A stretch of DNA of 64,000 nt, from NCBI RefSeq assembly GCF_001548035.1, contig NZ_AP014723.1, positions 310,001 through 374,000 on the forward strand, read 5' to 3'. The stretch comes from Sulfurospirillum sp. UCH001 (lineage in GTDB: Bacteria; Campylobacterota; Campylobacteria; Campylobacterales; Sulfurospirillaceae). Shown one piece after another: positions 1 to 64,000 of the stretch. The stretch's first letter is position 1. Every line of letters begins with the position of its first letter. The notes below the pieces were generated by a model that was not told where the DNA came from, made no database searches, and saw only the letters and a list, made by a program, of their open reading frames with translations. The position numbers and the translations under genes were made by a program.

Positions 1-1674
1 ATTGAGGTTGCGAGTGAGATGGTATGTTCCTAAAAACTCAAAACCTCGTTTTTGTGTTTGACCTGCATTATCATAGATGGTATTGCCGCCGGCATCTTTG
101 ATTTGGATGATTTCATCTTTTACATCATTTTGGTAGATTGCCATATCGTAAGCAAAGTCACCTGTACGAGTTTTAAGTCCAATTTCGTAATTGATACTTT
201 TTGTTTTATCGAGCGCATCATTGTCGGTGAGTTCACTGGTCGTTGGAGCTTGGTTGGCAAAAGCGATAGAACTGTAGATATTGGTTGCATCTGTAATAGC
301 ATAGGTGATGCCCAGCTTGGAAGAGAGAAGCGTATAACTTTTATCAATGCTGTATGCACCCACTCCAGCAGCGTATTTTCCTGTCGAATAGTTAAAATAG
401 CTGTATTCGTTACCACTCACGTCAAAAGAGAGTTTGTCGGCACGAGCACTAATATCAATTGTTGTTTTATCGAATGGAGAAAAGGTTTCCATTGCATAGA
501 TACCGTATAAGGTGGCAAGAGAGTCTTCAACATTGGCTAAAGCACCTTCTTGGTTAGAGAGTGTTTTTAAAATACGCCCTGTGCCTGAAGTGACAGTGTC
601 AGCGTATTGATATTTTTTAGCATCATCACTTCGGTCTTGTTTTGCGGTAACGCCAAAGACTAACATAGCATCACGGTTAAAGAGTTTATGTGCATAGTCA
701 GTCTCTAAATCTGTTCCATAGACATAGTTTTCGTCCGCATCATTAATCATACCTGTAACAGGGTGGAAATGCTCCCATTTGTTGATATACAAACGTGGTT
801 TATAGGTAAAATTGCCTATCTCTTTTGAATATTTTGTGTTCAACGAGAGAATTTTTGAATCTCTAGCGGTATATTGCCAAGGGCTAGAGGTGTTATGCTG
901 TTCTCCTGTGCGTTTAAACTCTTCAAACTCCGCTCGTGTCATTGATGCAGGTAATTCCAAGTTAGATTCTGTGTAGGAGAGTTCACTTTCAAATGTAGCG
1001 TCATCATCGAAAATATGGCCGTATTTAAGGCTGAGTTGTTTCGAATCAAATGCGTTATTGTCCCGCCAGTCGTTATCAATTTTTCGTTGTGAATAGTTCA
1101 TAGAGACGAAGTCATTATCGTCAATTTTTTCTCTTAATTTCAAGTTGAGGTTGCGTTGTCCATCGTTTCCAACACCTATTTTAATGCTGTTGCTATCTTC
1201 TTCAAAAACAGATTTTGTGATAAGCTGAATAACACCGCCTGTTGTATTGACTGCATTGATAGAACCAGGACCTTTTTGAACTTCGATACTTTGTACATCT
1301 TGCATATCGATGTAGTCAAAGCGTGTAAATGAATCAGGATCGGTCATAGGAACACCATCTTTAATAACCATAATCTCTCTAACCCCATAACTCGCTTTAA
1401 GGCCTGCACCTCGAATGATCAGTCTTGGACTAGGTGAGTTGCTCGAACTTTCAACATTAACACCTGGAATATTTTCCAAAGCGCTACTCACATCAAGAAC
1501 GTTTTTGTCTTCGATGGTTTGTGCATTGACAACAGCGATCGACTGAGAAACTTCTTTTGTTCCTGTTTCAACTTTTGTTGCAGTGACACTGATGTTGTCT
1601 AACTGTATAGATTCGGCATTTGCAAGAAGTGGCAAAAGAGCAAGACTATAGAAGAGGCATTTCTGGTCTATCAT
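1..1674 (-). CDS. TonB-dependent outer-membrane receptor, 5' part (3' end outside window)
   Basis: Reading from the ATG at 1674 gives 558 codons without a stop before the left edge, so the C-terminal barrel is missing from view. The protein opens with a Sec signal peptide (MIDQKCLFYSLALLPLLANA), followed by a plug domain: a TonB-box-like stretch around IQLDNISVTATK, then ALENIPGVNV, a LIIRGAG motif and VQKGPGSINAVNTTGGVI, all typical of siderophore/cobalamin/metal receptors. The rest is a Tyr- and Asp-rich beta-barrel. Such proteins import chelated metals or cofactors across the outer membrane using TonB-ExbBD. The ligand cannot be read from the sequence. An AGGA ribosome-binding site precedes the ATG and a good promoter lies upstream. 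Confidence 0.93.
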   Translation of the reverse strand, partial: MIDQKCLFYSLALLPLLANAESIQLDNISVTATKVETGTKEVSQSIAVVNAQTIEDKNVLDVSSALENIPGVNVESSSNSPSPRLIIRGAGLKASYGVREIMVIKDGVPMTDPDSFTRFDYIDMQDVQSIEVQKGPGSINAVNTTGGVIQLITKSVFEEDSNSIKIGVGNDGQRNLNLKLREKIDDNDFVSMNYSQRKIDNDWRDNNAFDSKQLSLKYGHIFDDDATFESELSYTESNLELPASMTRAEFEEFKRTGEQHNTSSPWQYTARDSKILSLNTKYSKEIGNFTYKPRLYINKWEHFHPVTGMINDADENYVYGTDLETDYAHKLFNRDAMLVFGVTAKQDRSDDAKKYQYADTVTSGTGRILKTLSNQEGALANVEDSLATLYGIYAMETFSPFDKTTIDISARADKLSFDVSGNEYSYFNYSTGKYAAGVGAYSIDKSYTLLSSKLGITYAITDATNIYSSIAFANQAPTTSELTDNDALDKTKSINYEIGLKTRTGDFAYDMAIYQNDVKDEIIQIKDAGGNTIYDNAGQTQKRGFEFLGTYHLTRNLN

Positions 1675-1706
1675 ATATTATCCTTATAAAAAATTGAAAT
1701 TAAATT

Positions 1707-1735
1707 ATTATAGGTGAGTATAAAATTAGTGTTAA
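1707..1735 (-). promoter_or_regulatory. sigma-70-type promoter for the TonB receptor gene
   Basis: On the minus strand TTAACA (1730-1735) and TATAAT (1707-1712) are 17 bp apart, with the receptor ATG about 33 bp downstream of the -10 box. I see no convincing Fur box, so iron control is only a family expectation. Confidence 0.6.
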
Positions 1736-1793
1736 ATAAAACAGACAATGAAGTTTCAAAAGAGATTATTTCAAAAAAGTGGGTACAATCGGC

Positions 1794-1799
1794 TATAAT
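1794..1799 (+). promoter_or_regulatory. -10 box for ppaC
   Basis: A consensus TATAAT sits 28 bp before the chosen ppaC start. No clear -35 box is visible, which is common in Campylobacterota promoters. Confidence 0.4.
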
Positions 1800-1826
1800 T
1801 ACACAAAAAAATTAAAGGACATTTTG

Positions 1827-2744
1827 ATGCAAACGTATGCTTGCGGACATATTAATCCCGATTCTGATTCTATTGTTTCAGCGATCTCTCTTTCTTATCT
1901 TAAAACACAGCTTGGAGAAGCATGTACTCCTGCACGTCAAGGCGAAATTAGCCCAGAGACGGAGTTTATTTTAAAGACCTTTGGACTTGAAAAACCTTTG
2001 TTAAAAAATGATTTTTCAGGTGATAATCTTTACATTACTGATTATTCTGATCTTGCACAAGCACCACACAATCTTAAAGAGACAAACATTTTAGGTATTG
2101 TAGATCATCATAAACTAGGCGACATCACGACAACAACACCTCTTGAATGTTGGATTCGCCCTGTTGGTTGTACCAATACTATTGTCAAAGAGATGTATGA
2201 TCACTATAAGATTGAAATTCCAAAAAATATTGCAGGTGCAATGATGTTGGCAATTTTAAGTGATACTGTACTTTTCAAATCTCCAACATGTACCAAAGCC
2301 GATACCAAAGCCGTTAAAGAACTAGCAGCGATTGCAGGCGTAGAAGATTTTAAAGCGCTTGGTATGGAGATGTTCTTAGTCAAATCAGCTGTGGTTGGAG
2401 CAACCCCACGTGCATTGTTACTTCGCGATTACAAAGATTTTGAAATGGGCGGAAACAAAATCGGTATTGGTCAGCTAGAAGTGGTTGACCTTAAAGTATT
2501 CGATGGCATGAAAGAAGCGCTTTTTGCTGACATAAAAGCGTATAAAGAAGAGGGGTCTCGTCATACCGTCATGCTTCTTTTAACTGACATTATGATCGAA
2601 GGTTCACAATTCTTAGTTGTTAGCGATGATGAAAGTAAAATTGAAAATGCATTTAACACAAAACTTGTCAATCATGAGATGTGGGTAGATGGCATTTTAA
2701 GTCGTAAAAAACAGGTTATCCCTGTGATGGAAAAGCAGTTTTAA
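1827..2744 (+). CDS. ppaC: manganese-dependent inorganic pyrophosphatase (family II, DHH)
   Basis: Hydrolyses pyrophosphate to phosphate in the cytoplasm, pulling biosynthetic reactions forward. The DHH-family signature is clear: an N-terminal GHINPDSDS metal-binding loop and the VDHH motif near residue 90, followed by a C-terminal DHHA2-type domain ending in SRKKQVIP. The frame is open from 1779, but the ATG at 1827 is preceded by AAAGGA and starts with the metal-binding segment MQTYACGH, giving 305 residues, the usual family length; the 16 extra upstream codons are unlikely to be translated. The next gene follows 9 bp after the stop. Confidence 0.95.
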   Translation: MQTYACGHINPDSDSIVSAISLSYLKTQLGEACTPARQGEISPETEFILKTFGLEKPLLKNDFSGDNLYITDYSDLAQAPHNLKETNILGIVDHHKLGDITTTTPLECWIRPVGCTNTIVKEMYDHYKIEIPKNIAGAMMLAILSDTVLFKSPTCTKADTKAVKELAAIAGVEDFKALGMEMFLVKSAVVGATPRALLLRDYKDFEMGGNKIGIGQLEVVDLKVFDGMKEALFADIKAYKEEGSRHTVMLLLTDIMIEGSQFLVVSDDESKIENAFNTKLVNHEMWVDGILSRKKQVIPVMEKQF

Positions 2745-2753
2745 AGCACTGAT

Positions 2754-3533
2754 GTGAAGAAGTGCACCATCAAGCGACGGTATCTTATTCAAAATCCTAA
2801 AGAAGTGGTAAAGTCTATCCTCACCACTTCTTCTCAGTATAAAAAAAATCTACAACAAGTCTTTGTTGAAAATCATCCTGATGCTTCCAAACGACTTGCT
2901 ATCTTAGGCGCTCGTTTTCAGACAGTTAAAGAATGTGAAGCATTCGAAAAAGATCTACATCCATTTTTATGCGCAGATGTAAGTGACGATAAGCGTTACA
3001 AAAACCGCTATCTCTCCTTATTTGGACTACCTCAAAACTATAATTTTTCACTGTTAGAAGTGTACAAAAGATGCGATAAATTAGGTACAAAACCATTTGA
3101 TTTTGCTTTTAGTTCTGGTATGAGTACTCAAAAAGTGCTCAAAGTTCTTTTGTATCGTGAGATGCAGTTTTTAGAGCGTGAAGTGGAGCTTCTTTTAGAG
3201 GATGATGCCAAAGCGGTTAAAAATCTTTGCAAGAGAGCTGAAAATATCTGTTATCTTCTTATGATTTCTACGGTTATTTTTGATCCGATTTTAAGAGAGA
3301 GACTTTTGAATGCATTTTTTCCTTTTCGGTGTAATGATAGAGTCTTATTACTCAAGTTTGTACAGCACAAAGCCTATGCAACACTTCTTCTAGATATGCG
3401 TTTTTTTCTACGTGAACAGAGTGGATTTTATCTTTTAAAAAAAAGTGAAATGCCGCTACTTTTTTTTGTCAAAAAGTATCTTAAAAAAGAGGAGTTTCGT
3501 ATAGCCAAAAGGCTGAAAAAGGCGCTTTATTAA
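2754..3533 (+). CDS. conserved hypothetical protein, basic and helical
   Basis: I do not recognise this 259-residue protein. It begins with GTG (weak ribosome-binding site) only 9 bp after ppaC, so it is probably co-transcribed. It is Lys/Arg-rich at both ends (KKCTIKRRYL; FRIAKRLKKALY), looks mainly alpha-helical and has no signal peptide or clear transmembrane segment. A fairly hydrophobic stretch with several cysteines lies around residues 160-175. Base composition is like that of its neighbours, so it appears native. It could be a cytosolic nucleic-acid- or phosphate-binding protein, but nothing shows this directly. Confidence 0.75.
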   Translation: MKKCTIKRRYLIQNPKEVVKSILTTSSQYKKNLQQVFVENHPDASKRLAILGARFQTVKECEAFEKDLHPFLCADVSDDKRYKNRYLSLFGLPQNYNFSLLEVYKRCDKLGTKPFDFAFSSGMSTQKVLKVLLYREMQFLEREVELLLEDDAKAVKNLCKRAENICYLLMISTVIFDPILRERLLNAFFPFRCNDRVLLLKFVQHKAYATLLLDMRFFLREQSGFYLLKKSEMPLLFFVKKYLKKEEFRIAKRLKKALY

Positions 3534-3587
3534 CACTTCATTTGCATTGAACTGATACTATTTCAATAATAATTTTGGATATTGCGG

Positions 3588-3593
3588 TACAAT
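3588..3593 (+). promoter_or_regulatory. -10 box for the TraT-like lipoprotein gene
   Basis: TACAAT lies 31 bp before the ATG, in the only AT-rich gap between this gene and the previous one. No strong -35 box is visible. Confidence 0.35.
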
Positions 3594-3624
3594 ATCGCAC
3601 CTATTTTTTAAATAAGGATGAGCA

Positions 3625-4395
3625 ATGAAAAAAACAGTACACGTAGGACTTGCAATGAGTGCTGCGCTTGTTTTAATGACTGGATGTGCAACAAGTGAAC
3701 TTCAAACAAGTGCACGTATGACACAGAGTGTTTTTATTAACCCTGTAGCGAAAGAAAAACGAACCGTTTTTATCTCTACTAAAAATACAAGTGGAACACA
3801 AATTAACTTAGAAAACCGTATTGTCCAAGCGCTTTATGCTAAAGGATATACCATTGTCGATGATCCTGAAAAAGCAACATATGTGTTGATGACAAATATT
3901 TTATTCTGTAATAAAAAGAGCGAAAACAACGTTGCATCAGGTGCTCTAATGGGTGGTGCTGCTGGTGCTATCGCAAACTCAGGAAGTAATGGCAGAAGCA
4001 TGGCTCTTGCTGGACTTGGTGGTGCCGTTGTCGGTGGTTTGATTGGAAAAGCAACAGAAGATACTATCTATCAAATGCAAGTTGACATTGTTATTCGTGA
4101 AAAAGCGAAAGGCAAAGTTATGGCAAGTACGGGTAACGTAGGCGGCCAAGCTGGCATTAGAGATGGACAAAAATCAGGTACGATGAATAGCTTTGGTGGA
4201 CCAATTCGTGATGCAGATGCGAGTGGTAAAATGTACAGCAACAGCTACTCTTCAAGCTCCCAATCGTATGAGAGTGATTTCATCGAACATCGCACTATGA
4301 TGTTTGCAGAAGCAACGAAAATGGACTTGAACCTTTATGAGGCAACTCCAATCTTAGAAGACAAAATTGCACAGCAGGTTGCTGGACTGTTTTAA
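3625..4395 (+). CDS. traT: TraT-family outer-membrane lipoprotein
   Basis: The N-terminus is a lipoprotein signal peptide with lipobox LMTGC, the Cys being near residue 21. The following pattern (QTSARMTQSVFINP, RTVFISTKNTSGTQINLENRIVQALYAKGYTIVDDPEKA) and the Gly/Ala-rich hydrophobic hairpin near residues 110-145, then MQVDIVIREK and the C-terminal LNLYEATPILEDKIAQQVAGLF, follow the plan of F-plasmid TraT. TraT lies on the cell surface and gives surface exclusion in conjugation and resistance to complement. Here it is in an ordinary chromosomal context with no transfer genes, so a general envelope role is more likely. The RBS AAGGATGAGCA precedes the ATG. Confidence 0.85.
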   Translation: MKKTVHVGLAMSAALVLMTGCATSELQTSARMTQSVFINPVAKEKRTVFISTKNTSGTQINLENRIVQALYAKGYTIVDDPEKATYVLMTNILFCNKKSENNVASGALMGGAAGAIANSGSNGRSMALAGLGGAVVGGLIGKATEDTIYQMQVDIVIREKAKGKVMASTGNVGGQAGIRDGQKSGTMNSFGGPIRDADASGKMYSNSYSSSSQSYESDFIEHRTMMFAEATKMDLNLYEATPILEDKIAQQVAGLF

Positions 4396-4406
4396 CCTTG
4401 ACATAC

Positions 4407-4431
4407 GCACCAAGAGCTTTGCTTTTGGTGC
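4407..4431 (+). terminator. stem-loop after traT-like gene
   Basis: GCACCAA and TTGGTGC form a 7-bp stem with further AGC/GCT pairing inside. There is no T-run behind it, so it may be a weak terminator or an RNA-stability element. A second small hairpin (GCCTC/GAGGC) follows at 4460-4473. Confidence 0.4.
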
Positions 4432-4527
4432 TACGTTTGCCACTAGGGCACTCAAGCTAGCCTCATGCGAGGCAGAATTTAAGCACTCGCCAATTTCTTG
4501 GCAGATATTTTACATGTAGGAATTGCT

Positions 4528-5247
4528 TTGGAGAATAACGAAAACAAACAACAGAAAATCGTGCAGATGTTCAATGAAATCGCAGGAACCTATGATACTG
4601 CAAACCGTGTTTTAAGTATGGGGATTGACATACAATGGAGAAAAAAAGCGTGTGATGAAACGTTTGCACGTTATTCTAAGCCTATTGAGTTAATTGTGGA
4701 TGTTGCATGTGGTACTGGCGATATGATGGGCTACTGGGCAAAGCAAGCTAAAAAAGCAGGGCGCGAGATCGGTAAGATTTTAGGTGTTGATCCTTCCACC
4801 GGTATGACTGATGTTGGCAAGCAAAAATTTCCTGAGTTTGAATTTGTTATTTCTGAAGCGACAGAAATTCCTCTACCAAATGAATGTGCAGATATTTTAA
4901 GTATCAGCTATGGTATTCGCAATGTGGTAAGACGTCAAGAAGCGTTTAGCGAATTTGCACGTGTAGTTAAAAAGGGTGGTTATGTTGTCATCTTGGAATT
5001 TACAAAAGATGAGAAAAAAGGCTTTTTCTTTGCACTCAAAGATTTTTATCTCAATAAAGTTTTACCAATTTTAGGTGGAATTATCTCTAAAAATAAAGAG
5101 GCCTATGAGTATCTTCCAAACTCTATTGAAGGTTTTTTAACGCCATCAATGCTTCAAAAAGAGCTCGATGTTGCTGGTTTTGAAACAGAATTTGTTAAAA
5201 GTTTTTCAATGGATATTTCAACATTGGTTATTGCTAAAAAACGTTAA
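4528..5247 (+). CDS. ubiE: demethylmenaquinone methyltransferase (UbiE/MenG)
   Basis: SAM-dependent C-methyltransferase for the last step of menaquinone synthesis. The SAM-binding motif is DVACGTGDMM, with GVDPSTGM after it and the family motifs ISYGIRNV and VVILEFTK. The frame is open from a TTG at 4498, but that codon has no ribosome-binding site; the TTG at 4528 (giving an N-terminus reading ENNENKQQKIVQMFNEIAGTY) has AGGA 6 bp upstream and matches the usual family start, so I choose it (239 residues). The stop overlaps the xseA ATG (TAATG), indicating translational coupling. Together with the amidohydrolase at 32-33 kb it points to menaquinone respiration through the futalosine route. Confidence 0.92.
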   Translation: MENNENKQQKIVQMFNEIAGTYDTANRVLSMGIDIQWRKKACDETFARYSKPIELIVDVACGTGDMMGYWAKQAKKAGREIGKILGVDPSTGMTDVGKQKFPEFEFVISEATEIPLPNECADILSISYGIRNVVRRQEAFSEFARVVKKGGYVVILEFTKDEKKGFFFALKDFYLNKVLPILGGIISKNKEAYEYLPNSIEGFLTPSMLQKELDVAGFETEFVKSFSMDISTLVIAKKR

Positions 5248-6509
5248 TGAACCAAACACTAAGCGTCTCAAGTTTAAACAATCAAATCAAGTCACTGCTT
5301 GAGACCACCTTTTTACATGTGAGTGTAGAAGGTGAAGTCTCGAGACCTACGTATCACAGTTCAGGTCACCTCTATTTTATCCTCAAAGATGCTGATTCTT
5401 CTATCTCGTGTGTGATGTTTAAGGGAAACAACAAGGCATTAAAATTTCAAGTTGAAGAGGGAATGGCAGTTGTCATTCATGGCTCTATTTCCGTTTTTTC
5501 ACCAAGAGGAACGTATCAGATTAATTGTATGATGATGGAACCTTCAGGTAGCGGAGCACTTGCAAAAGCCTACGAGCAACTCAAAGCGAAGCTTGGTGCA
5601 AAAGGCTATTTTGATGTGGAACGTAAAAAAGCACTGCCTCGTTTTATACGTCATATTGCTCTTGTCACATCAGGAACAGGGGCAGCCCTCCAAGATATGC
5701 TTCGCGTTGCGACGAAGCGTTGGCCACTGGTCAAAATCACTCTACTCGATACACTTGTTCAAGGAGAAGGTGCAAAATTTTCCATTGCTAGCAATATCGC
5801 GAAAGCGGATACATTGGGTGTCGATGTCATTATTGTGGGACGAGGGGGCGGGACTGTGGAAGATTTGTGGGCATTTAATGAAGAAGTGGTAGCCGATGCG
5901 ATCTTTGCTTCACAAACACCAATTGTTTCTGCGGTGGGGCATGAAATCGATTATGTGATTAGTGATTTTGTAGCTGATTTAAGAGCCTCTACTCCATCAG
6001 CCGCGATAGAAATGATACTTCCTGATAGTGTAGAGATGCTTCAACGCATCGATAGTATGATGGAGCGCTACACCCTTATTTCTGGGCGAATATTGCGTTC
6101 AAAAGAGGAATCATTGGAACACCTAAAACGTCTTTTTGCTAAACGTTCTATCGATGAAAAACTCTCTTTATGGAAAAATGAGATCAGCATATTGCAAAGC
6201 CAATACAATGATAAAATAGCACTTCTACATCGTGAAAAATCACGTCAAGTGAGCTTACTTCAAGAGCAAATTCATTTTCAAACCAGACAAAATCTTGCTA
6301 AAAAAGAACAATTACTCTCTTCATATACTCTAGCGCTCAACTCGAAAGAACCAACCCGCGAACAAAAAGAGTGCTATGCTCAAATTGTGAAAGAGGGTAA
6401 AAAAATTGCATTAGAAAAAATTGATGAGGGTGAAACGTTTGAGCTTCAAACACCTCATACGATTTTAAAAGCGAAAGCCGTTGAAAAAAGAACTCTAAAA
6501 CAGGAGTAA
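5247..6509 (+). CDS. xseA: exodeoxyribonuclease VII large subunit
   Basis: Large subunit of the single-strand-specific exonuclease VII, which trims ssDNA to oligonucleotides in repair and recombination. An OB-fold domain lies at residues 10-100 (VSVEGEVSRPTYHSSGHLYFILKD), then the catalytic domain with VTSGTGAALQDML, VGRGGGTVEDLWAFN and SAVGHEIDYVISDFVADLRASTPSAA, then a long coiled coil and a basic C-terminus. At 420 residues it is of normal length. The ATG overlaps the ubiE stop. I see no xseB next to it. Confidence 0.96.
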   Translation: MNQTLSVSSLNNQIKSLLETTFLHVSVEGEVSRPTYHSSGHLYFILKDADSSISCVMFKGNNKALKFQVEEGMAVVIHGSISVFSPRGTYQINCMMMEPSGSGALAKAYEQLKAKLGAKGYFDVERKKALPRFIRHIALVTSGTGAALQDMLRVATKRWPLVKITLLDTLVQGEGAKFSIASNIAKADTLGVDVIIVGRGGGTVEDLWAFNEEVVADAIFASQTPIVSAVGHEIDYVISDFVADLRASTPSAAIEMILPDSVEMLQRIDSMMERYTLISGRILRSKEESLEHLKRLFAKRSIDEKLSLWKNEISILQSQYNDKIALLHREKSRQVSLLQEQIHFQTRQNLAKKEQLLSSYTLALNSKEPTREQKECYAQIVKEGKKIALEKIDEGETFELQTPHTILKAKAVEKRTLKQE

Positions 6510-6512
6510 GCT

Positions 6513-7283
6513 ATGCGTTTTTTGACCATTTTGATTGTAATGACTCTCTCTTTATGTGCGGATATTCTTCCAAAAGTTATCGATGTTCCAACACGTAGTA
6601 ATGTAAGTGAGCGTCTTTTGGTTCTTTCTCCAGATGTACCAAAAGCAGTTGTTGTTCTTTTTGCAGGAGGACATGGTGGGATTCAACTTACCAGTGATGG
6701 AAAGTTTGGTTGGGGTGAAGGTAACTTTTTGATCCGAACACGTGAGCTTTTTGTTAAAGAAGGATTGATGGTTGTTATTGTTGATGCTCCAAGTGATCGC
6801 CAAAGTGAGCCTTATCTTAATAGTTTTCGCCAGACAAAAGAACATTTACAAGATATAAACGCTATTGTCGCATGGGTTCAGACGCAAACAACAGCTCCTC
6901 TTTGGCTGGTTGGCACAAGTCGAGGTACACAATCCGTTGCGTATGCAGCAACAGAATTGACAGAACAAAAAGCTATTCATGGGTTTGTGTTAACATCCAC
7001 TATTCTTTCTGATGCCAAAAGTAAAGCCGTTACCAAAATGGATCTTGAAAAAATTACAAAACCCATTTTAGTAGTACACCATCAAAATGATGGTTGTTCG
7101 CATTGTTCATTTGATTTGGTTCCTTCCCTGATGAGTAAACTCAATGCCTCTTCCAAAGAGCTTATTGCGATTGAAGGTGGACAGACAAAGGGTGATCCTT
7201 GTAATGCTTTTGGCTATCATGGTTTTAACGGTGTTGAACAAGAAGTTGTGAGCAAAATCTCTCAGTGGGTGTTGTCGCATTAA
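6513..7283 (+). CDS. exported alpha/beta hydrolase
   Basis: A 256-residue alpha/beta-hydrolase with an N-terminal signal peptide (MRFLTILIVMTLSLCA), so it should act in the periplasm. Visible elements are a strand-plus-loop VVVLFAGGHGG (oxyanion region), the nucleophile elbow GTSRGT near residue 130, an acid region HHQNDGCSHCSF and a C-terminal His in AFGYHGFNGVE. Two Cys pairs (CSHC; one Cys in GDPCNAF) may form disulphides. It starts 3 bp after xseA. Substrate unknown: esterase or amidase-like. Its 3' end overlaps the convergent small gene by 4 bp. Confidence 0.8.
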   Translation: MRFLTILIVMTLSLCADILPKVIDVPTRSNVSERLLVLSPDVPKAVVVLFAGGHGGIQLTSDGKFGWGEGNFLIRTRELFVKEGLMVVIVDAPSDRQSEPYLNSFRQTKEHLQDINAIVAWVQTQTTAPLWLVGTSRGTQSVAYAATELTEQKAIHGFVLTSTILSDAKSKAVTKMDLEKITKPILVVHHQNDGCSHCSFDLVPSLMSKLNASSKELIAIEGGQTKGDPCNAFGYHGFNGVEQEVVSKISQWVLSH

Positions 7284-7468
7284 AGGTGGTATGTTTCTTT
7301 AAACGCTTCTGCTTCTTTGATCGCTTCAACAATTTTGGCTGAAAGAATGGGGAGTTCTTTGTATTTGATCCAGAGGGTATCTTCAACAATATCGTGAATT
7401 TCCCCTGCAATTTCAACTGCTATACGTTTTAATCGCGCAAGCTCTTTTTTGAGCTCTTTTTCATCCAT
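7280..7468 (-). CDS. small helical protein, possibly Rop-like/CCE_0567 family
   Basis: A 62-residue protein of charged helices (LKKELARLKRIAVEIAGEIHDIVEDT and ILSAKIVEAIKEAEAFKETY), as expected for a two-helix bundle. The central HDIVEDTLW and the spacing resemble the Rop-like/CCE_0567 metalloprotein family often found with nitrogen-fixation genes, but no nif genes are seen here. I choose the ATG at 7468 because AAGGAG lies 6 bp before it; a GTG one codon earlier is too close to the ribosome-binding site. It converges on the hydrolase gene with a 4-bp overlap. Confidence 0.65.
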   Translation of the reverse strand: MDEKELKKELARLKRIAVEIAGEIHDIVEDTLWIKYKELPILSAKIVEAIKEAEAFKETYHL

Positions 7469-7627
7469 CACATACTCCTTAGATCATTTTTCATGAGAGT
7501 TGCAAGGAGTATTCCGTATGAAAAATAAAATGTTATGATGTATCTTGCATACAATGTAACAGTTTTAAAGCTTTTATCCGATATAGTGGCTAATGCTTTG
7601 TTATGAGGATTATTTGGAGTAGTGTTG

Positions 7628-8680
7628 ATGTCTCATCTTTTTCATCGAATTTTTGTTTCAAATCGGATATCACCTAATACCTATGCCAGTAGGCAATATT
7701 CGCTCGTCATGATTTTTGCAGCTTTAGGTGCGTCTACATTTGGATTTTTCTTTTTTTATAATGCTTTTTTCTTACACTATTACACGATTGCATTGATAGA
7801 TACTATTGGTTTTTCTATCTCTATAGCATCGATGATTTTTCTCAGACGAACACATCGTATTAAACTCAGTACGTTTATTGTCACTAGCTACTTTTTTATT
7901 TTCTTTGTGGCGTTTACGTATTTTAATAAAAATGAGAGTTTTGGCCTAATATGGAATATCTTTTTTTGTATTATTGCAATCAATCTAAACGGTCATAAAA
8001 AAGGCCTTTTGTATACACTCGCGTTGTATGGGTGCGTCTTTTGGATGGCGCATAAAGGGATTGGAGTATGGCAACAAGGACTTTGGGATAAAGTTGCTTT
8101 TTTTCGATATGTCTTCTCTTTAGGGTTATTAACATTTGTTGTGTATGTCATGGAATTAGCTCTGTATACCTCTTATACCAAGCTGCAAAAACTTGCTGAA
8201 GAAGACGAACTGACACAAACGTACAATCGACGTAAATTAAAAGAGATACTTCAACGAGAGATAGAACGTTCAAACCGCTATGAGACATCGCTATGTGTGG
8301 CATTGTTTGATATCGATAACTTTAAGAACATCAATGACACGTATGGGCATAATGTAGGAGATGAGGTTCTTAGGCATCTCGCTAAAATTGTAAAAAGTGC
8401 TATTCGCGTGAATGCCACGTTTGGGCGATGGGGTGGTGAGGAATTTTTACTCATTTTGCCAAATGTCAGTCTTGAAGAGGCAAAAATAGCCTGTGAAAAG
8501 ATACGTTTTATTATTACCCAAACAGAATTTGAGACGATAGGCTCAATAACGTGCAGTTTTGGATTGTGTGCTTATAGCGCTACGAGCAACTTTGATACAC
8601 TGATAAGCCAGTGTGACCATGCTATGTATGAAGCAAAAAGTGCTGGAAAAAATTGCGTCAATGTTTTTGTTTCAAAATAA
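7628..8680 (+). CDS. membrane diguanylate cyclase (GGDEF)
   Basis: About six transmembrane segments fill residues 25-180, then a GGDEF domain from about 190 with the active motif RWGGEEF and the upstream ALFDIDNFKNINDTYGHNVGD. It should make cyclic di-GMP from two GTP in response to something sensed by the membrane part. The inhibitory-site position is RVNA rather than RxxD, so product inhibition may be lost. Possible starts are GTG 7622, TTG 7625 and ATG 7628; only the ATG has good spacing (8 bp) from GGAG, so it is preferred (350 residues). Confidence 0.9.
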   Translation: MSHLFHRIFVSNRISPNTYASRQYSLVMIFAALGASTFGFFFFYNAFFLHYYTIALIDTIGFSISIASMIFLRRTHRIKLSTFIVTSYFFIFFVAFTYFNKNESFGLIWNIFFCIIAINLNGHKKGLLYTLALYGCVFWMAHKGIGVWQQGLWDKVAFFRYVFSLGLLTFVVYVMELALYTSYTKLQKLAEEDELTQTYNRRKLKEILQREIERSNRYETSLCVALFDIDNFKNINDTYGHNVGDEVLRHLAKIVKSAIRVNATFGRWGGEEFLLILPNVSLEEAKIACEKIRFIITQTEFETIGSITCSFGLCAYSATSNFDTLISQCDHAMYEAKSAGKNCVNVFVSK

Positions 8681-8817
8681 ATGATAATAAGATGATGAGG
8701 TATGTTACTGAATCATGTTAATAGTGATCCTTTTCATACCAGTCATAGATACTTAAGAGTCTTTTTACTAAAGACGATTTATGCTAAGTACAGAAGCAAA
8801 GATAAGGAGGTAAAACA

Positions 8818-11196
8818 ATGAAATTGTTTCTCGCTTATCTCTTGTGCACTCTTTTTCTCCTTACTCCTGCATCTCTTTTTGCAGATATTACTGCAAAATC
8901 ACGAAAAATTAATTTGCAATTAACAGAGCAAGAAAAGACATGGCTCATTGAACATCCGACAATTCGTGTAGGTATGGATTTTGAATATGCTCCTTATGAG
9001 TGGCACAATAAAAATGGAAACTATGTTGGCATGGCTGTAGATTATTTGCGTCTTGTCGAACAAAAACTGGGTGTGCATTTTGAGATCGTTAAAGGAAAAT
9101 CATGGGATGAAGTGATTGAGATGGGCAAACAAGGTGAAATTGATGTACTCACCAGCATCGTTCAAACACCTGAACGTCTCAAATATTTTTTATTTTCTGA
9201 ACCCTATCGTGATACTCAAACAATGATAGTCGATAATGCAGAAGGTGAATTTATAGGTCAATTAAGCCATTTGGTAGGAAAACGTGTCGCAGTTGAAAAA
9301 GGCTATTTTACACAAGAAGTACTTGAAAAGAATTATCCACAAATAAAGCTCATTTTGGTAAAAAGTATCATAGAAGCCTTAACATTTGTACGTGATGGAA
9401 AAGCAGATGCCTATGTGGGTGATATGAGTGCTATCAATTATACAATACGAACCAATGGTTTTGAGAAACTTCGTTTTTCTGGACAAACGGAATTTTCCAG
9501 CCAACACCGTTTTGCCTTTCCAAAAAACAACAAAGAACTTGCGTCTATTATGACAAAAGCTATGTCTTCCATTTCATCTGAAGAATCTGACATTATTTAT
9601 AGTCGTTGGCTCGGTATGCGAATTGAGCAAGGTATTCGTGTGGAAACATTGCTTAAGTATAGTATTGGTGTTGCACTGTTGTTTTTACTCTTTGGATATT
9701 GGTATTATAGATTGAATTGTGAAATCAAAAATCGAAAAGCAGCGGAAAGACGAGAACATTATCGAAATAATATTCTTGAGATGATTGCAAAAATGGTGCC
9801 TTTATCAAGGGTACTAGAAGCAATTATTGAGGGTGTTGAAGAACAAAATTCCCGTATGCTATGCAGTATTCTCTTACTCGATAAAGAGGGTAAGTTTTTT
9901 GAACAGGTCATCGCTCCAAGTTTGCCTGATTTTTATAACGAAGCTTTGATGAATGTTAAAATAGGACGAGGTGTGGGTTCATGCGGAACAGCCGCATACA
10001 TCAAAGAGTGTGTAATCGTGGAAGATATTGCAACAGATCCTTATTGGAAAGAGTACAAAGCATTAGCACTTCGTGCAGGACTTAAGTCCTGCTGGTCAGA
10101 ACCTATTTTTGCATCAGATGGTAGTGTTTTAGGAACATTTGCTATTTACCATTCATCACCTCAAACGCCTCAAGAGTCAGACAAATTGCTCATAGAACAC
10201 TCTGCTAATCTTGCAAGTATAGCCATTGAAAAAAGTATGGCTGCAACAAAACTCAAAGAGAGCGAAGAGCTTTATAGACGGCTTACCGAAGAGGTGACTG
10301 ATGTGATTTGGCGGACAGATAAAGATCTGTTTATTACCTATATTAGTCCTGCTGATGAGAAATTTAGAGGGTACACCGCCGATGAAGTTGTTGGAAAACA
10401 TGTTTTTGAAATGTTTACGCCTGATGGTATCAAAACGATTATGGAAAAGATAGAGCAAAGGCAAGAGGCAGAACGAAAAGGTATTCGTACAGATTTTGTA
10501 ACCTACGAAATAGAGCATGTCTGTAAAGATGGAAGAATCCTTTGGGGTGAAATTGTCGCAAAGCCTGAACGAAATAAAAAAGGTGAAATCATAGGATATC
10601 ATGGCATTACGCGAGAGATAACGGAGCGAAAAGCGATGCAAGATAAAGTCCAAGAATTAGCATTTTACGATACATTGACAAAATTACCAAATCGTCTGTT
10701 ACTTAAAGAGCGTTTGAATTATACATTAGCGGAAATGAAACGTAACCATCATCATAGTGCATTACTCTTTTTGGATTTGGATAATTTTAAATCACTCAAT
10801 GACACCTATGGACACAGTATAGGAGATTTACTATTGTGTCAAGTAGCAGAGAGACTCAAAGAGTGTGTCAGAGAGGTAGATACCATAGCACGTTTTGGTG
10901 GTGATGAGTTTGTTGTAATTCTTAGCACGCTACATAAAAATGAAGATGAATCCATAGCACAAGCACAAAAAGTAGCCGAAAAAATTCGTCATAGTCTATC
11001 AAAGTATTATAGTATTAATGTTTCCCATGATAAGAATGAAGAGCAGTTAGTTGAGCATCTTTGTACAGCAAGCATTGGTGTGGTAGTTTTTGATTGTAGT
11101 GAAAAAAATCAAGATGAACTTTTAAAACGAGCGGATTTTGCAATGTATCGTGCGAAGGATGCAGGTAAAAATGGGATCTATTTTTATGGTTTATAA
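8818..11196 (+). CDS. periplasmic-binding/GAF/PAS/GGDEF sensor diguanylate cyclase
   Basis: A 792-residue sensor. Order of parts: signal peptide (1-22), a periplasmic solute-binding (SBP_bac_3-like) domain at about 40-280 with IRVGMDFEYAPYEW and TERLKYF-type hallmarks, one transmembrane helix near 282-300, a GAF domain at about 325-475, a PAS domain with PAC at about 480-610 and a C-terminal GGDEF domain with RFGGDEF. The residues REVD five positions upstream form a normal RxxD inhibitory site. No EAL domain follows. It probably links an amino-acid-like ligand in the periplasm to cyclic di-GMP synthesis. AAGGAGG lies just before the ATG. Confidence 0.92.
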   Translation: MKLFLAYLLCTLFLLTPASLFADITAKSRKINLQLTEQEKTWLIEHPTIRVGMDFEYAPYEWHNKNGNYVGMAVDYLRLVEQKLGVHFEIVKGKSWDEVIEMGKQGEIDVLTSIVQTPERLKYFLFSEPYRDTQTMIVDNAEGEFIGQLSHLVGKRVAVEKGYFTQEVLEKNYPQIKLILVKSIIEALTFVRDGKADAYVGDMSAINYTIRTNGFEKLRFSGQTEFSSQHRFAFPKNNKELASIMTKAMSSISSEESDIIYSRWLGMRIEQGIRVETLLKYSIGVALLFLLFGYWYYRLNCEIKNRKAAERREHYRNNILEMIAKMVPLSRVLEAIIEGVEEQNSRMLCSILLLDKEGKFFEQVIAPSLPDFYNEALMNVKIGRGVGSCGTAAYIKECVIVEDIATDPYWKEYKALALRAGLKSCWSEPIFASDGSVLGTFAIYHSSPQTPQESDKLLIEHSANLASIAIEKSMAATKLKESEELYRRLTEEVTDVIWRTDKDLFITYISPADEKFRGYTADEVVGKHVFEMFTPDGIKTIMEKIEQRQEAERKGIRTDFVTYEIEHVCKDGRILWGEIVAKPERNKKGEIIGYHGITREITERKAMQDKVQELAFYDTLTKLPNRLLLKERLNYTLAEMKRNHHHSALLFLDLDNFKSLNDTYGHSIGDLLLCQVAERLKECVREVDTIARFGGDEFVVILSTLHKNEDESIAQAQKVAEKIRHSLSKYYSINVSHDKNEEQLVEHLCTASIGVVVFDCSEKNQDELLKRADFAMYRAKDAGKNGIYFYGL

Positions 11197-11217
11197 AAAG
11201 GGCAGATGTGCCCTTTT
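11196..11217. terminator. bidirectional rho-independent terminator
   Basis: AAAAGGGCA and TGCCCTTTT pair around a 4-base loop, with A-runs and T-runs on both sides, exactly between the convergent sensor and deaminase genes. Confidence 0.85.
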
Positions 11218-12228
<1,011 letters not shown>

Positions 12229-12263
12229 TTATAGCAAACTTCTAAGACACATCTCAACTAGGT

Positions 12264-12293
12264 GTGACATTTTTAAGAAGAGTGGAGTATAAT
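12264..12293 (+). promoter_or_regulatory. promoter of the FMN riboswitch-ribB unit
   Basis: GTGACA (12264-12269) and a consensus TATAAT (12288-12293) are 18 bp apart, and the riboswitch begins about 14 bp after the -10 box. Confidence 0.6.
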
Positions 12294-12306
12294 TCCTGCG
12301 AAACTT

Positions 12307-12451
12307 ATTTCTCAGGGCAGGGTGCAATTCCCTACTGGCGGTAATCTTGTAACAAAGAGAGTCCGCGAGCGCTTTTAATGCTAGCATTAAAAGGTCAAGC
12401 AGATTTGGTGTAATTCCAAAACCAACGGTTAAAGTCCGGATGAGAGAGAAT
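12307..12451 (+). promoter_or_regulatory. FMN riboswitch (RFN element)
   Basis: All conserved parts of the RFN aptamer are present in order: CAGGGCAGGGTG with AATTCCCTACTGGCGGT, then AGTCCGCGAGC, a variable arm (TTTTAATGCTAGCATTAAAA, a perfect hairpin), CAGATTTGGTG with AATTCCAAAACCAACGGTT, and AGTCCGGATGAGAGA. The ends pair as P1. It binds FMN and normally reduces downstream expression. About 90 bases lie between the aptamer and the ribB ATG. I see no hairpin with a T-run there, so control may be at translation initiation (RBS TTAGGAG). Confidence 0.95.
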
Positions 12452-12544
12452 GTAGTCCATATTGCCATTGTTTATGACAAAGTCTGGTGCCTATATTTCA
12501 TATGCCCTGATTCTGGTAAGTTTACTCATATTTAGGAGTATACC

Positions 12545-13180
12545 ATGAATCAAATTTGTAAGGGAACTTCCCTTCACCACAATGTTAAGCAAGCTATTGC
12601 TGCGCTTCAAAACCAAAGCGGTGTGATCGTTTTGGATAGACATGACCGCGAGAATGAAGCGGACATTATTTTCCATGCAGGTTCATTAAGTACCGAGCAA
12701 ATGGCTCTTCTTATTCGTGAATGCAGTGGCATTGTCTGCTTATGTTTACCACCTGAAAAGGTCGACGAACTTTCTCTCCCTATGATGGTCACCCACAACC
12801 AATCTAAATTTCATACAGGCTTTACGGTTTCTATTGAAGCAAAAGATGGTGTTACCACAGGCGTGAGTGCAAAAGACAGGCTTACGACTATTCAAGCAGC
12901 CATTCATCCTGAGGGTAAAGCGAAAATAGTCTCTCCGGGTCATGTGTTTCCATTGCGCGCACGTAGCAATGGTGTTTTAGAACGTGAGGGACATACGGAG
13001 GCATCGGTTGATTTGATGCGACTCTCCAATCTTTCTCCCTATGCTGTTTTGTGTGAGCTAACCAATCCTGATGGTACGATGGCAGTAGGTGATACCATTT
13101 ATCATTTTGCGGCGCAACATGATTTTCCTATTGTAAGTATTGATGAGATCATCGCGTATCGAAAAGAGCATAAAATGTAA
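12545..13180 (+). CDS. ribB: 3,4-dihydroxy-2-butanone 4-phosphate synthase
   Basis: Converts ribulose 5-phosphate to the four-carbon unit used to build the riboflavin ring. Family motifs are clear: [10 protein letters not shown] (Mg-binding acidic loop), [46 protein letters not shown] and HTEASVDL. At 211 residues it is a stand-alone enzyme, without the GTP-cyclohydrolase half that many bacteria fuse to it. Its expression is set by the FMN riboswitch upstream, and a terminator follows. Confidence 0.96.
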
Positions 13181-13187
13181 GAGATAT

Positions 13188-13226
13188 GCCCATATAGATT
13201 TGTATTTATATGGGCTTTATTTTTGT
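13188..13226 (+). terminator. rho-independent terminator after ribB
   Basis: A 9-bp stem (GCCCATATA/TATATGGGC) with a 10-base loop is followed by a T-rich tail. The last codons of the convergent LysR gene lie inside the hairpin, so it may serve both directions. Confidence 0.75.
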
Positions 13227-14087
13227 ATGAACAAACGCTTTGAAGAGACTAAAAAGCTTGGTGTGGTATTTATTTTTATGATATACGAGGTAAAACGTAC
13301 GGTCAATTTTTAGATTGATGAGTTTCACTTCAAAGAGTTCTTTTCTTTTGAGTTCACTTTCAACCGCAACTCTTGAAAGGCAGGTAATGGTTTGAGGATT
13401 GTTCAGCAAAATAGTTTTTGCTTCTTCAAATTCTGAAAACTCCATAAAAATATTGAGTTCTTTGGCAATGTCACCAAGCGCATCTAAAAAGATTTCTCTC
13501 GTTCCTGAGCCTTTTTCTCTTAGAATCCATTTTTTATGAAAAAGTTCATCAATGAAAAAATCTCCCTCCCCAAGGCAAGCGTCACTGCTCACAACAATAA
13601 GCTCATCATTTCCAATAGGCTCTTTAATGAGATCGATCTCATCACACGAAGATTCGATAAAACCCATATCAATTAGCCCATTCTTAAGCATATGAATAAT
13701 CTGTGCAGAATTTTGAATGTCTTTGTGGATATTGACATGTTCATGCTGTATCAGAAAATCAAATACAATATGGGGTGTGATGAAATCACCGATCGTCTTG
13801 CTAGAGGCAATGTTTAAAATGCCCGATATTTTGTCTTTTTTGAAAAAATTCTCAGCATCATTGAGAGCTAAAAAATGTGAATAGGTTTTTTCTTTAAAAA
13901 GCCTTCCTGTTTCATTAAGGACAAGTTTTTTACCAATGCGATCAAAAAGAGGCTCTCCTATTTGAGATTCGAGAGATTTGATCGAAAGAGAAATGGCTGA
14001 TTGGGTAATACCCAGTTGCTGTGCTAAGTTAGAGATATGCGAATCTTCACAGAGATAATAAAAAAATCTCAATTCTTGAAAGGTCAT
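13206..14087 (-). CDS. LysR-family transcriptional regulator (YeiE-like)
   Basis: A 293-residue LysR regulator: winged HTH at residues 1-60 (FFYYLCEDSHISNLAQQLGITQSAISLSIKSLE) and an effector-binding domain after about residue 85. It is divergent from a YeiH-type transporter gene, as yeiE and yeiH are in E. coli, and a palindrome suited to a LysR protein lies between them. It therefore most likely controls the transporter. The effector is unknown; a sulphur compound is a guess from YeiE. Confidence 0.9.
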   Translation of the reverse strand: MTFQELRFFYYLCEDSHISNLAQQLGITQSAISLSIKSLESQIGEPLFDRIGKKLVLNETGRLFKEKTYSHFLALNDAENFFKKDKISGILNIASSKTIGDFITPHIVFDFLIQHEHVNIHKDIQNSAQIIHMLKNGLIDMGFIESSCDEIDLIKEPIGNDELIVVSSDACLGEGDFFIDELFHKKWILREKGSGTREIFLDALGDIAKELNIFMEFSEFEEAKTILLNNPQTITCLSRVAVESELKRKELFEVKLINLKIDRTFYLVYHKNKYHTKLFSLFKAFVHTKIKPI

Positions 14088-14115
14088 ACCCTCTCCATAA
14101 TTAAAAATATTTATG

Positions 14116-14132
14116 ATTATATCGAATATAAT
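14116..14132. promoter_or_regulatory. LysR-type operator between regulator and yeiH
   Basis: ATTATATCGAATATAAT is a perfect palindrome around CGA and contains the T-N11-A core of LysR binding sites. It lies 58 bp before the yeiH ATG and 29 bp before the regulator ATG. A yeiH -10 box TATAAT is at 14160-14165, with TTTACT 17 bp upstream overlapping the region next to the operator. Confidence 0.55.
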
Positions 14133-14189
14133 TTATTTTACTTGTCAAAAGAAACATTTTATAATTTCCAAAACGATTTAAGGATATAT

Positions 14190-15218
14190 ATGTTTCAAAG
14201 AGAAAATCGAAATAATACACTGAGTGGTATTTTATTTGTTGCCCTTTTTGCAATGTCCGCAACCTATCTTGGAGAGTTTTCTTTTTTTCAACATTTAGGA
14301 ATTAGCCCTTTGATTATTGGTATTGTGTTAGGCATGATCTATGCCAATACGTTGCGTTCTAAACTGCCTAAAGAGTGGGTGAGTGGAATTTTATTTTCAA
14401 CAAAAACGCTTTTGAGAGCGGGCATTATTTTATATGGTTTTCGTATTACGTTTTCTAACATTCAAGCTGTAGGACTTTCAGGTATTGCAACCAGTGCTAT
14501 GGTGGTGACTTCTACATTTATCATTGGTTATATAGTGGGAACAAAATGGCTAAAACTCGACAGAGAAACGACCATCTTAACCAGTGCTGGAAGCTCTATT
14601 TGTGGGGCTGCTGCTGTTTTGGCGACAGAGCCAGTAGTGAATGCAGAAGCGCATAAAAGTGCCATTGCTGTCTCTACTGTTGTTGTTTTTGGAACGATCG
14701 CTATGTTCTTGTATCCGTGTCTTTATACCATGGGAGTGATACCTTTAACACCTGAACAGATGGGTGTTTACATTGGAGGAACGCTTCATGAAGTAGCACA
14801 TGTCGTTGCTGCTGGAAATGCACTGGGTGAAGAAGCTTCTCAAACAGCCGTGATCGTTAAAATGATCCGCGTGATGATGCTTGCGCCATTTCTTGTATTT
14901 TTAGGTATTTGGCTCCTTCAAAGCTCACAAGATATAGCGAAAAAGCAGAAAAATAAGATCATGATTCCGTGGTTTGCAGTATGGTTTATTGTCGTGGCAG
15001 GGTTTAACTCACTTGATCTTTTACCTCAAACAGTGGTATGCAATATCAATGCTATCGATACTTTTTTACTCACAATGGCAATGAGTGCTTTGGGCATGGA
15101 AACGAGCATAGAGAAGTTCAAAAATGTAGGAATGAAACCTATCTATTTGGCGAGTATTTTATTTGTATGGTTGATGTTTGGTGGATTTTATATTGTTAAA
15201 ATCTCTTTGAGTTTATAA
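14190..15218 (+). CDS. yeiH: YeiH/UPF0324-family putative anion exporter
   Basis: Integral membrane protein with about ten hydrophobic segments and family motifs (GISPLIIGIVLGMIYAN, GIILYGFRITF, SAGSSICGAAAVLA, GGTLHEVAHVVAAG). Members are annotated as putative sulphate exporters; the substrate is not proven. The frame is open back to 14037 inside the LysR gene, but the ATG at 14190 is preceded by AAGGA and begins the family-like N-terminus MFQRENR, giving 342 residues. It is paired with the divergent LysR gene. Confidence 0.88.
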   Translation: MFQRENRNNTLSGILFVALFAMSATYLGEFSFFQHLGISPLIIGIVLGMIYANTLRSKLPKEWVSGILFSTKTLLRAGIILYGFRITFSNIQAVGLSGIATSAMVVTSTFIIGYIVGTKWLKLDRETTILTSAGSSICGAAAVLATEPVVNAEAHKSAIAVSTVVVFGTIAMFLYPCLYTMGVIPLTPEQMGVYIGGTLHEVAHVVAAGNALGEEASQTAVIVKMIRVMMLAPFLVFLGIWLLQSSQDIAKKQKNKIMIPWFAVWFIVVAGFNSLDLLPQTVVCNINAIDTFLLTMAMSALGMETSIEKFKNVGMKPIYLASILFVWLMFGGFYIVKISLSL

Positions 15219-15506
15219 ATAGATCAAAATATCCACTTCTAACGATTCAGGCTTTGTTGCTGGGGCATAGCGGTTGATCACTGTACCGTTTTTATCAACT
15301 AAGAATTTGGTGAAATTCCATTTAATCGCTTCGCTGCCAAAGAGCCCTTTTTTGGCTTCTTTGAGGTATTTGTAGAGTGGATGGGTATTTTCACCATTGA
15401 CATCGATTTTGGAAAACATAGGAAATGTAACACTATATGTCAGTGAACAAAAACTTTTGATCTCTTCTTCATTTAAGGGCTCTTGATTCATAAATTGATT
15501 GCATGG
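15213..15506 (-). pseudogene. glutathione peroxidase gene, 3' part (97 codons), separated from its 5' part
   Basis: From CCA at 15506 the frame reads PCNQFMNQEPLNEEEIKS, the conserved GPx segment that normally follows ILGF. It continues through VNGENTHPLYKYLKEAKKG and IKWNFTKFLVDKNG to the stop. The catalytic Trp/Asn motif WNFTKF is here, while the catalytic Cys is in the other fragment at 30263-30445. Together they make 158 codons, the normal length. Upstream of 15506 the frame leaves the family sequence at once (codons SV), so this is the junction with inserted DNA. An ATG at 15489-15491 could start a truncated product without the active site. Confidence 0.9.
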
Positions 15507-15511
15507 ACTAA

Positions 15512-15523
15512 CTTTTCTAAAAT
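15512..15523 (+). repeat. left terminal inverted repeat of the gpx insertion
   Basis: CTTTTCTAAAAT, matched in reverse complement at 30252-30263. Five bases (ACTAA) separate it from the gpx sequence on this side. Confidence 0.7.
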
Positions 15524-15531
15524 CAATAAAT

Positions 15532-15672
15532 AGTATAATTAGCTTATAACCCTTATAATAATGATTGTTTGAATGATTAATTTACCCTAAATAGTATAAT
15601 TAGAAATTCTGAGAAAAAGTACAATTATTTTTCATGTTTTTAATTATTACAACAATAAAAAAAGTATAATTA
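15532..15672 (+). repeat. four left-end copies of the AGTATAATTA repeat in a gene-free AT-rich region
   Basis: Copies are at 15532-15541, 15593-15602, 15618-15627 (AGTACAATTA) and 15663-15672, with start-to-start spacings of 61, 25 and 45 bp. All read inward from the end. They resemble subterminal transposase-binding sites. Because each contains TATAAT-like bases they could also act as -10 boxes. The whole stretch 15524-15873 has no gene and is very AT-rich; I see nothing else in 15673-15873 except the leader of the next gene. Confidence 0.65.
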
Positions 15673-15873
15673 AAATAGGTGCATATTTAAATATTATTGC
15701 TATGGTATTAATACATGTTAACTATGATTATCACTAAATATTAGGATAACCTTGAAACTAATCAGAATATTGTATATAATAAAATAACGTATGAAAAAGT
15801 TGAAAATAAATAAGCATTACAATTCAGGAAATTAAATTTAAAATATTGGATATTTTATAATGGACCCAAGTAA

Positions 15874-16611
15874 GTGCGAATATTAATTGATACTAATATT
15901 CTTATTCCATTGGAAGATACGTGTGGTATATTATGTGATGCGTACTCTGATTTTGCTAAAGTTGCCATCGAAAATAAACATCAGATTATTGTTCATCCTG
16001 GTTCTATTGATGATTTGCAACGAGATAAAAATGATAATAGAAAACAAACGTTACTCTCAAAAACTAAAAAATATCCTGTATTAGAATCGCCACCCATTCC
16101 AACAGATGAAAAACTTATTGAGCTTGGGCTATCTGCAAAAAAAGATAATGACCGAATTGATAATTTAATCCTCTACGCTATTTTTCAATCGGCCGCACAT
16201 ATTTTAGTAACCGAAGATAGAAAGATTCATAATAAAGCTAAGCAGCTAGGCATATCAGACAAAGTGCACTATGTGCTTCAAGCATTAACCTTTTTGAAAA
16301 ATATGCATAATGTTATTGAAGTAAAACTTCCTAATATTTCGCATGTCCCTTTGCACAATATAGATTATAAAGGACCTTTTTTTTACTCATTGAGGGATTC
16401 ATACTTAGAATTCAACGATTGGTATCAGGAAAAGAGTGCTGAAGGCAGAAAAGCTTGGTGTGTCATGAATAAAAATGATCTTTCCGCTATTTTGATTTAC
16501 AAAGAAGAAACAGATGAGCAAGTGACGCAAGACATAATTCTGGAAGGGAAAAATTTAAAACTTTGTACTTTTAAAGTTGGAGAAAAAGTCCGTGGAAGAA
16601 AAATCGGATAG
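15874..16611 (+). CDS. PIN-domain plus N-terminal part of GNAT domain (frameshifted PIN-GNAT-PUA-like protein, part 1)
   Basis: The first 130 residues form a PIN-type nuclease domain: MRILIDTNILIPLE with the first acidic residue, a middle DNDRID and a later VTEDRKIHNKAKQLG. Residues 165-245 then read like the first strands of a GNAT acetyltransferase, ending FKVGEKVRGRKIG just before a TAG stop at 16609. The acetyl-CoA-binding helix that should follow continues in the +1 frame at 16613, so one ancestral gene has been split. It starts at GTG without a strong ribosome-binding site and is the first gene inside the gpx insertion. If translated alone it would be a PIN protein with a broken GNAT tail. 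Confidence 0.75.
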   Translation: MRILIDTNILIPLEDTCGILCDAYSDFAKVAIENKHQIIVHPGSIDDLQRDKNDNRKQTLLSKTKKYPVLESPPIPTDEKLIELGLSAKKDNDRIDNLILYAIFQSAAHILVTEDRKIHNKAKQLGISDKVHYVLQALTFLKNMHNVIEVKLPNISHVPLHNIDYKGPFFYSLRDSYLEFNDWYQEKSAEGRKAWCVMNKNDLSAILIYKEETDEQVTQDIILEGKNLKLCTFKVGEKVRGRKIG

Positions 16612-17353
16612 CATGATCAAAATGGCTTTTGAACATGCTATCCGAAATAAACATAGGCATGTGTATCTTACAATAAGACCTGATGTCCATGATCATTTAC
16701 GAGATTTATGTGATGAGTTTGGTTTTTATAGTATTGGATTATGTAAACTCAATCGAGATGAAGTTTATGTGAAAGAGGTACCTTGTATACCCCCAAAGAG
16801 GTTATTATATAGTCCCTTTGAGTATTATAAAAGATATCATCCATTTTTCATTTGCAATGCAGTCAAAAAATATATAGTTCCCATAATCCCCAAATATCAT
16901 CAGATATTATTCCCCGAAGCTCAAGAAAGAAGACAACTCAGTTTATTTGGAGATACTACAGCAACGGGTAACACTATTAAAAAGGCTTACTTGTGCCATA
17001 CCCCGACCAAACAGATGAATGAAGGCGATATTGTTCTCTTTTATCGATCTACTGACAAAATGGCCATTACAACTATTGGTATTGTAGAAAAATTTAAGAA
17101 TTCAGTCGATGCTGATGAAATCGCAACTATCGTTTCAAAAAGGACGGTTTATTCAAGAGCTGAAATTGACAACATGTCTGAAAAAGAAACTAGAATAATG
17201 TTATTTAGGCAAGTTTTACATTTTAAAAGGCCAATTGGTAGAAAGTGGCTTCAGGAAAATGGGATTGATGGCAATATACAATCAATACGAGCAATAGATG
17301 ATGCTCTTTTTCAAAAGATATTAAAAGCAGAAAATATTCAGTATGCTCAATAA
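16577..17353 (+). CDS. C-terminal part of GNAT domain plus PUA/EVE-like domain (part 2 of the frameshifted gene)
   Basis: The frame is open from 16577, but family-like sequence begins at the ATG at 16613: MIKMAFEHAIRNKHRHVYLTIRP and LRDLCDEFGF complete GNAT motif A and the following strand. After about residue 110 comes a PUA/ASCH/EVE-like fold with MNEGDIVLFYRS, AITTIGIVEKF and the C-terminal HFKRPIG segment; such domains often bind modified nucleic acids. Fused to the PIN part it would have PIN-GNAT-PUA order. Loss of two bases, for example one GA of GGAGATAGC, explains the break. The stop overlaps the ribosome-binding site of the next gene, so the genes are coupled. Confidence 0.75.
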   Translation: MEKKSVEEKSDSMIKMAFEHAIRNKHRHVYLTIRPDVHDHLRDLCDEFGFYSIGLCKLNRDEVYVKEVPCIPPKRLLYSPFEYYKRYHPFFICNAVKKYIVPIIPKYHQILFPEAQERRQLSLFGDTTATGNTIKKAYLCHTPTKQMNEGDIVLFYRSTDKMAITTIGIVEKFKNSVDADEIATIVSKRTVYSRAEIDNMSEKETRIMLFRQVLHFKRPIGRKWLQENGIDGNIQSIRAIDDALFQKILKAENIQYAQ

Positions 17354-17363
17354 GGAGTTCCTT

Positions 17364-17903
17364 TTGAAAAATTACAATATTTTCTTTGTTGCAGGCATTC
17401 ATGGTGTCGGGAAAAGTACTATTTGCAATAAAGTTGCGCAAAGACTAAATATTTTTACATCTTCATCAAGCCAGATAATCAAAGGATATAAAGGACAGAA
17501 AATTTCAAATAGTGGTAAACGTGTTAAAAATATTGATGAAAACCAAGAAGCACTTTTGCTAGGCTTGCAACAAATAGAAGCCAAAAATATACTTTTAGAT
17601 GGGCACTTCGTATTAATGAATGCTTTTGGGGATATTGAAAAGATATCAGAAAGTATTTTTCAGAAAATACGCCCTACAGCTATTATCCTACTTATTGATA
17701 CTCCAGCAGAAATTGCAAAGCGACTAGAAAATAGGGATTGTACAAAATATCCTGAAAATATATTAATACAAATGCAAGACTTAGAAGAAAGGCGAGCTGT
17801 ACAAATAGCTAAATTGGTAAGTGCTAACTATTTGAAAATAGATCTTCAAGCAGATATAGAGCCAGATAAAACACTTTCAAGTTTTGTATCAAGAAACATA
17901 TAA
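17364..17903 (+). CDS. P-loop nucleotide-kinase-like protein
   Basis: About 179 residues. Walker A is FVAGIHGVGKST near the N-terminus; later LLIDTPAEIAKRLENRD and the basic lid-like segment DLEERRAVQIAKLV resemble adenylate-kinase/AAA-type P-loop kinases. I choose the TTG at 17364 because AAGGAG lies about 6 bp upstream; an ATG at 17343 in the same frame has no such site. It is the second gene of the PIN-GNAT-PUA unit and converges on the ASCH remnant. Its substrate may be a nucleotide, a nucleic-acid end or a partner protein; the sequence does not say which. Confidence 0.75.
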   Translation: MKNYNIFFVAGIHGVGKSTICNKVAQRLNIFTSSSSQIIKGYKGQKISNSGKRVKNIDENQEALLLGLQQIEAKNILLDGHFVLMNAFGDIEKISESIFQKIRPTAIILLIDTPAEIAKRLENRDCTKYPENILIQMQDLEERRAVQIAKLVSANYLKIDLQADIEPDKTLSSFVSRNI

Positions 17904-18141
17904 GATTGGGGTGGTCTAAAACCATCTAATTCTTTATAGGGATTGATGGGTTTATCATAAACTTTAAGATTATCTATCACAATGGAAAATGCCATTTGCT
18001 TATCCGCAAAATAGTCTAAAAAAGAATTTCTATCTATCCCCGCATGTTGTTTACATCGTTCCCAAATATTTTCAGGCGTGTCGCTGATAATATCTGTGAC
18101 ATAGAATTCTGCAACAATTTTTTTAATAGGTGAAGATGATC
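17846..18141 (-). pseudogene. 3' remnant of an ASCH-domain protein gene
   Basis: On the minus strand, from the IS border, the frame reads SSSPIKKIVAEFYVTDII, then PENIWERCKQHAGI, SFLDYFADKQMAFSIVIDNL and finally GFRPPQSYMFL, with a TGA stop at 17846-17848. This is the C-terminal half of the ASCH-domain family (PUA-like fold, RNA-associated). The first half is missing: the codon before the SSSP segment lies at the IS3 border, and restoring the site without the IS gives a stop there. The 3' end overlaps the convergent kinase gene by about 58 bp. Confidence 0.75.
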
Positions 18142-18176
18142 TGTCAACACTTTATGATACACAGAAATAAATATGT

Positions 18177-19046
18177 CTAGGCACTCATATCGTTTTGTAA
18201 CAGTTTATTTTCAAAATCCACTGGTGACAAATAACCATTACTAGAGTGCAACCTCTGTCTATTATAAAACACTTCGATATATTCAAATATAGCTTGATTT
18301 GCTTGGCTCCTTGTTTCAAATTTCATATGGTGCGTAAGTTCTGTTTTTAAAGAATGAAAGAAACTCTCGGCAACAGCATTATCATAACAATTTCCCTTAG
18401 CACTCATACTTTGGACGATGCCATATTCTTTAAGCATGGCTTTATGGGCATCGGAAGCATATTGACTGCCACGATCGGTATGCCAGATGACACCCTGCGG
18501 AGGATTGCGTTTTTTAAGCGCCATAAAAAGCGCATCGTTGACAAGTGTTGCACTCATATGTGCATCCATAGACCAACCAATAACTCTTCTTGAATATAAA
18601 TCAATGACGACAGCTAAATAGAGCCATCCTTCTTGTGTCGGGATATAGGTTATATCACCTACATACATTTGATTAGGAACTGAGGCATAAAAATCTTGTT
18701 GAATTCGATTAGGGGCAATAGCATAGGTATGATTGGAGTTGGTGGTAAGAACTCTAAAACGACGTTTATTGCGACAACTTAGCCCAAGTTTTTTCATAAT
18801 CCTTGCAATACGTCTACGAGAGACGATCAATCCATAGAGTTGTTCAAGTCTCTTTTTCATTCGGCGTGTGCCGTACGTTTGATAAGTGCTAAGAAAAATA
18901 TCTTGAATCATGGTGTTTAATACCATATCTTCTTGCCTCTCTATTCGAAGCCATCGATAATAACAGTTACGAGAAACCTCTAATAAATGGCACATGTGCG
19001 CAATATTGAATTCATTACGATGCTCTTTAATCCAGGCGTACTTCAA
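18177..19046 (-). CDS. IS3-family transposase OrfB (DDE integrase)
   Basis: Catalytic part of the transposase. An N-terminal HTH-like region (HMCHLLEVSRNCYYRWL) and the DDE core are seen: first Asp in YVGDITYIP, second in WHTDRGSQYAS, Glu in NAVAESFFHSLKTE. As in other IS3 elements it is probably made as an OrfAB fusion by a -1 frameshift at AAAAAAG (19076-19082), which joins OrfA to a KKGSGVLRERSSLKYAW segment. It looks intact. Confidence 0.95.
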   Translation of the reverse strand: MKYAWIKEHRNEFNIAHMCHLLEVSRNCYYRWLRIERQEDMVLNTMIQDIFLSTYQTYGTRRMKKRLEQLYGLIVSRRRIARIMKKLGLSCRNKRRFRVLTTNSNHTYAIAPNRIQQDFYASVPNQMYVGDITYIPTQEGWLYLAVVIDLYSRRVIGWSMDAHMSATLVNDALFMALKKRNPPQGVIWHTDRGSQYASDAHKAMLKEYGIVQSMSAKGNCYDNAVAESFFHSLKTELTHHMKFETRSQANQAIFEYIEVFYNRQRLHSSNGYLSPVDFENKLLQNDMSA

Positions 19047-19357
19047 TGAGCTTCTTTCGCGAAGAACGCCGCTGCCTTTTTTAAAATATCTCTCTCTATC
19101 TTCAACTTTGAGTTCTCTTTACGCAGTCGTCGATTCTCCTCTTCAAGACTTTCTTTGGGTGAACTATTGGTAGTTCGGTTCGGTAATTCAGAAATTAAGT
19201 GATGCTTTTTCCTATAGTCTCGTAGCCACGCATACAGTGTTTTATCACTCATCCCTAAATCTTGTGCTATTTGATAGGCTGATTTTTCACTATTGAGGGC
19301 TAATTGTATTGTTGAGTTTTTAAACTCTTGAGTATATTTCTGAGCTTTGTTGACCAT
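19043..19357 (-). CDS. IS3-family OrfA (HTH/leucine-zipper DNA-binding subunit)
   Basis: A 104-residue protein with the HTH pattern of IS3/IS911 OrfA (KYTQEFKNSTIQLALNSEKSAYQIAQDLGMSDKTLYAWLRDYRKK) and a leucine-zipper-like helix (EENRRLRKENSKLKIERDILKKA). It recognises the IS ends. The slippery A6G lies in its last codons. Confidence 0.95.
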   Translation of the reverse strand: MVNKAQKYTQEFKNSTIQLALNSEKSAYQIAQDLGMSDKTLYAWLRDYRKKHHLISELPNRTTNSSPKESLEEENRRLRKENSKLKIERDILKKAAAFFAKEAH

Positions 19358-19543
19358 ATTATCAATCCTTCCTTATTATGTAGAAATCTTATCATTTCTG
19401 TGTCCTAATAAGTGTAGCCAGATCACCATACAATAGGGAATAGAAAATGTTACTGTTATAACTGTCAAGATCATTTTCAACAAATTCTTGATAAAGATAT
19501 TTTTGAGTCGAAACAAAGAGCATATACGAATAGCGACTATACG

Positions 19544-20290
19544 ATGGCATCACCAAAGACAAAACTTGCGATTGCTGCTATTCTCAGAAGTGGACAAGAT
19601 GAGCATGATATTACATTAATTCGACCAAATTTTTTGCATATTAAAACAAAACTTTCACCTACAAGCAGTATGTCAAAAGAATTGATTTCATATTTGTATG
19701 ATAAACAATGGATTTACTTTGATGATGAGAATAAAGAGTCATGTTTTGGGATCGAAAGAGATAAAATCATCAGTTTTAGAACATTTGAAACACAATTTAG
19801 ACTAAATGTTACCGATGAATTTACTCTGTTTTCCGAGTTGAATTCCCCTGATTTTAGTGATTTTGATTTTTCTGATATGCTAATGTTATGGAAAAATATT
19901 GCTACAGAAGAATGCCTTGAATACCTTGAGTATAATCTAGCGGAGTATAACTTGATAGAAAATACAGGCCCGAAGACAATAACTGTTATTCAAGAAGGTT
20001 TGAATCATTTTTCTATTTCACAAACATTTATGTTTATTTGGGGAGCAGTCAAAGATGCTGCAGCTTATTATCAAAAAGATCGTGTAACAAAGAAACATGC
20101 GGTTAATTCAATTCCTGGGAGCATCCAAAAAAGACTAGATAAAGCACTTGTTGAAGGCAAAGAGGTCAAAGGATTTCGTCGTAACTACAATCTACCGCAA
20201 AGTATATATGCTGATCTGATTTTTAATAAGGTTTTAAAGCTTGGAGATAGAGCGTTTGACATAAAAATTGATGTTGAGTCACTTCCATAA
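19544..20290 (+). CDS. unknown protein, probably N-terminally truncated, Cys-rich start
   Basis: I do not recognise the family. From the ATG it has 248 residues, but the frame is open upstream right to the IS border at 19421 and reads GNRKCYCYNCQDHFQQI, a zinc-finger-like cluster, so the real protein began further upstream and has lost its start. The body has acidic stretches (NSPDFSDFDFSDMLMLW) and ends with a basic helical region (IPGSIQKRLDKALVEGKEVKGFRRNYNLPQSIYADL). The pre-IS sequence contains no ATG, GTG or TTG in frame before a stop, so truncation may predate the IS. It converges on the phosphoesterase gene. Confidence 0.6.
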   Translation: MASPKTKLAIAAILRSGQDEHDITLIRPNFLHIKTKLSPTSSMSKELISYLYDKQWIYFDDENKESCFGIERDKIISFRTFETQFRLNVTDEFTLFSELNSPDFSDFDFSDMLMLWKNIATEECLEYLEYNLAEYNLIENTGPKTITVIQEGLNHFSISQTFMFIWGAVKDAAAYYQKDRVTKKHAVNSIPGSIQKRLDKALVEGKEVKGFRRNYNLPQSIYADLIFNKVLKLGDRAFDIKIDVESLP

Positions 20291-20336
20291 AACTTTCATT
20301 GATGGAATAATTTTCTAATTAATAATTTAAAGCTAT

Positions 20337-20951
20337 TTACGAGAGCTTTAAAGGCATAAACTGTGTGTGTTCTACACCAACATTCACACAACGTTTATCT
20401 TCGTTGATTTTGGAGTGAATATGCCCATGATAGTTTAAATCACAGTGGCCCCAATCAAATAGAGTTTCTAAAACTGCTTTTCTCTCATTCTCAATCTCTT
20501 TGGCATACACATCATGATAAAAGCAGGGGTAATGGGAAAATAAAATACGTTTACCTTGAAAGTCCTGAATCCAACAGATACAAGAATCTAAAAGTTCTTG
20601 AGAGAAAGTATCGTGTAAGCGTTGCTCAATCATCTGCTTTTCTTCCAAAGGGATATCAAGCACAATGGAATCAATCACTCTAGTAAACCCATGTTCTTTT
20701 AAAAACGCTGTGCTTTTTTTAAAATCATGATTGCCTTTTAAGAGGGTAATTTTTCCTTTAAGCACTTTAGCATAATCCCAGCCTTTGGACTTAAACGCAA
20801 AATCACCTAAATGCCAGACTTCATCTTCTTTATTGACAACACTGTTCCATAAATCAATCATCATTTCATCATCAATACTTTCACGTAAGGGTTCATAAAG
20901 TTTAATATTATCATGACCAAAGTGGGTATCAGCAATAATGAATAATGACAC
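20337..20951 (-). CDS. calcineurin-like metallophosphoesterase
   Basis: A 204-residue two-metal phosphoesterase. Metal ligands are visible in order: ADTHFGH near residue 8, GDFAF near 50, GNHD near 74, FSHYP near 140 and HGHIHS near 178. Small proteins of this type hydrolyse phosphodiesters or nucleotides in the cytoplasm; the substrate is unknown. It is cargo of the gpx insertion and single, with its own upstream gap. Confidence 0.88.
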   Translation of the reverse strand: MSLFIIADTHFGHDNIKLYEPLRESIDDEMMIDLWNSVVNKEDEVWHLGDFAFKSKGWDYAKVLKGKITLLKGNHDFKKSTAFLKEHGFTRVIDSIVLDIPLEEKQMIEQRLHDTFSQELLDSCICWIQDFQGKRILFSHYPCFYHDVYAKEIENERKAVLETLFDWGHCDLNYHGHIHSKINEDKRCVNVGVEHTQFMPLKLS

Positions 20952-21170
20952 AAAATAACCTTTAGAATAGACGAAATGAATTATCAGTTATTGTAACGAG
21001 GATATGATGAGGGCAATATTAACCTTAAATTTGTGATAGTTATATATTTCGTGTAATTGGAGTGCTTGTGAAATATCAAATCAAAAGTTTTTACACAATA
21101 ATCTAAAATTATTTTATTATTAAGTATGACTCATGATTTATATCAATTTTTTTTAGTGAAGATGATGGTA

Positions 21171-21218
21171 TTATAAATATTAATATTATTATAAAACTAA
21201 TATTGTTAATATTTATAA
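21171..21218. repeat. AT-only inverted repeat in the 324-bp gap before the MCP gene
   Basis: TTATAAATATTAA (21171-21183) pairs with TTAATATTTATAA (21206-21218), and inner TATTA/TAATA segments pair too, giving a long AT hairpin. The gap 20952-21275 otherwise holds only AT-rich sequence and a GGAGG at 21236-21240 with no start codon at a suitable distance. It could be a regulator site or simply low-complexity DNA. Confidence 0.4.
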
Positions 21219-21275
21219 GCAAATGCCTAACCTTAGGAGGCTTTGTATTTATATATAGTATAAAAGGAGTCATTG

Positions 21276-22883
21276 GTGACTATTTCAAAACAACTTATGG
21301 TTATGTTAGCCATAGCAATTATCGGAACCTTTACTATTTTTGGTATCAGTATGAATAAAATAGATCAAGTCTATGAAGAAACTAATTATGTGACTATAAA
21401 TTCACTACCAAGCGTTCTATCTCTTAATGATGTAACAGTATTTGCTTTGAGATTAAGGCTGGTTATGTGGGAACATATAACCCAGGATGATAAAGAGGCA
21501 AATGGAAAATCTAGAGAAGGAATTATCGCATCTCTTGGAGACATAGAAAAAGAGTTTAAAAAATATGAAAGCATGATCAGTGATGATAAAGATAAAGCAC
21601 TTTTAGTAAAAGATATTGAGGCATTCAATGCATTTAAAAAACTCGTAGATGATCTTTTAAAGCTCTCTGAATCAGGACAAAAAGTTGAAGCAACTGTTGC
21701 TTTCAACAAAGCACGTCCTATACTTAAAACATTGACATCGGCACTTGATGATCATATGCAATACAATGTAGAACTTGCTCATAAGATGTCAACACATGCT
21801 GCTGGAGTTGAGAAAAATGCTAGTATGGTGATGACCATTCTTTCAATCTCTATTATTAGTTCAATAATTTTTATTAGCATTCTTATTCGAAATAATATTA
21901 TGCAAGGTGTACATTTGATTCGAGATAGTATCACTAATTTTGTACGTACAAAAGAATTAAATTTTCGTATTAGCTATAAAAAGAATAATGAGATTAAAGA
22001 GATTGTTGATAGTTTTAACAATCTTGTTGTGACGTTAGAACATACTATTATAGATGCTAAAAATTCTTCGAATGAAAATGCTTCAGTTTCACATGAACTT
22101 AGTACAACCAGTATGCAAATAGGGCGAAATGCAGAACAAAGCTCTGCAATTGTAGAAAATACAATACAAGAAATCAATACTATTAAAACTTTCGTACAAG
22201 AGACAGCAGCTCTTTCTGAAACTATGAAACAAAGTATTACTGACGCAGGAAATAGACTTGATAACGCGAAAAATGAAGTAATTACACTTCGTGGAGAAAT
22301 GGATCAAGCAAGCCAAGCAGAGACAGCACTTGCTCAAAAACTTGAACAAATGAGTCATGATGCAGAACAAGTTAAACAAGTTTTGACAGTTATATCAGAC
22401 ATTGCAGATCAAACCAACTTATTGGCACTTAATGCTGCTATCGAAGCGGCACGTGCAGGAGAACATGGACGTGGTTTTGCAGTTGTTGCAGATGAAGTAA
22501 GACAACTTGCTGAGCGTACCCAAAAAAGCCTCACAGAGATTAATGCAACCATTAATATTATTGTTCAATCGATTATGGATTCATCTGAGCAGATGGGTAG
22601 AAACGCTAAGAACATTCAAAGACTATCAGATGTATCTAACGGAGTTGAAACAACTATATTAGGAACAACACAGGTAATGACGGCAAGTGTCACGTCTGTC
22701 ACAACCAGTGCCCAAAATTCACGTAAAATTTCACAAGACACTGATAAAATTGTTGACATGGTCTCTAATATCAACACCCTCACTTCTCAAAATGCCAGAA
22801 GCGTTGAAGAAATTGCAGCTGCAGCAGATCATCTCTCTCGTTTAGCTGAAAACCTTAATAATAAACTTAATGAATTTAAATAA
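21276..22883 (+). CDS. methyl-accepting chemotaxis protein with four-helix-bundle sensor
   Basis: Transmembrane receptor: TM1 at residues 8-25, a periplasmic helical-bundle sensor of about 150 residues, TM2 near 185-205, a HAMP region and a cytoplasmic signalling domain with the highly conserved hairpin tip [36 protein letters not shown]. It should signal through CheA/CheW to the flagellar motor. I choose GTG at 21276, which is 6 bp after AAGGAG; a TTG one codon earlier is also possible. A terminator follows. Confidence 0.93.
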
Positions 22884-22897
22884 ATAGTTTTTGATAG

Positions 22898-22935
22898 TAC
22901 AGTAGAATATGGTGCTTTCTACTGTATCTTTTTTT
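22898..22935 (+). terminator. rho-independent terminator after the MCP gene
   Basis: A 10-bp stem TACAGTAGAA/TTCTACTGTA with a 9-base loop is followed by a run of seven T. Confidence 0.85.
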
Positions 22936-23001
22936 AAGTAATGAAAGATATTTTATTAAATTATTCTATTTGATTATATACCATCATAGAAAGGGTTTTG
23001 T

Positions 23002-23514
23002 ATGCAAATACCTATATCTACCAATAAAGAACACAGTGTAAGTGCTGATGCATTTTTGGTTTCTAAAACCGATATCCATGGCAAGATCACTTACTGCAAT
23101 GAACCTTTTATGAAAATCGTAGGAGCGAGTGAGCAAGAGCTTCTTGGAAAACCGCATAACATCATTAGACATCCTGATATGCCACGCATCGTTTTTAAAC
23201 TCTTATGGGATAAAGTCAAAAACAAAGAAGAAATCTTTGCTTATGTTAAAAATCTGAGTTTTGATGGAGGTCATTATTGGGTTTATGCTAATGTCACTGC
23301 ATCAACGGACCCATCCGGAAAAATCATTGGCTATTACTCTGTCAGACGTAAAGCAAATCCAAAAGCATTGGAAATTATCCAACCTCTTTATGCAAAACTT
23401 TTGGAACTTGAAAAAACAGGTGGGATGGAAGCTTCACAAGCTTATCTTACTGATGTATTAAATCAAAAAGGAGTCAGTTATGAAGAACTATCTAACACAT
23501 TACAGCGATTATAA
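23002..23514 (+). CDS. PAS-domain energy-taxis sensor (CetB/Aer-N-like)
   Basis: A soluble 170-residue PAS protein: [38 protein letters not shown] and [28 protein letters not shown] are the Aer/CetB-type PAS hallmarks (FAD-binding in Aer). The gene overlaps the next receptor gene by 35 bp, the arrangement of a split Aer: in Campylobacter, CetB (PAS) works with the membrane transducer CetA. It therefore likely senses redox state for the neighbouring receptor. Confidence 0.85.
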
Positions 23515-24943
23515 AACTATTTTCCTTGTACTTCTCCTTTGTGTTGCTGTCAGTAATTATTTTATAGGTTATACGGAGAGTATGACTACATCAGGACTTC
23601 TCTTAGGAGTTGGAATAGGTTCATTTTTTGGTAGTAGAAAGACTATGGTGTGTGATACAGAGTTGTATGAAAAAACACTCAGTGTCATTCGCGATGCAGC
23701 ACATGGAAATTTAGAGCCTCGTGTCGTCAATATTGATCCCAATAAACCAATGGGCAAAATAGCTTTAGAAATTAATGACCTGCTTGATCAGATGGAAGCT
23801 CTTATGAGAGAGACGAAAACATCTATAGAATCTGCAAGTCAAGGTAAAACATATCGTAATATCTTTAATGAAGGTTTTCGTGGGCTCTTTGCTGTCAATG
23901 CACGTTATATTTCAGAAGGCGTTAAAGGAATATTGGATGGACAAAAAGGAAAAGCAAAAGGAGAACTTTCTTCTGCATTTTCTGACCTTGGCAATGGTAA
24001 CAATGGTATTAAAATGGTGCAACAAGATCTTAGCCAAAGTATTGATGAAATGGCACATATTAAACAAGTTTCTCAACAAACAGCACAAAAATCAGATGAG
24101 AGTTTGGAAACTGTTATAGCCCTTTCTTCAGGTATTCAAGAGCTCTTAGAACTTCTTAACAGCACCAATGAAGCGATCACATCTCTTAGTGAGCGTACAT
24201 CTGAAATTTCCTCTGTGGTCAATTTGATTAAAGATATTGCCGATCAAACCAATTTATTGGCACTTAATGCTGCCATTGAAGCTGCGCGCGCAGGTGAGCA
24301 TGGACGTGGATTTGCGGTTGTTGCAGATGAAGTTAGAAAATTAGCCGAACGTACGCAAAAAGCGACACAAGAAATTGCTATGACCATTCAAACACTACAA
24401 CAAGAAACCAATGATATTCATTCTAACTCGGATCGTATTAGCGTGATTGCAAATACCAGTGGGGAAAATGTCGTCCATTTTGAAGATGCACTTCGTGCGT
24501 TTAACAAAGATGCAAATGAAACAGCTAAGATATCGAACAAACTTGAAAATAAGACATTTGTAACTTTAGCAAAAATCGATCACATTGTATTTAAAACCAA
24601 TGCATATTCAGCAATCCTCAATGAAAAAGAGGATGCAATTTTTTCTGATCATACAACATGTCGTTTAGGAAAATGGTATCAAGATCCTGCTGTTAAAGAG
24701 CGTTTTGGACACACTCAAGCCTATACACAAATGGCTAAGCCACATCACGATGTACATCATTATGTACTCACAAATATGAGTGAACTAAAACAAGGACAGA
24801 TTGTTGGTAAATTGGCATTATTTGTAGATAATTTCAAAAAAATGGAAGAATCGAGTTCTACTCTCTTTAATTTACTTGATAAAATGGTAGTTGAGAGTGA
24901 AAATACAAAGAATTCATCTGTTGCCAAGGCTAAAAGTCTTTGA
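23480..24943 (+). CDS. methyl-accepting transducer with C-terminal CZB domain (CetA-like)
   Basis: The N-terminus has a short transmembrane hairpin (residues 12-52) with almost no periplasmic part, as in CetA/Aer. A HAMP-like stretch and the signalling domain with [36 protein letters not shown] follow. The last 130 residues form a CZB zinc-binding domain: His in KIDHIVFK, then [18 protein letters not shown] and [13 protein letters not shown] domains respond to zinc or hypochlorous acid. The start overlaps the PAS gene, so the two are made together and may form one receptor. Confidence 0.9.
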
Positions 24944-25004
24944 TAAAGCGTAAAAGTTACGATAGACTTATCTTTATGTAAATTGATGTAGAAAAGAGGC
25001 TGTT

Positions 25005-27275
25005 TTGGGACGCTTTTGGCATTCTAGTATATTACCATGGTTAGTAATTATTGTAGGTCTTCTTTTATCTACAATAACTGCTTGGAAAAGTAATCAATGG
25101 ATCACAGAGACTGAACAAATCCGTTTCGAAAATGCATCGATGCATATTCAAAGCTTAATTAAAAAAGAATTGAGCATATCTATTCAATTAATTTCAAGTA
25201 CCGCAGCCTTTATCAAATCATCTGCAGATGTGACACGTGAAGAGTGGCAACAATTTGCTACTGCTGCTAATCTTAATCAAGAACTGTTGGGATTTAGAGC
25301 TATTGGTTATGCTCCACTTGTCAGAGATACTGAACGAACAGCGCATGAAAATAATATTCGTAAGGATGGATTTTCTGATTACACCGTCACACAAAAAGAG
25401 ATCTTATCTCAAAATATGTTTCCTGTTACTTATCTTGAACCTCTAACCGAACTTAATAAAAAAGCATTTGGCTTTGATTTGGCGTCCGAAGAGATACGTA
25501 GAAATGCAATTTATGATGCATTTTCACGTGCAAAACCAACACTATCACATAAAGTTGAATTAGTTACTGATGAAAGTAATGGATTTTTTATTTTTTCCCC
25601 TATATATCAATCCATTGAAATACCAAGCACAATAGAAGATCGTCTTAAAAATGCAAAAGGTATTGTGTATCTTCTTCTTGATACTAAAAAGCTCTTTCAA
25701 GGAATCTTAGACTCTAACTATATCAAAGTGGACTTTGAGATTTATGATGGAAACACACCTCTACTTGAAAATAAGTTGTATGATTCTGCTTCTCACATAC
25801 ATAATTCTCGTTTGAGCTCTTATCAGTTACTTGATATGTATGGGAAGCCTTGGCTTATACATTTTAAAGCCATTGAAGTCTTAGATATTGGCTTAAATCG
25901 TTATATTCCATTCATTCAATTGTGTGTAGGTGTAATATTTTCTATGATTTTGGGTGCATGGATTTATGCATTACAACATACACGACAGAAAGCTTATCGT
26001 CTTGCTGAAGAAAAAACAAAACAACTTTCTCAATCTGAAACAGCAATCCGCTCTATTTTTCAAACCATGCAAGAAGGTATTGTTGTTATCAATAAAGATG
26101 GGACGATTCTCGAATGTAATCTTGCAGCGCAAGAGATGTTACAAGTTAATGCAAGTGAACTGATTGGCAGTGTAAATAGAAATCCAAAATGGAATGTTAT
26201 TCATGAAGATGGAACAGCATTTTCAATAGAAGATCGCCCTTCGTGTAAAGCACTTAGAACAGGAGAAATCCAGAGCAATATTATTATGGGAATTGAACGA
26301 AAAGATGGCTCTTTTATTTGGGTTAATACTAATGCTCAGCCTCTTTTTTCTGATGATTTTAGTGAGATAACATCAGTATTAGCTACCTTTAGTGATATTA
26401 CTGCATATCGTAAATCTAAGTTAGAGTTAGAACGCTACTTGGAAATTATTGATCACAACGTCATCATATCTAATACAGATATTAACGGAATAATTACAGA
26501 AGCAAGTGAGGCCTTCTGTAAAATTTCTGGATATTCTAAAGAAGAATTAATTGGAGAAAAACACAATATTATTAGACATATTGATATACCATCGTCATTA
26601 TATAAAAGTATGTGGAGTATTCTTAAGAAAGGTCTTCCGTGGACTGGTGAAATTAAAAACAAGCGAAAAGATGGATCTGTTTACTGGGTGGAAGCTATAA
26701 TTACCCCTCAATATGATGAGAAAAAATCACTTATAGGGTATATGGCTATTCGTCATAATATAACAGATAAAAAAAGAGCTGAAGAACTTTCTATAACAGA
26801 TCGTTTAACAGGACTGTATAACCGTCTTAAATTAGATGAACTTTTCGCTTATAATCTTCATGTCGCTAAACGCCATCATTTAACCTTTTCGATTATCCTT
26901 CTGGATATTGACAATTTTAAATTAGTCAATGATACTTACGGTCATCAAGTAGGGGATAGTTTACTACAAGAGATAGCACATATCCTAAAAACAAATGTTC
27001 GTCTTGAAGATGCTGTTGGTCGATGGGGTGGCGAAGAGTTTTTACTTTTACTCCCTAGTAGTGATTTAACATCAGCAACAATGTTAGCAGAAAAACTTCG
27101 TGGCTTAATCGAAGCAACGGTATTTTTATATGTAGGTCATTGTACAGCTAGCTTTGGTGTTTCTAGTTATCATGAAAAAGATCATGAAAAAGATATGATT
27201 GCACGTGCAGACGCAGCACTGTACCGTGCAAAAAGTAATGGCCGTAATTGGGTTGAAACAGAACTACCTTTGTAA
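25005..27275 (+). CDS. CHASE-PAS-PAS-GGDEF diguanylate cyclase
   Basis: A 756-residue sensor: TM1 at 8-28, a CHASE-type extracellular domain at about 70-270 (NQELLGFRAIGYAPLV), TM2 near 300-322, two PAS domains (about 345-465 and 470-590, the second with the same EEELIGEKHNIIRH-type helix as the Aer-like PAS nearby) and a C-terminal GGDEF domain with GRWGGEEF. RLED upstream of it is an RxxD inhibitory site. It likely makes cyclic di-GMP in response to an external signal. TTG start at 25005 behind AAGAGG. Confidence 0.88.
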   Translation: MGRFWHSSILPWLVIIVGLLLSTITAWKSNQWITETEQIRFENASMHIQSLIKKELSISIQLISSTAAFIKSSADVTREEWQQFATAANLNQELLGFRAIGYAPLVRDTERTAHENNIRKDGFSDYTVTQKEILSQNMFPVTYLEPLTELNKKAFGFDLASEEIRRNAIYDAFSRAKPTLSHKVELVTDESNGFFIFSPIYQSIEIPSTIEDRLKNAKGIVYLLLDTKKLFQGILDSNYIKVDFEIYDGNTPLLENKLYDSASHIHNSRLSSYQLLDMYGKPWLIHFKAIEVLDIGLNRYIPFIQLCVGVIFSMILGAWIYALQHTRQKAYRLAEEKTKQLSQSETAIRSIFQTMQEGIVVINKDGTILECNLAAQEMLQVNASELIGSVNRNPKWNVIHEDGTAFSIEDRPSCKALRTGEIQSNIIMGIERKDGSFIWVNTNAQPLFSDDFSEITSVLATFSDITAYRKSKLELERYLEIIDHNVIISNTDINGIITEASEAFCKISGYSKEELIGEKHNIIRHIDIPSSLYKSMWSILKKGLPWTGEIKNKRKDGSVYWVEAIITPQYDEKKSLIGYMAIRHNITDKKRAEELSITDRLTGLYNRLKLDELFAYNLHVAKRHHLTFSIILLDIDNFKLVNDTYGHQVGDSLLQEIAHILKTNVRLEDAVGRWGGEEFLLLLPSSDLTSATMLAEKLRGLIEATVFLYVGHCTASFGVSSYHEKDHEKDMIARADAALYRAKSNGRNWVETELPL

Positions 27276-27279
27276 TTAT

Positions 27280-28299
27280 TTACTCTTTTAGTGATTTTCG
27301 CAAGCGCTTTTGTGCATACATAGCATGATCTGCAATTTCAATAAGTTTGTGTAAATCTTGAGAATCTTCTGGGAATAAAGCATACCCAATACTTCCTCCT
27401 ATTTGGAGTGTATAGTCTTCAAATAGTAAATCTTGATCTATTCCTTTAGAGATTCTATTGATTACAAGATCAATTTCATGTTTATGTGTAATATTTTTCA
27501 AAATAATTCCAAACTCATCCCCTCCAAGTCGTGCTACTATATCTACATCTCGCGAGACATTTTTTAGACGTTTGGCAAACTCTTTAATGGCTTCATCACC
27601 CGCTTTGTGTCCATATGTATCATTAATATATTTTAATCCATCCATATCAATTATGACAATTGCAAAATTAATTGTTTTTTGTTTCGATAATGCAGTTAAT
27701 TGAAATAATTGATCATAAAAAGCGGATCGATTATTTAATTCTGTTAAAGCATCATGTGAAGCTTTATAAAAGAGTTCATCTGTCGCATAACGAGCTGCAT
27801 AATACATCAATGAAGCCATAATATCGCCCACAATAGATAAAACACAAATATCATGATCGCTGAAAAATGAAGTTTTATCTGATACTATTTTCAAAACACC
27901 AACAGTATCTTCATCGTGCTTTAAAGGAACAACAACCATTGAAAGTGCACCTACTTTTGAAGAAGCTTCCTTATCGACTCTATCATCTGTTTGAGTGTTC
28001 TCACTGTAAAAAATTTCACCTGTTTTCACACATAGCCCTGATAAACTAGAATCTTTTTTTAAATGCAACCCTAAAAAAGGTTCTAAACTGCCCGATGTAG
28101 CACGATAAACCATATCTTCACCTTCTGCTAGCTCTAATGTCGCTCCTTTTGCATGTGTCATTTCTTGTGCTTTATGTGTAATAAGGGTCATGATACTTCC
28201 AAGATCTGGTCCAATTTTAACAACATCCGTTTGAAAATTAATAATTTCTAATAGCCTTTGTTGAGATAGAAGCATGGAACAGATCTTGTTGCCTATCAT
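27280..28299 (-). CDS. GAF-GGDEF diguanylate cyclase
   Basis: A soluble 339-residue protein: a GAF domain at about 25-170 (KAQEMTHAKGATLELAEGEDMVY, GVLKIVSDKTSFFSDHD) and a GGDEF domain at about 180-339 with ARLGGDEF and an RDVD inhibitory site. It converges on the CHASE-GGDEF gene with only 4 bp between stops and no clear terminator. The GAF ligand is unknown. Confidence 0.9.
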   Translation of the reverse strand: MIGNKICSMLLSQQRLLEIINFQTDVVKIGPDLGSIMTLITHKAQEMTHAKGATLELAEGEDMVYRATSGSLEPFLGLHLKKDSSLSGLCVKTGEIFYSENTQTDDRVDKEASSKVGALSMVVVPLKHDEDTVGVLKIVSDKTSFFSDHDICVLSIVGDIMASLMYYAARYATDELFYKASHDALTELNNRSAFYDQLFQLTALSKQKTINFAIVIIDMDGLKYINDTYGHKAGDEAIKEFAKRLKNVSRDVDIVARLGGDEFGIILKNITHKHEIDLVINRISKGIDQDLLFEDYTLQIGGSIGYALFPEDSQDLHKLIEIADHAMYAQKRLRKSLKE

Positions 28300-28437
28300 T
28301 TTGTGCCTTCTTATGCAAATTATTTTTGCATATTTTATAATAAAATTTGTAGCTTGAGTTATTTTTTATTAAAAAACTAATGTAATTTAATTTAACAATT
28401 TTCAAAAATATTTTCATAATTATGATAATATTTGATT

Positions 28438-28594
28438 ATGAAAAAAGCCTTTGTTCCAATTTTTCTACTCTTCATTTTGCTCTTTGCCGCAGCAACAACT
28501 TTCTCTCACTTTTATCTTGATAAAGAAGACTCAAACATAATAAACAAGAAGTTATTTTTAGAAACACGAAAGTTATGTTTCAAAGCCTTTTTGG
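28438..28594 (+). pseudogene. 5' fragment of a membrane-sensor-like gene cut by the second IS
   Basis: ATG at 28438 starts a frame with a strong transmembrane segment (KKAFVPIFLLFILLFAAA) and about 30 more residues, then enters the IS at 28595 and stops at once (VE*). The layout, short N-terminal tail plus TM, suggests the start of a chemoreceptor or histidine-kinase-type sensor. No obvious continuation is seen beyond the IS at 29879. Confidence 0.55.
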
Positions 28595-28623
28595 TGGAAT
28601 GACCCCACATTTGTAGACACACT

Positions 28624-29466
28624 CTAATTCTGCGAAGCCATATTTAATTTCTCATTATATCTTTTTTCAAATTCATTGGGCGAAATATAACCAAGATAGC
28701 TATGCCTTCTGGTTGAATTATAAAACATTTCAATGTAATAAAATATGTCTGATTGTGCTTCCTCTCGTGTAATATAAATCTGTTTTTTGACACATTCACG
28801 CTTAAATGTTTTAAAAAAGCTTTCAGCCACTGCATTATCATAACAGTTGCCTCGCCTGCTCATGCTAGGAATCAGGTTGTATTTTTTTAGGAGTGCTTGC
28901 CACTCGTAAGAGCTATACTGTGATCCTTGATCAGAGTGTACAATAACTTCATGATGTGGTTTTTGTCTAAAGGTTGCCATTTCCAGAGCTTTTAGAGCTA
29001 ACTGTGTTGTCATGCGATGACTTGTTGCCCATCCAGCAACTTTTCTACTGAAAAGGTCTAATACAACCGCTAAATAAAACCATCCTTCATGTGTTTTGAT
29101 ATAGGTTATATCTGTTACCCATGTGTGATTTGGCTCTTGAACATTGAAACACTGCCCAAGATGGTTAGGATGTGCCAAATGTCTCTGCCCTTTTTTATAA
29201 CGAGGTTTTTTCTGTTTGACACCTGCACCAAAGAGTTTGGCTATGTTCATAAGTCTTGCGACTCTTTTTTTATTCACACTGATACCTGATGCTATAAGAT
29301 CTTTGGTAACAGTTCGATATCCATAGATACGACCACTGTGTTCATAAGCCTCTTTAATGTGTTGCAAGACCACTTTATTATCTCTATCACGTTTTGATTC
29401 TGGTTGTTTATTCCATGCATAATAACCACTAAAATGGACTTGCAAAGCTTTGCACATTCTTCGCAC
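28624..29466 (-). CDS. IS3-family transposase OrfB, copy 2
   Basis: DDE integrase: first Asp in WVTDITYIKTHEGWFYLAVVLDLFSRKVAGW, second in VHSDQGSQYSS, Glu in NAVAESFFKTFKREC. The conventional start is an ATG at 29466, but the frame is open further upstream through KKGRSVLCQESKVKYAFIKE, so the working protein is an OrfAB fusion made by -1 slippage at AAAAAAG (29538-29544). It looks intact. Confidence 0.95.
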   Translation of the reverse strand: MRRMCKALQVHFSGYYAWNKQPESKRDRDNKVVLQHIKEAYEHSGRIYGYRTVTKDLIASGISVNKKRVARLMNIAKLFGAGVKQKKPRYKKGQRHLAHPNHLGQCFNVQEPNHTWVTDITYIKTHEGWFYLAVVLDLFSRKVAGWATSHRMTTQLALKALEMATFRQKPHHEVIVHSDQGSQYSSYEWQALLKKYNLIPSMSRRGNCYDNAVAESFFKTFKRECVKKQIYITREEAQSDIFYYIEMFYNSTRRHSYLGYISPNEFEKRYNEKLNMASQN

Positions 29467-29504
29467 GGGATAAAATGGCTTATACTCTTTAATGAAGGCG
29501 TACT

Positions 29505-29789
29505 TTACTTTTGATTCTTGGCAAAGTACGCTGCGGCCTTTTTTAGAATGTCACGCTCCTCGGTGACTCTTTTTAATTCTGCTTTGAGCTTCCTATTCTC
29601 GGATGATAAATCTTTGGAAGCTTGGTGTTGTGAGGTACTTTGAGGATTACTATAGATTTTTATCCATGCTTTGAGTGAATCAGGATGCACTCCTAATCTT
29701 TGTGCGGTATCTTTAATGGGATAGCCATTTTTTACAATTTGATTGACTGCCTCTTGTTTGAACTCGTCTGTGTATAGTTTATTTGCCAT
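29505..29789 (-). CDS. IS3-family OrfA, copy 2
   Basis: A 94-residue HTH protein (YTDEFKQEAVNQIVKNGYPIKDTAQRLGVHPDSLKAWIKIY) with a coiled-coil tail (SSENRKLKAELKRVTEERDILKKA). It binds the IS ends. Confidence 0.95.
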   Translation of the reverse strand: MANKLYTDEFKQEAVNQIVKNGYPIKDTAQRLGVHPDSLKAWIKIYSNPQSTSQHQASKDLSSENRKLKAELKRVTEERDILKKAAAYFAKNQK

Positions 29790-29933
29790 GGAATTACTTT
29801 CTCCTCTTGATGTTTCATGTGGTCATTATCGACCGTATTAACAGTTTCAAGAGTGTCTAGTGTTGTGGGGTCATTCCACTATTATAAAATTGGAATATTG
29901 TGGAAATAAATCCAGCACATTTTTTTTATAAAC

Positions 29934-30176
29934 TTAATTACTAGAATGTATCTTTTTATGACCAGCCTCTTGTAAGGCTTTAATAAATTCAATATTATTA
30001 GCTGATGACATATAAATACGTGAATGTATTTTTGTTGTCTCTGCTGTTTGTCTATAGATTAAATAAGTGCCGTAATGCTCTTTAGCATATGTTGAATCCA
30101 CTGTATCAAAATGTTTTTTGTAAATTTTTTCTTTTTGAGGAATATTAGAAGTAGAGAGTTCGGTTGCTTTTAGCAT
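29934..30176 (-). CDS. small hypothetical protein near the right end of the insertion
   Basis: An 80-residue, soluble, basic and His/Lys-rich protein (KEKIYKKHFDTVDSTYAKEHYG, ending AGHKKIHSSN) of unknown function. Its ATG lies about 11 bp inside the innermost right-end repeat, whose TATAAT bases are too close to the start to be its -10 box. Family unknown; it may be a real small gene or a remnant. Confidence 0.45.
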   Translation of the reverse strand: MLKATELSTSNIPQKEKIYKKHFDTVDSTYAKEHYGTYLIYRQTAETTKIHSRIYMSSANNIEFIKALQEAGHKKIHSSN

Positions 30177-30186
30177 TTTGTACTCT

Positions 30187-30241
30187 TAATTATACTTTTT
30201 TAAAGTATATCAGAAATACAGAAAAATGTTATTAATTATAC
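30187..30241 (-). repeat. two right-end copies of the AGTATAATTA repeat
   Basis: Copies on the minus strand at 30187-30196 (AGTATAATTA, inside a 16-base match to the innermost left copy) and 30233-30241 (GTATAATTA), 45 bp apart, the same spacing as two left-end copies. They read inward, opposite to the left-end copies. Confidence 0.6.
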
Positions 30242-30251
30242 GTTTATAAAA

Positions 30252-30263
30252 ATTTTAGAAAAG
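30252..30263 (-). repeat. right terminal inverted repeat of the gpx insertion
   Basis: Reverse complement CTTTTCTAAAAT, identical to 15512-15523. Its outermost base coincides with the last base of gpx codon 61. Confidence 0.7.
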
Positions 30264-30445
30264 AAACCCAAAATGACAAGCCCTTTATCTTTATACTTTT
30301 GGTATAAATTTTCAAGCCCTGCATATTGTTCCGTAAAACCACATTTACTTGCTACATTGACAATGAGGAGTACCTTGTTTTTAAAAGCATTCATAGTGAT
30401 GATTTCACCGCTGATGGTCTTGACTTCAAAATCGTAAATGCTCAT
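30263..30445 (-). pseudogene. glutathione peroxidase gene, 5' part (61 codons) with catalytic Cys
   Basis: ATG at 30445 behind AAGGAGT starts MSIYDFEVKTISGE, then VLLIVNVASKCGFTEQY with the peroxidatic Cys at residue 35, and GLVILGF, after which a normal GPx reads PCNQF. Here the frame instead runs into the inserted DNA (FSKIFINV, stop near 30236). The missing part is at 15213-15506. An intact enzyme would reduce peroxides with a thiol donor; the split should abolish it. Confidence 0.9.
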
Positions 30446-30471
30446 ACGTACTCCTTAATAGATGTTAATAA

Positions 30472-31323
30472 TTAGTCTCTTCCTAGAAATTCAGATGCTT
30501 CTGAGATAATCAAAAAGGCTTCTGGATCGTATTCACGAATAATGTCTTTCAGTAGCTGAATTTTTGATGTTTCAACGGTAACTAAAATCACCGTTTTAAT
30601 CTGCTTCTGATGATGCAGCCCAACACCTGTAAAGACCGTTCCATGCTCTTCAATGCGTTCACGGATTTGTTCGGTGAGCGTTTCAACATTATTTGAGACA
30701 ATTTGGACAACTTTTCGAGGTGGACGACCAATCAAAATGACATCGATCATTTTTGCAGTCACATACACACCTATCATACTGTAGAGTGCTTTTTTGATGT
30801 CACCGTGCGCCACAATAAACGCAAGCATAATGCTCACATCGATGGCTAAGAGAACTTCTGAGGCTTTAAATTTGCTCTTCATCGCAACGATTTCACCTAC
30901 AACGGAAGTACTTCCCGTAGAAGATCGCCCTTTAATAACCAATCCAACACCAAGCCCTATAAACATACCACCAAAGATAGCTGCTAAAAGTATGTCATCA
31001 GTAAGTGGCTTGAGATGTAAAACTTCTCGAAACAAATCAGTAAAAAAAGAGGTCGCAAGCATCGCTAAAAGCGTTTTAAAGGTGTATTGTTTCCCAAAAT
31101 AGACAAATCCTAAAACAATAAAAGGAATACTCACCAAAATGATGAGCGTTCCAAGCGTCAATGAAGTCACAATGTAGTGAATAATCAATGCGATACCAAT
31201 GCCACCACCTGTGACCATATTGTTTGGAGATAAAAAGCAAACGACAGCAAATGCCATTGACATCGTGCCTAAGAGCACATAGACATATTGCAGGAGTGCT
31301 AAGGAGCGTGAGGATTGTTTCAT
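30472..31323 (-). CDS. YitT-family membrane protein (DUF161/DUF2179)
   Basis: Five to six transmembrane segments over residues 10-175 with the family motifs MVTGGGIGIALIIHY and GRSSTGSTSVVGEIVAMK, followed by a cytoplasmic DUF2179 domain (VETLTEQIRERIEEHGTVFTGVG, VILVTVETSKIQLLKDIIREYDPEAF). The family is widespread in bacteria and of unclear function. It lies 26 bp upstream of the broken gpx on the same strand and directly after sppA (2 bp), so gpx may once have been the end of this operon. Confidence 0.88.
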   Translation of the reverse strand: MKQSSRSLALLQYVYVLLGTMSMAFAVVCFLSPNNMVTGGGIGIALIIHYIVTSLTLGTLIILVSIPFIVLGFVYFGKQYTFKTLLAMLATSFFTDLFREVLHLKPLTDDILLAAIFGGMFIGLGVGLVIKGRSSTGSTSVVGEIVAMKSKFKASEVLLAIDVSIMLAFIVAHGDIKKALYSMIGVYVTAKMIDVILIGRPPRKVVQIVSNNVETLTEQIRERIEEHGTVFTGVGLHHQKQIKTVILVTVETSKIQLLKDIIREYDPEAFLIISEASEFLGRD

Positions 31324-31324
31324 T

Positions 31325-32185
31325 TTATTTGAGATACCCCATCAAGTTAAAAATAGGTAATTTTGAGCTACTCTCTAACTTTTTCATCCATTTATCCATC
31401 TTGTCAGGTTTTTGCCAAACAGCATGACTTACATTTGCCAGCTCTTCCACTTTTGTTTTCGCGTCATTGATAGAGCCGATTTCATCGATAAGATGAACAT
31501 TGAGTGCTTTGCTTGCGATGAAAACTTGGGCATTGGCAAACTCATTTGGTTTTGCAAGATTAAGTCCACGCGCAGTTGCTACATCGGTAATGAAAAGCGT
31601 GTACGCATCATCGATAAGTTCTTTAAGCGCTCCACGTTCTTTAGCTGTCCATTCACGTGTAAACGTTCCCATCTGTTTGTATTCGCCCGCAGTAATAATT
31701 TGCTCAGAAATGCCTAGTTTTTTAGCAAGTTCTGCCACATTAGGAGCTTGGAAAAGTACGCCGATAGAGCCTACAAAAGCCCCTGGATTGGCGATGATAT
31801 GGTTTGCCCAAATAGAGGCATAGTAACTACCACTGGTCATACTTCCAGCAGCATATGCTACGACAGGCTTCTTCTCAGCTAAGCGTTTGACTGCCATAGA
31901 AAGCTCGATGGAAGGGGCAAGTGCACCACCTGGAGAATCAACCTGCAAAAGCACGCCTTTAATTTTTTCATCTTTGGTTGCATCTTCAATATTTTCTAAA
32001 ATTTCTTCAACATTAAGGATTTCACCTTCAATTTTGACAACCGCAAGGTTAGGATGTTTTAACTCATCTTGCGAGCCAAATACAAGAATAAGAATGAGTA
32101 AAAGCAGCACTGTTTTGAAGTGATTTTGGATATAGTTAAAAACAGCACCTATCCAAATAAAAGGTTTTTTAATAAGCTCTAACAT
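31325..32185 (-). CDS. sppA: signal peptide peptidase SppA (36-kDa type)
   Basis: Membrane-anchored serine protease that degrades released signal peptides. One N-terminal transmembrane segment (about 15-40), then the ClpP-like fold with VDSPGG, the nucleophile in SMTSGSYYAS and the general-base Lys in AGEYKQMGTFTREWT. 286 residues, the short single-domain form. The start overlaps the end of the amidohydrolase gene by 7 bp. C. jejuni has the same neighbours. Confidence 0.93.
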   Translation of the reverse strand: MLELIKKPFIWIGAVFNYIQNHFKTVLLLLILILVFGSQDELKHPNLAVVKIEGEILNVEEILENIEDATKDEKIKGVLLQVDSPGGALAPSIELSMAVKRLAEKKPVVAYAAGSMTSGSYYASIWANHIIANPGAFVGSIGVLFQAPNVAELAKKLGISEQIITAGEYKQMGTFTREWTAKERGALKELIDDAYTLFITDVATARGLNLAKPNEFANAQVFIASKALNVHLIDEIGSINDAKTKVEELANVSHAVWQKPDKMDKWMKKLESSSKLPIFNLMGYLK

Positions 32186-33405
32186 TGTTTTTCTCCGTCA
32201 ATAAAAGTTAAATGGGTTTGATGTGTATGTAAGATAAGCTGTAATGCTACATCATCACATTCACACGCTTGTGGTAACGTTGTTACGATAAAGTCGCTAT
32301 AACATCCTTGCTTCAGTATGCCACATGAAAGCCCTAAAGCGTGGGCTGCGTTAGATGTAACACTTTGAAGGAGTGTTTTTGCTAGATACGAAAGTTCTTT
32401 TTGTGGATGCATCATAAGTGCGCTTCGCATCTCATCCCAAAGACTCAAAGAGATGTTAGAACTAAGACCATCGGTTCCTAACGTGAGGTTGATATTTGCT
32501 TTTTCCACTGCATCAATATCCAGCTTTCCTACTCCTAAAAGTCGGTTGGAAACAGGGCAATGCGTGAGTGTTGCTTTTTGGTCAGCAATCGTTTTTAACT
32601 CTTCTTTTTTGGCTTGAACAGCGTGTGTAAAGAGCGTTTTGTTTTGCTTAAACAACTCAAGATACTCTAGCGCAGAGCACAAGGGCTTTGCGTGAGGATT
32701 AAACGCGCTAAAGAAGGTTTGAAAATCACCACTTCCTTCATCGATCCAAGCTCGTTCTGCTGGGCTTTCCATAAAATGCGTAGAGACAACACACTCTTCT
32801 TCAAGGGCAACTTGCAGTGCTTTTTTCGCTAAGATTGGATGCGTTGAATAAGGTGAATGAACAGATACGGCTGGAATAAAGCGTTCACTTTTAAACTCCT
32901 TACTTGTCTCTAATCTTCCTCTAAAATCACCATACATCGCGTCCACAGCACTAGGAACGGAGCCTAATACTTCATTGAAGTAAACGACACGTTGAGGTGC
33001 CTGCACACATGCTTCTAGGTCTGCTCCAAAACTACTGATAGCTCCTAATGATGTCGTACCGTTTTTAAGCATCTCTTGAAGTTTCGAGCCAATAAGCTCT
33101 GTTGTTGCAAGTGCACTGAGTTCTTCTCGGTGCTTGATGACCGATTGTAGCCATACGATAAAATCGCCATAGCGAAGCATACTTTGGTTGGCACTAAATT
33201 CTAGGTGAACATGTGCATTAATGAGTCCTGGCAAAATAACACTGTTTTGAGGCGTTTCAATGATGGTTGCAGTTGGGTGTTTGGCTTTAAGTTCTTCACA
33301 TTTACCTACTTCGATGATACGTTCATCAAACAACATAGCACCATTTTCAATGATTTCAAACCCTTCATTACAGGTAAGTATAAAATCGGCGGTTATAAGA
33401 GTCAC
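32179..33405 (-). CDS. aminofutalosine-deaminase-family amidohydrolase
   Basis: TIM-barrel metal hydrolase, 408 residues: HVH metal site in LPGLINAHVHLEF, further His in STHFMES and TLTHCPVSNRLL, and Asp in LGTDGLSSN. In Campylobacterota this gene belongs to the futalosine menaquinone pathway, where it removes the amino group of 6-amino-6-deoxyfutalosine. The start is GTG behind AAAGGA. It begins the sppA-yitT operon and is divergent from aroQ. Substrate assignment is from family and context. Confidence 0.85.
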   Translation of the reverse strand: MTLITADFILTCNEGFEIIENGAMLFDERIIEVGKCEELKAKHPTATIIETPQNSVILPGLINAHVHLEFSANQSMLRYGDFIVWLQSVIKHREELSALATTELIGSKLQEMLKNGTTSLGAISSFGADLEACVQAPQRVVYFNEVLGSVPSAVDAMYGDFRGRLETSKEFKSERFIPAVSVHSPYSTHPILAKKALQVALEEECVVSTHFMESPAERAWIDEGSGDFQTFFSAFNPHAKPLCSALEYLELFKQNKTLFTHAVQAKKEELKTIADQKATLTHCPVSNRLLGVGKLDIDAVEKANINLTLGTDGLSSNISLSLWDEMRSALMMHPQKELSYLAKTLLQSVTSNAAHALGLSCGILKQGCYSDFIVTTLPQACECDDVALQLILHTHQTHLTFIDGEKQC

Positions 33406-33461
33406 TATTGTCCTTTATTGAGAGGTTTGAAAGAGTGATTTCAAACGAAAAATTCGTGTAA

Positions 33462-33490
33462 TTGTATCCTAAACAAACCATTGATATAAT
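33462..33490 (+). promoter_or_regulatory. promoter of the aroQ-flhF-fliY operon
   Basis: TTGTAT (33462-33467) and a consensus TATAAT (33485-33490) are 17 bp apart; the aroQ ATG is 30 bp downstream. It is the only good promoter I see before a chain of at least ten genes with overlaps or tiny gaps. Confidence 0.6.
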
Positions 33491-33519
33491 AAGACTAAAT
33501 TTTAAACAAAAGGTAACCA

Positions 33520-34008
33520 ATGAAAATTGTCGTGATCCAAGGTCCAAATCTTAATATGCTCGGTCACCGTGAGCAAAGCATTTATGGCGGTATGAAACTT
33601 GAAGAGATTCACTCTCAAATGGAAGCAGTTGCAAAGCAAAATGGTTTTGAAATTGAATTTTTTCAATCCAATTTAGAGGGTGAGATTGTTGATCGTATTC
33701 AAGAGTGCTTAGGTGACGCTGATGGTATCATCATTAATCCAGCGGCATACACACATACGTCTATCGCTATTCGTGATGCGATTAGTGCTGTTTCTTTACC
33801 AGCGATTGAAGTACATATTAGCAATATCTACAGACGTGAAGAGTTCCGTCAAAAAAGCATGACAGCGGCTGTTTGTACAGGTCAAATCAGTGGTTTTGGA
33901 CCATTTGGTTACCATCTTGCAATGATCTCAATGATGCAAATGTTAGGTGAGCTAGACGCATTACGTAAAGCTCAAGCAGCAGCACAACAACAAGCGGCAC
34001 AAGCGTAA
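33520..34008 (+). CDS. aroQ: type II 3-dehydroquinate dehydratase
   Basis: Third step of the shikimate pathway. Typical motifs: [19 protein letters not shown] with the catalytic Tyr, [15 protein letters not shown] and VEVH-type [16 protein letters not shown]. At 162 residues it has a Gln/Ala-rich tail of about 14 residues beyond the usual end ([12 protein letters not shown]). First gene of the operon leading into the flagellar genes. Confidence 0.96.
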
Positions 34009-34009
34009 C

Positions 34010-35041
34010 GTGAACAACTACATTCTCCAAGATGAAAACGCACTCTATTTTGAGTGCGGTTTTTCATGTGATCACGCAGTTTTTTTAAAGCTGGGAAGTG
34101 AAGCGTTTTTTATTACCGATGCACGCTATACAACAGAAGCAGCTGAAGTCATTAAAAATGCAACGGTTTTGGAAGGTGATAGACGTGATTTGCTTAAAAC
34201 AGCACGTCTGCTGATTCGCAAAAGCGGTATCAAATCACTTGCATATAACCCAGCAGAATGGAATGTGGAAGCCTATGCAAGGTTTTCAGATAAGCTCAAT
34301 ATCAATTTCCAAAAAAAACCTAACTTTTCACAGCAAAAACGTATCATCAAAACAGAAACAGAGCTTGAAATCTTGAAAAAAGCGGCTCTTTTTGGTAGAG
34401 ATGCCTTTCATCGTTTTGGAGAATTTTTAAAACACGATGGCTTAGGAATAGACGAGATGATGGCACATTTTGAGGCTGAGTCTATTTTTAAACATAAAGG
34501 AGCATTGGACCTTAGTTTTTCGCCAATTGTAGCTCTTGGTGCTAATGCAGCTAAACCGCATGCACTTCCAACACGAAAAACACTTCAAAAGGGCGAACTT
34601 GTACTCCTCGATGCAGGAGTGAAGTATCAACGTTACTGTTCAGATCGCACACGAACAAGTGTGTTTGATGAGCATTTTAATTTCGAAAAAAAGCAACAGT
34701 TCAAAGATGCGCATCAACAAAAAGTGTATGACACGGTTTTATTGGCTCAAAAAGCTGCTTTAAAAGCTGTCAAAATTGGTGTAAAAGCCAAAGAGATTGA
34801 TAAAGCGGCACGGGATGTCATCGATAAAGCAGGTTTTGGAAATTACTTTGTACACTCTACGGGACATGGTGTAGGACTTGACATCCATGAACTACCTGTT
34901 ATTGGCTCACGTTCAGAAACCATCATTGAAGAAAACATGGTTTTCACCATAGAACCAGGCATTTACTTACCAGAGCAATTTGGTGTGCGTATTGAAGATA
35001 CGATCATCGTACGAAAAGATGGCGCTGAGGTTATGGGGTGA
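34010..35041 (+). CDS. M24-family Xaa-Pro aminopeptidase
   Basis: Metallopeptidase that removes residues before proline. Pita-bread fold with five metal ligands: Asp in LLDAGVKYQ and SDRTRTS, His in HSTGHGVGLDIHE, Glu in FTIEPGIY and VRIEDTI. An N-terminal creatinase-like domain covers residues 1-115. 343 residues. GTG start one base after the aroQ stop; its stop overlaps the folK start. Confidence 0.92.
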   Translation: MNNYILQDENALYFECGFSCDHAVFLKLGSEAFFITDARYTTEAAEVIKNATVLEGDRRDLLKTARLLIRKSGIKSLAYNPAEWNVEAYARFSDKLNINFQKKPNFSQQKRIIKTETELEILKKAALFGRDAFHRFGEFLKHDGLGIDEMMAHFEAESIFKHKGALDLSFSPIVALGANAAKPHALPTRKTLQKGELVLLDAGVKYQRYCSDRTRTSVFDEHFNFEKKQQFKDAHQQKVYDTVLLAQKAALKAVKIGVKAKEIDKAARDVIDKAGFGNYFVHSTGHGVGLDIHELPVIGSRSETIIEENMVFTIEPGIYLPEQFGVRIEDTIIVRKDGAEVMG

Positions 35042-35511
35042 AGTTAGAGCGTATTCGTTTTTTCCCAACGTGCAAGAAGGCAAAAAAGCACTTCGCGCAT
35101 AGGGTTGTCATCGGCCTTGGTGGCAATGAAGGCGATGTAAAAAAACGTTTTGTAAAGCTTTACCGAACATTGTTAAACGATCCACGCTTTTTTGTGCAAG
35201 AAAGCTCAGCAGTTTTGAAAAATCCACCGTTTGGATATCTCAATCAGCCTGATTTTTATAATGCCATTATTGTGATGCAAACCTCACTTAGTGCCAAAGC
35301 ATTACTCAAAGTCCTTTTACATACTGAGCACCTTTTCGGGCGCGTTAGGCTCTTTAAAAATGGACCAAGAACGTTAGATTTAGATATAATATTTTTCGAT
35401 AATCAAAAAATTCATCAACCAAACTTAATCGTTCCACATCCTAGATGGTCGGAGCGTGCATCGGTTATCGTTCCACTCTTTACGCTAAAAAGTTTTAAAG
35501 GATTGAGGTGA
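35038..35511 (+). CDS. folK: 2-amino-4-hydroxy-6-hydroxymethyldihydropteridine pyrophosphokinase
   Basis: Transfers pyrophosphate from ATP to the pterin in folate synthesis. Motifs: VVIGLGGNEGDVKKRF, NPPFGYLNQPDFYNAII, GPRTLDLDIIFFDN and IVPHPRWSERASVIVPL. The N-terminus has about 20 extra basic residues (KLERIRFFPTCKKAKKHFAHR), a feature I would expect in campylobacters too. GTG start overlaps the previous stop (GTGA). Confidence 0.94.
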   Translation: MKLERIRFFPTCKKAKKHFAHRVVIGLGGNEGDVKKRFVKLYRTLLNDPRFFVQESSAVLKNPPFGYLNQPDFYNAIIVMQTSLSAKALLKVLLHTEHLFGRVRLFKNGPRTLDLDIIFFDNQKIHQPNLIVPHPRWSERASVIVPLFTLKSFKGLR

Positions 35512-36788
35512 AATTTCATACGTTTAGTGGTGAAACACCAGCAGAAGCACTCAAACAGGCTCAACTGGAATGCGGTGAAAATGCCCTTGTTATAAGTACC
35601 AAACAAATTCGTAAAAAGACCATTAGTAGTTCAGCACTTTACGAAGTGGTCGTTGCCATTGAAGAAGATCAGCCAACACCGCCACCTCCAAGACCTGAAC
35701 CTCGTGTTGAGCCAAAATACAAAAGTGGCGAAGATGTTCTTTTTAGTCTTTCTGAAGCGGCTAAGCAGATCTCACAAATTGCACAAGCGACTAGTGATGT
35801 AGGAAATCCATCTGCTTCGAGACAGGCTGAAAAAGCACAAAACAATGAAGGATTAGGCGAGATAAAGTGCGAGATTAACAAACTTGCCGACAAAATTAAA
35901 CTCATCCAAGAGATGTTTTGGGAAGAAAAAGCACCGCATCGTAATAATTTAGCTATCCCATCAGAGTTTTCTGAGATTTACAAGCTTGCTAAAACGAGTG
36001 GTATGGGGGAAGATCATTTAGAAAATATCATGAACTTAACGTTAGAGCATATGCCTGTTCGTATGAAAAACAGTTCTGAGACAATAAAGCGCTATTTTCA
36101 AGTACTTCTTCGTAAACTCATTCCTGTACGTGTGGAAGCAGAATTACCAAAAGGCAATAAACGTGTGATGATGTTTGTAGGACCCACAGGAGTTGGTAAA
36201 ACTACAACGATTGCAAAGCTTGCTGCACGCTACTCTTACATTCAAGAAAAACGTGCAAAAGTGGGCATTATTACCTTAGACACTTACAGAATTGGTGCGG
36301 TTGAACAATTGTTTCAATACGCTAAAATGATGCGTTTGCCGATTGAAGATGTCGTAGATCCTCATGATTTCAACAACGCTCTCTCTTCTTTGAGCCATTG
36401 CGATGTTATCTTAATTGATACGGTTGGAAGTTCTCAGTACGATAAAGACAAACTGCTAAAACTCAATAAATTTCTTCAAAGTTCACAGCTGCAAATCGAT
36501 GTTAATCTCGTTCTTTCTGCAGGAAGTAAACTGGAAGACCTCAAGGAAATTTATAAAAACTTCTCATTTCTCGATATAGATACACTTATTTTTACAAAAT
36601 TTGATGAAACTAAAGTTTTTGGAACGATATTTTCTTTGATCTATGATACAGATAAGCCAGTGAGTTATTTTTCTATTGGTCAAGAGGTTCCAGATGACAT
36701 TGTTCCCGCATCCAGTGATTTTTTGGTTGAATGTATTTTAGATGGCTTTGAGAAAAAACGAGGTGAACATGGAAACGCAGGCGAATAA
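35508..36788 (+). CDS. flhF: flagellar SRP-type GTPase FlhF
   Basis: Sets the pole and number of flagella and in Campylobacterota is also needed for sigma-54-dependent flagellar gene expression. N-terminal B region with a proline-rich linker (PTPPPPRPEPRVEP, residues 55-70), an N domain and the G domain: GPTGVGKTTTIAKLAARY, TLDTYRIGAVEQLFQYAKMM and FTKFDETKVFGTIFSL. The G3 motif reads DTVGSS instead of the usual DTAGR, a variation to note. GTG start overlaps folK by 4 bp; 3' end overlaps flhG. Confidence 0.96.
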   Translation: MKFHTFSGETPAEALKQAQLECGENALVISTKQIRKKTISSSALYEVVVAIEEDQPTPPPPRPEPRVEPKYKSGEDVLFSLSEAAKQISQIAQATSDVGNPSASRQAEKAQNNEGLGEIKCEINKLADKIKLIQEMFWEEKAPHRNNLAIPSEFSEIYKLAKTSGMGEDHLENIMNLTLEHMPVRMKNSSETIKRYFQVLLRKLIPVRVEAELPKGNKRVMMFVGPTGVGKTTTIAKLAARYSYIQEKRAKVGIITLDTYRIGAVEQLFQYAKMMRLPIEDVVDPHDFNNALSSLSHCDVILIDTVGSSQYDKDKLLKLNKFLQSSQLQIDVNLVLSAGSKLEDLKEIYKNFSFLDIDTLIFTKFDETKVFGTIFSLIYDTDKPVSYFSIGQEVPDDIVPASSDFLVECILDGFEKKRGEHGNAGE

Positions 36789-37641
36789 ACTCCAAGAACT
36801 AGTCGGCGCAGTTTCTGCTAAAGAGCAAAGCCATACAAAATTTATTGCTATAACAAGTGGTAAGGGTGGTGTTGGTAAAAGTACCGTCAGTGCTAATATG
36901 GCGAATGTTTTAGCCAATAATGGTTATAAAGTAGGTCTTTTTGACGCAGATATTGGTCTAGCAAACTTAGATGTTATTCTCAATGTGCGCATTGATAAAA
37001 ATATTTTACATGTTTTAAAAGGCGAATGTACACTCTCTGATGTCATTGTTCCTATCAAAAAAAATCTCTTGCTCATTCCAGGAGAGAGTGGTGATGAGAT
37101 TTTAAAATACTCTGAGCAGTTTTTATTTGAACGCTTCCTAGAAGAGACCAAAGTGCTCAATGATCTTGATTTTATGATTATTGACACAGGAGCGGGCATT
37201 GGTGAGCATATTCAACTCTTTTTAGAAGCTGCAGATGAAGTCATTGTGGTCACCGTTCCTGATCCTGCAGCCATTACTGATGCATATGCGACCATTAAAA
37301 TTACCAGTAAAACACAATCCAATATACATCTAATTTTAAACATGACCAAAAGTGAAAAAGAGGCGCAACTTATTTTTGATAAAATCAATAAAGTTGCGAT
37401 GGCAAATATTGGAAACGGTTTAAAACTCAATTTGATTGGAAAATTGCCTGAAGATAAACTCATTTCAAAGAGTATCAAACAGCGTACACTCTTTACGAAT
37501 GATGCTCCCAATTCACTGGCATCTTTAGATATGAAACGTATCGTCAACAATTTAGTTTATAAATTGGAACGAAAAGTGCTTAAAACGGATACAAATAAGA
37601 GCTTTGGAAGCTTTTTTAAGCGTATTATTGAGCAATTTTAG
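36742..37641 (+). CDS. flhG: MinD-like ATPase FlhG (YlxH)
   Basis: Partner of FlhF that limits flagellar number; in C. jejuni it also influences division at the poles. MinD/ParA hallmarks: deviant Walker A TSGKGGVGKSTVSANMA, DADIGLANLDVILN, IDTGAGIGEH and a C-terminal membrane-targeting-type helix. The frame starts at 36742, overlapping flhF by 47 bp; the ATG at 36769 (METQANKLQEL) preceded by GAGGTG is a better start. Confidence 0.95.
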   Translation: MALRKNEVNMETQANKLQELVGAVSAKEQSHTKFIAITSGKGGVGKSTVSANMANVLANNGYKVGLFDADIGLANLDVILNVRIDKNILHVLKGECTLSDVIVPIKKNLLLIPGESGDEILKYSEQFLFERFLEETKVLNDLDFMIIDTGAGIGEHIQLFLEAADEVIVVTVPDPAAITDAYATIKITSKTQSNIHLILNMTKSEKEAQLIFDKINKVAMANIGNGLKLNLIGKLPEDKLISKSIKQRTLFTNDAPNSLASLDMKRIVNNLVYKLERKVLKTDTNKSFGSFFKRIIEQF

Positions 37642-37663
37642 ATACATTTTGTAAAGGCATTAT

Positions 37664-38035
37664 ATGGTCAAATCAGAAAATTTCATCTACTTTTTCACCA
37701 TCTGTGGATTTTTTATAGGGTTGATGTTTTCGATACTGAATTTTTCAGAGCCAGAGGAGATACTTTTTTACACGTTAGAAATAACGTTGTTTTTCTATCT
37801 CATTATCCATGTGGCAGTAATGAATTTCTTCGATTTTGATCGTATGGCAACATTTATTTTCGACAAGAAAGACCACGAAAATATTAGTGATTATTTTATT
37901 CAAGAGCTTGAAAACAGAGAAAAAGTGATGGACAATCTTTTAGCAAGTATTGATAGCATGAATCAGCATTATGATAAGATCATGAAAGGCTCAACGGAGA
38001 GTAATGAATCCTACATTAAAAAAGCAGCAGCCTAA
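37664..38035 (+). CDS. small membrane protein between flhG and fliA (HP1033/Cj0062c-like)
   Basis: A 123-residue protein with two transmembrane helices (about 8-28 and 37-58) and a charged helical tail with possible coiled coil (ISDYFIQELENREKVMDNLLASIDSMNQHYDK). A small protein at this position is kept in H. pylori and C. jejuni, so a flagellar function is likely but unproven. Its 3' end overlaps the fliA start by 32 bp, so expression is coupled to sigma-28. Confidence 0.8.
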   Translation: MVKSENFIYFFTICGFFIGLMFSILNFSEPEEILFYTLEITLFFYLIIHVAVMNFFDFDRMATFIFDKKDHENISDYFIQELENREKVMDNLLASIDSMNQHYDKIMKGSTESNESYIKKAAA

Positions 38036-38720
38036 TCCTTACAGCCAAAATCTTAAAAAAGAACAAGATGAACTTGTTTTGCAATATCTTCCTGCAGTAC
38101 GAGCTATGGCGTATCGTCTGCGTGAAAGGCTTCCCGCTTCGGTAGATGTTAACGATTTGATTTCTATTGGTACCGAAGAGATGATTAAACTCTCTAGGCG
38201 CTACGATAAAGACCAAAATGACTCTTTTTGGGGATATGGTAAAAAACGTGTTTATGGCTCAATGCTTGATTTTTTACGTTCCTTAGATACGATGAGTAGA
38301 GCCAACAGACGCCTTATTAAACTAGTCGATCAAGAGATTACTGCGTATTTGGCTGAGCATGGCAATGAGCCTGATGATGCCTATTTGGCACACGTGTTAA
38401 ATGAAGATATTGAAAAAATAGCAGAAGCACGAAACAGTGCTATGATTGTTTCTGTGATGTCACTCAATGAACAAGTGACAATTCTTTCAGGTGAAGACAC
38501 TGCACAAAAAGTAGAAAAAGATGAGCTTATGGAAATGGTCCAGAGTATTCTTTCAACGTTTAATGAGCGTGAACAGATGATTATTCAACTCTATTATTTT
38601 GAAGAACTTAATCTAAAAGAGATCAGTGAAGTGTTAGATATTAGTGAGTCGCGTATTTCTCAGATTCATAAAAAACTTTTAGCAAAGATTAAAGAACAGT
38701 TGGGAATCAACCATGGCTGA
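38004..38720 (+). CDS. fliA: flagellar sigma factor sigma-28
   Basis: Directs transcription of late flagellar genes. Region 2 (LVLQYLPAVRAMAYRLRERLPASVDVNDLISIGTEEM, YGKKRVYGSMLDFLRSLDTMSR), region 3 and a C-terminal region 4 HTH (FNEREQMIIQLYYFEELNLKEISEVLDISESRISQIHKKLLAKIKE). 238 residues. Overlaps its neighbours on both sides. Confidence 0.97.
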   Translation: MNPTLKKQQPNPYSQNLKKEQDELVLQYLPAVRAMAYRLRERLPASVDVNDLISIGTEEMIKLSRRYDKDQNDSFWGYGKKRVYGSMLDFLRSLDTMSRANRRLIKLVDQEITAYLAEHGNEPDDAYLAHVLNEDIEKIAEARNSAMIVSVMSLNEQVTILSGEDTAQKVEKDELMEMVQSILSTFNEREQMIIQLYYFEELNLKEISEVLDISESRISQIHKKLLAKIKEQLGINHG

Positions 38721-39774
38721 TATATTAAGTCAAGAAGAGATTGATGCACTTTTAGAGGTGGTAGAAGAAGAGGGCGATACACTCTCATCAGAAGCTGAAC
38801 CAACCGATACAAGACAAGTCATTCTGTATGATTTCAAACGACCAAATCGTGTTTCAAAAGAACAGTTGCGTGCGGTTAAAGGTATTCACGATAAGATGGC
38901 GAGAAACCTAGCATCGCAGATCTCTTCTATTATGCGTAGTATCGTTGAAATTCAATTACATTCTGTTGATCAAATGACGTATGGTGAGTTCTTGATGTCT
39001 TTACCAAGCCCAACCAGCTTTAACGTTTTTTCCATCAAACCATTAGATGGTAACTGTATTATTGAAATTAACCCTTCTATTGCGTTTCCGATGATTGATC
39101 GACTTCTTGGTGGTCTTGGTGAATCATACGAAGCAACACGTGAGCTTACCGATATTGAGCTGAACCTTTTAGATGCAATTTTACGTATTATTATGCAGCG
39201 TCTCAAAGAGGGCTGGGCACCAATTACCGATATGTATCCAACTGTTGAGACAAAAGAATCGAGTCCAAACGTTGTCCAAATCGTTTCACAAAATGAGATT
39301 GTCATCATGGTTGTTATGGAGATCATCATTGGAAATTCCAGTGGTATGATTAACCTTTGTTATCCTGTTATTTACCTTGAACCCATTCTTTCACGTTTAG
39401 CAAACCGCGATATTATGCTCGGTGAGACCAGTGCTAAGAAAAGCCGTAATAAAGAGCTTAATACATTGATTTCTCGTGCAGAAGTGTTTAATGAAGCAAT
39501 TATTGGGCAAGCTGAACTGAGTGTTGGGGAATTATTGGAACTTAAAAAAGGCGATATTATAAGGTTGAATCGTGCCGCAGATGATAAAGCCATTGTAATG
39601 ATCGATAAAAAAGAGCTTTTTTTAGCGGAGATTGGTTTGCATCGCTTTAGAAAATCGATTAAGATAGAAAAATTGGTTAGAACAGATAAAGATGAAGTGA
39701 AGAGTGCCCTAGAAGAACTAGAGCAGATAAGAAAGTCAAAAATATCATCATTTGATGCAACGCAACAGGGGTAA
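38713..39774 (+). CDS. fliM: flagellar motor switch protein FliM
   Basis: C-ring component that binds CheY-phosphate. The CheY-binding N-terminus is MADILSQEEIDALLEVV, followed by a CheC-like middle domain (VKGIHDKMARNLASQISSIMRSIVEIQL, GGLGESYE) and a C-terminal SpoA domain (LSVGELLELKKGDIIRLNR). 353 residues. Starts 8 bp before the fliA stop. Confidence 0.97.
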   Translation: MADILSQEEIDALLEVVEEEGDTLSSEAEPTDTRQVILYDFKRPNRVSKEQLRAVKGIHDKMARNLASQISSIMRSIVEIQLHSVDQMTYGEFLMSLPSPTSFNVFSIKPLDGNCIIEINPSIAFPMIDRLLGGLGESYEATRELTDIELNLLDAILRIIMQRLKEGWAPITDMYPTVETKESSPNVVQIVSQNEIVIMVVMEIIIGNSSGMINLCYPVIYLEPILSRLANRDIMLGETSAKKSRNKELNTLISRAEVFNEAIIGQAELSVGELLELKKGDIIRLNRAADDKAIVMIDKKELFLAEIGLHRFRKSIKIEKLVRTDKDEVKSALEELEQIRKSKISSFDATQQG

Positions 39775-39777
39775 GGT

Positions 39778-40641
39778 GTGAATACATTTGTACAATTATT
39801 ACAACAAGAAGTCGTTTCGACGATAGAAGGATTAACGGGTATCCCACCTACTGTTGAGCTCAATGCAGAAGAAAGCGGCGAGAGTAAATTAAAACTAAGC
39901 CCTCCATTGGCTAAACTTGATGTTACGGTTGGCGGTGAATTGCATGGAAAAATGCGTGTTACGATGGCAACGTCTATTGCGACTGCTATTGGTGACATGA
40001 TGCTTGGTGGTGAAGGCAATGAAAAAGAGGATATGGATGCTGAAGATCTCGATGCAACCAAAGAGATTATCTCCAATATTTTAAGTTCTTTTTCACGCTC
40101 CCTTGGCAGTCAGAAAAATATGCCTAAGCTTGAATTTGATATTGACAATATTGAGTATATTGATGCCAATAGTTTAATTGATTTTAAAGGCTTTGAAAAG
40201 CTATTTATTTATAATTTAGCGGTTCATAATTCTCACGATACAATCGCATTTGCAATTACTCATGAATTAACACCTTTAATAGGAGAAGATGGTCCTGCAC
40301 CAATGGAAACACCAGCTCCTACACAAGAGTATATTTTTGAAGAACCTAAAAAAGTTATGACAAGCATGACTCCAGAAGAGTTAAGCAATATAGAACTGAT
40401 TAAAGATGTAAGGCTTCCTATTCGTGTGCGTATTGGTTCTAAAAAAATGCTTTTAAAAGATGTTTTAAGCATGGATATAGGCTCTGTTATCGAGCTAGAT
40501 CAGCTTGCCAATGATCCTTTAGAAATTTTAGTAGGCGATAAAGTTATCGCGATGGGTGAAGTCGTTATTGTCGATGGTAACTTTGGCGTTCAAATTGGCG
40601 AAATTGGTACAAAACGCGAACGACTTGAAAAATTACGATAG
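39778..40641 (+). CDS. fliY: flagellar motor switch protein FliY/FliN
   Basis: Second switch protein of the C-ring: a CheC-like domain at residues 20-190 and a FliN/SpoA domain at about 200-287 (IKDVRLPIRVRIGSKKMLLKDVLSMDIGSVIELDQLANDPLEILVG). In campylobacters FliY acts beside a separate FliN. The CheC part lacks an obvious phosphatase motif pair, though I only read it by eye. GTG start 3 bp after fliM. Confidence 0.94.
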   Translation: MNTFVQLLQQEVVSTIEGLTGIPPTVELNAEESGESKLKLSPPLAKLDVTVGGELHGKMRVTMATSIATAIGDMMLGGEGNEKEDMDAEDLDATKEIISNILSSFSRSLGSQKNMPKLEFDIDNIEYIDANSLIDFKGFEKLFIYNLAVHNSHDTIAFAITHELTPLIGEDGPAPMETPAPTQEYIFEEPKKVMTSMTPEELSNIELIKDVRLPIRVRIGSKKMLLKDVLSMDIGSVIELDQLANDPLEILVGDKVIAMGEVVIVDGNFGVQIGEIGTKRERLEKLR

Positions 40642-40649
40642 TAGATCAT

Positions 40650-41384
40650 ATGGAAGAGCAACAGCATATTAAAGATACCGAACACTCTAATGAATGGAGT
40701 GTTCTTCGCATTATGTCAGATTTTGTAAAGGGATTTGACGAACTTCGAGATTTAGGCCCTGCCGTTACCTTTTTTGGGAGCGCACGTTTTCATGCGAACA
40801 ATCGTTACTATAAAGACGCGCATACCCTTGCATATCAGCTCGGTAAAAAAGGCTATTCTATTGTAACAGGCGGCTCTAAAGGAATTATGGAGGCTGCCAA
40901 TAAAGGCGGGTATGACTCTAAAAAATGTCAATCCATTGGTCTTAATATCAACCTTCCACATGAACAATCAGGCAATAAATACACGACAAAACATCTAAAT
41001 TTTGATTACTTCTTTGTACGTAAAGTAATGCTCATCAAATATTCTCTGGCGTATGTTATTTTTCCTGGTGGATTTGGTACACTCGATGAACTTTTCGAAG
41101 CCTTAACACTCACTCAAACAGGTAAAATTACAAAAATAAGTATTTTTTTGTACGGGAAAGAGTATTGGGAAAAATTGTATGATTTTATCGCAACCACATT
41201 GGTTGAACATCACACGATTCGACCTGAAGATGTTGAACTTATTACTTTAACCGATGATTTAAGTGAAATAGAAAAGAAAATTGACGAGCGTTTAGTACTG
41301 TATATCAATGAGCTAAAAAATGAAGGATTAGAATCAAGTCGTTATTATAAAAAAGCCATTGAATTTTTATCCAATCAAGAGTAA
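40650..41384 (+). CDS. LOG-family protein (TIGR00730)
   Basis: Lysine-decarboxylase-like Rossmann protein with the nucleotide-binding motif PGGFGTLDE and TGGSKGIMEAANKGG. Family members hydrolyse nucleoside 5'-monophosphates to the base and ribose 5-phosphate. 244 residues; 8 bp after fliY, so in the same operon by position. Confidence 0.9.
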   Translation: MEEQQHIKDTEHSNEWSVLRIMSDFVKGFDELRDLGPAVTFFGSARFHANNRYYKDAHTLAYQLGKKGYSIVTGGSKGIMEAANKGGYDSKKCQSIGLNINLPHEQSGNKYTTKHLNFDYFFVRKVMLIKYSLAYVIFPGGFGTLDELFEALTLTQTGKITKISIFLYGKEYWEKLYDFIATTLVEHHTIRPEDVELITLTDDLSEIEKKIDERLVLYINELKNEGLESSRYYKKAIEFLSNQE

Positions 41385-41386
41385 CA

Positions 41387-43072
41387 ATGACTAAAACACG
41401 CTACTTAAAATATCAACTCAAAAAGCATCTTCCCCTCTTAGGTGCATTGCTTCTCTTAAGCTTTGTTCTTTATGAAATTAGTTTTTATATTTTTAAAACG
41501 TATCGTGCTTTTTTTAATTCAGATGCTGCTATCGCCAACATTTTGGCTGAAGAGATTGTGCTTGCAGGAACTTTTTTCCCTAGCCATTGGTGGTATGTCA
41601 ATAATGATTTATGGGTTTTTTACAAACAACTTTTAGTTATTCCTTGGGTTCTCGCAGGTAAAAATGGTTATTTTGCTCACGCTTTTACGGTCTTTGAAGT
41701 GAGCATTTTCATGATCGTTTTTATCTATCTTTTCCTTCGTTCTTTGATGCTTTCTCGTGCCTCTTCTATCATGGGCAGCGTTGTTGTGTGTATTGGTTAT
41801 TCACCAATGTATTTGCGTGAACTTTATGGAGAAGCTGCGTATACATGGTACTTTTTATTTATGATCGCATTTATGTTTATTTTTAGAAAACTGAGTCCTC
41901 ATGTCATTAGCAAAAGTACGCAAATTAAAGCCTTTATCTTCTTTATGATGTTGCTCTATCTGCTTGTACTTGCTAATCCCGTACGCTTTTTTGTCTATTA
42001 TGTTGCGCCTTTTTTTGGAGCGCTTGCATTAAGTATTTATTTTGCGAGGGATAGTCTTAAGACTTTTCAACATGCCTTAAAACGGGTTTTATCAGTAAAG
42101 CGTCTTGTTATTTTTGCCTTTGCGTGTGTGGTTATGGGACTTGCTGCGATGGCGCATTTCAATCTTTTAGAAAGCCTACATTTAGCAGGTGGTGCCAATA
42201 ACGCAGGGCTTGTTTCTTTAGAAATCCTTCCTGTGCATGCAGCACATGCCCTTTTAGGACTTTTAAATTTTATAGGTGCTGAATGGAATGAAGGTGTTCG
42301 TGCCGCTTCTATAGAAGGTGTCGTTTCATTACTTAAATTTGCGCTCTACCCTTTTGTTTTAATTATTCCTGCACTACACATTAAACGTGCTTTTTACCAA
42401 ATGAGTGCCACTGAACGCTTCTTTGTACTTTTCTCCTACGTAGGTTTTAGCATTATCTTGGTTCTTTATGCTACAACAGGTTTACATGAGCATGCATGGG
42501 CTGCACGCAATAATATTCGTTATATTTCTCCTTTTTTAATGATGATTTTAGTCTGTAATGTCATTATGTGGCGCTTCTTTTCATTGTTTATGAAATTGAT
42601 TTTATCACTTTGTCTTGCAATGGCATTATCTCTTTCTTGGAACTATGTTTCGCCTAAAGAATGGAGAGGCATTGTTGATGAGCGTATTGCATTGGTCGAA
42701 GAGCTTAAAACACGTAATCTTCATTTTGGGTACGCTTCTTATTGGGATTCTCATATTTACACCGTTTTTAGTGATGGAGAGGTAGATATTCGCCCTATTG
42801 AAATTGATGAAAAAGGAGTCTCACTTATTAAGTGGTTATCTAGTGATAGATGGTACCAAAAAGATTCAACGGATGGCAAAGTATTTTTTATGGTAGAACA
42901 TGAAGATATCCCAGATCTTGAAGTGGGTATCAAGAATCTCAATATGCCTGATCCTATTGAAGAATTTAAGTTTGGTAAATATACGATCGTTGTCTTTGAA
43001 AAGAATCCGCTCTATGTGAAAAAAAGTAAAGCTGAAGCTAGGAAGAAAAAGCGTATAATGACGGCTCCATAA
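41387..43072 (+). CDS. multi-spanning membrane protein, GT-C glycosyltransferase-like
   Basis: A 561-residue protein with about eleven transmembrane segments and a C-terminal soluble part of about 110 residues. The first loop holds FFNSDAAIANILAEEI, the acidic-loop style seen in GT-C enzymes that use polyprenyl-phosphate sugars. It begins 2 bp after the LOG gene and heads a surface-glycan cluster. Acceptor and sugar are unknown; GT-C identity is an inference from topology and neighbours. Confidence 0.65.
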   Translation: MTKTRYLKYQLKKHLPLLGALLLLSFVLYEISFYIFKTYRAFFNSDAAIANILAEEIVLAGTFFPSHWWYVNNDLWVFYKQLLVIPWVLAGKNGYFAHAFTVFEVSIFMIVFIYLFLRSLMLSRASSIMGSVVVCIGYSPMYLRELYGEAAYTWYFLFMIAFMFIFRKLSPHVISKSTQIKAFIFFMMLLYLLVLANPVRFFVYYVAPFFGALALSIYFARDSLKTFQHALKRVLSVKRLVIFAFACVVMGLAAMAHFNLLESLHLAGGANNAGLVSLEILPVHAAHALLGLLNFIGAEWNEGVRAASIEGVVSLLKFALYPFVLIIPALHIKRAFYQMSATERFFVLFSYVGFSIILVLYATTGLHEHAWAARNNIRYISPFLMMILVCNVIMWRFFSLFMKLILSLCLAMALSLSWNYVSPKEWRGIVDERIALVEELKTRNLHFGYASYWDSHIYTVFSDGEVDIRPIEIDEKGVSLIKWLSSDRWYQKDSTDGKVFFMVEHEDIPDLEVGIKNLNMPDPIEEFKFGKYTIVVFEKNPLYVKKSKAEARKKKRIMTAP

Positions 43073-43092
43073 TTTACATATAAAGGCGTAGC

Positions 43093-44022
43093 TTGGAGTC
43101 TGTTAAGATTAGTGTTGTTTCTCCCATTTATGGCTGTAAAGAGTGTTTGTTTGAACTCTATGATCGACTGGTTAAAACACTCTCTCAAATCACTGAAAAT
43201 TTTGAGATTATTTTGGTCAATGATGCCTGCCCTCAAGCTTCGTGGGAGCGGATTGTCATGTTGTGTGCAAAAGATAGTCGCGTTAAAGGAATCAACCTCT
43301 CTCGTAATTTTGGACAGCACTATGCTATCACTGCAGGCCTAGACTATGCAAAAGGGGATTGGGTCGTTGTCATGGATTGCGATCTACAAGATAGACCTGA
43401 AGAGATTATTAAACTTTATAATAAAGCACTTGATGGCTATGACATTGTTTTTGGAAGACGTGCAGAAAGACAAGATAGTTTCTTTAAACAACTAGGTTCA
43501 AAAGCATTCAATAAAGTGTTAGAGTATTTCACCGAGACAAAACACGACAATAGCATTGCCAATTTTGGTATCTATGCACAAAAAGTTGTTGAGACGATCA
43601 ATCGTTACCGTGAACATAGCCGTGATTTTCTCTTATTTGCCAAAATGGTTGGTTTTAAAAAAACAGAAATTGATATTGAACATGCATCTCGCGCCTATGG
43701 GCAGTCTTCGTATAATCTCACAAAGCTGATTCGACTTGCCATAGACTCTATCGTTTCTCATTCCAACAAGCCTCTACGTCTTTCGATTCAATTGGGCTTT
43801 TTTATAGCGTTAGCGAGCCTTATTTATGCAGGATGGCTTGTGATTCGTTACTTCTTTTATCATACGCCAGCGGAAGGTTGGACAAGTTTAATGGTTTCGA
43901 TGTTTTTTATGTTTGGTCTTTTATTTGCGATTATTGGTATTACGGGGCTTTACATTGGAAAGATTTTTGATGAAGTCAAACGTCGCCCACTTTATATTAT
44001 TCAAGAGACAATAAATTTATGA
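43093..44022 (+). CDS. GtrB-like polyprenyl-phosphate glycosyltransferase (GT2)
   Basis: GT2 domain with ISVVSPIYGC, VNDACPQASWE, the metal-binding MDCDLQDRPEEI, then two C-terminal transmembrane helices (about 235-255 and 270-292), the plan of GtrB/DPM1 enzymes that put a sugar on undecaprenyl phosphate. 309 residues. TTG start behind AAAGG. The stop overlaps the WbqC gene. Confidence 0.88.
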   Translation: MESVKISVVSPIYGCKECLFELYDRLVKTLSQITENFEIILVNDACPQASWERIVMLCAKDSRVKGINLSRNFGQHYAITAGLDYAKGDWVVVMDCDLQDRPEEIIKLYNKALDGYDIVFGRRAERQDSFFKQLGSKAFNKVLEYFTETKHDNSIANFGIYAQKVVETINRYREHSRDFLLFAKMVGFKKTEIDIEHASRAYGQSSYNLTKLIRLAIDSIVSHSNKPLRLSIQLGFFIALASLIYAGWLVIRYFFYHTPAEGWTSLMVSMFFMFGLLFAIIGITGLYIGKIFDEVKRRPLYIIQETINL

Positions 44023-44711
44023 AAAAAATAGCTATCTTACAATCAAACTATATCCCTTGGAAAGGATATTTTGACATTATTGGAAGTGTGGATGAGTTCA
44101 TTTTGTATGATGACATGCAGTACACTAAAAATGATTGGCGCAATCGCAATAAAATTAAAACTCAAAATGGGCTTCAGTGGCTCAGTATCCCTGTGCGTCA
44201 AGAGAGTTTACATCAAAAAATCAATGAGACAAAAATTACAGACCCTAAATGGAATGTAAATCATTGGCGAAGCATTTCACAAAATTATGCAAAAGCACCT
44301 CATTTTAAGGCATACAAAGAGCAATTTGAAGCCTTATATATGGATGCTACGATGGAGACGATTAGCGAGATCAATCGTCATTTTATCGATGCAATATGTT
44401 CTATGTTAGAGATAAAAACCGTGATTCGTGATTCAAGAGAATTTGTACTAGCTGATGGTAAAAGTGAACGCCTTTTGGCTCTGTGCCAAGATTTGGGTGC
44501 AACAACGTACTTAAGTGGACCAGCTGCACGTGATTATTTGGATGAGTCTATTTTTAAAGAGGCGGGAATTGCTGTGGAATGGATGGATTATAGTGGGTAC
44601 AAAGAGTACCATCAACTGTTTCCACCGTTTGAGCATGGTGTGAGCGTGATCGATTTGATCCTAAATGAAGGCGAAAATGCCAAAAATTTTTTAAAGAGTA
44701 CACAACAATGA
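44019..44711 (+). CDS. WbqC-family protein
   Basis: A 230-residue WbqC-type protein (KIAILQSNYIPWKGYFDIIGSVDEFILYDDMQYTKNDWRNRN; LSGPAARDYLDESIFKEAGIAVEW). Such genes sit in O-antigen and capsule clusters and are thought to modify amino sugars, possibly by acylation. Overlaps both neighbours by 4 bp. Confidence 0.9.
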   Translation: MKKIAILQSNYIPWKGYFDIIGSVDEFILYDDMQYTKNDWRNRNKIKTQNGLQWLSIPVRQESLHQKINETKITDPKWNVNHWRSISQNYAKAPHFKAYKEQFEALYMDATMETISEINRHFIDAICSMLEIKTVIRDSREFVLADGKSERLLALCQDLGATTYLSGPAARDYLDESIFKEAGIAVEWMDYSGYKEYHQLFPPFEHGVSVIDLILNEGENAKNFLKSTQQ

Positions 44712-45841
44712 TACATTTTAATAAACCTCCTTTAACAGGAAATGAAGAAAAATACGTACTAGAAGCAATGAAAAGTTTGAAAATATCAGGAGATGGCGCC
44801 TTTGGTAAACGTTGTCAAGAGTGGTTTGAAAAGCGCTATGCGTGTCCTAAGACTTTACTGACTCCTTCGTGTACACATGCCCTTGAAATGGCCGCTTTAC
44901 TTTTAGAGATTAAAGAAGGTGATGAGGTCATCATGCCTAGTTACACTTTTGTTAGTACTGCCGATGCATTTGCGCTTCGTGGGGCTAAAATTGTTTTTGT
45001 TGACATCCACCCAGAAACCATGAACATTGATGAACGTCTTATAGAAGCTGCAATTACACCAAAAACGAAAGCAATTGTACCTGTACATTATGCTGGAGTT
45101 GGGTGCAATATGGATGATATTATGGATATCGCAAACCGTCACAATCTCTTTGTTGTTGAAGATGCAGCACAAGGCTTTGAAAGTACCTATAAAGGAAAAC
45201 CTCTTGGGACGATTGGTCATTTAGGAGCATTTAGTTTTCATGAAACGAAAAATGTTACCAGTGGCGGTGAAGGTGGACTTTTACTGATTAATGATGAACG
45301 ATTTTCTCATAGAGCAGAAATTATTCGTGAAAAAGGAACAAACCGTAGCCAGTTTTTTAGAGGAATGGTTGACAAGTATGGTTGGATGGATATTGGAAGT
45401 AGTTATCTACCGAGCGAGCTTCAAGCAGCCTATCTGTGGGGAGAATTGGAGATGGTAGATGTGATTCAAACATATCGTTTAAATGCATGGAAAAACTACT
45501 ATGAAAGACTTGAACCTCTTGCAAAACGAGGTATTATTGAACTGGCGTTCATTCCTGATGAGTGTCAGCATAATGCCCATATGTTCTATCTTAAAGTTAA
45601 AGATTTAGCAGAGAGAACAGCACTTCTGGAAAAATTCAAAGAGGCAAATATTGGAGCGGTTTTTCATTATGTTCCTTTACACAGTGCTCCTGCTGGTATT
45701 AAATTTGGTCGTATGTTTGGTGAGGATCTTTACACAACAAAAGAGAGTGAGAGATTGATTCGTTTGCCATTGTATTATGGCATCACGTTAGAGGAAATTG
45801 ATGCTGTATGTGAAATATTGGTAAAATGGAGTGCACAGTAA
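44708..45841 (+). CDS. rffA: dTDP-4-amino-4,6-dideoxygalactose transaminase (RffA/WecE-type)
   Basis: PLP-dependent DegT-family aminotransferase very close to E. coli RffA: ISGDGAFGKRCQEWFEKRY, LLTPSCTHALEMAALLL, VVEDAAQGFESTYKGKPLGTIGH, PLP-lysine in SFHETKNVTSGGEGG and the signature REKGTNRSQFFRGMVDKYGW. It makes a dTDP-4-amino sugar from the 4-keto intermediate. It supplies the donor sugar for the neighbouring transferases. 377 residues. Confidence 0.94.
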   Translation: MIHFNKPPLTGNEEKYVLEAMKSLKISGDGAFGKRCQEWFEKRYACPKTLLTPSCTHALEMAALLLEIKEGDEVIMPSYTFVSTADAFALRGAKIVFVDIHPETMNIDERLIEAAITPKTKAIVPVHYAGVGCNMDDIMDIANRHNLFVVEDAAQGFESTYKGKPLGTIGHLGAFSFHETKNVTSGGEGGLLLINDERFSHRAEIIREKGTNRSQFFRGMVDKYGWMDIGSSYLPSELQAAYLWGELEMVDVIQTYRLNAWKNYYERLEPLAKRGIIELAFIPDECQHNAHMFYLKVKDLAERTALLEKFKEANIGAVFHYVPLHSAPAGIKFGRMFGEDLYTTKESERLIRLPLYYGITLEEIDAVCEILVKWSAQ

Positions 45842-46203
45842 TGGCGCATTTATATATCTTTGGAACGATTTTTTTTACTGTTTATGGACAACTTGTCATT
45901 AAATGGCGTATCCCTAATTATGGGCATTTACCAGAGCAAACAATTGAAAAAATTATCTTTTTGCTAAAACTCTTTTTAGATCCATTTATTCTCAGTGGGT
46001 TTGTGTCTGCTTTTGTCGCTTCTTTGTGCTGGATGGCAGCGATGACAAAGTTTGAACTAAGTTACGCGTATCCATTTATGGGGCTTACATTTGTTGTTGT
46101 TTTTATTTCATCTGTCTTTTTATTTAGCGAGAGTGTTACACTTTATAAAATTCTAGGACTTGCGTTAATCGTACTTGGTATTTTTATCTCAAGTCGTGCA
46201 TAA
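45841..46203 (+). CDS. small four-helix membrane protein, EamA/SMR-like (ArnE/F type)
   Basis: A 120-residue protein with four transmembrane helices and the SMR/EamA-like ends FFTVYGQLVIKWR and LALIVLGIFISSRA. Small proteins of this type next to GtrB act as lipid-linked-sugar flippases. The frame opens at 45826 but the ATG at 45841 overlaps the previous stop (TAATG) and is preferred. Confidence 0.8.
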   Translation: MAHLYIFGTIFFTVYGQLVIKWRIPNYGHLPEQTIEKIIFLLKLFLDPFILSGFVSAFVASLCWMAAMTKFELSYAYPFMGLTFVVVFISSVFLFSESVTLYKILGLALIVLGIFISSRA

Positions 46204-46230
46204 GAGGAAGCAAGAAATCGCCTCCTCTTA
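46201..46230. terminator. terminator between the glycan cluster and the EF-hand gene
   Basis: TAAGAGGA and TCCTCTTA pair (8 bp) with additional GC pairs inside, between convergent genes. The T-run is weak on the plus side. Confidence 0.6.
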
Positions 46231-46233
46231 GGG

Positions 46234-46557
46234 TTATTTTGCACCTCTATTTTGTCTATTTTCTTGCATACGTTCTAACTGACCTTTTTGAAACTCTTCT
46301 TTTGTAATTTTCCCATCTTTATTTGCATCAAAAAAGCTAAAATCAGGTGAGTTGTCGGCATTTCTCATAGGAAGGCCTGCGTCTGCTTTAGCGCTCATAC
46401 GCTCTGCTTTAACACTGTCAAATTCCTCTTTTGTAATCACGCCATCTTTGTTCTTATCGTATGCTTCAAATCCGATAGGCCCACGTGTAGTATCTGCAGC
46501 GTGAAGACCTAAACCTAAAAGGCTAACTATGGTTAAAAACAAAAGTGTTTTTTTCAT
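46234..46557 (-). CDS. secreted EF-hand protein
   Basis: A 107-residue protein with a signal peptide (MKKTLLFLTIVSLLGLGLHA) and two EF-hand loops, DKNKDGVITKEE and DANKDGKITKEE, both with full calcium-ligand patterns. The C-terminus is basic. Probably a periplasmic calcium binder. The gene overlaps the DUF4405 gene by 4 bp. Confidence 0.9.
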   Translation of the reverse strand: MKKTLLFLTIVSLLGLGLHAADTTRGPIGFEAYDKNKDGVITKEEFDSVKAERMSAKADAGLPMRNADNSPDFSFFDANKDGKITKEEFQKGQLERMQENRQNRGAK

Positions 46558-47381
46558 CTTGACTCCTTTATTTGGGATGATTTTAGTAATTCTAAAAGCT
46601 CGATTGGTTTTAAATTGAGTGCATTGGCAGCTTCTTTTAATGTTGTATTTTCATGTGCTTGATAGCCTCTTTCTGCAATAAATTGCAAAGCATTTTGAAG
46701 ATCAAATGCATGTTGAATTGCTGCTTCTTTAAGACGAAGTTGACCATAGCCACCACCTTCTTTTAAAGGCTGAATGGATGGTTTTGTTTGAATGATGTCA
46801 AAAATTTGTGCAGGAGATTTGCTATTTTCTTTAGCAATTTGATGAATTGTTTTTGTGAGCGTAATACCTTGAAGATGATGGGTATTTAAGTTAGAAAGAA
46901 TGGTGGATGTGGGTATCCCCATTTTGTGTGAAAACTCTTCTAATGTTGATAGCTCTGCATGGTTATAAGGGGCTTTATCTACTTTTTTCTCCCACATAGT
47001 CTTGAGGTCATCTTGAAAGTCTAAAAATTGATCAAATGGAGGCCAATAATAGAGTGTTCCTAGAACAAAAAGTACATTGATGCCAAATGCAAGTAAAAAT
47101 TCTTTGGTTAAAAGTGAAAATGTACGTGCTTTATTTTTCAGGTAATTGATAAGAGATGACCAATTAAAATAAATATGAAAAATCATACCAAAAAGAAAAA
47201 GTACCATAAACGTTACGTGTAAATGAGTATAGTGTGTTTTATCAAGTCCTAAAAGCTCCCAATTGGTCCAATTTGCAACTCTTCCTTTGGGTGCTAAAAA
47301 GAGAATAATACCTGTATAACTCATCACAAGAAATGAAAAGCTAATGGTTAAAGAGATAAAACGTCTAAATGAGATCATCAT
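46554..47381 (-). CDS. DUF4405-type membrane protein with helical C-terminal repeats
   Basis: Three transmembrane helices in the first 130 residues with His residues in the cytochrome-b561-like positions (THYTHLHVTFMVLFLFGMIFHIYF), then a soluble region with two or three repeats of a small helical motif (MGIPTSTILSNLNTHHLQGITLTKTIHQIAKENSKSPAQIFDII; LKEAANALNLKPIELLELL). It may bind haem and take part in electron transfer. It is in one unit with the EF-hand gene. Confidence 0.75.
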   Translation of the reverse strand: MMISFRRFISLTISFSFLVMSYTGIILFLAPKGRVANWTNWELLGLDKTHYTHLHVTFMVLFLFGMIFHIYFNWSSLINYLKNKARTFSLLTKEFLLAFGINVLFVLGTLYYWPPFDQFLDFQDDLKTMWEKKVDKAPYNHAELSTLEEFSHKMGIPTSTILSNLNTHHLQGITLTKTIHQIAKENSKSPAQIFDIIQTKPSIQPLKEGGGYGQLRLKEAAIQHAFDLQNALQFIAERGYQAHENTTLKEAANALNLKPIELLELLKSSQIKESR

Positions 47382-47479
47382 AGCTTCCTTTAAAAAACTT
47401 ATAATGTAAATTAGTTCTCGTGATATTATGGCACTTTAATGTTAAAAGAGTGTTAACGCTATCTTAAGTCCCTTTTGGA

Positions 47480-47485
47480 TAAAAT
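47480..47485 (+). promoter_or_regulatory. -10 box for prs
   Basis: TAAAAT lies 31 bp before the prs ATG, followed by RBS AAAGGA. The -35 is unclear. Confidence 0.4.
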
Positions 47486-47516
47486 AGAAAACTTTTTGAT
47501 GTAAAGGATATTTAAA

Positions 47517-48446
47517 ATGAGAGGCTATAAAGTCTTTGCAGGAACGGCAAATCCAGAGTTTGCAAAACGAGTGGCGAAACATCTTTCTCTCCCTCTTTCA
47601 GCAGCTGAGATTAAGACCTTTAGCGATGGCGAAATCAGTGTTCAAATCAGTGAGAGTGTACGCGGAAAAGATGTGTTTATCATCCAGTCAACCTGTGCAC
47701 CTGCTAACGTTAACTTGATGGAATTGTTAATTTTAACAGATGCTCTAAGACGTAGTTCTGCAAACAGCATCACGGCAATTATGCCTTACTTTGGCTATGC
47801 GAGACAAGACAGAAAAGCTGCGCCTCGTGTTCCTATTACGGCAAAGTTAGTTGCCAATATGATCCAAACTGCTGGAATTGACCGTGTTGTAACGATTGAT
47901 TTGCACGCAGGACAAATTCAAGGCTTTTTTGATATCCCAGTAGATAACCTTTATGGCTCTATTATCTTCAACGACTACGTAAAAGCTAAAAATCTTAAAA
48001 ACCCAATTATTGCAAGCCCTGATATCGGTGGTGTTGCACGAGCACGTAGTTTTGCAAAACTTTTGGGTGTTGATATGGTCATTGTTGATAAACGTCGTGA
48101 AAAAGCCAATGAGTCTGAAGTCATGAACATTATTGGTGATGTTTCAGGTAAAGATGTTATTTTAGTGGACGACATGATCGATACAGCAGGCACGATCGTT
48201 AAAGCAGCCGAAGTGCTTAAAAAAAGAGGTGCAACAAGCGTTATGGCATGTTGTACACATGCTGTTTTTAGTGGTCCAGCGTATGAGCGTATCGCTAAAG
48301 GTGAGTTAGACGAATTAGTTGTAACGGACACTATTCCTCTTAAAGAAGCGAATCCAAAAATTAAAGTGCTTAGTGTTGCTCCTGTATTTGCTGAAGTCAT
48401 TCGCCGTGTTTATCACAATGAAAGTGTAAATGGACTCTTTATTTAA
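47517..48446 (+). CDS. prs: ribose-phosphate pyrophosphokinase (PRPP synthetase)
   Basis: Makes PRPP for nucleotide, His and Trp synthesis. Motifs: [65 protein letters not shown] and the PRPP-binding [14 protein letters not shown]. 309 residues. The last base overlaps the lepA ATG. Confidence 0.98.
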
Positions 48447-50239
48447 TGCAGAAACATATTCGTAACTTCTCAATCATCGCCCATATTGATCACGGTAAAA
48501 GTACCTTAGCAGACCGCCTTATCCAAGAGTGCGGCGCGGTGAGTGAACGTGAAATGACCACCCAAATGATGGACACCATGGACATCGAAAAAGAGCGTGG
48601 CATCACTATCAAAGCCCAAAGTGTACGTTTAACGTATGTCAAAGATGGACAGCCTTATGTCCTAAACCTTATTGACACTCCAGGTCACGTTGACTTCTCT
48701 TATGAAGTCAGTCGTTCACTCGCTTCAAGTGATGGTGCTCTTTTAGTTGTCGATGCCTCTCAAGGTGTTGAAGCACAAACCATTGCGAATGTTTACATTG
48801 CCATTGAAAATAATTTAGAAATTATCCCTGTCATCAATAAAATAGACCTTCCTGCGGCTGATCCTGAGCGTGTAAAAGATGAAATTGAGCATACGATTGG
48901 ACTTGATTGTACACATGCTTTAAACGTCAGTGCTAAAAGTGGCATTGGTATTCGTGAACTTCTCGATACCATTGTCGATAAAATTCCAGCTCCTCAAGGT
49001 GATGAAAATGCCCCAACAAAGGCATTAATTTATGATAGCTGGTTCGATAACTATTTGGGTGCGCTTGCACTTGTACGCGTGTATGATGGAAGCATCACCA
49101 AAGGTCAAGATGTCTATGTTATGGGTACAGGTAAAAAACATGAAGTTTTAAACTTGATGTATCCACACCCTCTTGCGATGCAAAAAACGACTGAGATTAA
49201 AACTGGAGAAGTGGGCATCGTCGTCCTTGGACTTAAAAACGTAGGTGACGTTCAAGTGGGTGATACCATCACTGACAATCGTAAAAAAACAGCTGAGGCT
49301 GTTGGTGGATTTAAAGAGGCGAAACAGTTTGTTTTTGCAGGTCTTTATCCAATTGAAACAGATAAATTTGAAGAGTTACGTGATGCACTTGATAAATTAA
49401 GCCTCAATGATTCAAGCATTTCGTATGAGCCAGAAACCTCTGCCGCTCTTGGATTTGGTTTTAGAGTTGGCTTTTTAGGGCTTCTACATATGGAAGTGAT
49501 TAAAGAGCGTCTGGAGCGAGAGTTTGATCTTGACTTGATTGCTACAGCGCCAACGGTTACCTATAAAGTCAAAACAACAAAAGGTGTGGAGTTAGATATT
49601 CATAACCCAAGTGAATTACCACCGGTGAATGAAATCGAAGAGATTTCAGAGCCGTATGTGAAAGCAACCGTTTTAACACCTACAGAATTTCTTGGAAACA
49701 TCATCATTTTGATGAACAATAAACGGGGTAACCAAAAAAAGATGGATTATTTAAGTCCTGAACGTGTTTTATTGGAGTATGAAATTCCTCTCAATGAAAT
49801 TGTAATGGATTTTTATGACAAACTCAAATCTGTCTCAAAAGGCTACGCAAGTTTTGATTATGAACCGATTGGTTACCAAGCGGGGGATCTTGTCAAGCTC
49901 GATGTTCTTGTTGCTGGAGAGGTGGTGGATGCACTTTCTATCATTGTTCCACGCATCAGTGCTCAAACAAGAGGACGTGATTTTGTAAAAGCGATGAAAG
50001 AGATTGTGCCTCGTCAGCTTTTTGAAGTGGCTATTCAAGCAAGCATTGGCAATAAAGTTATTGCTCGTGAAACCGTCAAATCGATGGGCAAAAACGTCAC
50101 GGCTAAATGTTACGGCGGCGATATTACCCGTAAACGCAAACTTCTTGAAAAACAAAAAGAGGGTAAAAAACGTATGAAGTCAATTGGTAAAGTCCAATTG
50201 CCTCAAGAAGCTTTCTTAACCATCCTTAAAATAGACTAA
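48446..50239 (+). CDS. lepA: elongation factor 4
   Basis: Ribosome-associated GTPase that back-translocates or remodels stalled ribosomes. G motifs [17 protein letters not shown] and NKIDLP, EF-G-like domains and the LepA-specific C-terminal domain ([33 protein letters not shown]). 597 residues, normal length. Confidence 0.98.
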
Positions 50240-50242
50240 CAC

Positions 50243-50815
50243 ATGCGTTGCCAACTTTGTCTTGGACTGAGTTGGCAACCACTGTGTAAGCATTGTCTCA
50301 AAACTATTTTAGCACCAACTCCTGCTTTTAGAATTTTAGAGAGTGGACTGAAGGTGTACTCTTTTTACAACTATAATGATATCGCTCCACTGCTTCACAC
50401 TAAACATACCTACATCGGCGCTAAGATTTTTACACAACTTGGAAAGCACACATTTTTTGAATTTTTTAAAACGTTTGAATTACCCAGAGGAATTTACGCG
50501 ATACCCATTGATGATCATGTAAGACATGGTTATTCACATAGTGCCATTTTAGCCAAAGCAACACAACCTTATTTAATGCCACTCTATTGCAGTTTAAGAG
50601 CGCAAAATCATATAAGCTATTCTGGCAAAAGTAGGGCTTATAGAAAAACCAATAAACGTGACTTTGTTGTTAAAATAAAAGAGCAAGTAGATATTGTTTT
50701 GATTGATGATATTGTCACAACAGGAAGTACCCTAAAAGAGGCACATGACGCACTGAAAAAACATGACGTGAATGTACTGTTTGCGCTTGTTTTGGCGGAT
50801 GCAAAAGAGAACTAA
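50243..50815 (+). CDS. ComF-family phosphoribosyltransferase-like protein
   Basis: A 190-residue ComF protein: N-terminal Cys pairs MRCQLC and CKHC that can form a zinc finger, and the PRTase loop VLIDDIVTTGSTLKEA. ComF proteins act in DNA uptake in competent bacteria; some are only housekeeping. It follows lepA by 3 bp. Confidence 0.9.
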   Translation: MRCQLCLGLSWQPLCKHCLKTILAPTPAFRILESGLKVYSFYNYNDIAPLLHTKHTYIGAKIFTQLGKHTFFEFFKTFELPRGIYAIPIDDHVRHGYSHSAILAKATQPYLMPLYCSLRAQNHISYSGKSRAYRKTNKRDFVVKIKEQVDIVLIDDIVTTGSTLKEAHDALKKHDVNVLFALVLADAKEN

Positions 50816-50818
50816 AAT

Positions 50819-50850
50819 AAAACGATAGAGAGACTCTACCGTTTTGTTTT
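50819..50850. terminator. bidirectional terminator between comF-like and MFS genes
   Basis: AAAACGATAGAG and CTCTACCGTTTT form a 12-bp stem with one mismatch and a 3-base loop, with T-rich sequence on both outer sides. Confidence 0.75.
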
Positions 50851-52159
50851 ATATATCTTCAGATAACTCTTTTTCTTTACGAATAATATACCAGCCAAGA
50901 ACAGCGCCACATACAAAGACACCAATCACATAAAATCCTGCGGCGTATTTGCTGAAAAAATTAGCAAGGATTGGGATAAGAAAAGAGGTGAGTGCACCAG
51001 TAATCGCATAGGAAATATTAAAGGAAAAAGCAACACCACTGTATCTGACTTTCGCTGGAAAGGCACGTACCATATAGTAAGGAAATGCCCCAACAATCCC
51101 TACACTAAAGCCTGCGATAGGATAGGTAATGTATAAGATTTCATTTCCAAATGAGAGTGACACAAAAAATGTTCCAATGGCTAGAGTTGCAAAAAGACAA
51201 CCAGCTGAGATAACTTTACCAATAGAAAATTTATCTGCAAAATAACCATAAAATACACATCCTATTGCTAATCCAATAGTTGCCAGAAGTCTTGAAACAG
51301 AAACATCTATTTCTGAAAAACCAAACTGACCTTGTAGATAAACATGTGCAGTAACAATGACAACCATGATTCCCGCAGATAAAACCCATGTCAATAAAAT
51401 GGAAAGGCTTACTTGTGGTAAATGATCAGACAGAACATTCCAGATAGGCAATTTTTTTGATATATCAGCTTTCTCTCTTTTTTGCATTTCTAGAAAGATG
51501 GGTGTCTCTTTAAGCCAACGTCTAAGATACATTGCGATAAATCCAAAAATTCCACCCACGATAAATGGAATTCTCCATGCCCAGCTGTTCATCTCGGTTG
51601 CATTAAAATGACTTTGCATCATAATGGAAACTACTGAACCAAGAAAAATACCCAAAGTGAGTCCAGATGTAAGTGTGCCACAGGCAAGGCCTACTTTATC
51701 TTTTGGAACATGCTCTGCAACAAATGTCCATGCCCCTGGTATCTCTCCACCGACTGCTAAGCCTTGGCAGATACGAAGAAAAAGAAGCAATATAGGTGCA
51801 AAATAGCCTATAACAGCATAGGTTGGTAAACAACCGATTAGAAGTGTAGGCACTGCCATAAGAAGTATGCTAAAAGTAAACATGCGTTTTCTACCAAAAA
51901 GGTCGCCAAAGTGTGCCATAACAACACCACCAAATGGGCGCGCTAAGTAACCAGCTGCAAAGATACCAAATGTTTGCAGTTGACTGAGCCACACAGGCAT
52001 ATCCGCGGGAAAAAACAAACCTCCAATGACTTTGGAAAAAAAGACAAAAATAATAAAGTCATAGAACTCTAATGCCCCACCAAAAGCTGATAATGAAAGT
52101 GTTTTATAGTCTTGAGCATTGAGTAATCTTTTATGCATCATTGCTTTTCGTGTTGGCAT
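50849..52159 (-). CDS. MHS-family major facilitator transporter
   Basis: Twelve transmembrane helices, 436 residues, with the metabolite:H+ symporter pattern (FGGALEFYDFIIFVFFSKVIGGLFFP, GYLARPFGGVVMAHFGDLFGRKRMF, AVGGEIPGAWTFVAEHVP). Relatives import organic acids such as citrate, alpha-ketoglutarate or proline; the substrate cannot be chosen here. It is a single gene. Confidence 0.9.
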   Translation of the reverse strand: MPTRKAMMHKRLLNAQDYKTLSLSAFGGALEFYDFIIFVFFSKVIGGLFFPADMPVWLSQLQTFGIFAAGYLARPFGGVVMAHFGDLFGRKRMFTFSILLMAVPTLLIGCLPTYAVIGYFAPILLLFLRICQGLAVGGEIPGAWTFVAEHVPKDKVGLACGTLTSGLTLGIFLGSVVSIMMQSHFNATEMNSWAWRIPFIVGGIFGFIAMYLRRWLKETPIFLEMQKREKADISKKLPIWNVLSDHLPQVSLSILLTWVLSAGIMVVIVTAHVYLQGQFGFSEIDVSVSRLLATIGLAIGCVFYGYFADKFSIGKVISAGCLFATLAIGTFFVSLSFGNEILYITYPIAGFSVGIVGAFPYYMVRAFPAKVRYSGVAFSFNISYAITGALTSFLIPILANFFSKYAAGFYVIGVFVCGAVLGWYIIRKEKELSEDI

Positions 52160-52303
52160 GAGAATTATCCTTCCTTTTGTAAAACACGAAGTATAACAAA
52201 ATTCTTTTTGCCTAGTGCGAAAAAAAGGGCCTAAAATTGTTTAGAAAATAACCATAAGGTGCTTATTGGTAGAAGATACATACGTGAAGGTGTATTTTGA
52301 AGA

Positions 52304-52810
52304 TTATTTCATATTACATGAACTTTGATACTGAGGAGAAGAACTATTTTTTTCAACATGTAATTTCATCATGAGTAGAAGTATTTCATACATATCTTTA
52401 TCGTTGCTTTTAGCAATCGTTTTGAGGGTATTCTCAATATTTTCAACATTGACATGATTTTCTAAAAGTTTAGTTTGAAGAAATGAAACATCCCAATTAA
52501 ACAATGCACATAGCGCAGTAAAAGACTGATTTTTTGTGTTGTGAATTAGAAAATCGATGTTGTCTTCATGGCGGATATGTTTGTTAAAAAGAATTGCGAT
52601 GCATTCTTGCGCAAGCCGTCTAATAGTACAACGCCTAAGCCATGCATGGACACTTAAAAGTAAAAGAATCATTAAAGCAGCAATTTTATGCAATAAAACA
52701 TTATAGGTGGAAACACTTCCTAATACAAAAGCAATACCCGTCGTATAAAGGATAATGAACATCACAAGGATAGATATAATAATTACAACTTTGAGCACAG
52801 TTTCATTCAC
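52304..52810 (-). CDS. small membrane protein related to the DUF4405-type protein
   Basis: A 168-residue protein with two transmembrane helices (about 6-28 and 40-58), His in LLHKIAALMILLLLSVHAW and a soluble C-terminus (FNWDVSFLQTKLLENHVNVENIENTLKTIAKSNDKDMYEILLLMMK) that resembles the helical repeat of the protein at 46554-47381. Function unknown; possibly haem binding. It ends near the RAYT element. Gap 52160-52303 holds only upstream sequence of the MFS gene, with nothing else recognisable. Confidence 0.65.
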   Translation of the reverse strand: MNETVLKVVIIISILVMFIILYTTGIAFVLGSVSTYNVLLHKIAALMILLLLSVHAWLRRCTIRRLAQECIAILFNKHIRHEDNIDFLIHNTKNQSFTALCALFNWDVSFLQTKLLENHVNVENIENTLKTIAKSNDKDMYEILLLMMKLHVEKNSSSPQYQSSCNMK

Positions 52811-52825
52811 ATTAATTCCTTTAAA

Positions 52826-53671
52826 GGGGTCAGGGCTAAACTTTTAACTTTTTGTATTCTTATGTTAGAATTCTAGCAAAAAAAGAGGGTATTTATGCCA
52901 CGAAGATTACGTATTGAAAGCTTAGGATACCATCATATATACAATAGAGGTGTAGCAAAAGGAAATGTTTTTGAAGATGAAAAAGATAAAGCAAAATTTA
53001 TTGAACTGATAGCAAGTATTGCTAGAGAGTATAAGTTTAATATACATGCATTTTGTTTGATGGACAACCATTATCATATTTTAGTACAAAATACGCGTGA
53101 AAATCTCTCTTCAGGCATGCGCCAATTAAATGCGCAGTACGCAACATATTTCAATAAGCGGCATCAAAGAGTAGGACATTTGTGGCAAGATAGATTCAAG
53201 TCATGGTATGTTTTAGATCAAAAATATCTCTTTACACTTTTTAAGTATATTGAAAATAATCCAATCAAAGCAGGAATGAGCCAAAGAATAGGTGATTACA
53301 TGTTTTGTTCTACTTATAGTATTTTAAAAGATGCTATACCTGCCTTTTTACAAAACAGTTTTGTTTTACGAGATTATCATACCCATGAGTTATTTGATCT
53401 GTTAAGCATTCCTCTTAGTCTAGAAGAACGCACACGCATCAACACATTTCATCAAACGAAGTACAATCATCACAATAGTGAAATTCAGCCTTTGCATAAA
53501 GAAAAACTTGAAAGTTATTTTATGAATGTACAAAATAAACAGCAAAGAAATGAAGCAATAAAAAATGCTTATAACGATGGATATAGTAAAAGTGAGATCG
53601 CAAGAAATATTTCTCTAAGCGTTGCGGGAGTGAGTAAAATACTAAAAAGTTAAAAGTTTAGCCCTGACCCC
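52826..53671 (+). mobile_element. 846-bp RAYT/Y1 element bounded by perfect 28-bp inverted repeats
   Basis: Positions 52826-52853 and 53644-53671 are perfect inverted copies (GGGGTCAGGGCTAAACTTTT at the outer part). Between them lies only the Y1 transposase gene, whose stop codon falls inside the right copy. The element sits between the small membrane protein gene and gyrA. Confidence 0.85.
52895..53653 (+). CDS. REP-associated tyrosine transposase (Y1_Tnp, RAYT-like)
   Basis: HUH single-strand nuclease: YHHIYNRGVAKGNVFEDE, the HUH motif DNHYHILVQ and the catalytic Tyr in LFTLFKYIENNPIKAGM. A C-terminal HTH-like tail (NDGYSKSEIARNISLSVAGVSKILKS) may bind DNA. 252 residues and intact. RAYTs act on palindromic repeats of the REP type; the flanking 28-bp repeats are its probable substrates. 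Confidence 0.92.
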   Translation: MPRRLRIESLGYHHIYNRGVAKGNVFEDEKDKAKFIELIASIAREYKFNIHAFCLMDNHYHILVQNTRENLSSGMRQLNAQYATYFNKRHQRVGHLWQDRFKSWYVLDQKYLFTLFKYIENNPIKAGMSQRIGDYMFCSTYSILKDAIPAFLQNSFVLRDYHTHELFDLLSIPLSLEERTRINTFHQTKYNHHNSEIQPLHKEKLESYFMNVQNKQQRNEAIKNAYNDGYSKSEIARNISLSVAGVSKILKS

Positions 53672-53673
53672 TA

Positions 53674-53702
53674 TTGAAACAAAAGGAAAAGAAAAGTAAA
53701 AT
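53674..53702 (+). promoter_or_regulatory. gyrA promoter next to the RAYT element
   Basis: TTGAAA (53674-53679) and TAAAAT (53697-53702) are 17 bp apart, 30 bp before the gyrA ATG; the -35 box begins three bases after the right inverted repeat. Confidence 0.55.
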
Positions 53703-53731
53703 GAAACAATTTTATATTGTAAGGTTAATGA

Positions 53732-56263
53732 ATGGATAATATTTTTGATTCTAACCAAGACATCAAAACGATTAGTATTGAAGAGTCGATTAAGACCAGT
53801 TATCTTGATTATTCGATGAGCGTTATCATCGGACGTGCGCTTCCTGATGCAAGAGATGGTTTGAAACCAGTTCATAGAAGAATTTTATATGCGATGAATG
53901 ATCTTGCGATCTCTTCACGTAGCCCATACAAGAAATCGGCACGTATCGTTGGTGATGTTATCGGTAAGTACCACCCACATGGTGATACAGCTGTTTATGA
54001 TGCACTTGTTCGTATGGCTCAACCTTTTTCTATGCGTATTCCTATGGTTGATGGTCAAGGAAACTTCGGTTCTATCGATGGTGATAATGCGGCTGCTATG
54101 CGTTATACAGAAGCTCGTATGACACCACTTGCCGAAGAGTTGCTCAGAGATTTAGATAAAGACACCGTTGATTTTGTTCCAAACTATGATGATAGTATGG
54201 TAGAGCCAGACGTTCTTCCAAGCCGTGTTCCTAACTTATTGCTTAATGGCTCAAGTGGTATTGCGGTAGGTATGGCAACAAACATTCCACCACACTGTTT
54301 AGATGAACTTTTAGATGGACTTTTGCTTCTTATTGACAATCCAGAAGCAACACTTGAAGAGATTATGGAATTCATCAAAGGCCCAGATTTCCCAACAAGC
54401 GGTATTATCTTTGGTAAAAAAGGAATCATCGAAGCATACCGTACAGGACGTGGTCGTGTTAGAATTCGTGCGAAAACGCATATCGAGAAAAAAGGAAATA
54501 AAGACATCATTGTTGTGGATGAACTTCCATATCAATGTAACAAAGTACGTTTGATTGAACAAATCGTTGGTCTTGTAAAAGAGAAAATGATTGAAGGTAT
54601 CAGTGAAATTCGTGATGAGAGTGACCGTGAAGGTATTCGTCTTGTTATTGAACTCAAACGTGAAGCGATGAGTGACATTGTTCTTAATAACCTTTATAAA
54701 TCAACCAGCTTAGAAGTAACATTTGGTGTTATTTTACTTGCAATTCACAATAAAGAACCAAAAATCTTTACATTGATCGAATTGTTACAACTCTTTTTAC
54801 GTCATCGTAAAACCGTTATTATTCGTCGTACTATTTTTGACCTTGAAAAAGCAAAAGCAAAAGCGCACATCTTAGAAGGTCTTAAAATTGCGCTTGATAA
54901 CATCGATGAAATCATCGCGTTAATCAAAAGCAGTGCCGATACAAAAAGCGCAAAAGACGGCTTGATTGAGCGTTTCAATCTCAGTGAAGTTCAAGCAGGT
55001 GCAATCCTTGATATGAGACTCCAACGTCTTACAGGACTTGAGAGAGACAAAATTGAAAATGAATTGGCTGAGTTGTTACTTGAAATTCAACGCCTCAGCG
55101 ACATCTTACGCAGTGAAGCACTTCTTAACAACTTGATTAAAGAAGAGTTATTAGAGATTAAAGACAAATTCAAATCAAAACGTATCACAGAAATCGTTGA
55201 TGATTACGATGATATTGATGTGGAAGACTTGATCGCAAATGAGCCAATGGTTGTCACCATTACTCACCGTGGTTACATTAAACGTGTTCCACTTAAGCAG
55301 TATGAGAAACAAAAACGTGGTGGTAAAGGCAAAATCGCTGTAACAACGTACGATGATGACTTTATTGAGAGTTTCTTCGTTTCTGATACCCATGATACCT
55401 TGATGTTTGTAACCGATCGCGGACAACTCTACTGGTTAAAAGTGTATAAAATTCCTGAAGGAAGCCGTACAGCAAAAGGTAAAGCGGTTGTCAATCTCGT
55501 ACAGCTACAAGCAGATGAGAAGATTATGGCAATCATTCCAACGACTGACTTTGATGAAACAAAATCAATTGCATTCTTTACCAAAAATGGTGTCATTAAG
55601 CGTACTAATTTGAGCGAATTTAAAAATATTCGTTCTGTAGGTGTTCGTGCGATTACTTTAGATGATGATGATGGTTTAGTGACTGCGAAAATTGTAACAC
55701 AAGATGCGCAGTTCTTATTTATCGTAACCAAAAAAGGTATGTGTATTCGTTTTGAAGTAGGTGATGCACGTGAAATCGGAAGAACTGCACGTGGTGTTAC
55801 TGGAATTCGCTTTAAAGAAGAGAACGATTGCGTTGTGGGTGCTGCGGTTATTTACAATGAGCAAGAAGAGCTTTTAACCGTTACTGAAAAAGGTATTGGT
55901 AAACGAACAACGGCAGAAGAGTATCGTTTACAAAATCGTGGTGGTAAAGGTGTTATCGCTATGAAGTTGACAGCAAAAACGGCCGATCTAGTAGGTGTTG
56001 TTATTGTTGATGAAGATAAAGACCTTATGGCGCTCAGCAGCAGTGGTAAAATGATCCGTGTGGATATGGAAACTATCCGAAAAGCAGGACGTAATACCAG
56101 CGGTGTTAAAGTCGTTTCTGTTGAGGGTAGTGACGTAGTTGCAAGTATTGCGCGTTGTCCAAAAGAAGAGAGCGATGAGCTTGAGGGTGAATTTGAAGAA
56201 GGTGATGAGAGTTCTTCTAATGAGGGAAGCTTGATTGTAGATGATACACCAAGCGCTGAGTAA
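53732..56263 (+). CDS. gyrA: DNA gyrase subunit A
   Basis: Type II topoisomerase breakage-reunion subunit, 843 residues. The catalytic Tyr is in [11 protein letters not shown], the resistance-determining region is [20 protein letters not shown] with Thr and Asp at the positions of E. coli Ser83 and Asp87, i.e. the wild-type residues for this group. The C-terminal wrapping domain has the GyrA box QKRGGKG and six blade repeats, and the end is acidic. It has its own promoter at the edge of the RAYT element. Confidence 0.98.
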
Positions 56264-56311
56264 TTGGAATAGTAGTTGCTTCAAAACAAAAAAATATTTA
56301 AAGGTGTAGCT

Positions 56312-56752
56312 ATGAATAGATGGTTTATGACACTTTTGGCAAGTTTAGGTTTGGTGTTAGTGATTTCGGGTTGTTCAGCGAAGAAAGAAGAACCAGCCAA
56401 AAATCCAAAAGATGCAATGTATGATTTTAGCAATGAAAAATCCTTTGTTGTTTATGGTGAAGGCATTGCACCTAAAAATACAGTTTCACCTGCGCAAGCA
56501 ATTGCTCTTGCAAAACGTGCAGCGATTACCGATGGTTACCGTCAACTTGGCGAAAAACTTTATGGCGTTAAAATTAATTCAAGTGAGACTGTTCAAGATG
56601 CAGCATTAAAAGATTCTCGTATCGTTGCACAGGTTAATGCCCTTGTTAAAGATGCAGCTATTACAGATGCAGCATTTAAAGATGGCTTATACAGTGTTAG
56701 AATGGAAATTACGATGAGCGCACGTAGGTGGCAAGAACTCTTTGCCTACTAA
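56312..56752 (+). CDS. LPP20-family lipoprotein
   Basis: Signal peptide with lipobox LVISGC, then a 120-residue domain with the LPP20 pattern (AIALAKRAAITDGYRQLGEKLYGVKINSSETVQDAALKDSRIVAQVNALVKDA). LPP20 is a membrane antigen of Helicobacter. The ATG at 56312 is preceded by AAAGG; an open frame 12 codons longer has no such site. 49 bp after gyrA. Confidence 0.88.
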   Translation: MNRWFMTLLASLGLVLVISGCSAKKEEPAKNPKDAMYDFSNEKSFVVYGEGIAPKNTVSPAQAIALAKRAAITDGYRQLGEKLYGVKINSSETVQDAALKDSRIVAQVNALVKDAAITDAAFKDGLYSVRMEITMSARRWQELFAY

Positions 56753-57120
56753 TTTTAGGCGCTTCACAAGCACTTTTTTGCAGTGATGTTTTTTGGTTTT
56801 CCTATAAAATCGTCACTGCAAATGGACTTGTGGTTCATGAACAAAAAAACATTGCTCCTGTAATGGTTCCTTATGAGGGAAAATCACAGAAATTGTGTAC
56901 CCTACAGCTATCCAATACACAGAATCTCCCAAAAGAGCAATTTTTACGAAAACATTTTGATGAAATTCTTCCCTGTTTTTACCAACTCTCTTCGCATATT
57001 CTTTCATGGAATGAACAACATTTAAAACAAGGAAGTGACAGAATTGAATTGGTGATTGAGCCTGTTCGCTTCACAGTAGATTTTAAAGATGAATTTGCTA
57101 CCATAAATGCCATTAGGTAA
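56728..57120 (+). CDS. hypothetical secreted protein
   Basis: A 130-residue protein with a signal-peptide-like start (TLCLLILGASQALFCSD) and no recognised domain. It overlaps the LPP20 gene by 25 bp and is followed by flgR after 26 bp. GTG start. It may be a small periplasmic component that acts with the LPP20 protein; this is only context. Confidence 0.65.
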   Translation: MARTLCLLILGASQALFCSDVFWFSYKIVTANGLVVHEQKNIAPVMVPYEGKSQKLCTLQLSNTQNLPKEQFLRKHFDEILPCFYQLSSHILSWNEQHLKQGSDRIELVIEPVRFTVDFKDEFATINAIR

Positions 57121-57146
57121 AACACTTTTTGGTAGGATTGATGTAA

Positions 57147-58310
57147 ATGCATGTTGCAATCGTAGAAGATGATATAAATATGAGAAAATCCCTAGAAATC
57201 GCTCTAGGTGAATATGAAGAATTTAAAATTTCTACTTACAAAAGTGCATTAGATGCTCTCAAAAAAATTGATTCAAGTGTTGATCTGATTGTCACTGATA
57301 TTAATATGCCTGGAATGGATGGCATTGAGTTCATTAAAAAATTAGATGGTCAGTATGATATTATCGTCATTACAGGTAACGCAACTCTCAGTCGTGCCAT
57401 TGAATCTGTACGCTTAGGCGTGAAAGACTTTTTAACCAAACCTTTTGAAATTGAAACATTGGTTGAAGCCATTAAGCGACATAATAAAATCCGAACAAAA
57501 GTTAAAGAGAGTTTTGAGAAGATCGATAGTAGCAAAGAAGATAATGGAGATTTTATTGCAAGTTCTCCTGAGCTTGAAAAAGCGCTTTCTATTGCACGAA
57601 AAGCTGCAAAAACGGATGTGAGTGTCCTTCTTTTGGGTGAGAGTGGTGTCGGTAAAGAGCTTTTTGCGAATTACGTGCATAAAAACTCTCCACGCGCTAA
57701 AAACCCTTTTGTTGCAATCAATATGGCAGCCATTCCTGAAAACCTTTTAGAGAGTGAACTTTTTGGGTATGAAAAAGGCGCTTTTACGGATGCAACAGCT
57801 GAAAAGAAGGGTTATTTTGAAGTTGCCAACGGAGGAACACTCTTTTTAGATGAAATTGGTGAGATGCCTATGACACTTCAAGCCAAGCTTTTAAGAGTGA
57901 TTCAAGAGCGTGTTATGGTACGCGTAGGTGGAACGAAAGAATTACCGATTGATGTACGTATTGTTTCTGCAACGAATGCCGATATTAAGAAAAGCATCAA
58001 AGAGGGACGTTTCAGGGAAGACCTTTACTATAGGCTCAATACGATTCCTATAGAAATAGCGCCACTTCGCCAACGTAAAGAAGAGATTCTGCCGATTTGT
58101 GAAGTTATATTAGAGCGTGTTACAAAAAAATACGGTTTACAAAAGCGTTATTTTTCAGAAGAAGCGATTGAGTCATTGATGGCGTATCGATGGCCTGGAA
58201 ATATTAGAGAGTTGATTTCTGTCGTAGAACGTGCAGTGATCCTAAGTGATACCGAAGCGATTAGCAAAGAAGATCTTTTCCTAGAGAGTCGTAACTGGTT
58301 TAGTTCATAG
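57147..58310 (+). CDS. flgR: sigma-54-dependent flagellar response regulator FlgR
   Basis: NtrC-type activator: receiver domain with phospho-acceptor Asp in VTDINMPGMDG, AAA+ domain with GESGVGKE, the sigma-54 loop GAFTDA, DEIGEMP and RLNTIPIEIAPLRQRKEEI. It ends at residue 387 right after the AAA+ lid (SKEDLFLESRNWFSS), so the usual Fis-type HTH is absent, as described for H. pylori FlgR. It should activate middle flagellar genes after phosphorylation by FlgS. Confidence 0.93.
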   Translation: MHVAIVEDDINMRKSLEIALGEYEEFKISTYKSALDALKKIDSSVDLIVTDINMPGMDGIEFIKKLDGQYDIIVITGNATLSRAIESVRLGVKDFLTKPFEIETLVEAIKRHNKIRTKVKESFEKIDSSKEDNGDFIASSPELEKALSIARKAAKTDVSVLLLGESGVGKELFANYVHKNSPRAKNPFVAINMAAIPENLLESELFGYEKGAFTDATAEKKGYFEVANGGTLFLDEIGEMPMTLQAKLLRVIQERVMVRVGGTKELPIDVRIVSATNADIKKSIKEGRFREDLYYRLNTIPIEIAPLRQRKEEILPICEVILERVTKKYGLQKRYFSEEAIESLMAYRWPGNIRELISVVERAVILSDTEAISKEDLFLESRNWFSS

Positions 58311-58321
58311 TGAAATAAAAT

Positions 58322-58372
58322 AGACTTTTTTGATAACTTAATACCAACTCTATTGGGTTATTAAAAAAGTCT
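58322..58372 (+). terminator. stem-loop terminator after flgR
   Basis: AGACTTTTTT-GATAAC pairs with GTTATT-AAAAAAGTCT (about 15 bp, one mismatch) around a 19-base loop. Confidence 0.65.
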
Positions 58373-58397
58373 CAGATAAAAAATGAAGGTAAGAGAA

Positions 58398-59426
58398 ATG
58401 AAAAAGTACAATGTAGCAATCGTTGGAGCTACTGGTGCGGTTGGCGAAGAGTTAGTTAGAGTTTTAGAAGAGGTTGACTTCCCTGTCAATAATCTTGTTC
58501 CATTAGCAAGCAGTAAAAGTGCAGGTATTGAACTTGAGTTCAAAGGCAAAACCTATAAAGTACTTGAGCTTACTGAAAAAGCATTTGAAGAGAACGATGT
58601 TGAAATTGCATTTTTTAGTGCCGGTGGTGACATTTCAGCACACTATGCTCCATTTGCAGCAGAGGCAGGTGCAGTAGTCATCGACAATACAAGCCATTTC
58701 AGAATGGATGCGGACGTTCCTTTGGTTGTTCCTGAGTGTAATCCAGATGATATTGACCAATGGCAAAACAGAGGTATCATCGCAAATCCAAACTGTTCAA
58801 CTATTCAGATGGTACAAGTGTTAAAGCCACTCGATGATTTGTTTAACATTACACGTGTGGATGTTGCAACATACCAAGCGGTAAGTGGTGCAGGAAAAGG
58901 CGGTATGGAAGAGCTTGTTAACCAAATGCAAGACTTTTTTGCCTTTAAATTGGATCAATGTGAGCCAAAAACATTTGCACATCAAATTGCGCTCAATGTT
59001 ATTCCTCATATCGATGTTTTTATGGATAACGCATACACTAAAGAAGAGATGAAAATGGTCAATGAGACCCAAAAAATCTTGGGTAAAAAAATGGAAATCA
59101 GTGCTACATGTGTACGTGTTCCTGTTATGAGAAGTCACTCTGAAGCGATTACGATTCATTTTGAAAAAGATGTCAATTTGGATAAGGCAATTGAAGCACT
59201 CAAAAATGCTGAGAATGTTGTTGTTATCGACAACCCAGCAAAAAAAGAGTACCCAATGCCAATTATCTCAACTGATACTAATGAAACATACGTAGGAAGA
59301 ATTCGTAAAGATATCAATCGCGATAACGTTCTTCACTTATGGTGTGTTGCTGACCAAATTCGTGTGGGTGCTGCAACCAATGCAGTAAGAATCGCACAAA
59401 AATGGATTAAGAGAGAAGAAGCGTAA
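58398..59426 (+). CDS. asd: aspartate-semialdehyde dehydrogenase
   Basis: NADPH-dependent enzyme of the Lys/Thr/Met and diaminopimelate routes. NADP motif VAIVGATGAVGEELVRVLEE, catalytic Cys in NPNCSTIQMVQ, substrate residues AVSGAGKGG and VPVMRSHSEA. The ATG at 58398 has a purine-rich AAGAGAA just before it and starts the usual N-terminus; the frame also contains an ATG five codons upstream. Its stop overlaps the next ATG. Confidence 0.96.
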   Translation: MKKYNVAIVGATGAVGEELVRVLEEVDFPVNNLVPLASSKSAGIELEFKGKTYKVLELTEKAFEENDVEIAFFSAGGDISAHYAPFAAEAGAVVIDNTSHFRMDADVPLVVPECNPDDIDQWQNRGIIANPNCSTIQMVQVLKPLDDLFNITRVDVATYQAVSGAGKGGMEELVNQMQDFFAFKLDQCEPKTFAHQIALNVIPHIDVFMDNAYTKEEMKMVNETQKILGKKMEISATCVRVPVMRSHSEAITIHFEKDVNLDKAIEALKNAENVVVIDNPAKKEYPMPIISTDTNETYVGRIRKDINRDNVLHLWCVADQIRVGAATNAVRIAQKWIKREEA

Positions 59427-59935
59427 TGCTTGAGCGTTGGTTTGAAAAAGGATTATGGGCAAGTAGACTTGTTATTTTACTTGCCGTAATCTTTAGTATC
59501 TTTGCAGCATTTGCACTTTTCCTCATTGGCAGTGCAGATTTATATCATGTCGTTATTGCGACGTATAAATATTTTTTCATGGGAATACATCCTGAAAATT
59601 TTCATGCTGACGTTGTCGCTGAAATTATCGGTGCCGTTGATCTTTATTTGATTGCAGTTGTTTTACTGATTTTTGGTTTTGGTATTTATGAACTGTTCAT
59701 TTCAGATATTGATGTAGCAAAAGGCACTGGTGGCGATAAGGTTTTATATGTAAGCTCTTTGGACGAGCTTAAGGATAAGATTGCTAAAGTCATCGTCATG
59801 GTTTTAGTAGTGAGCTTTTTTCAGCGTGTTTTACATACTGATTATAAAGGTTCATTAGAGATGCTTTATTTTGCTATTTCAATTACAGCACTCTCTTTAG
59901 GACTTTACTTTTTACATAAAGGTGGAAAGCACTGA
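59426..59935 (+). CDS. YqhA/UPF0114-family membrane protein
   Basis: A 169-residue protein with four transmembrane helices and the family pattern ([60 protein letters not shown]). Function unknown. Overlaps asd and hemE by one base each. Confidence 0.88.
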
Positions 59936-60957
59936 TGATTTTTGTAGATGCGTGTTTCGGTAAAAAAACTCCTTATACTCCAGTATGGATGATGCGTCAA
60001 GCGGGACGCTATTTACCAGAGTATATGGAAGTAAGAGCACAAGCAGGGGATTTTTTATCTCTGTGTAAAGACCCTGAGAAGGCATGCGAAGTCACGCTTC
60101 AGCCTGTGGATATTTTAGGTGTTGATGCTGCTATTTTATTTAGCGATATTTTAGTTGTTCCTCTAGAAATGGGAATGGAACTTCAGTTTTTAAAAGGTGA
60201 GGGGCCTGTTTTCACACATCCTATTAAGAACCAAGCTGATCTTGACAAACTGGATGTTCAAAAAGCTATTGATGGTTTAGAATACGTTTATGAAACCATT
60301 CGCCTTATTCGTGGCAAACTTGCTGCAGATAAAGCATTGATTGGTTTTTGTGGTGCGCCTTGGACACTTGCAACCTATATGATTGAAGGACAAGGTACTA
60401 AAACGTACGCATTGGTAAAAAAGCTTATCTATTCTGATCCAACGTTTATGCATGCATTACTTAAAAAAGTAACGGAAGTGCTTAAAGGGTATATGGATCG
60501 TCAAATTCAAAATGGCGCTAACGTTGTGATGATTTTCGACTCATGGGCTGCAGCACTTGAAGAGAGTGCTTACTTTGAATTTAGCTGGTCATATATGAAA
60601 GAGATTAGCGCTTATCTCAAAGCTAAATACCCACATGTTCCAGTGATTTTGTTTCCAAAAGGTATCAGTGGTTACCTTGATAAAATCGATGGCGAGTTTG
60701 ATGTTTTTGGCGTGGATTGGTCAACGCCACTTGAGCTTGCAAAAGAAAAATTGGGTCATAAATATGTCCTTCAAGGAAATATGGAACCAACACGCCTTTA
60801 CAGTAAAGAAGCCATTGATAAAGGGATTTCTCATATCGTCAATGTTATGAAAAATGAACGTCATGTCTTCAATTTAGGACATGGAATTCTCCCAGATATT
60901 CCTGTAGAAAACGCAAAATACTTCATTAATCAAGTCCAAACGCGTACTAAACTATAA
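59935..60957 (+). CDS. hemE: uroporphyrinogen decarboxylase
   Basis: Haem-pathway enzyme that decarboxylates uroporphyrinogen III to coproporphyrinogen. Signatures [31 protein letters not shown] and [17 protein letters not shown], with the C-terminal GVDWSTPLE and GNMEPTRLY. 340 residues; start within the previous stop. Confidence 0.97.
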
Positions 60958-60958
60958 C

Positions 60959-60983
60959 AGTATGCCCTATTTTAGGGCATACT
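60959..60983 (+). terminator. perfect hairpin between hemE and the radical SAM gene
   Basis: An 11-bp stem (AGTATGCCCTA/TAGGGCATACT) with a 3-base T loop. The following sequence is only moderately T-rich. Confidence 0.65.
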
Positions 60984-61007
60984 CTCTTCCCCTGTAAAGG
61001 ACTTCCC

Positions 61008-61919
61008 ATGAGTAATATTATCTTTGGACCGATTACTTCTAGACGTTTTGGTCAATCGCTTGGTATAGACCTTAGCCCAAATTCCAAACAATGCAATTTT
61101 GACTGTCTTTATTGTGAGCTAAAAGGTGCAAAAACTGTCAATAGCGCGAGCAATACTCCATCTGTTCAAGAAGTGCTAGATGCGCTCAATGAGGCGTTAC
61201 ACAAACATCACAATTTAGATGTTATTACACTCACTGCCAATGGCGAACCGACACTGTATCCTAAATTAGATACCTTGGTTGATGAGATACTCAAGATAAA
61301 AAAAGAGACGAAACTATTGATTCTTTCCAATGGTTCAACCATTGCAGATCCTTTGATTCAAAATACTCTTTCAAAACTTGATATTGTTAAACTCTCTTTA
61401 GATTGTGTGAGCCCTAAATGTTTTAAGAAACTTGATCGTGCGCATAAAGGTATTGAGATTAGCCAGATTGTTGAGGGCATGAAAAGCTTTAGAGAACGTT
61501 ATGCGGGTGAGCTTGTTATAGAAATTTTAGTCGTTGATGGCTTAAATGATACCGAGGAAGAATTTCAAGCTTTAAATGAAGCATTATATGCCATAAGCCC
61601 TGATCGCATTGATGTTGGAACGATAGATCGTCCGCCTGCATATGAGGTAAAAGGTGTGAGTATTGAACGCTTAATTGAGCTTTCAAATATACTACAAAAT
61701 TTACCGGTTTCTATCGCGTACAAGAAAAATTACATTCCTCAAAAAAGATATTTTAATGAAGAAGAGATCTACGAGCTTCTTGTAAGACGACCTCAAAGCT
61801 TTGAAGATATTGCACTCTGTTTTGATGAGAAGAGCCTCGAAAATCTTGCACATTTAGTTGAAGAAAAGCGATTATATGTGAAAAATATTGCTGGAGTAAA
61901 TTTTTATAAAGTAGTATAG
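61008..61919 (+). CDS. radical SAM protein (COG0731-type)
   Basis: The iron-sulphur motif CNFDCLYC (CxxxCxxC) follows TSRRFGQSLGIDLSPNSKQ, and the SAM segment TANGEPTLYPKL is present. 303 residues, with a small winged-helix-like C-terminus (FNEEEIYELLVRRPQSFEDIA). The function is not known for this branch; tRNA-modifying relatives exist. Confidence 0.85.
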   Translation: MSNIIFGPITSRRFGQSLGIDLSPNSKQCNFDCLYCELKGAKTVNSASNTPSVQEVLDALNEALHKHHNLDVITLTANGEPTLYPKLDTLVDEILKIKKETKLLILSNGSTIADPLIQNTLSKLDIVKLSLDCVSPKCFKKLDRAHKGIEISQIVEGMKSFRERYAGELVIEILVVDGLNDTEEEFQALNEALYAISPDRIDVGTIDRPPAYEVKGVSIERLIELSNILQNLPVSIAYKKNYIPQKRYFNEEEIYELLVRRPQSFEDIALCFDEKSLENLAHLVEEKRLYVKNIAGVNFYKVV

Positions 61920-61942
61920 TGGGCGAGATATTCGCCCACTTT
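61918..61942. terminator. terminator between convergent radical SAM and TRAP genes
   Basis: A 9-bp stem AGTGGGCGA/TCGCCCACT with a 5-base loop and TTT behind it, between stop codons of the two genes. Confidence 0.75.
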
Positions 61943-61945
61943 CAA

Positions 61946-64000
61946 TTATGCTAATGCTAATTGTTGTTTCTTATACTTAATACGCTGCGTAAAGTAGATA
62001 AACCCATAAATGCCTAATCCTATAACGTAAGAGATATAGTGGCTTGGGAGTCCTAATTTTGCTGCCATAAGTTTTGGTAACATCAAAAATGGAATAACAA
62101 CAACTAAACAGATACGTTCGATAGTGTTTATCTTCGTTAAGATAAAACTTTGCGTTGCCGATGTAAAGGCAAACATACCCAGTACCGCTCCACCAAAAAT
62201 AAGTCCAATCTCAAATGGATTGGTTATCCATTGCCATTTAGACGCATTATTTGGATCACTTGGATCTACTCCACCGATTAAGAGAAGCTCATTGTTGAAA
62301 AAGAACATAAACGGTAGGAGTGCCGTACGCATATCGTAAATAAATGATTGCCATCCGGTCACAATTGGATCACTTTTTGCGATGGCGGCGGCGGCATAAG
62401 CTGCCATACCGACAGGTGGCGTGTCATCCGCTAAGATACCAAAGTAGAAAACAAACATGTGCGCTGCGATGATAGGGATGAGATAACCGTTATTGGCTGA
62501 TAACTCCATAATAATCGGAGCTGTGAGTGATGCCATTACGATATAGTTTGCTGTGGTTGGAAGTCCCATACCAAGCACTAAAGAAACAAACATTGTCAAG
62601 AACAAGACGCCTAGGATATATCCACCAGAGAGATTATCAATGACTTCTGCAAGAACCAGACCTATACCAGTAAGAGTAACTGAACCTACGATCAAACCAG
62701 CAACTGCAGTCGCAGCAGCGATAGATACCATGTTCTTACCACCCATAACCATACCATTACCAATGTCGGCAAATCCTTCAAGAATGAGTGGAAGGGTAAT
62801 TTTTTCTTTATTGAGGAAAGCTTTAAAAGGCTTTTGCACAACCATAATAATCATCAAAAACATAATGGCACTAAAAGCAGCGCTTTGTGCAGACTGTTTA
62901 AGGATGATAAGCGTGTAGATCAAGAAAAAGATCGGGATAAGATAGTGAATACCTCTGATAAAGATAGGCCATGTACGTCCTAAAACACTTGGATCTTCAC
63001 CTTTAAGACCATGTTTTTTAGCTTCAAGATGAACGATGTAAAAAAGTGCCGCATAACATGTAAAAGCAGGAATAAATGCAGCAAATACGATATCGGTATA
63101 ATCAAGACCTAAAAATTCTGCCATAATAAACGCAGCAGCACCCATAATTGGAGGCATCAACTGACCATTAACCGAAGCTGCTGTCTCAACAGCGGCTGCT
63201 TTATGGGAGCTAAAACCAAGACGTTTCATCAAAGGAATGGTAAATGTACCAACTGTAACGGTATTGGCGATAGATGAGCCTGAAATCATACCAAACATAC
63301 CAGAAGCAGCAACAGCAGCCTTAGCAGGACCACCATCATACTTACCGAGAATAGTGTATGCGACTTTAATAAAATATTCACCTGCTCCTGCACGATCTAG
63401 CAATGAGCCAAAGAGAACAAACAAAAAGACAAAGCTTGCACTAACGCCAAGAGGTACACCAAAGATACCTTCTGTTGTGAGTACCATTTGTCCCATAATT
63501 TTGTTAATACTTGCTCCTTTATGAGCAATCATGTCAGGAAGATAAGGACCAAAATAGTCATACAATAAAAACAGAACTGCTGCAAGCATCAATGGAAGTC
63601 CCATAACTCTGCGTGAAGCTTCAAGAACAACTAAAATGGTTGCAACACCGACGATAATATCGGTTTGAGTCCATGCACCTGAACGCATAGCAAGGTCTTT
63701 GTAGGCATACCATTGGTATAAAATAGCAGCAACACCTACAATCATAATGAGAAAATCATACCATGTGATAACAGATTTTAGTTTTGGACTCCTACTCATA
63801 GCATGCATTGAAAATGCAAGCGCAATACCAAATGCCAAGTGAATAGCTCTTATATGAGCACTATTACCTGGATCAATAACAATGTAAAGTTGGTATAAAG
63901 ACCAACAAAAAGCAACAGCAGCTACAAACCAGTATTGCCACGTATTACTTTCAAAATCTCTATGACCTTCAAATTCGCTGATGAGTTTCGCATCATCCAG
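61946..64000 (-). CDS. fused TRAP transporter permease (TAXI type), 5' end outside window
   Basis: At least 685 residues with about 17 transmembrane segments. The frame is open to the right edge (beginning LDDAKLISEFEGHRDFESNTW), so the TTG at 63838 is not the true start. The large-subunit motifs SGSSIANTVTVGTFTIPLMKR, AAVETAASVNGQLMPPIMGAAAFIMAEFLG, MGLPTTANYIVMA and ADDTPPVGMAAYAA identify the DctM-like part fused to a 4-TM DctQ-like part. It should work with a TAXI-type binding protein, probably just upstream outside the window. Ligand unknown. Confidence 0.93.
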   Translation of the reverse strand: MDDAKLISEFEGHRDFESNTWQYWFVAAVAFCWSLYQLYIVIDPGNSAHIRAIHLAFGIALAFSMHAMSRSPKLKSVITWYDFLIMIVGVAAILYQWYAYKDLAMRSGAWTQTDIIVGVATILVVLEASRRVMGLPLMLAAVLFLLYDYFGPYLPDMIAHKGASINKIMGQMVLTTEGIFGVPLGVSASFVFLFVLFGSLLDRAGAGEYFIKVAYTILGKYDGGPAKAAVAASGMFGMISGSSIANTVTVGTFTIPLMKRLGFSSHKAAAVETAASVNGQLMPPIMGAAAFIMAEFLGLDYTDIVFAAFIPAFTCYAALFYIVHLEAKKHGLKGEDPSVLGRTWPIFIRGIHYLIPIFFLIYTLIILKQSAQSAAFSAIMFLMIIMVVQKPFKAFLNKEKITLPLILEGFADIGNGMVMGGKNMVSIAAATAVAGLIVGSVTLTGIGLVLAEVIDNLSGGYILGVLFLTMFVSLVLGMGLPTTANYIVMASLTAPIIMELSANNGYLIPIIAAHMFVFYFGILADDTPPVGMAAYAAAAIAKSDPIVTGWQSFIYDMRTALLPFMFFFNNELLLIGGVDPSDPNNASKWQWITNPFEIGLIFGGAVLGMFAFTSATQSFILTKINTIERICLVVVIPFLMLPKLMAAKLGLPSHYISYVIGLGIYGFIYFTQRIKYKKQQLALA

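Follow-up and report, generated by a model that had tools for sequence, protein, structure and literature searches.

RAYT (TnpA-REP) proteins are known as single-copy, housekeeping-like transposases with dispersed cognate repeats (PMC8266576). TIRYT genes are flanked by long TIRs carrying the motif GGGGWSAS (Di Nocera et al. 2013, PMC3733652), and their TIR families are moderately abundant, with single, dimeric, or grouped copies (PMC3733652, PMC6006769). These TIRYTs, or TIRtrons, correspond to subclass 2.1 of Quentin et al. 2018 (PMC6006769). It is an open question in this field how repeats of the REP type spread, and another why immobile transposases are retained by bacteria. The locus described here offers a variant that has no hairpin and few copies, along with an empty site, a location upstream of gyrA that is shared family-wide, and a natural genome that has the enzyme and lacks dispersed repeats, so that enzyme, site, and consequence become separable in Sulfurospirillum relatives. 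A literature search, with subscription papers largely outside its reach, returned nothing pointing to this gyrA-side transposase locus.

The locus belongs to Sulfurospirillum sp. UCH001 (GCF_001548035.1), whose 2.6-Mb genome is contained in one contig, and lies in the window, the stretch of 64,000 nt that was analysed (NZ_AP014723.1, positions 310,001-374,000 of the forward strand). A repeat search of the window revealed two arms forming a perfect inverted repeat, each 29 nt long, 100% complementary, and 790 nt apart, with an intact transposase ORF between them. This arrangement had been recognized in the initial annotation with repeats of 28 bp, and several of its details are borne out, namely a unit length of 846 bp (52826-53671), a stop codon within one repeat (a TAA in the right arm), and, at the level of predicted hexamers, contact with the gyrA promoter, the -35-like box of which begins 2 bp after the 29-bp arm. 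The parts of the locus, in window coordinates, are the following:

52825..52853, + strand: left arm (TIR), AGGGGTCAGGGCTAAACTTTTAACTTTTT, from the repeat search; fits the TIRYT motif GGGGWSAS
52844..52871, + strand: predicted transposase promoter, with a -35-like TTAACT within the left arm and a TG-extended -10 TAGAAT; consensus match only
52895..53653, + strand: TIRYT/RAYT-like Y1 HUH transposase of 252 aa; ORF with profile and structure matches
53069..53077, + strand: HUH motif H59-Y60-H61, invariant in 29/29 orthologs
53138..53149, + strand: Y82 and Y85, invariant in 29/29 orthologs
53537..53647, + strand: candidate C-terminal three-helix HTH-like domain (residues 215-251), from profile searches and the structure model
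53644..53672, + strand: right arm (TIR), exact inverted copy of the left, holding the transposase stop; from the repeat search
53674..53702, + strand: predicted gyrA promoter TTGAAA-17-TAAAAT, 2 bp past the right arm; consensus match only
53732..56263, + strand: gyrA, from profile matches; a neighbour retained across much of the family

On the other side of the transposase, a divergent gene of 168 aa with no assigned family (52304-52810, - strand) adjoins it in most, not all, members of the genus.

The protein matches the Y1_Tnp profile PF01797 at 6.2e-16 (59.1 bits, cut-off 23), and together with the HYH motif of the 29 orthologs this gives it the Y1 HUH character of the TIRYT/TIRtron proteins. 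One of the two invariant tyrosines, Y82 or Y85, is presumably the catalytic residue. At the C-terminus, HTH_38 stays below its cut-off (20.1 versus 27 bits), phrog_686 (HTH) matches at 5.3e-4, and three helices are present in the structure model. The best fold matches of this model, which is of moderate confidence (pLDDT 67), are IS608 TnpA (Z 14.0, rmsd 2.5 over 101 residues) and TnpA-REP 4er8 (Z 13.3, rmsd 3.0 over 143 residues), the latter being the best Foldseek match. A sequence search of solved structures with the transposase gave no match at E<=0.001.

Like the RAYT/TnpA-REP systems with their REPs and REPINs, this transposase is single-copy, has dispersed cognate repeats (here in relatives), and resembles 4er8 in its fold, while palindromic arm doublets recall REPINs in some relatives. 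However, one arm here has neither GTAG nor a hairpin, and the copy number is low. No GTAG-tagged palindromic REPs stand beside the gene, GTAG occurring in neither arm; the cognate repeats that RAYT groups 2 and 3 have dispersed in the same genome are represented by the two arms only; and the model for REP-associated tyrosine transposases, NF047646, scores 73.6 bits, below its cut-off of 80, which leaves the protein outside the RAYT equivalog. With the IS200/IS605 elements (IS608, ISDra2) the protein shares the Y1 HUH fold, but the locus is not a multi-copy mobile element (profile search found one Y1_Tnp gene in the genome, and the ortholog clade stays at one place), its arm has no hairpin, and NF033573 gives a score of 21.7 (cut-off 55). 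The 29-bp arms, which start with AGGGGTCAG, are long TIRs with GGGGWSAS, and in RNA folding a single arm forms no structure (MFE 0 kcal/mol), as expected of TIRYT repeats, which are unlike REP hairpins. According to these data, the element is a TIRYT/TIRtron and not a canonical GTAG REP/RAYT. The name RAYT given in the initial annotation holds in so far as the gene is intact and RAYT-like, and is replaced by TIRYT in its strict REP sense. In the scheme of Quentin et al., its likely place is subclass 2.1. The likeness to the TIRYT/TIRtrons comprises the Y1 HUH protein with its putative C-terminal HTH-like domain, the GGGGWSAS TIRs at the flanks of the gene, and a TIR family of moderate abundance whose copies are single, dimeric, or grouped. 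What sets this locus apart is its fixed position upstream of gyrA in a large part of a family, the co-change of its arms by lineage, and the occurrence of solo TIRs at genome breakpoints; the accessible parts of the published TIRYT descriptions contain none of these three features.

The locus is probably a domesticated TIRYT, single-copy in this genome, that has been inherited vertically with gyrA since before the split of the five genera, with the arms as its sites and an action in trans in relatives; the safest statement is that of a domesticated TIRYT with the arms as its sites. The arms would be the recognition sites of the protein itself. The predicted -35 and the left arm overlap, and the protein would probably act as an autorepressor when bound there; the right arm lies at the edge of the predicted gyrA promoter. 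In relatives, dispersed 28-bp arms would be targets of the protein in trans: it would nick them close to the GGGG edge, where other DNA would then be joined. Autorepression, nicking at the GGGG edge, and the movement of cassettes are read from sequence patterns; nicking and joining in trans would explain solo arms, palindromic doublets, and cassette borders. Since its own genome has no dispersed arms, the trans-acting role of the protein rests on the relatives.

A genome-wide count of the repeat had been proposed in the initial annotation, and it found the 29-mer, with up to three mismatches, nowhere in the 2.6-Mb genome besides the two arms; the reversed-pattern control gave 0, so that the finding is not due to chance. 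A third exact GGGGTCAGGGCT in this genome (L005) was rejected as a chance match, being seemingly coding by eye and lacking the remainder of the arm. Relatives were surveyed in a family set of 44 genomes, 24 of the genus (UCH001 included) and 20 of four other genera. Arm matches with up to three mismatches are present in 35/44 of them, at 2 to 19 places each, arms included, and the reversed-pattern control was again 0. Among the matches listed, most dispersed copies are solo 28-mers in unique DNA, GGGTTAAAC is shared by the arms and nearly all dispersed copies in the g2 genomes, and GGTCT is found in arms and dispersed copies alike in G034. In g2 genomes, part of the copies form palindromic doublets, and for one of these the folding energy is -30 kcal/mol. 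Dispersed copies are intergenic in nearly all of 40 loci inspected. A regulon of the transcription-factor type was considered and rejected: the intergenic sites follow gene ends as well as precede starts, and thus do not form a simple operator set.

The dispersed copies are clustered: the 57 copies in 8 genomes include 13 pairs of neighbours at most 5 kb apart, against an expectation of 0.70 (0/5000 simulations), pairs that are not all independent because some clusters are common to related genomes. When two close relatives were compared over 330 kb, copies with up to four mismatches were at or inside differing segments in 6/6 and 4/4 cases, against a background of 18.5% and 9.4% of intergenic positions. 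These copies come from two or three regions, and the count excludes two seemingly orthologous 5-mismatch matches per 330-kb stretch. Such an association could also arise if dispersed arms merely served at breakpoints as short homologies for general recombination, or were passengers of islands, an explanation that is possible, albeit not favoured. Recombination between 28-mers could place breakpoints at arms too, arms lie in generally variable DNA, and breaks occur at both arm edges: across 82 copies in the fetched loci, arm-including homology stops at the GGGG edge at 22 sites and at the TTTT edge at 6, and many other homology comparisons end away from the arm edges. Nevertheless, after merging into orthologous groups the GGGG edge leads with 10 groups against 3 (p=0.09), the edge-versus-edge comparison being the only fair one because the loci were picked for holding an arm. 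A segment of ~280 bp with a tRNA-Thr (CGT) and an arm also argues against general recombination. It is present in G006, G007, G009, and G012 and absent at its site in G000, G001, G008, and G017; at L104 it ends with the GGGG edge flush with a junction that is empty in these four relatives. In G007 the target directly adjoins the GGGG edge, and in G009 this edge carries ~110 bp more. In L297 (1956-2031, and its arm), a tRNA-Thr (CGT) is inserted together with an arm, and the two genes on either side are immediate neighbours in other species. At the L108 site, the flanking genes are present in eight relatives and the DNA between them differs, so that there is no clean empty site, and at L098 homology is one-sided only in the nearest relative.

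Pfam matches among the ORFs beside arms (n=106, non-redundant) include HepT-like (4), GGDEF (3), ParE (3), YafQ (2), NTP_transf_2 (2), and DUF4160 (2), and none of these families is among those with at least two matches in 106 control ORFs of a relative, a control count that takes in only part of the families matched once. The arms thus border small cassettes with toxin-antitoxin genes, GGDEF, and, in one case, tRNA-Thr. In a PADLOC scan of the ORFs adjoining arms, the hits were for the most part to candidate models and comprised one or two members, and no conclusion is based on them.

The transposase is located directly upstream of gyrA in 31/44 family genomes, across five genera and with protein identity down to 56%. 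In the genus, the ortholog is found in 22/24 genomes (68-100% identity); 21 of these orthologs are followed by gyrA in the same orientation, and the contig of the remaining one ends just past the gene. In the four other genera, 10/20 genomes show the same position (56-65% identity). Family members from beside gyrA constitute one clade of 39 tips (support 0.999) when 134 transposases are placed in a tree, with no member of this clade elsewhere except one moved 10 kb; the six tips without a gyrA-downstream label are two contig ends, one cut gyrA start, one wider gap, and G025 twice. In G025, the transposase lies ~10 kb upstream of gyrA, and a right-arm remnant still adjoins gyrA. Upstream of gyrA in this genome (L046/L071), ~9.8 kb with genes that look mer-like by eye lie between two right-arm copies of the same direction.

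This family-wide linkage could mean that the protein is a local regulator of gyrA, which on the right arm, 2 bp from the predicted -35, would tune gyrase supply and hence be held in place. As such a role would allow, the gene has been kept intact in UCH001, whose genome has no dispersed arms, and in L200 (2400-3360) a TIRYT of another clade also lies exactly between comF and gyrA. The explanation is nonetheless unlikely, given that the -35 hexamer itself varies among orthologs by eye (TTGAAA in many, TGGAAA, TAGAAG, or none in others) and that the transposase has been lost from gyrA in 8/44 genomes (G018, G026, G027, G031, G032, G033, G037, and G043), a call that covers the genomes in which gyrA was found and so leaves aside G019, G028, and G040. 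Together with an apparent frameshift near codon 225 in G011 (L026), where both arms are perfect, these absences indicate that the gene is dispensable. As for the promoters, they are pattern matches and not mapped starts, with 10 promoter-like sites versus 5.5 expected in shuffles; by eye, a -10 region similar to that of the transposase is present in most relatives. Because the predicted -10 lies between the left arm and the ATG, the transposase mRNA should lack the left arm. It had been suggested in the initial annotation that a hairpin-forming repeat or read-through could change gyrA expression. The arms as an RNA hairpin were rejected, since a single arm stays unfolded and the transcript from the predicted promoter would not include the left arm, which leaves this part of the suggestion weak. 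In a locus scan, no terminator-like site was found between the transposase and gyrA, so read-through into gyrA is possible, and an effect on gyrA expression is, judging from the sequence, possible as well. According to two papers, REP repeats are bound or cut by the gyrase of E. coli, a link that makes the gyrA neighbourhood tempting and proves nothing.

More broadly, gyrA is present in 10/99 loci of relatives, eight of them family members and the others L200 and L246. In L246, the transposase is upstream of a divergent gyrA, and in L208, the sister of L200, it is beside comF; the comF-gyrA gap may be a preferred site. Outside the family, 63/90 loci with enough flank, a set that takes in some family members and some places entered as two loci, score at least 16 for arms of the same kind, and 52/63 carry GGGTC.

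Integron gene cassettes are small, some of them hold toxin-antitoxin genes, and they have a repeat at their border. The arm-bordered segments resemble them in these respects, by analogy only, and differ in that their borders are TIRs of a Y1 protein. It is quite unlikely that the whole amounts to a family-wide, gyrase-linked TIRYT in which one immobile HUH nuclease, produced next to gyrA and kept in place by its own arms, mobilises one-ended cassettes in an integron-like manner by nicking dispersed 28-mers at the GGGG edge, its own level being coupled to gyrA; toxin-antitoxin, diguanylate cyclase, and tRNA cassettes would form part of this same joint reading.

Returning to the domesticated TIRYT, the transposase is under purifying selection as judged from substitution rates, with a median dN/dS of 0.084 (Nei-Gojobori; the 40/210 genus pairs with dS<1.5), the value for the first 900 nt of gyrA being 0.029; some or all rate comparisons were made without L010, L026, and L030. 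The arms have mean identities of 0.926 and 0.955 across 190 genus pairs, and the compared stretches 0.546 (third codon positions of the transposase), 0.656 (40 nt upstream), and 0.727 and 0.778 (two spacers). The two arms of a locus are identical over 27 nt in 21/32 loci and match in at least 26/27 positions in 29/32, the clearly uneven pairs being those of G013, G003, and G038; L038, where no right arm was found, was left out of this test. Mean arm identity within a locus is 0.976 versus 0.912 after re-pairing, and 0/20000 shuffles, which ignore relatedness, reach the observed value; the outcome is unchanged with the 17 distinct arm pairs only. The variants GGAGCT, AGAGCT, GGTCT, GCCCCC, AAAGCT, and GGGTT are present in both arms of separate lineages. 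That both arms change together in several lineages is also what gene conversion or inversion would produce, keeping the arms alike without any binding function. This is very unlikely, as arm conservation exceeds that of the flanks, the dispersed copies among the matches listed carry the lineage variants too, and the transposase and gyrA are always on one strand where they adjoin, so that no inversion is seen in the family; an invertible element was discarded on this last ground.

The proposal of the initial annotation that the unit is recently active, to which perfect arms and an intact ORF would be suited, is hardly conceivable as a recently inserted, active mobile element and was ruled out by the position survey, given the same place in 31/44 family genomes and the undiverged arms that also flank the old copies of relatives. 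The identity of the arms is thus due to constraint and co-change, not to youth. A conserved arrangement with diverged repeats in all relatives had been named as the mark of an old resident gene; in the gyrA upstream regions of relatives the arrangement is conserved and the repeats are undiverged, so that this expectation splits.

Two further observations concern individual copies of the gyrA neighbourhood. In G017 (L011), gyrA is seemingly short of ~26 N-terminal codons, which may be an assembly error. In L020, an apparent second comF 3' end lies between the right arm and gyrA, as if it had been duplicated by the original insertion.
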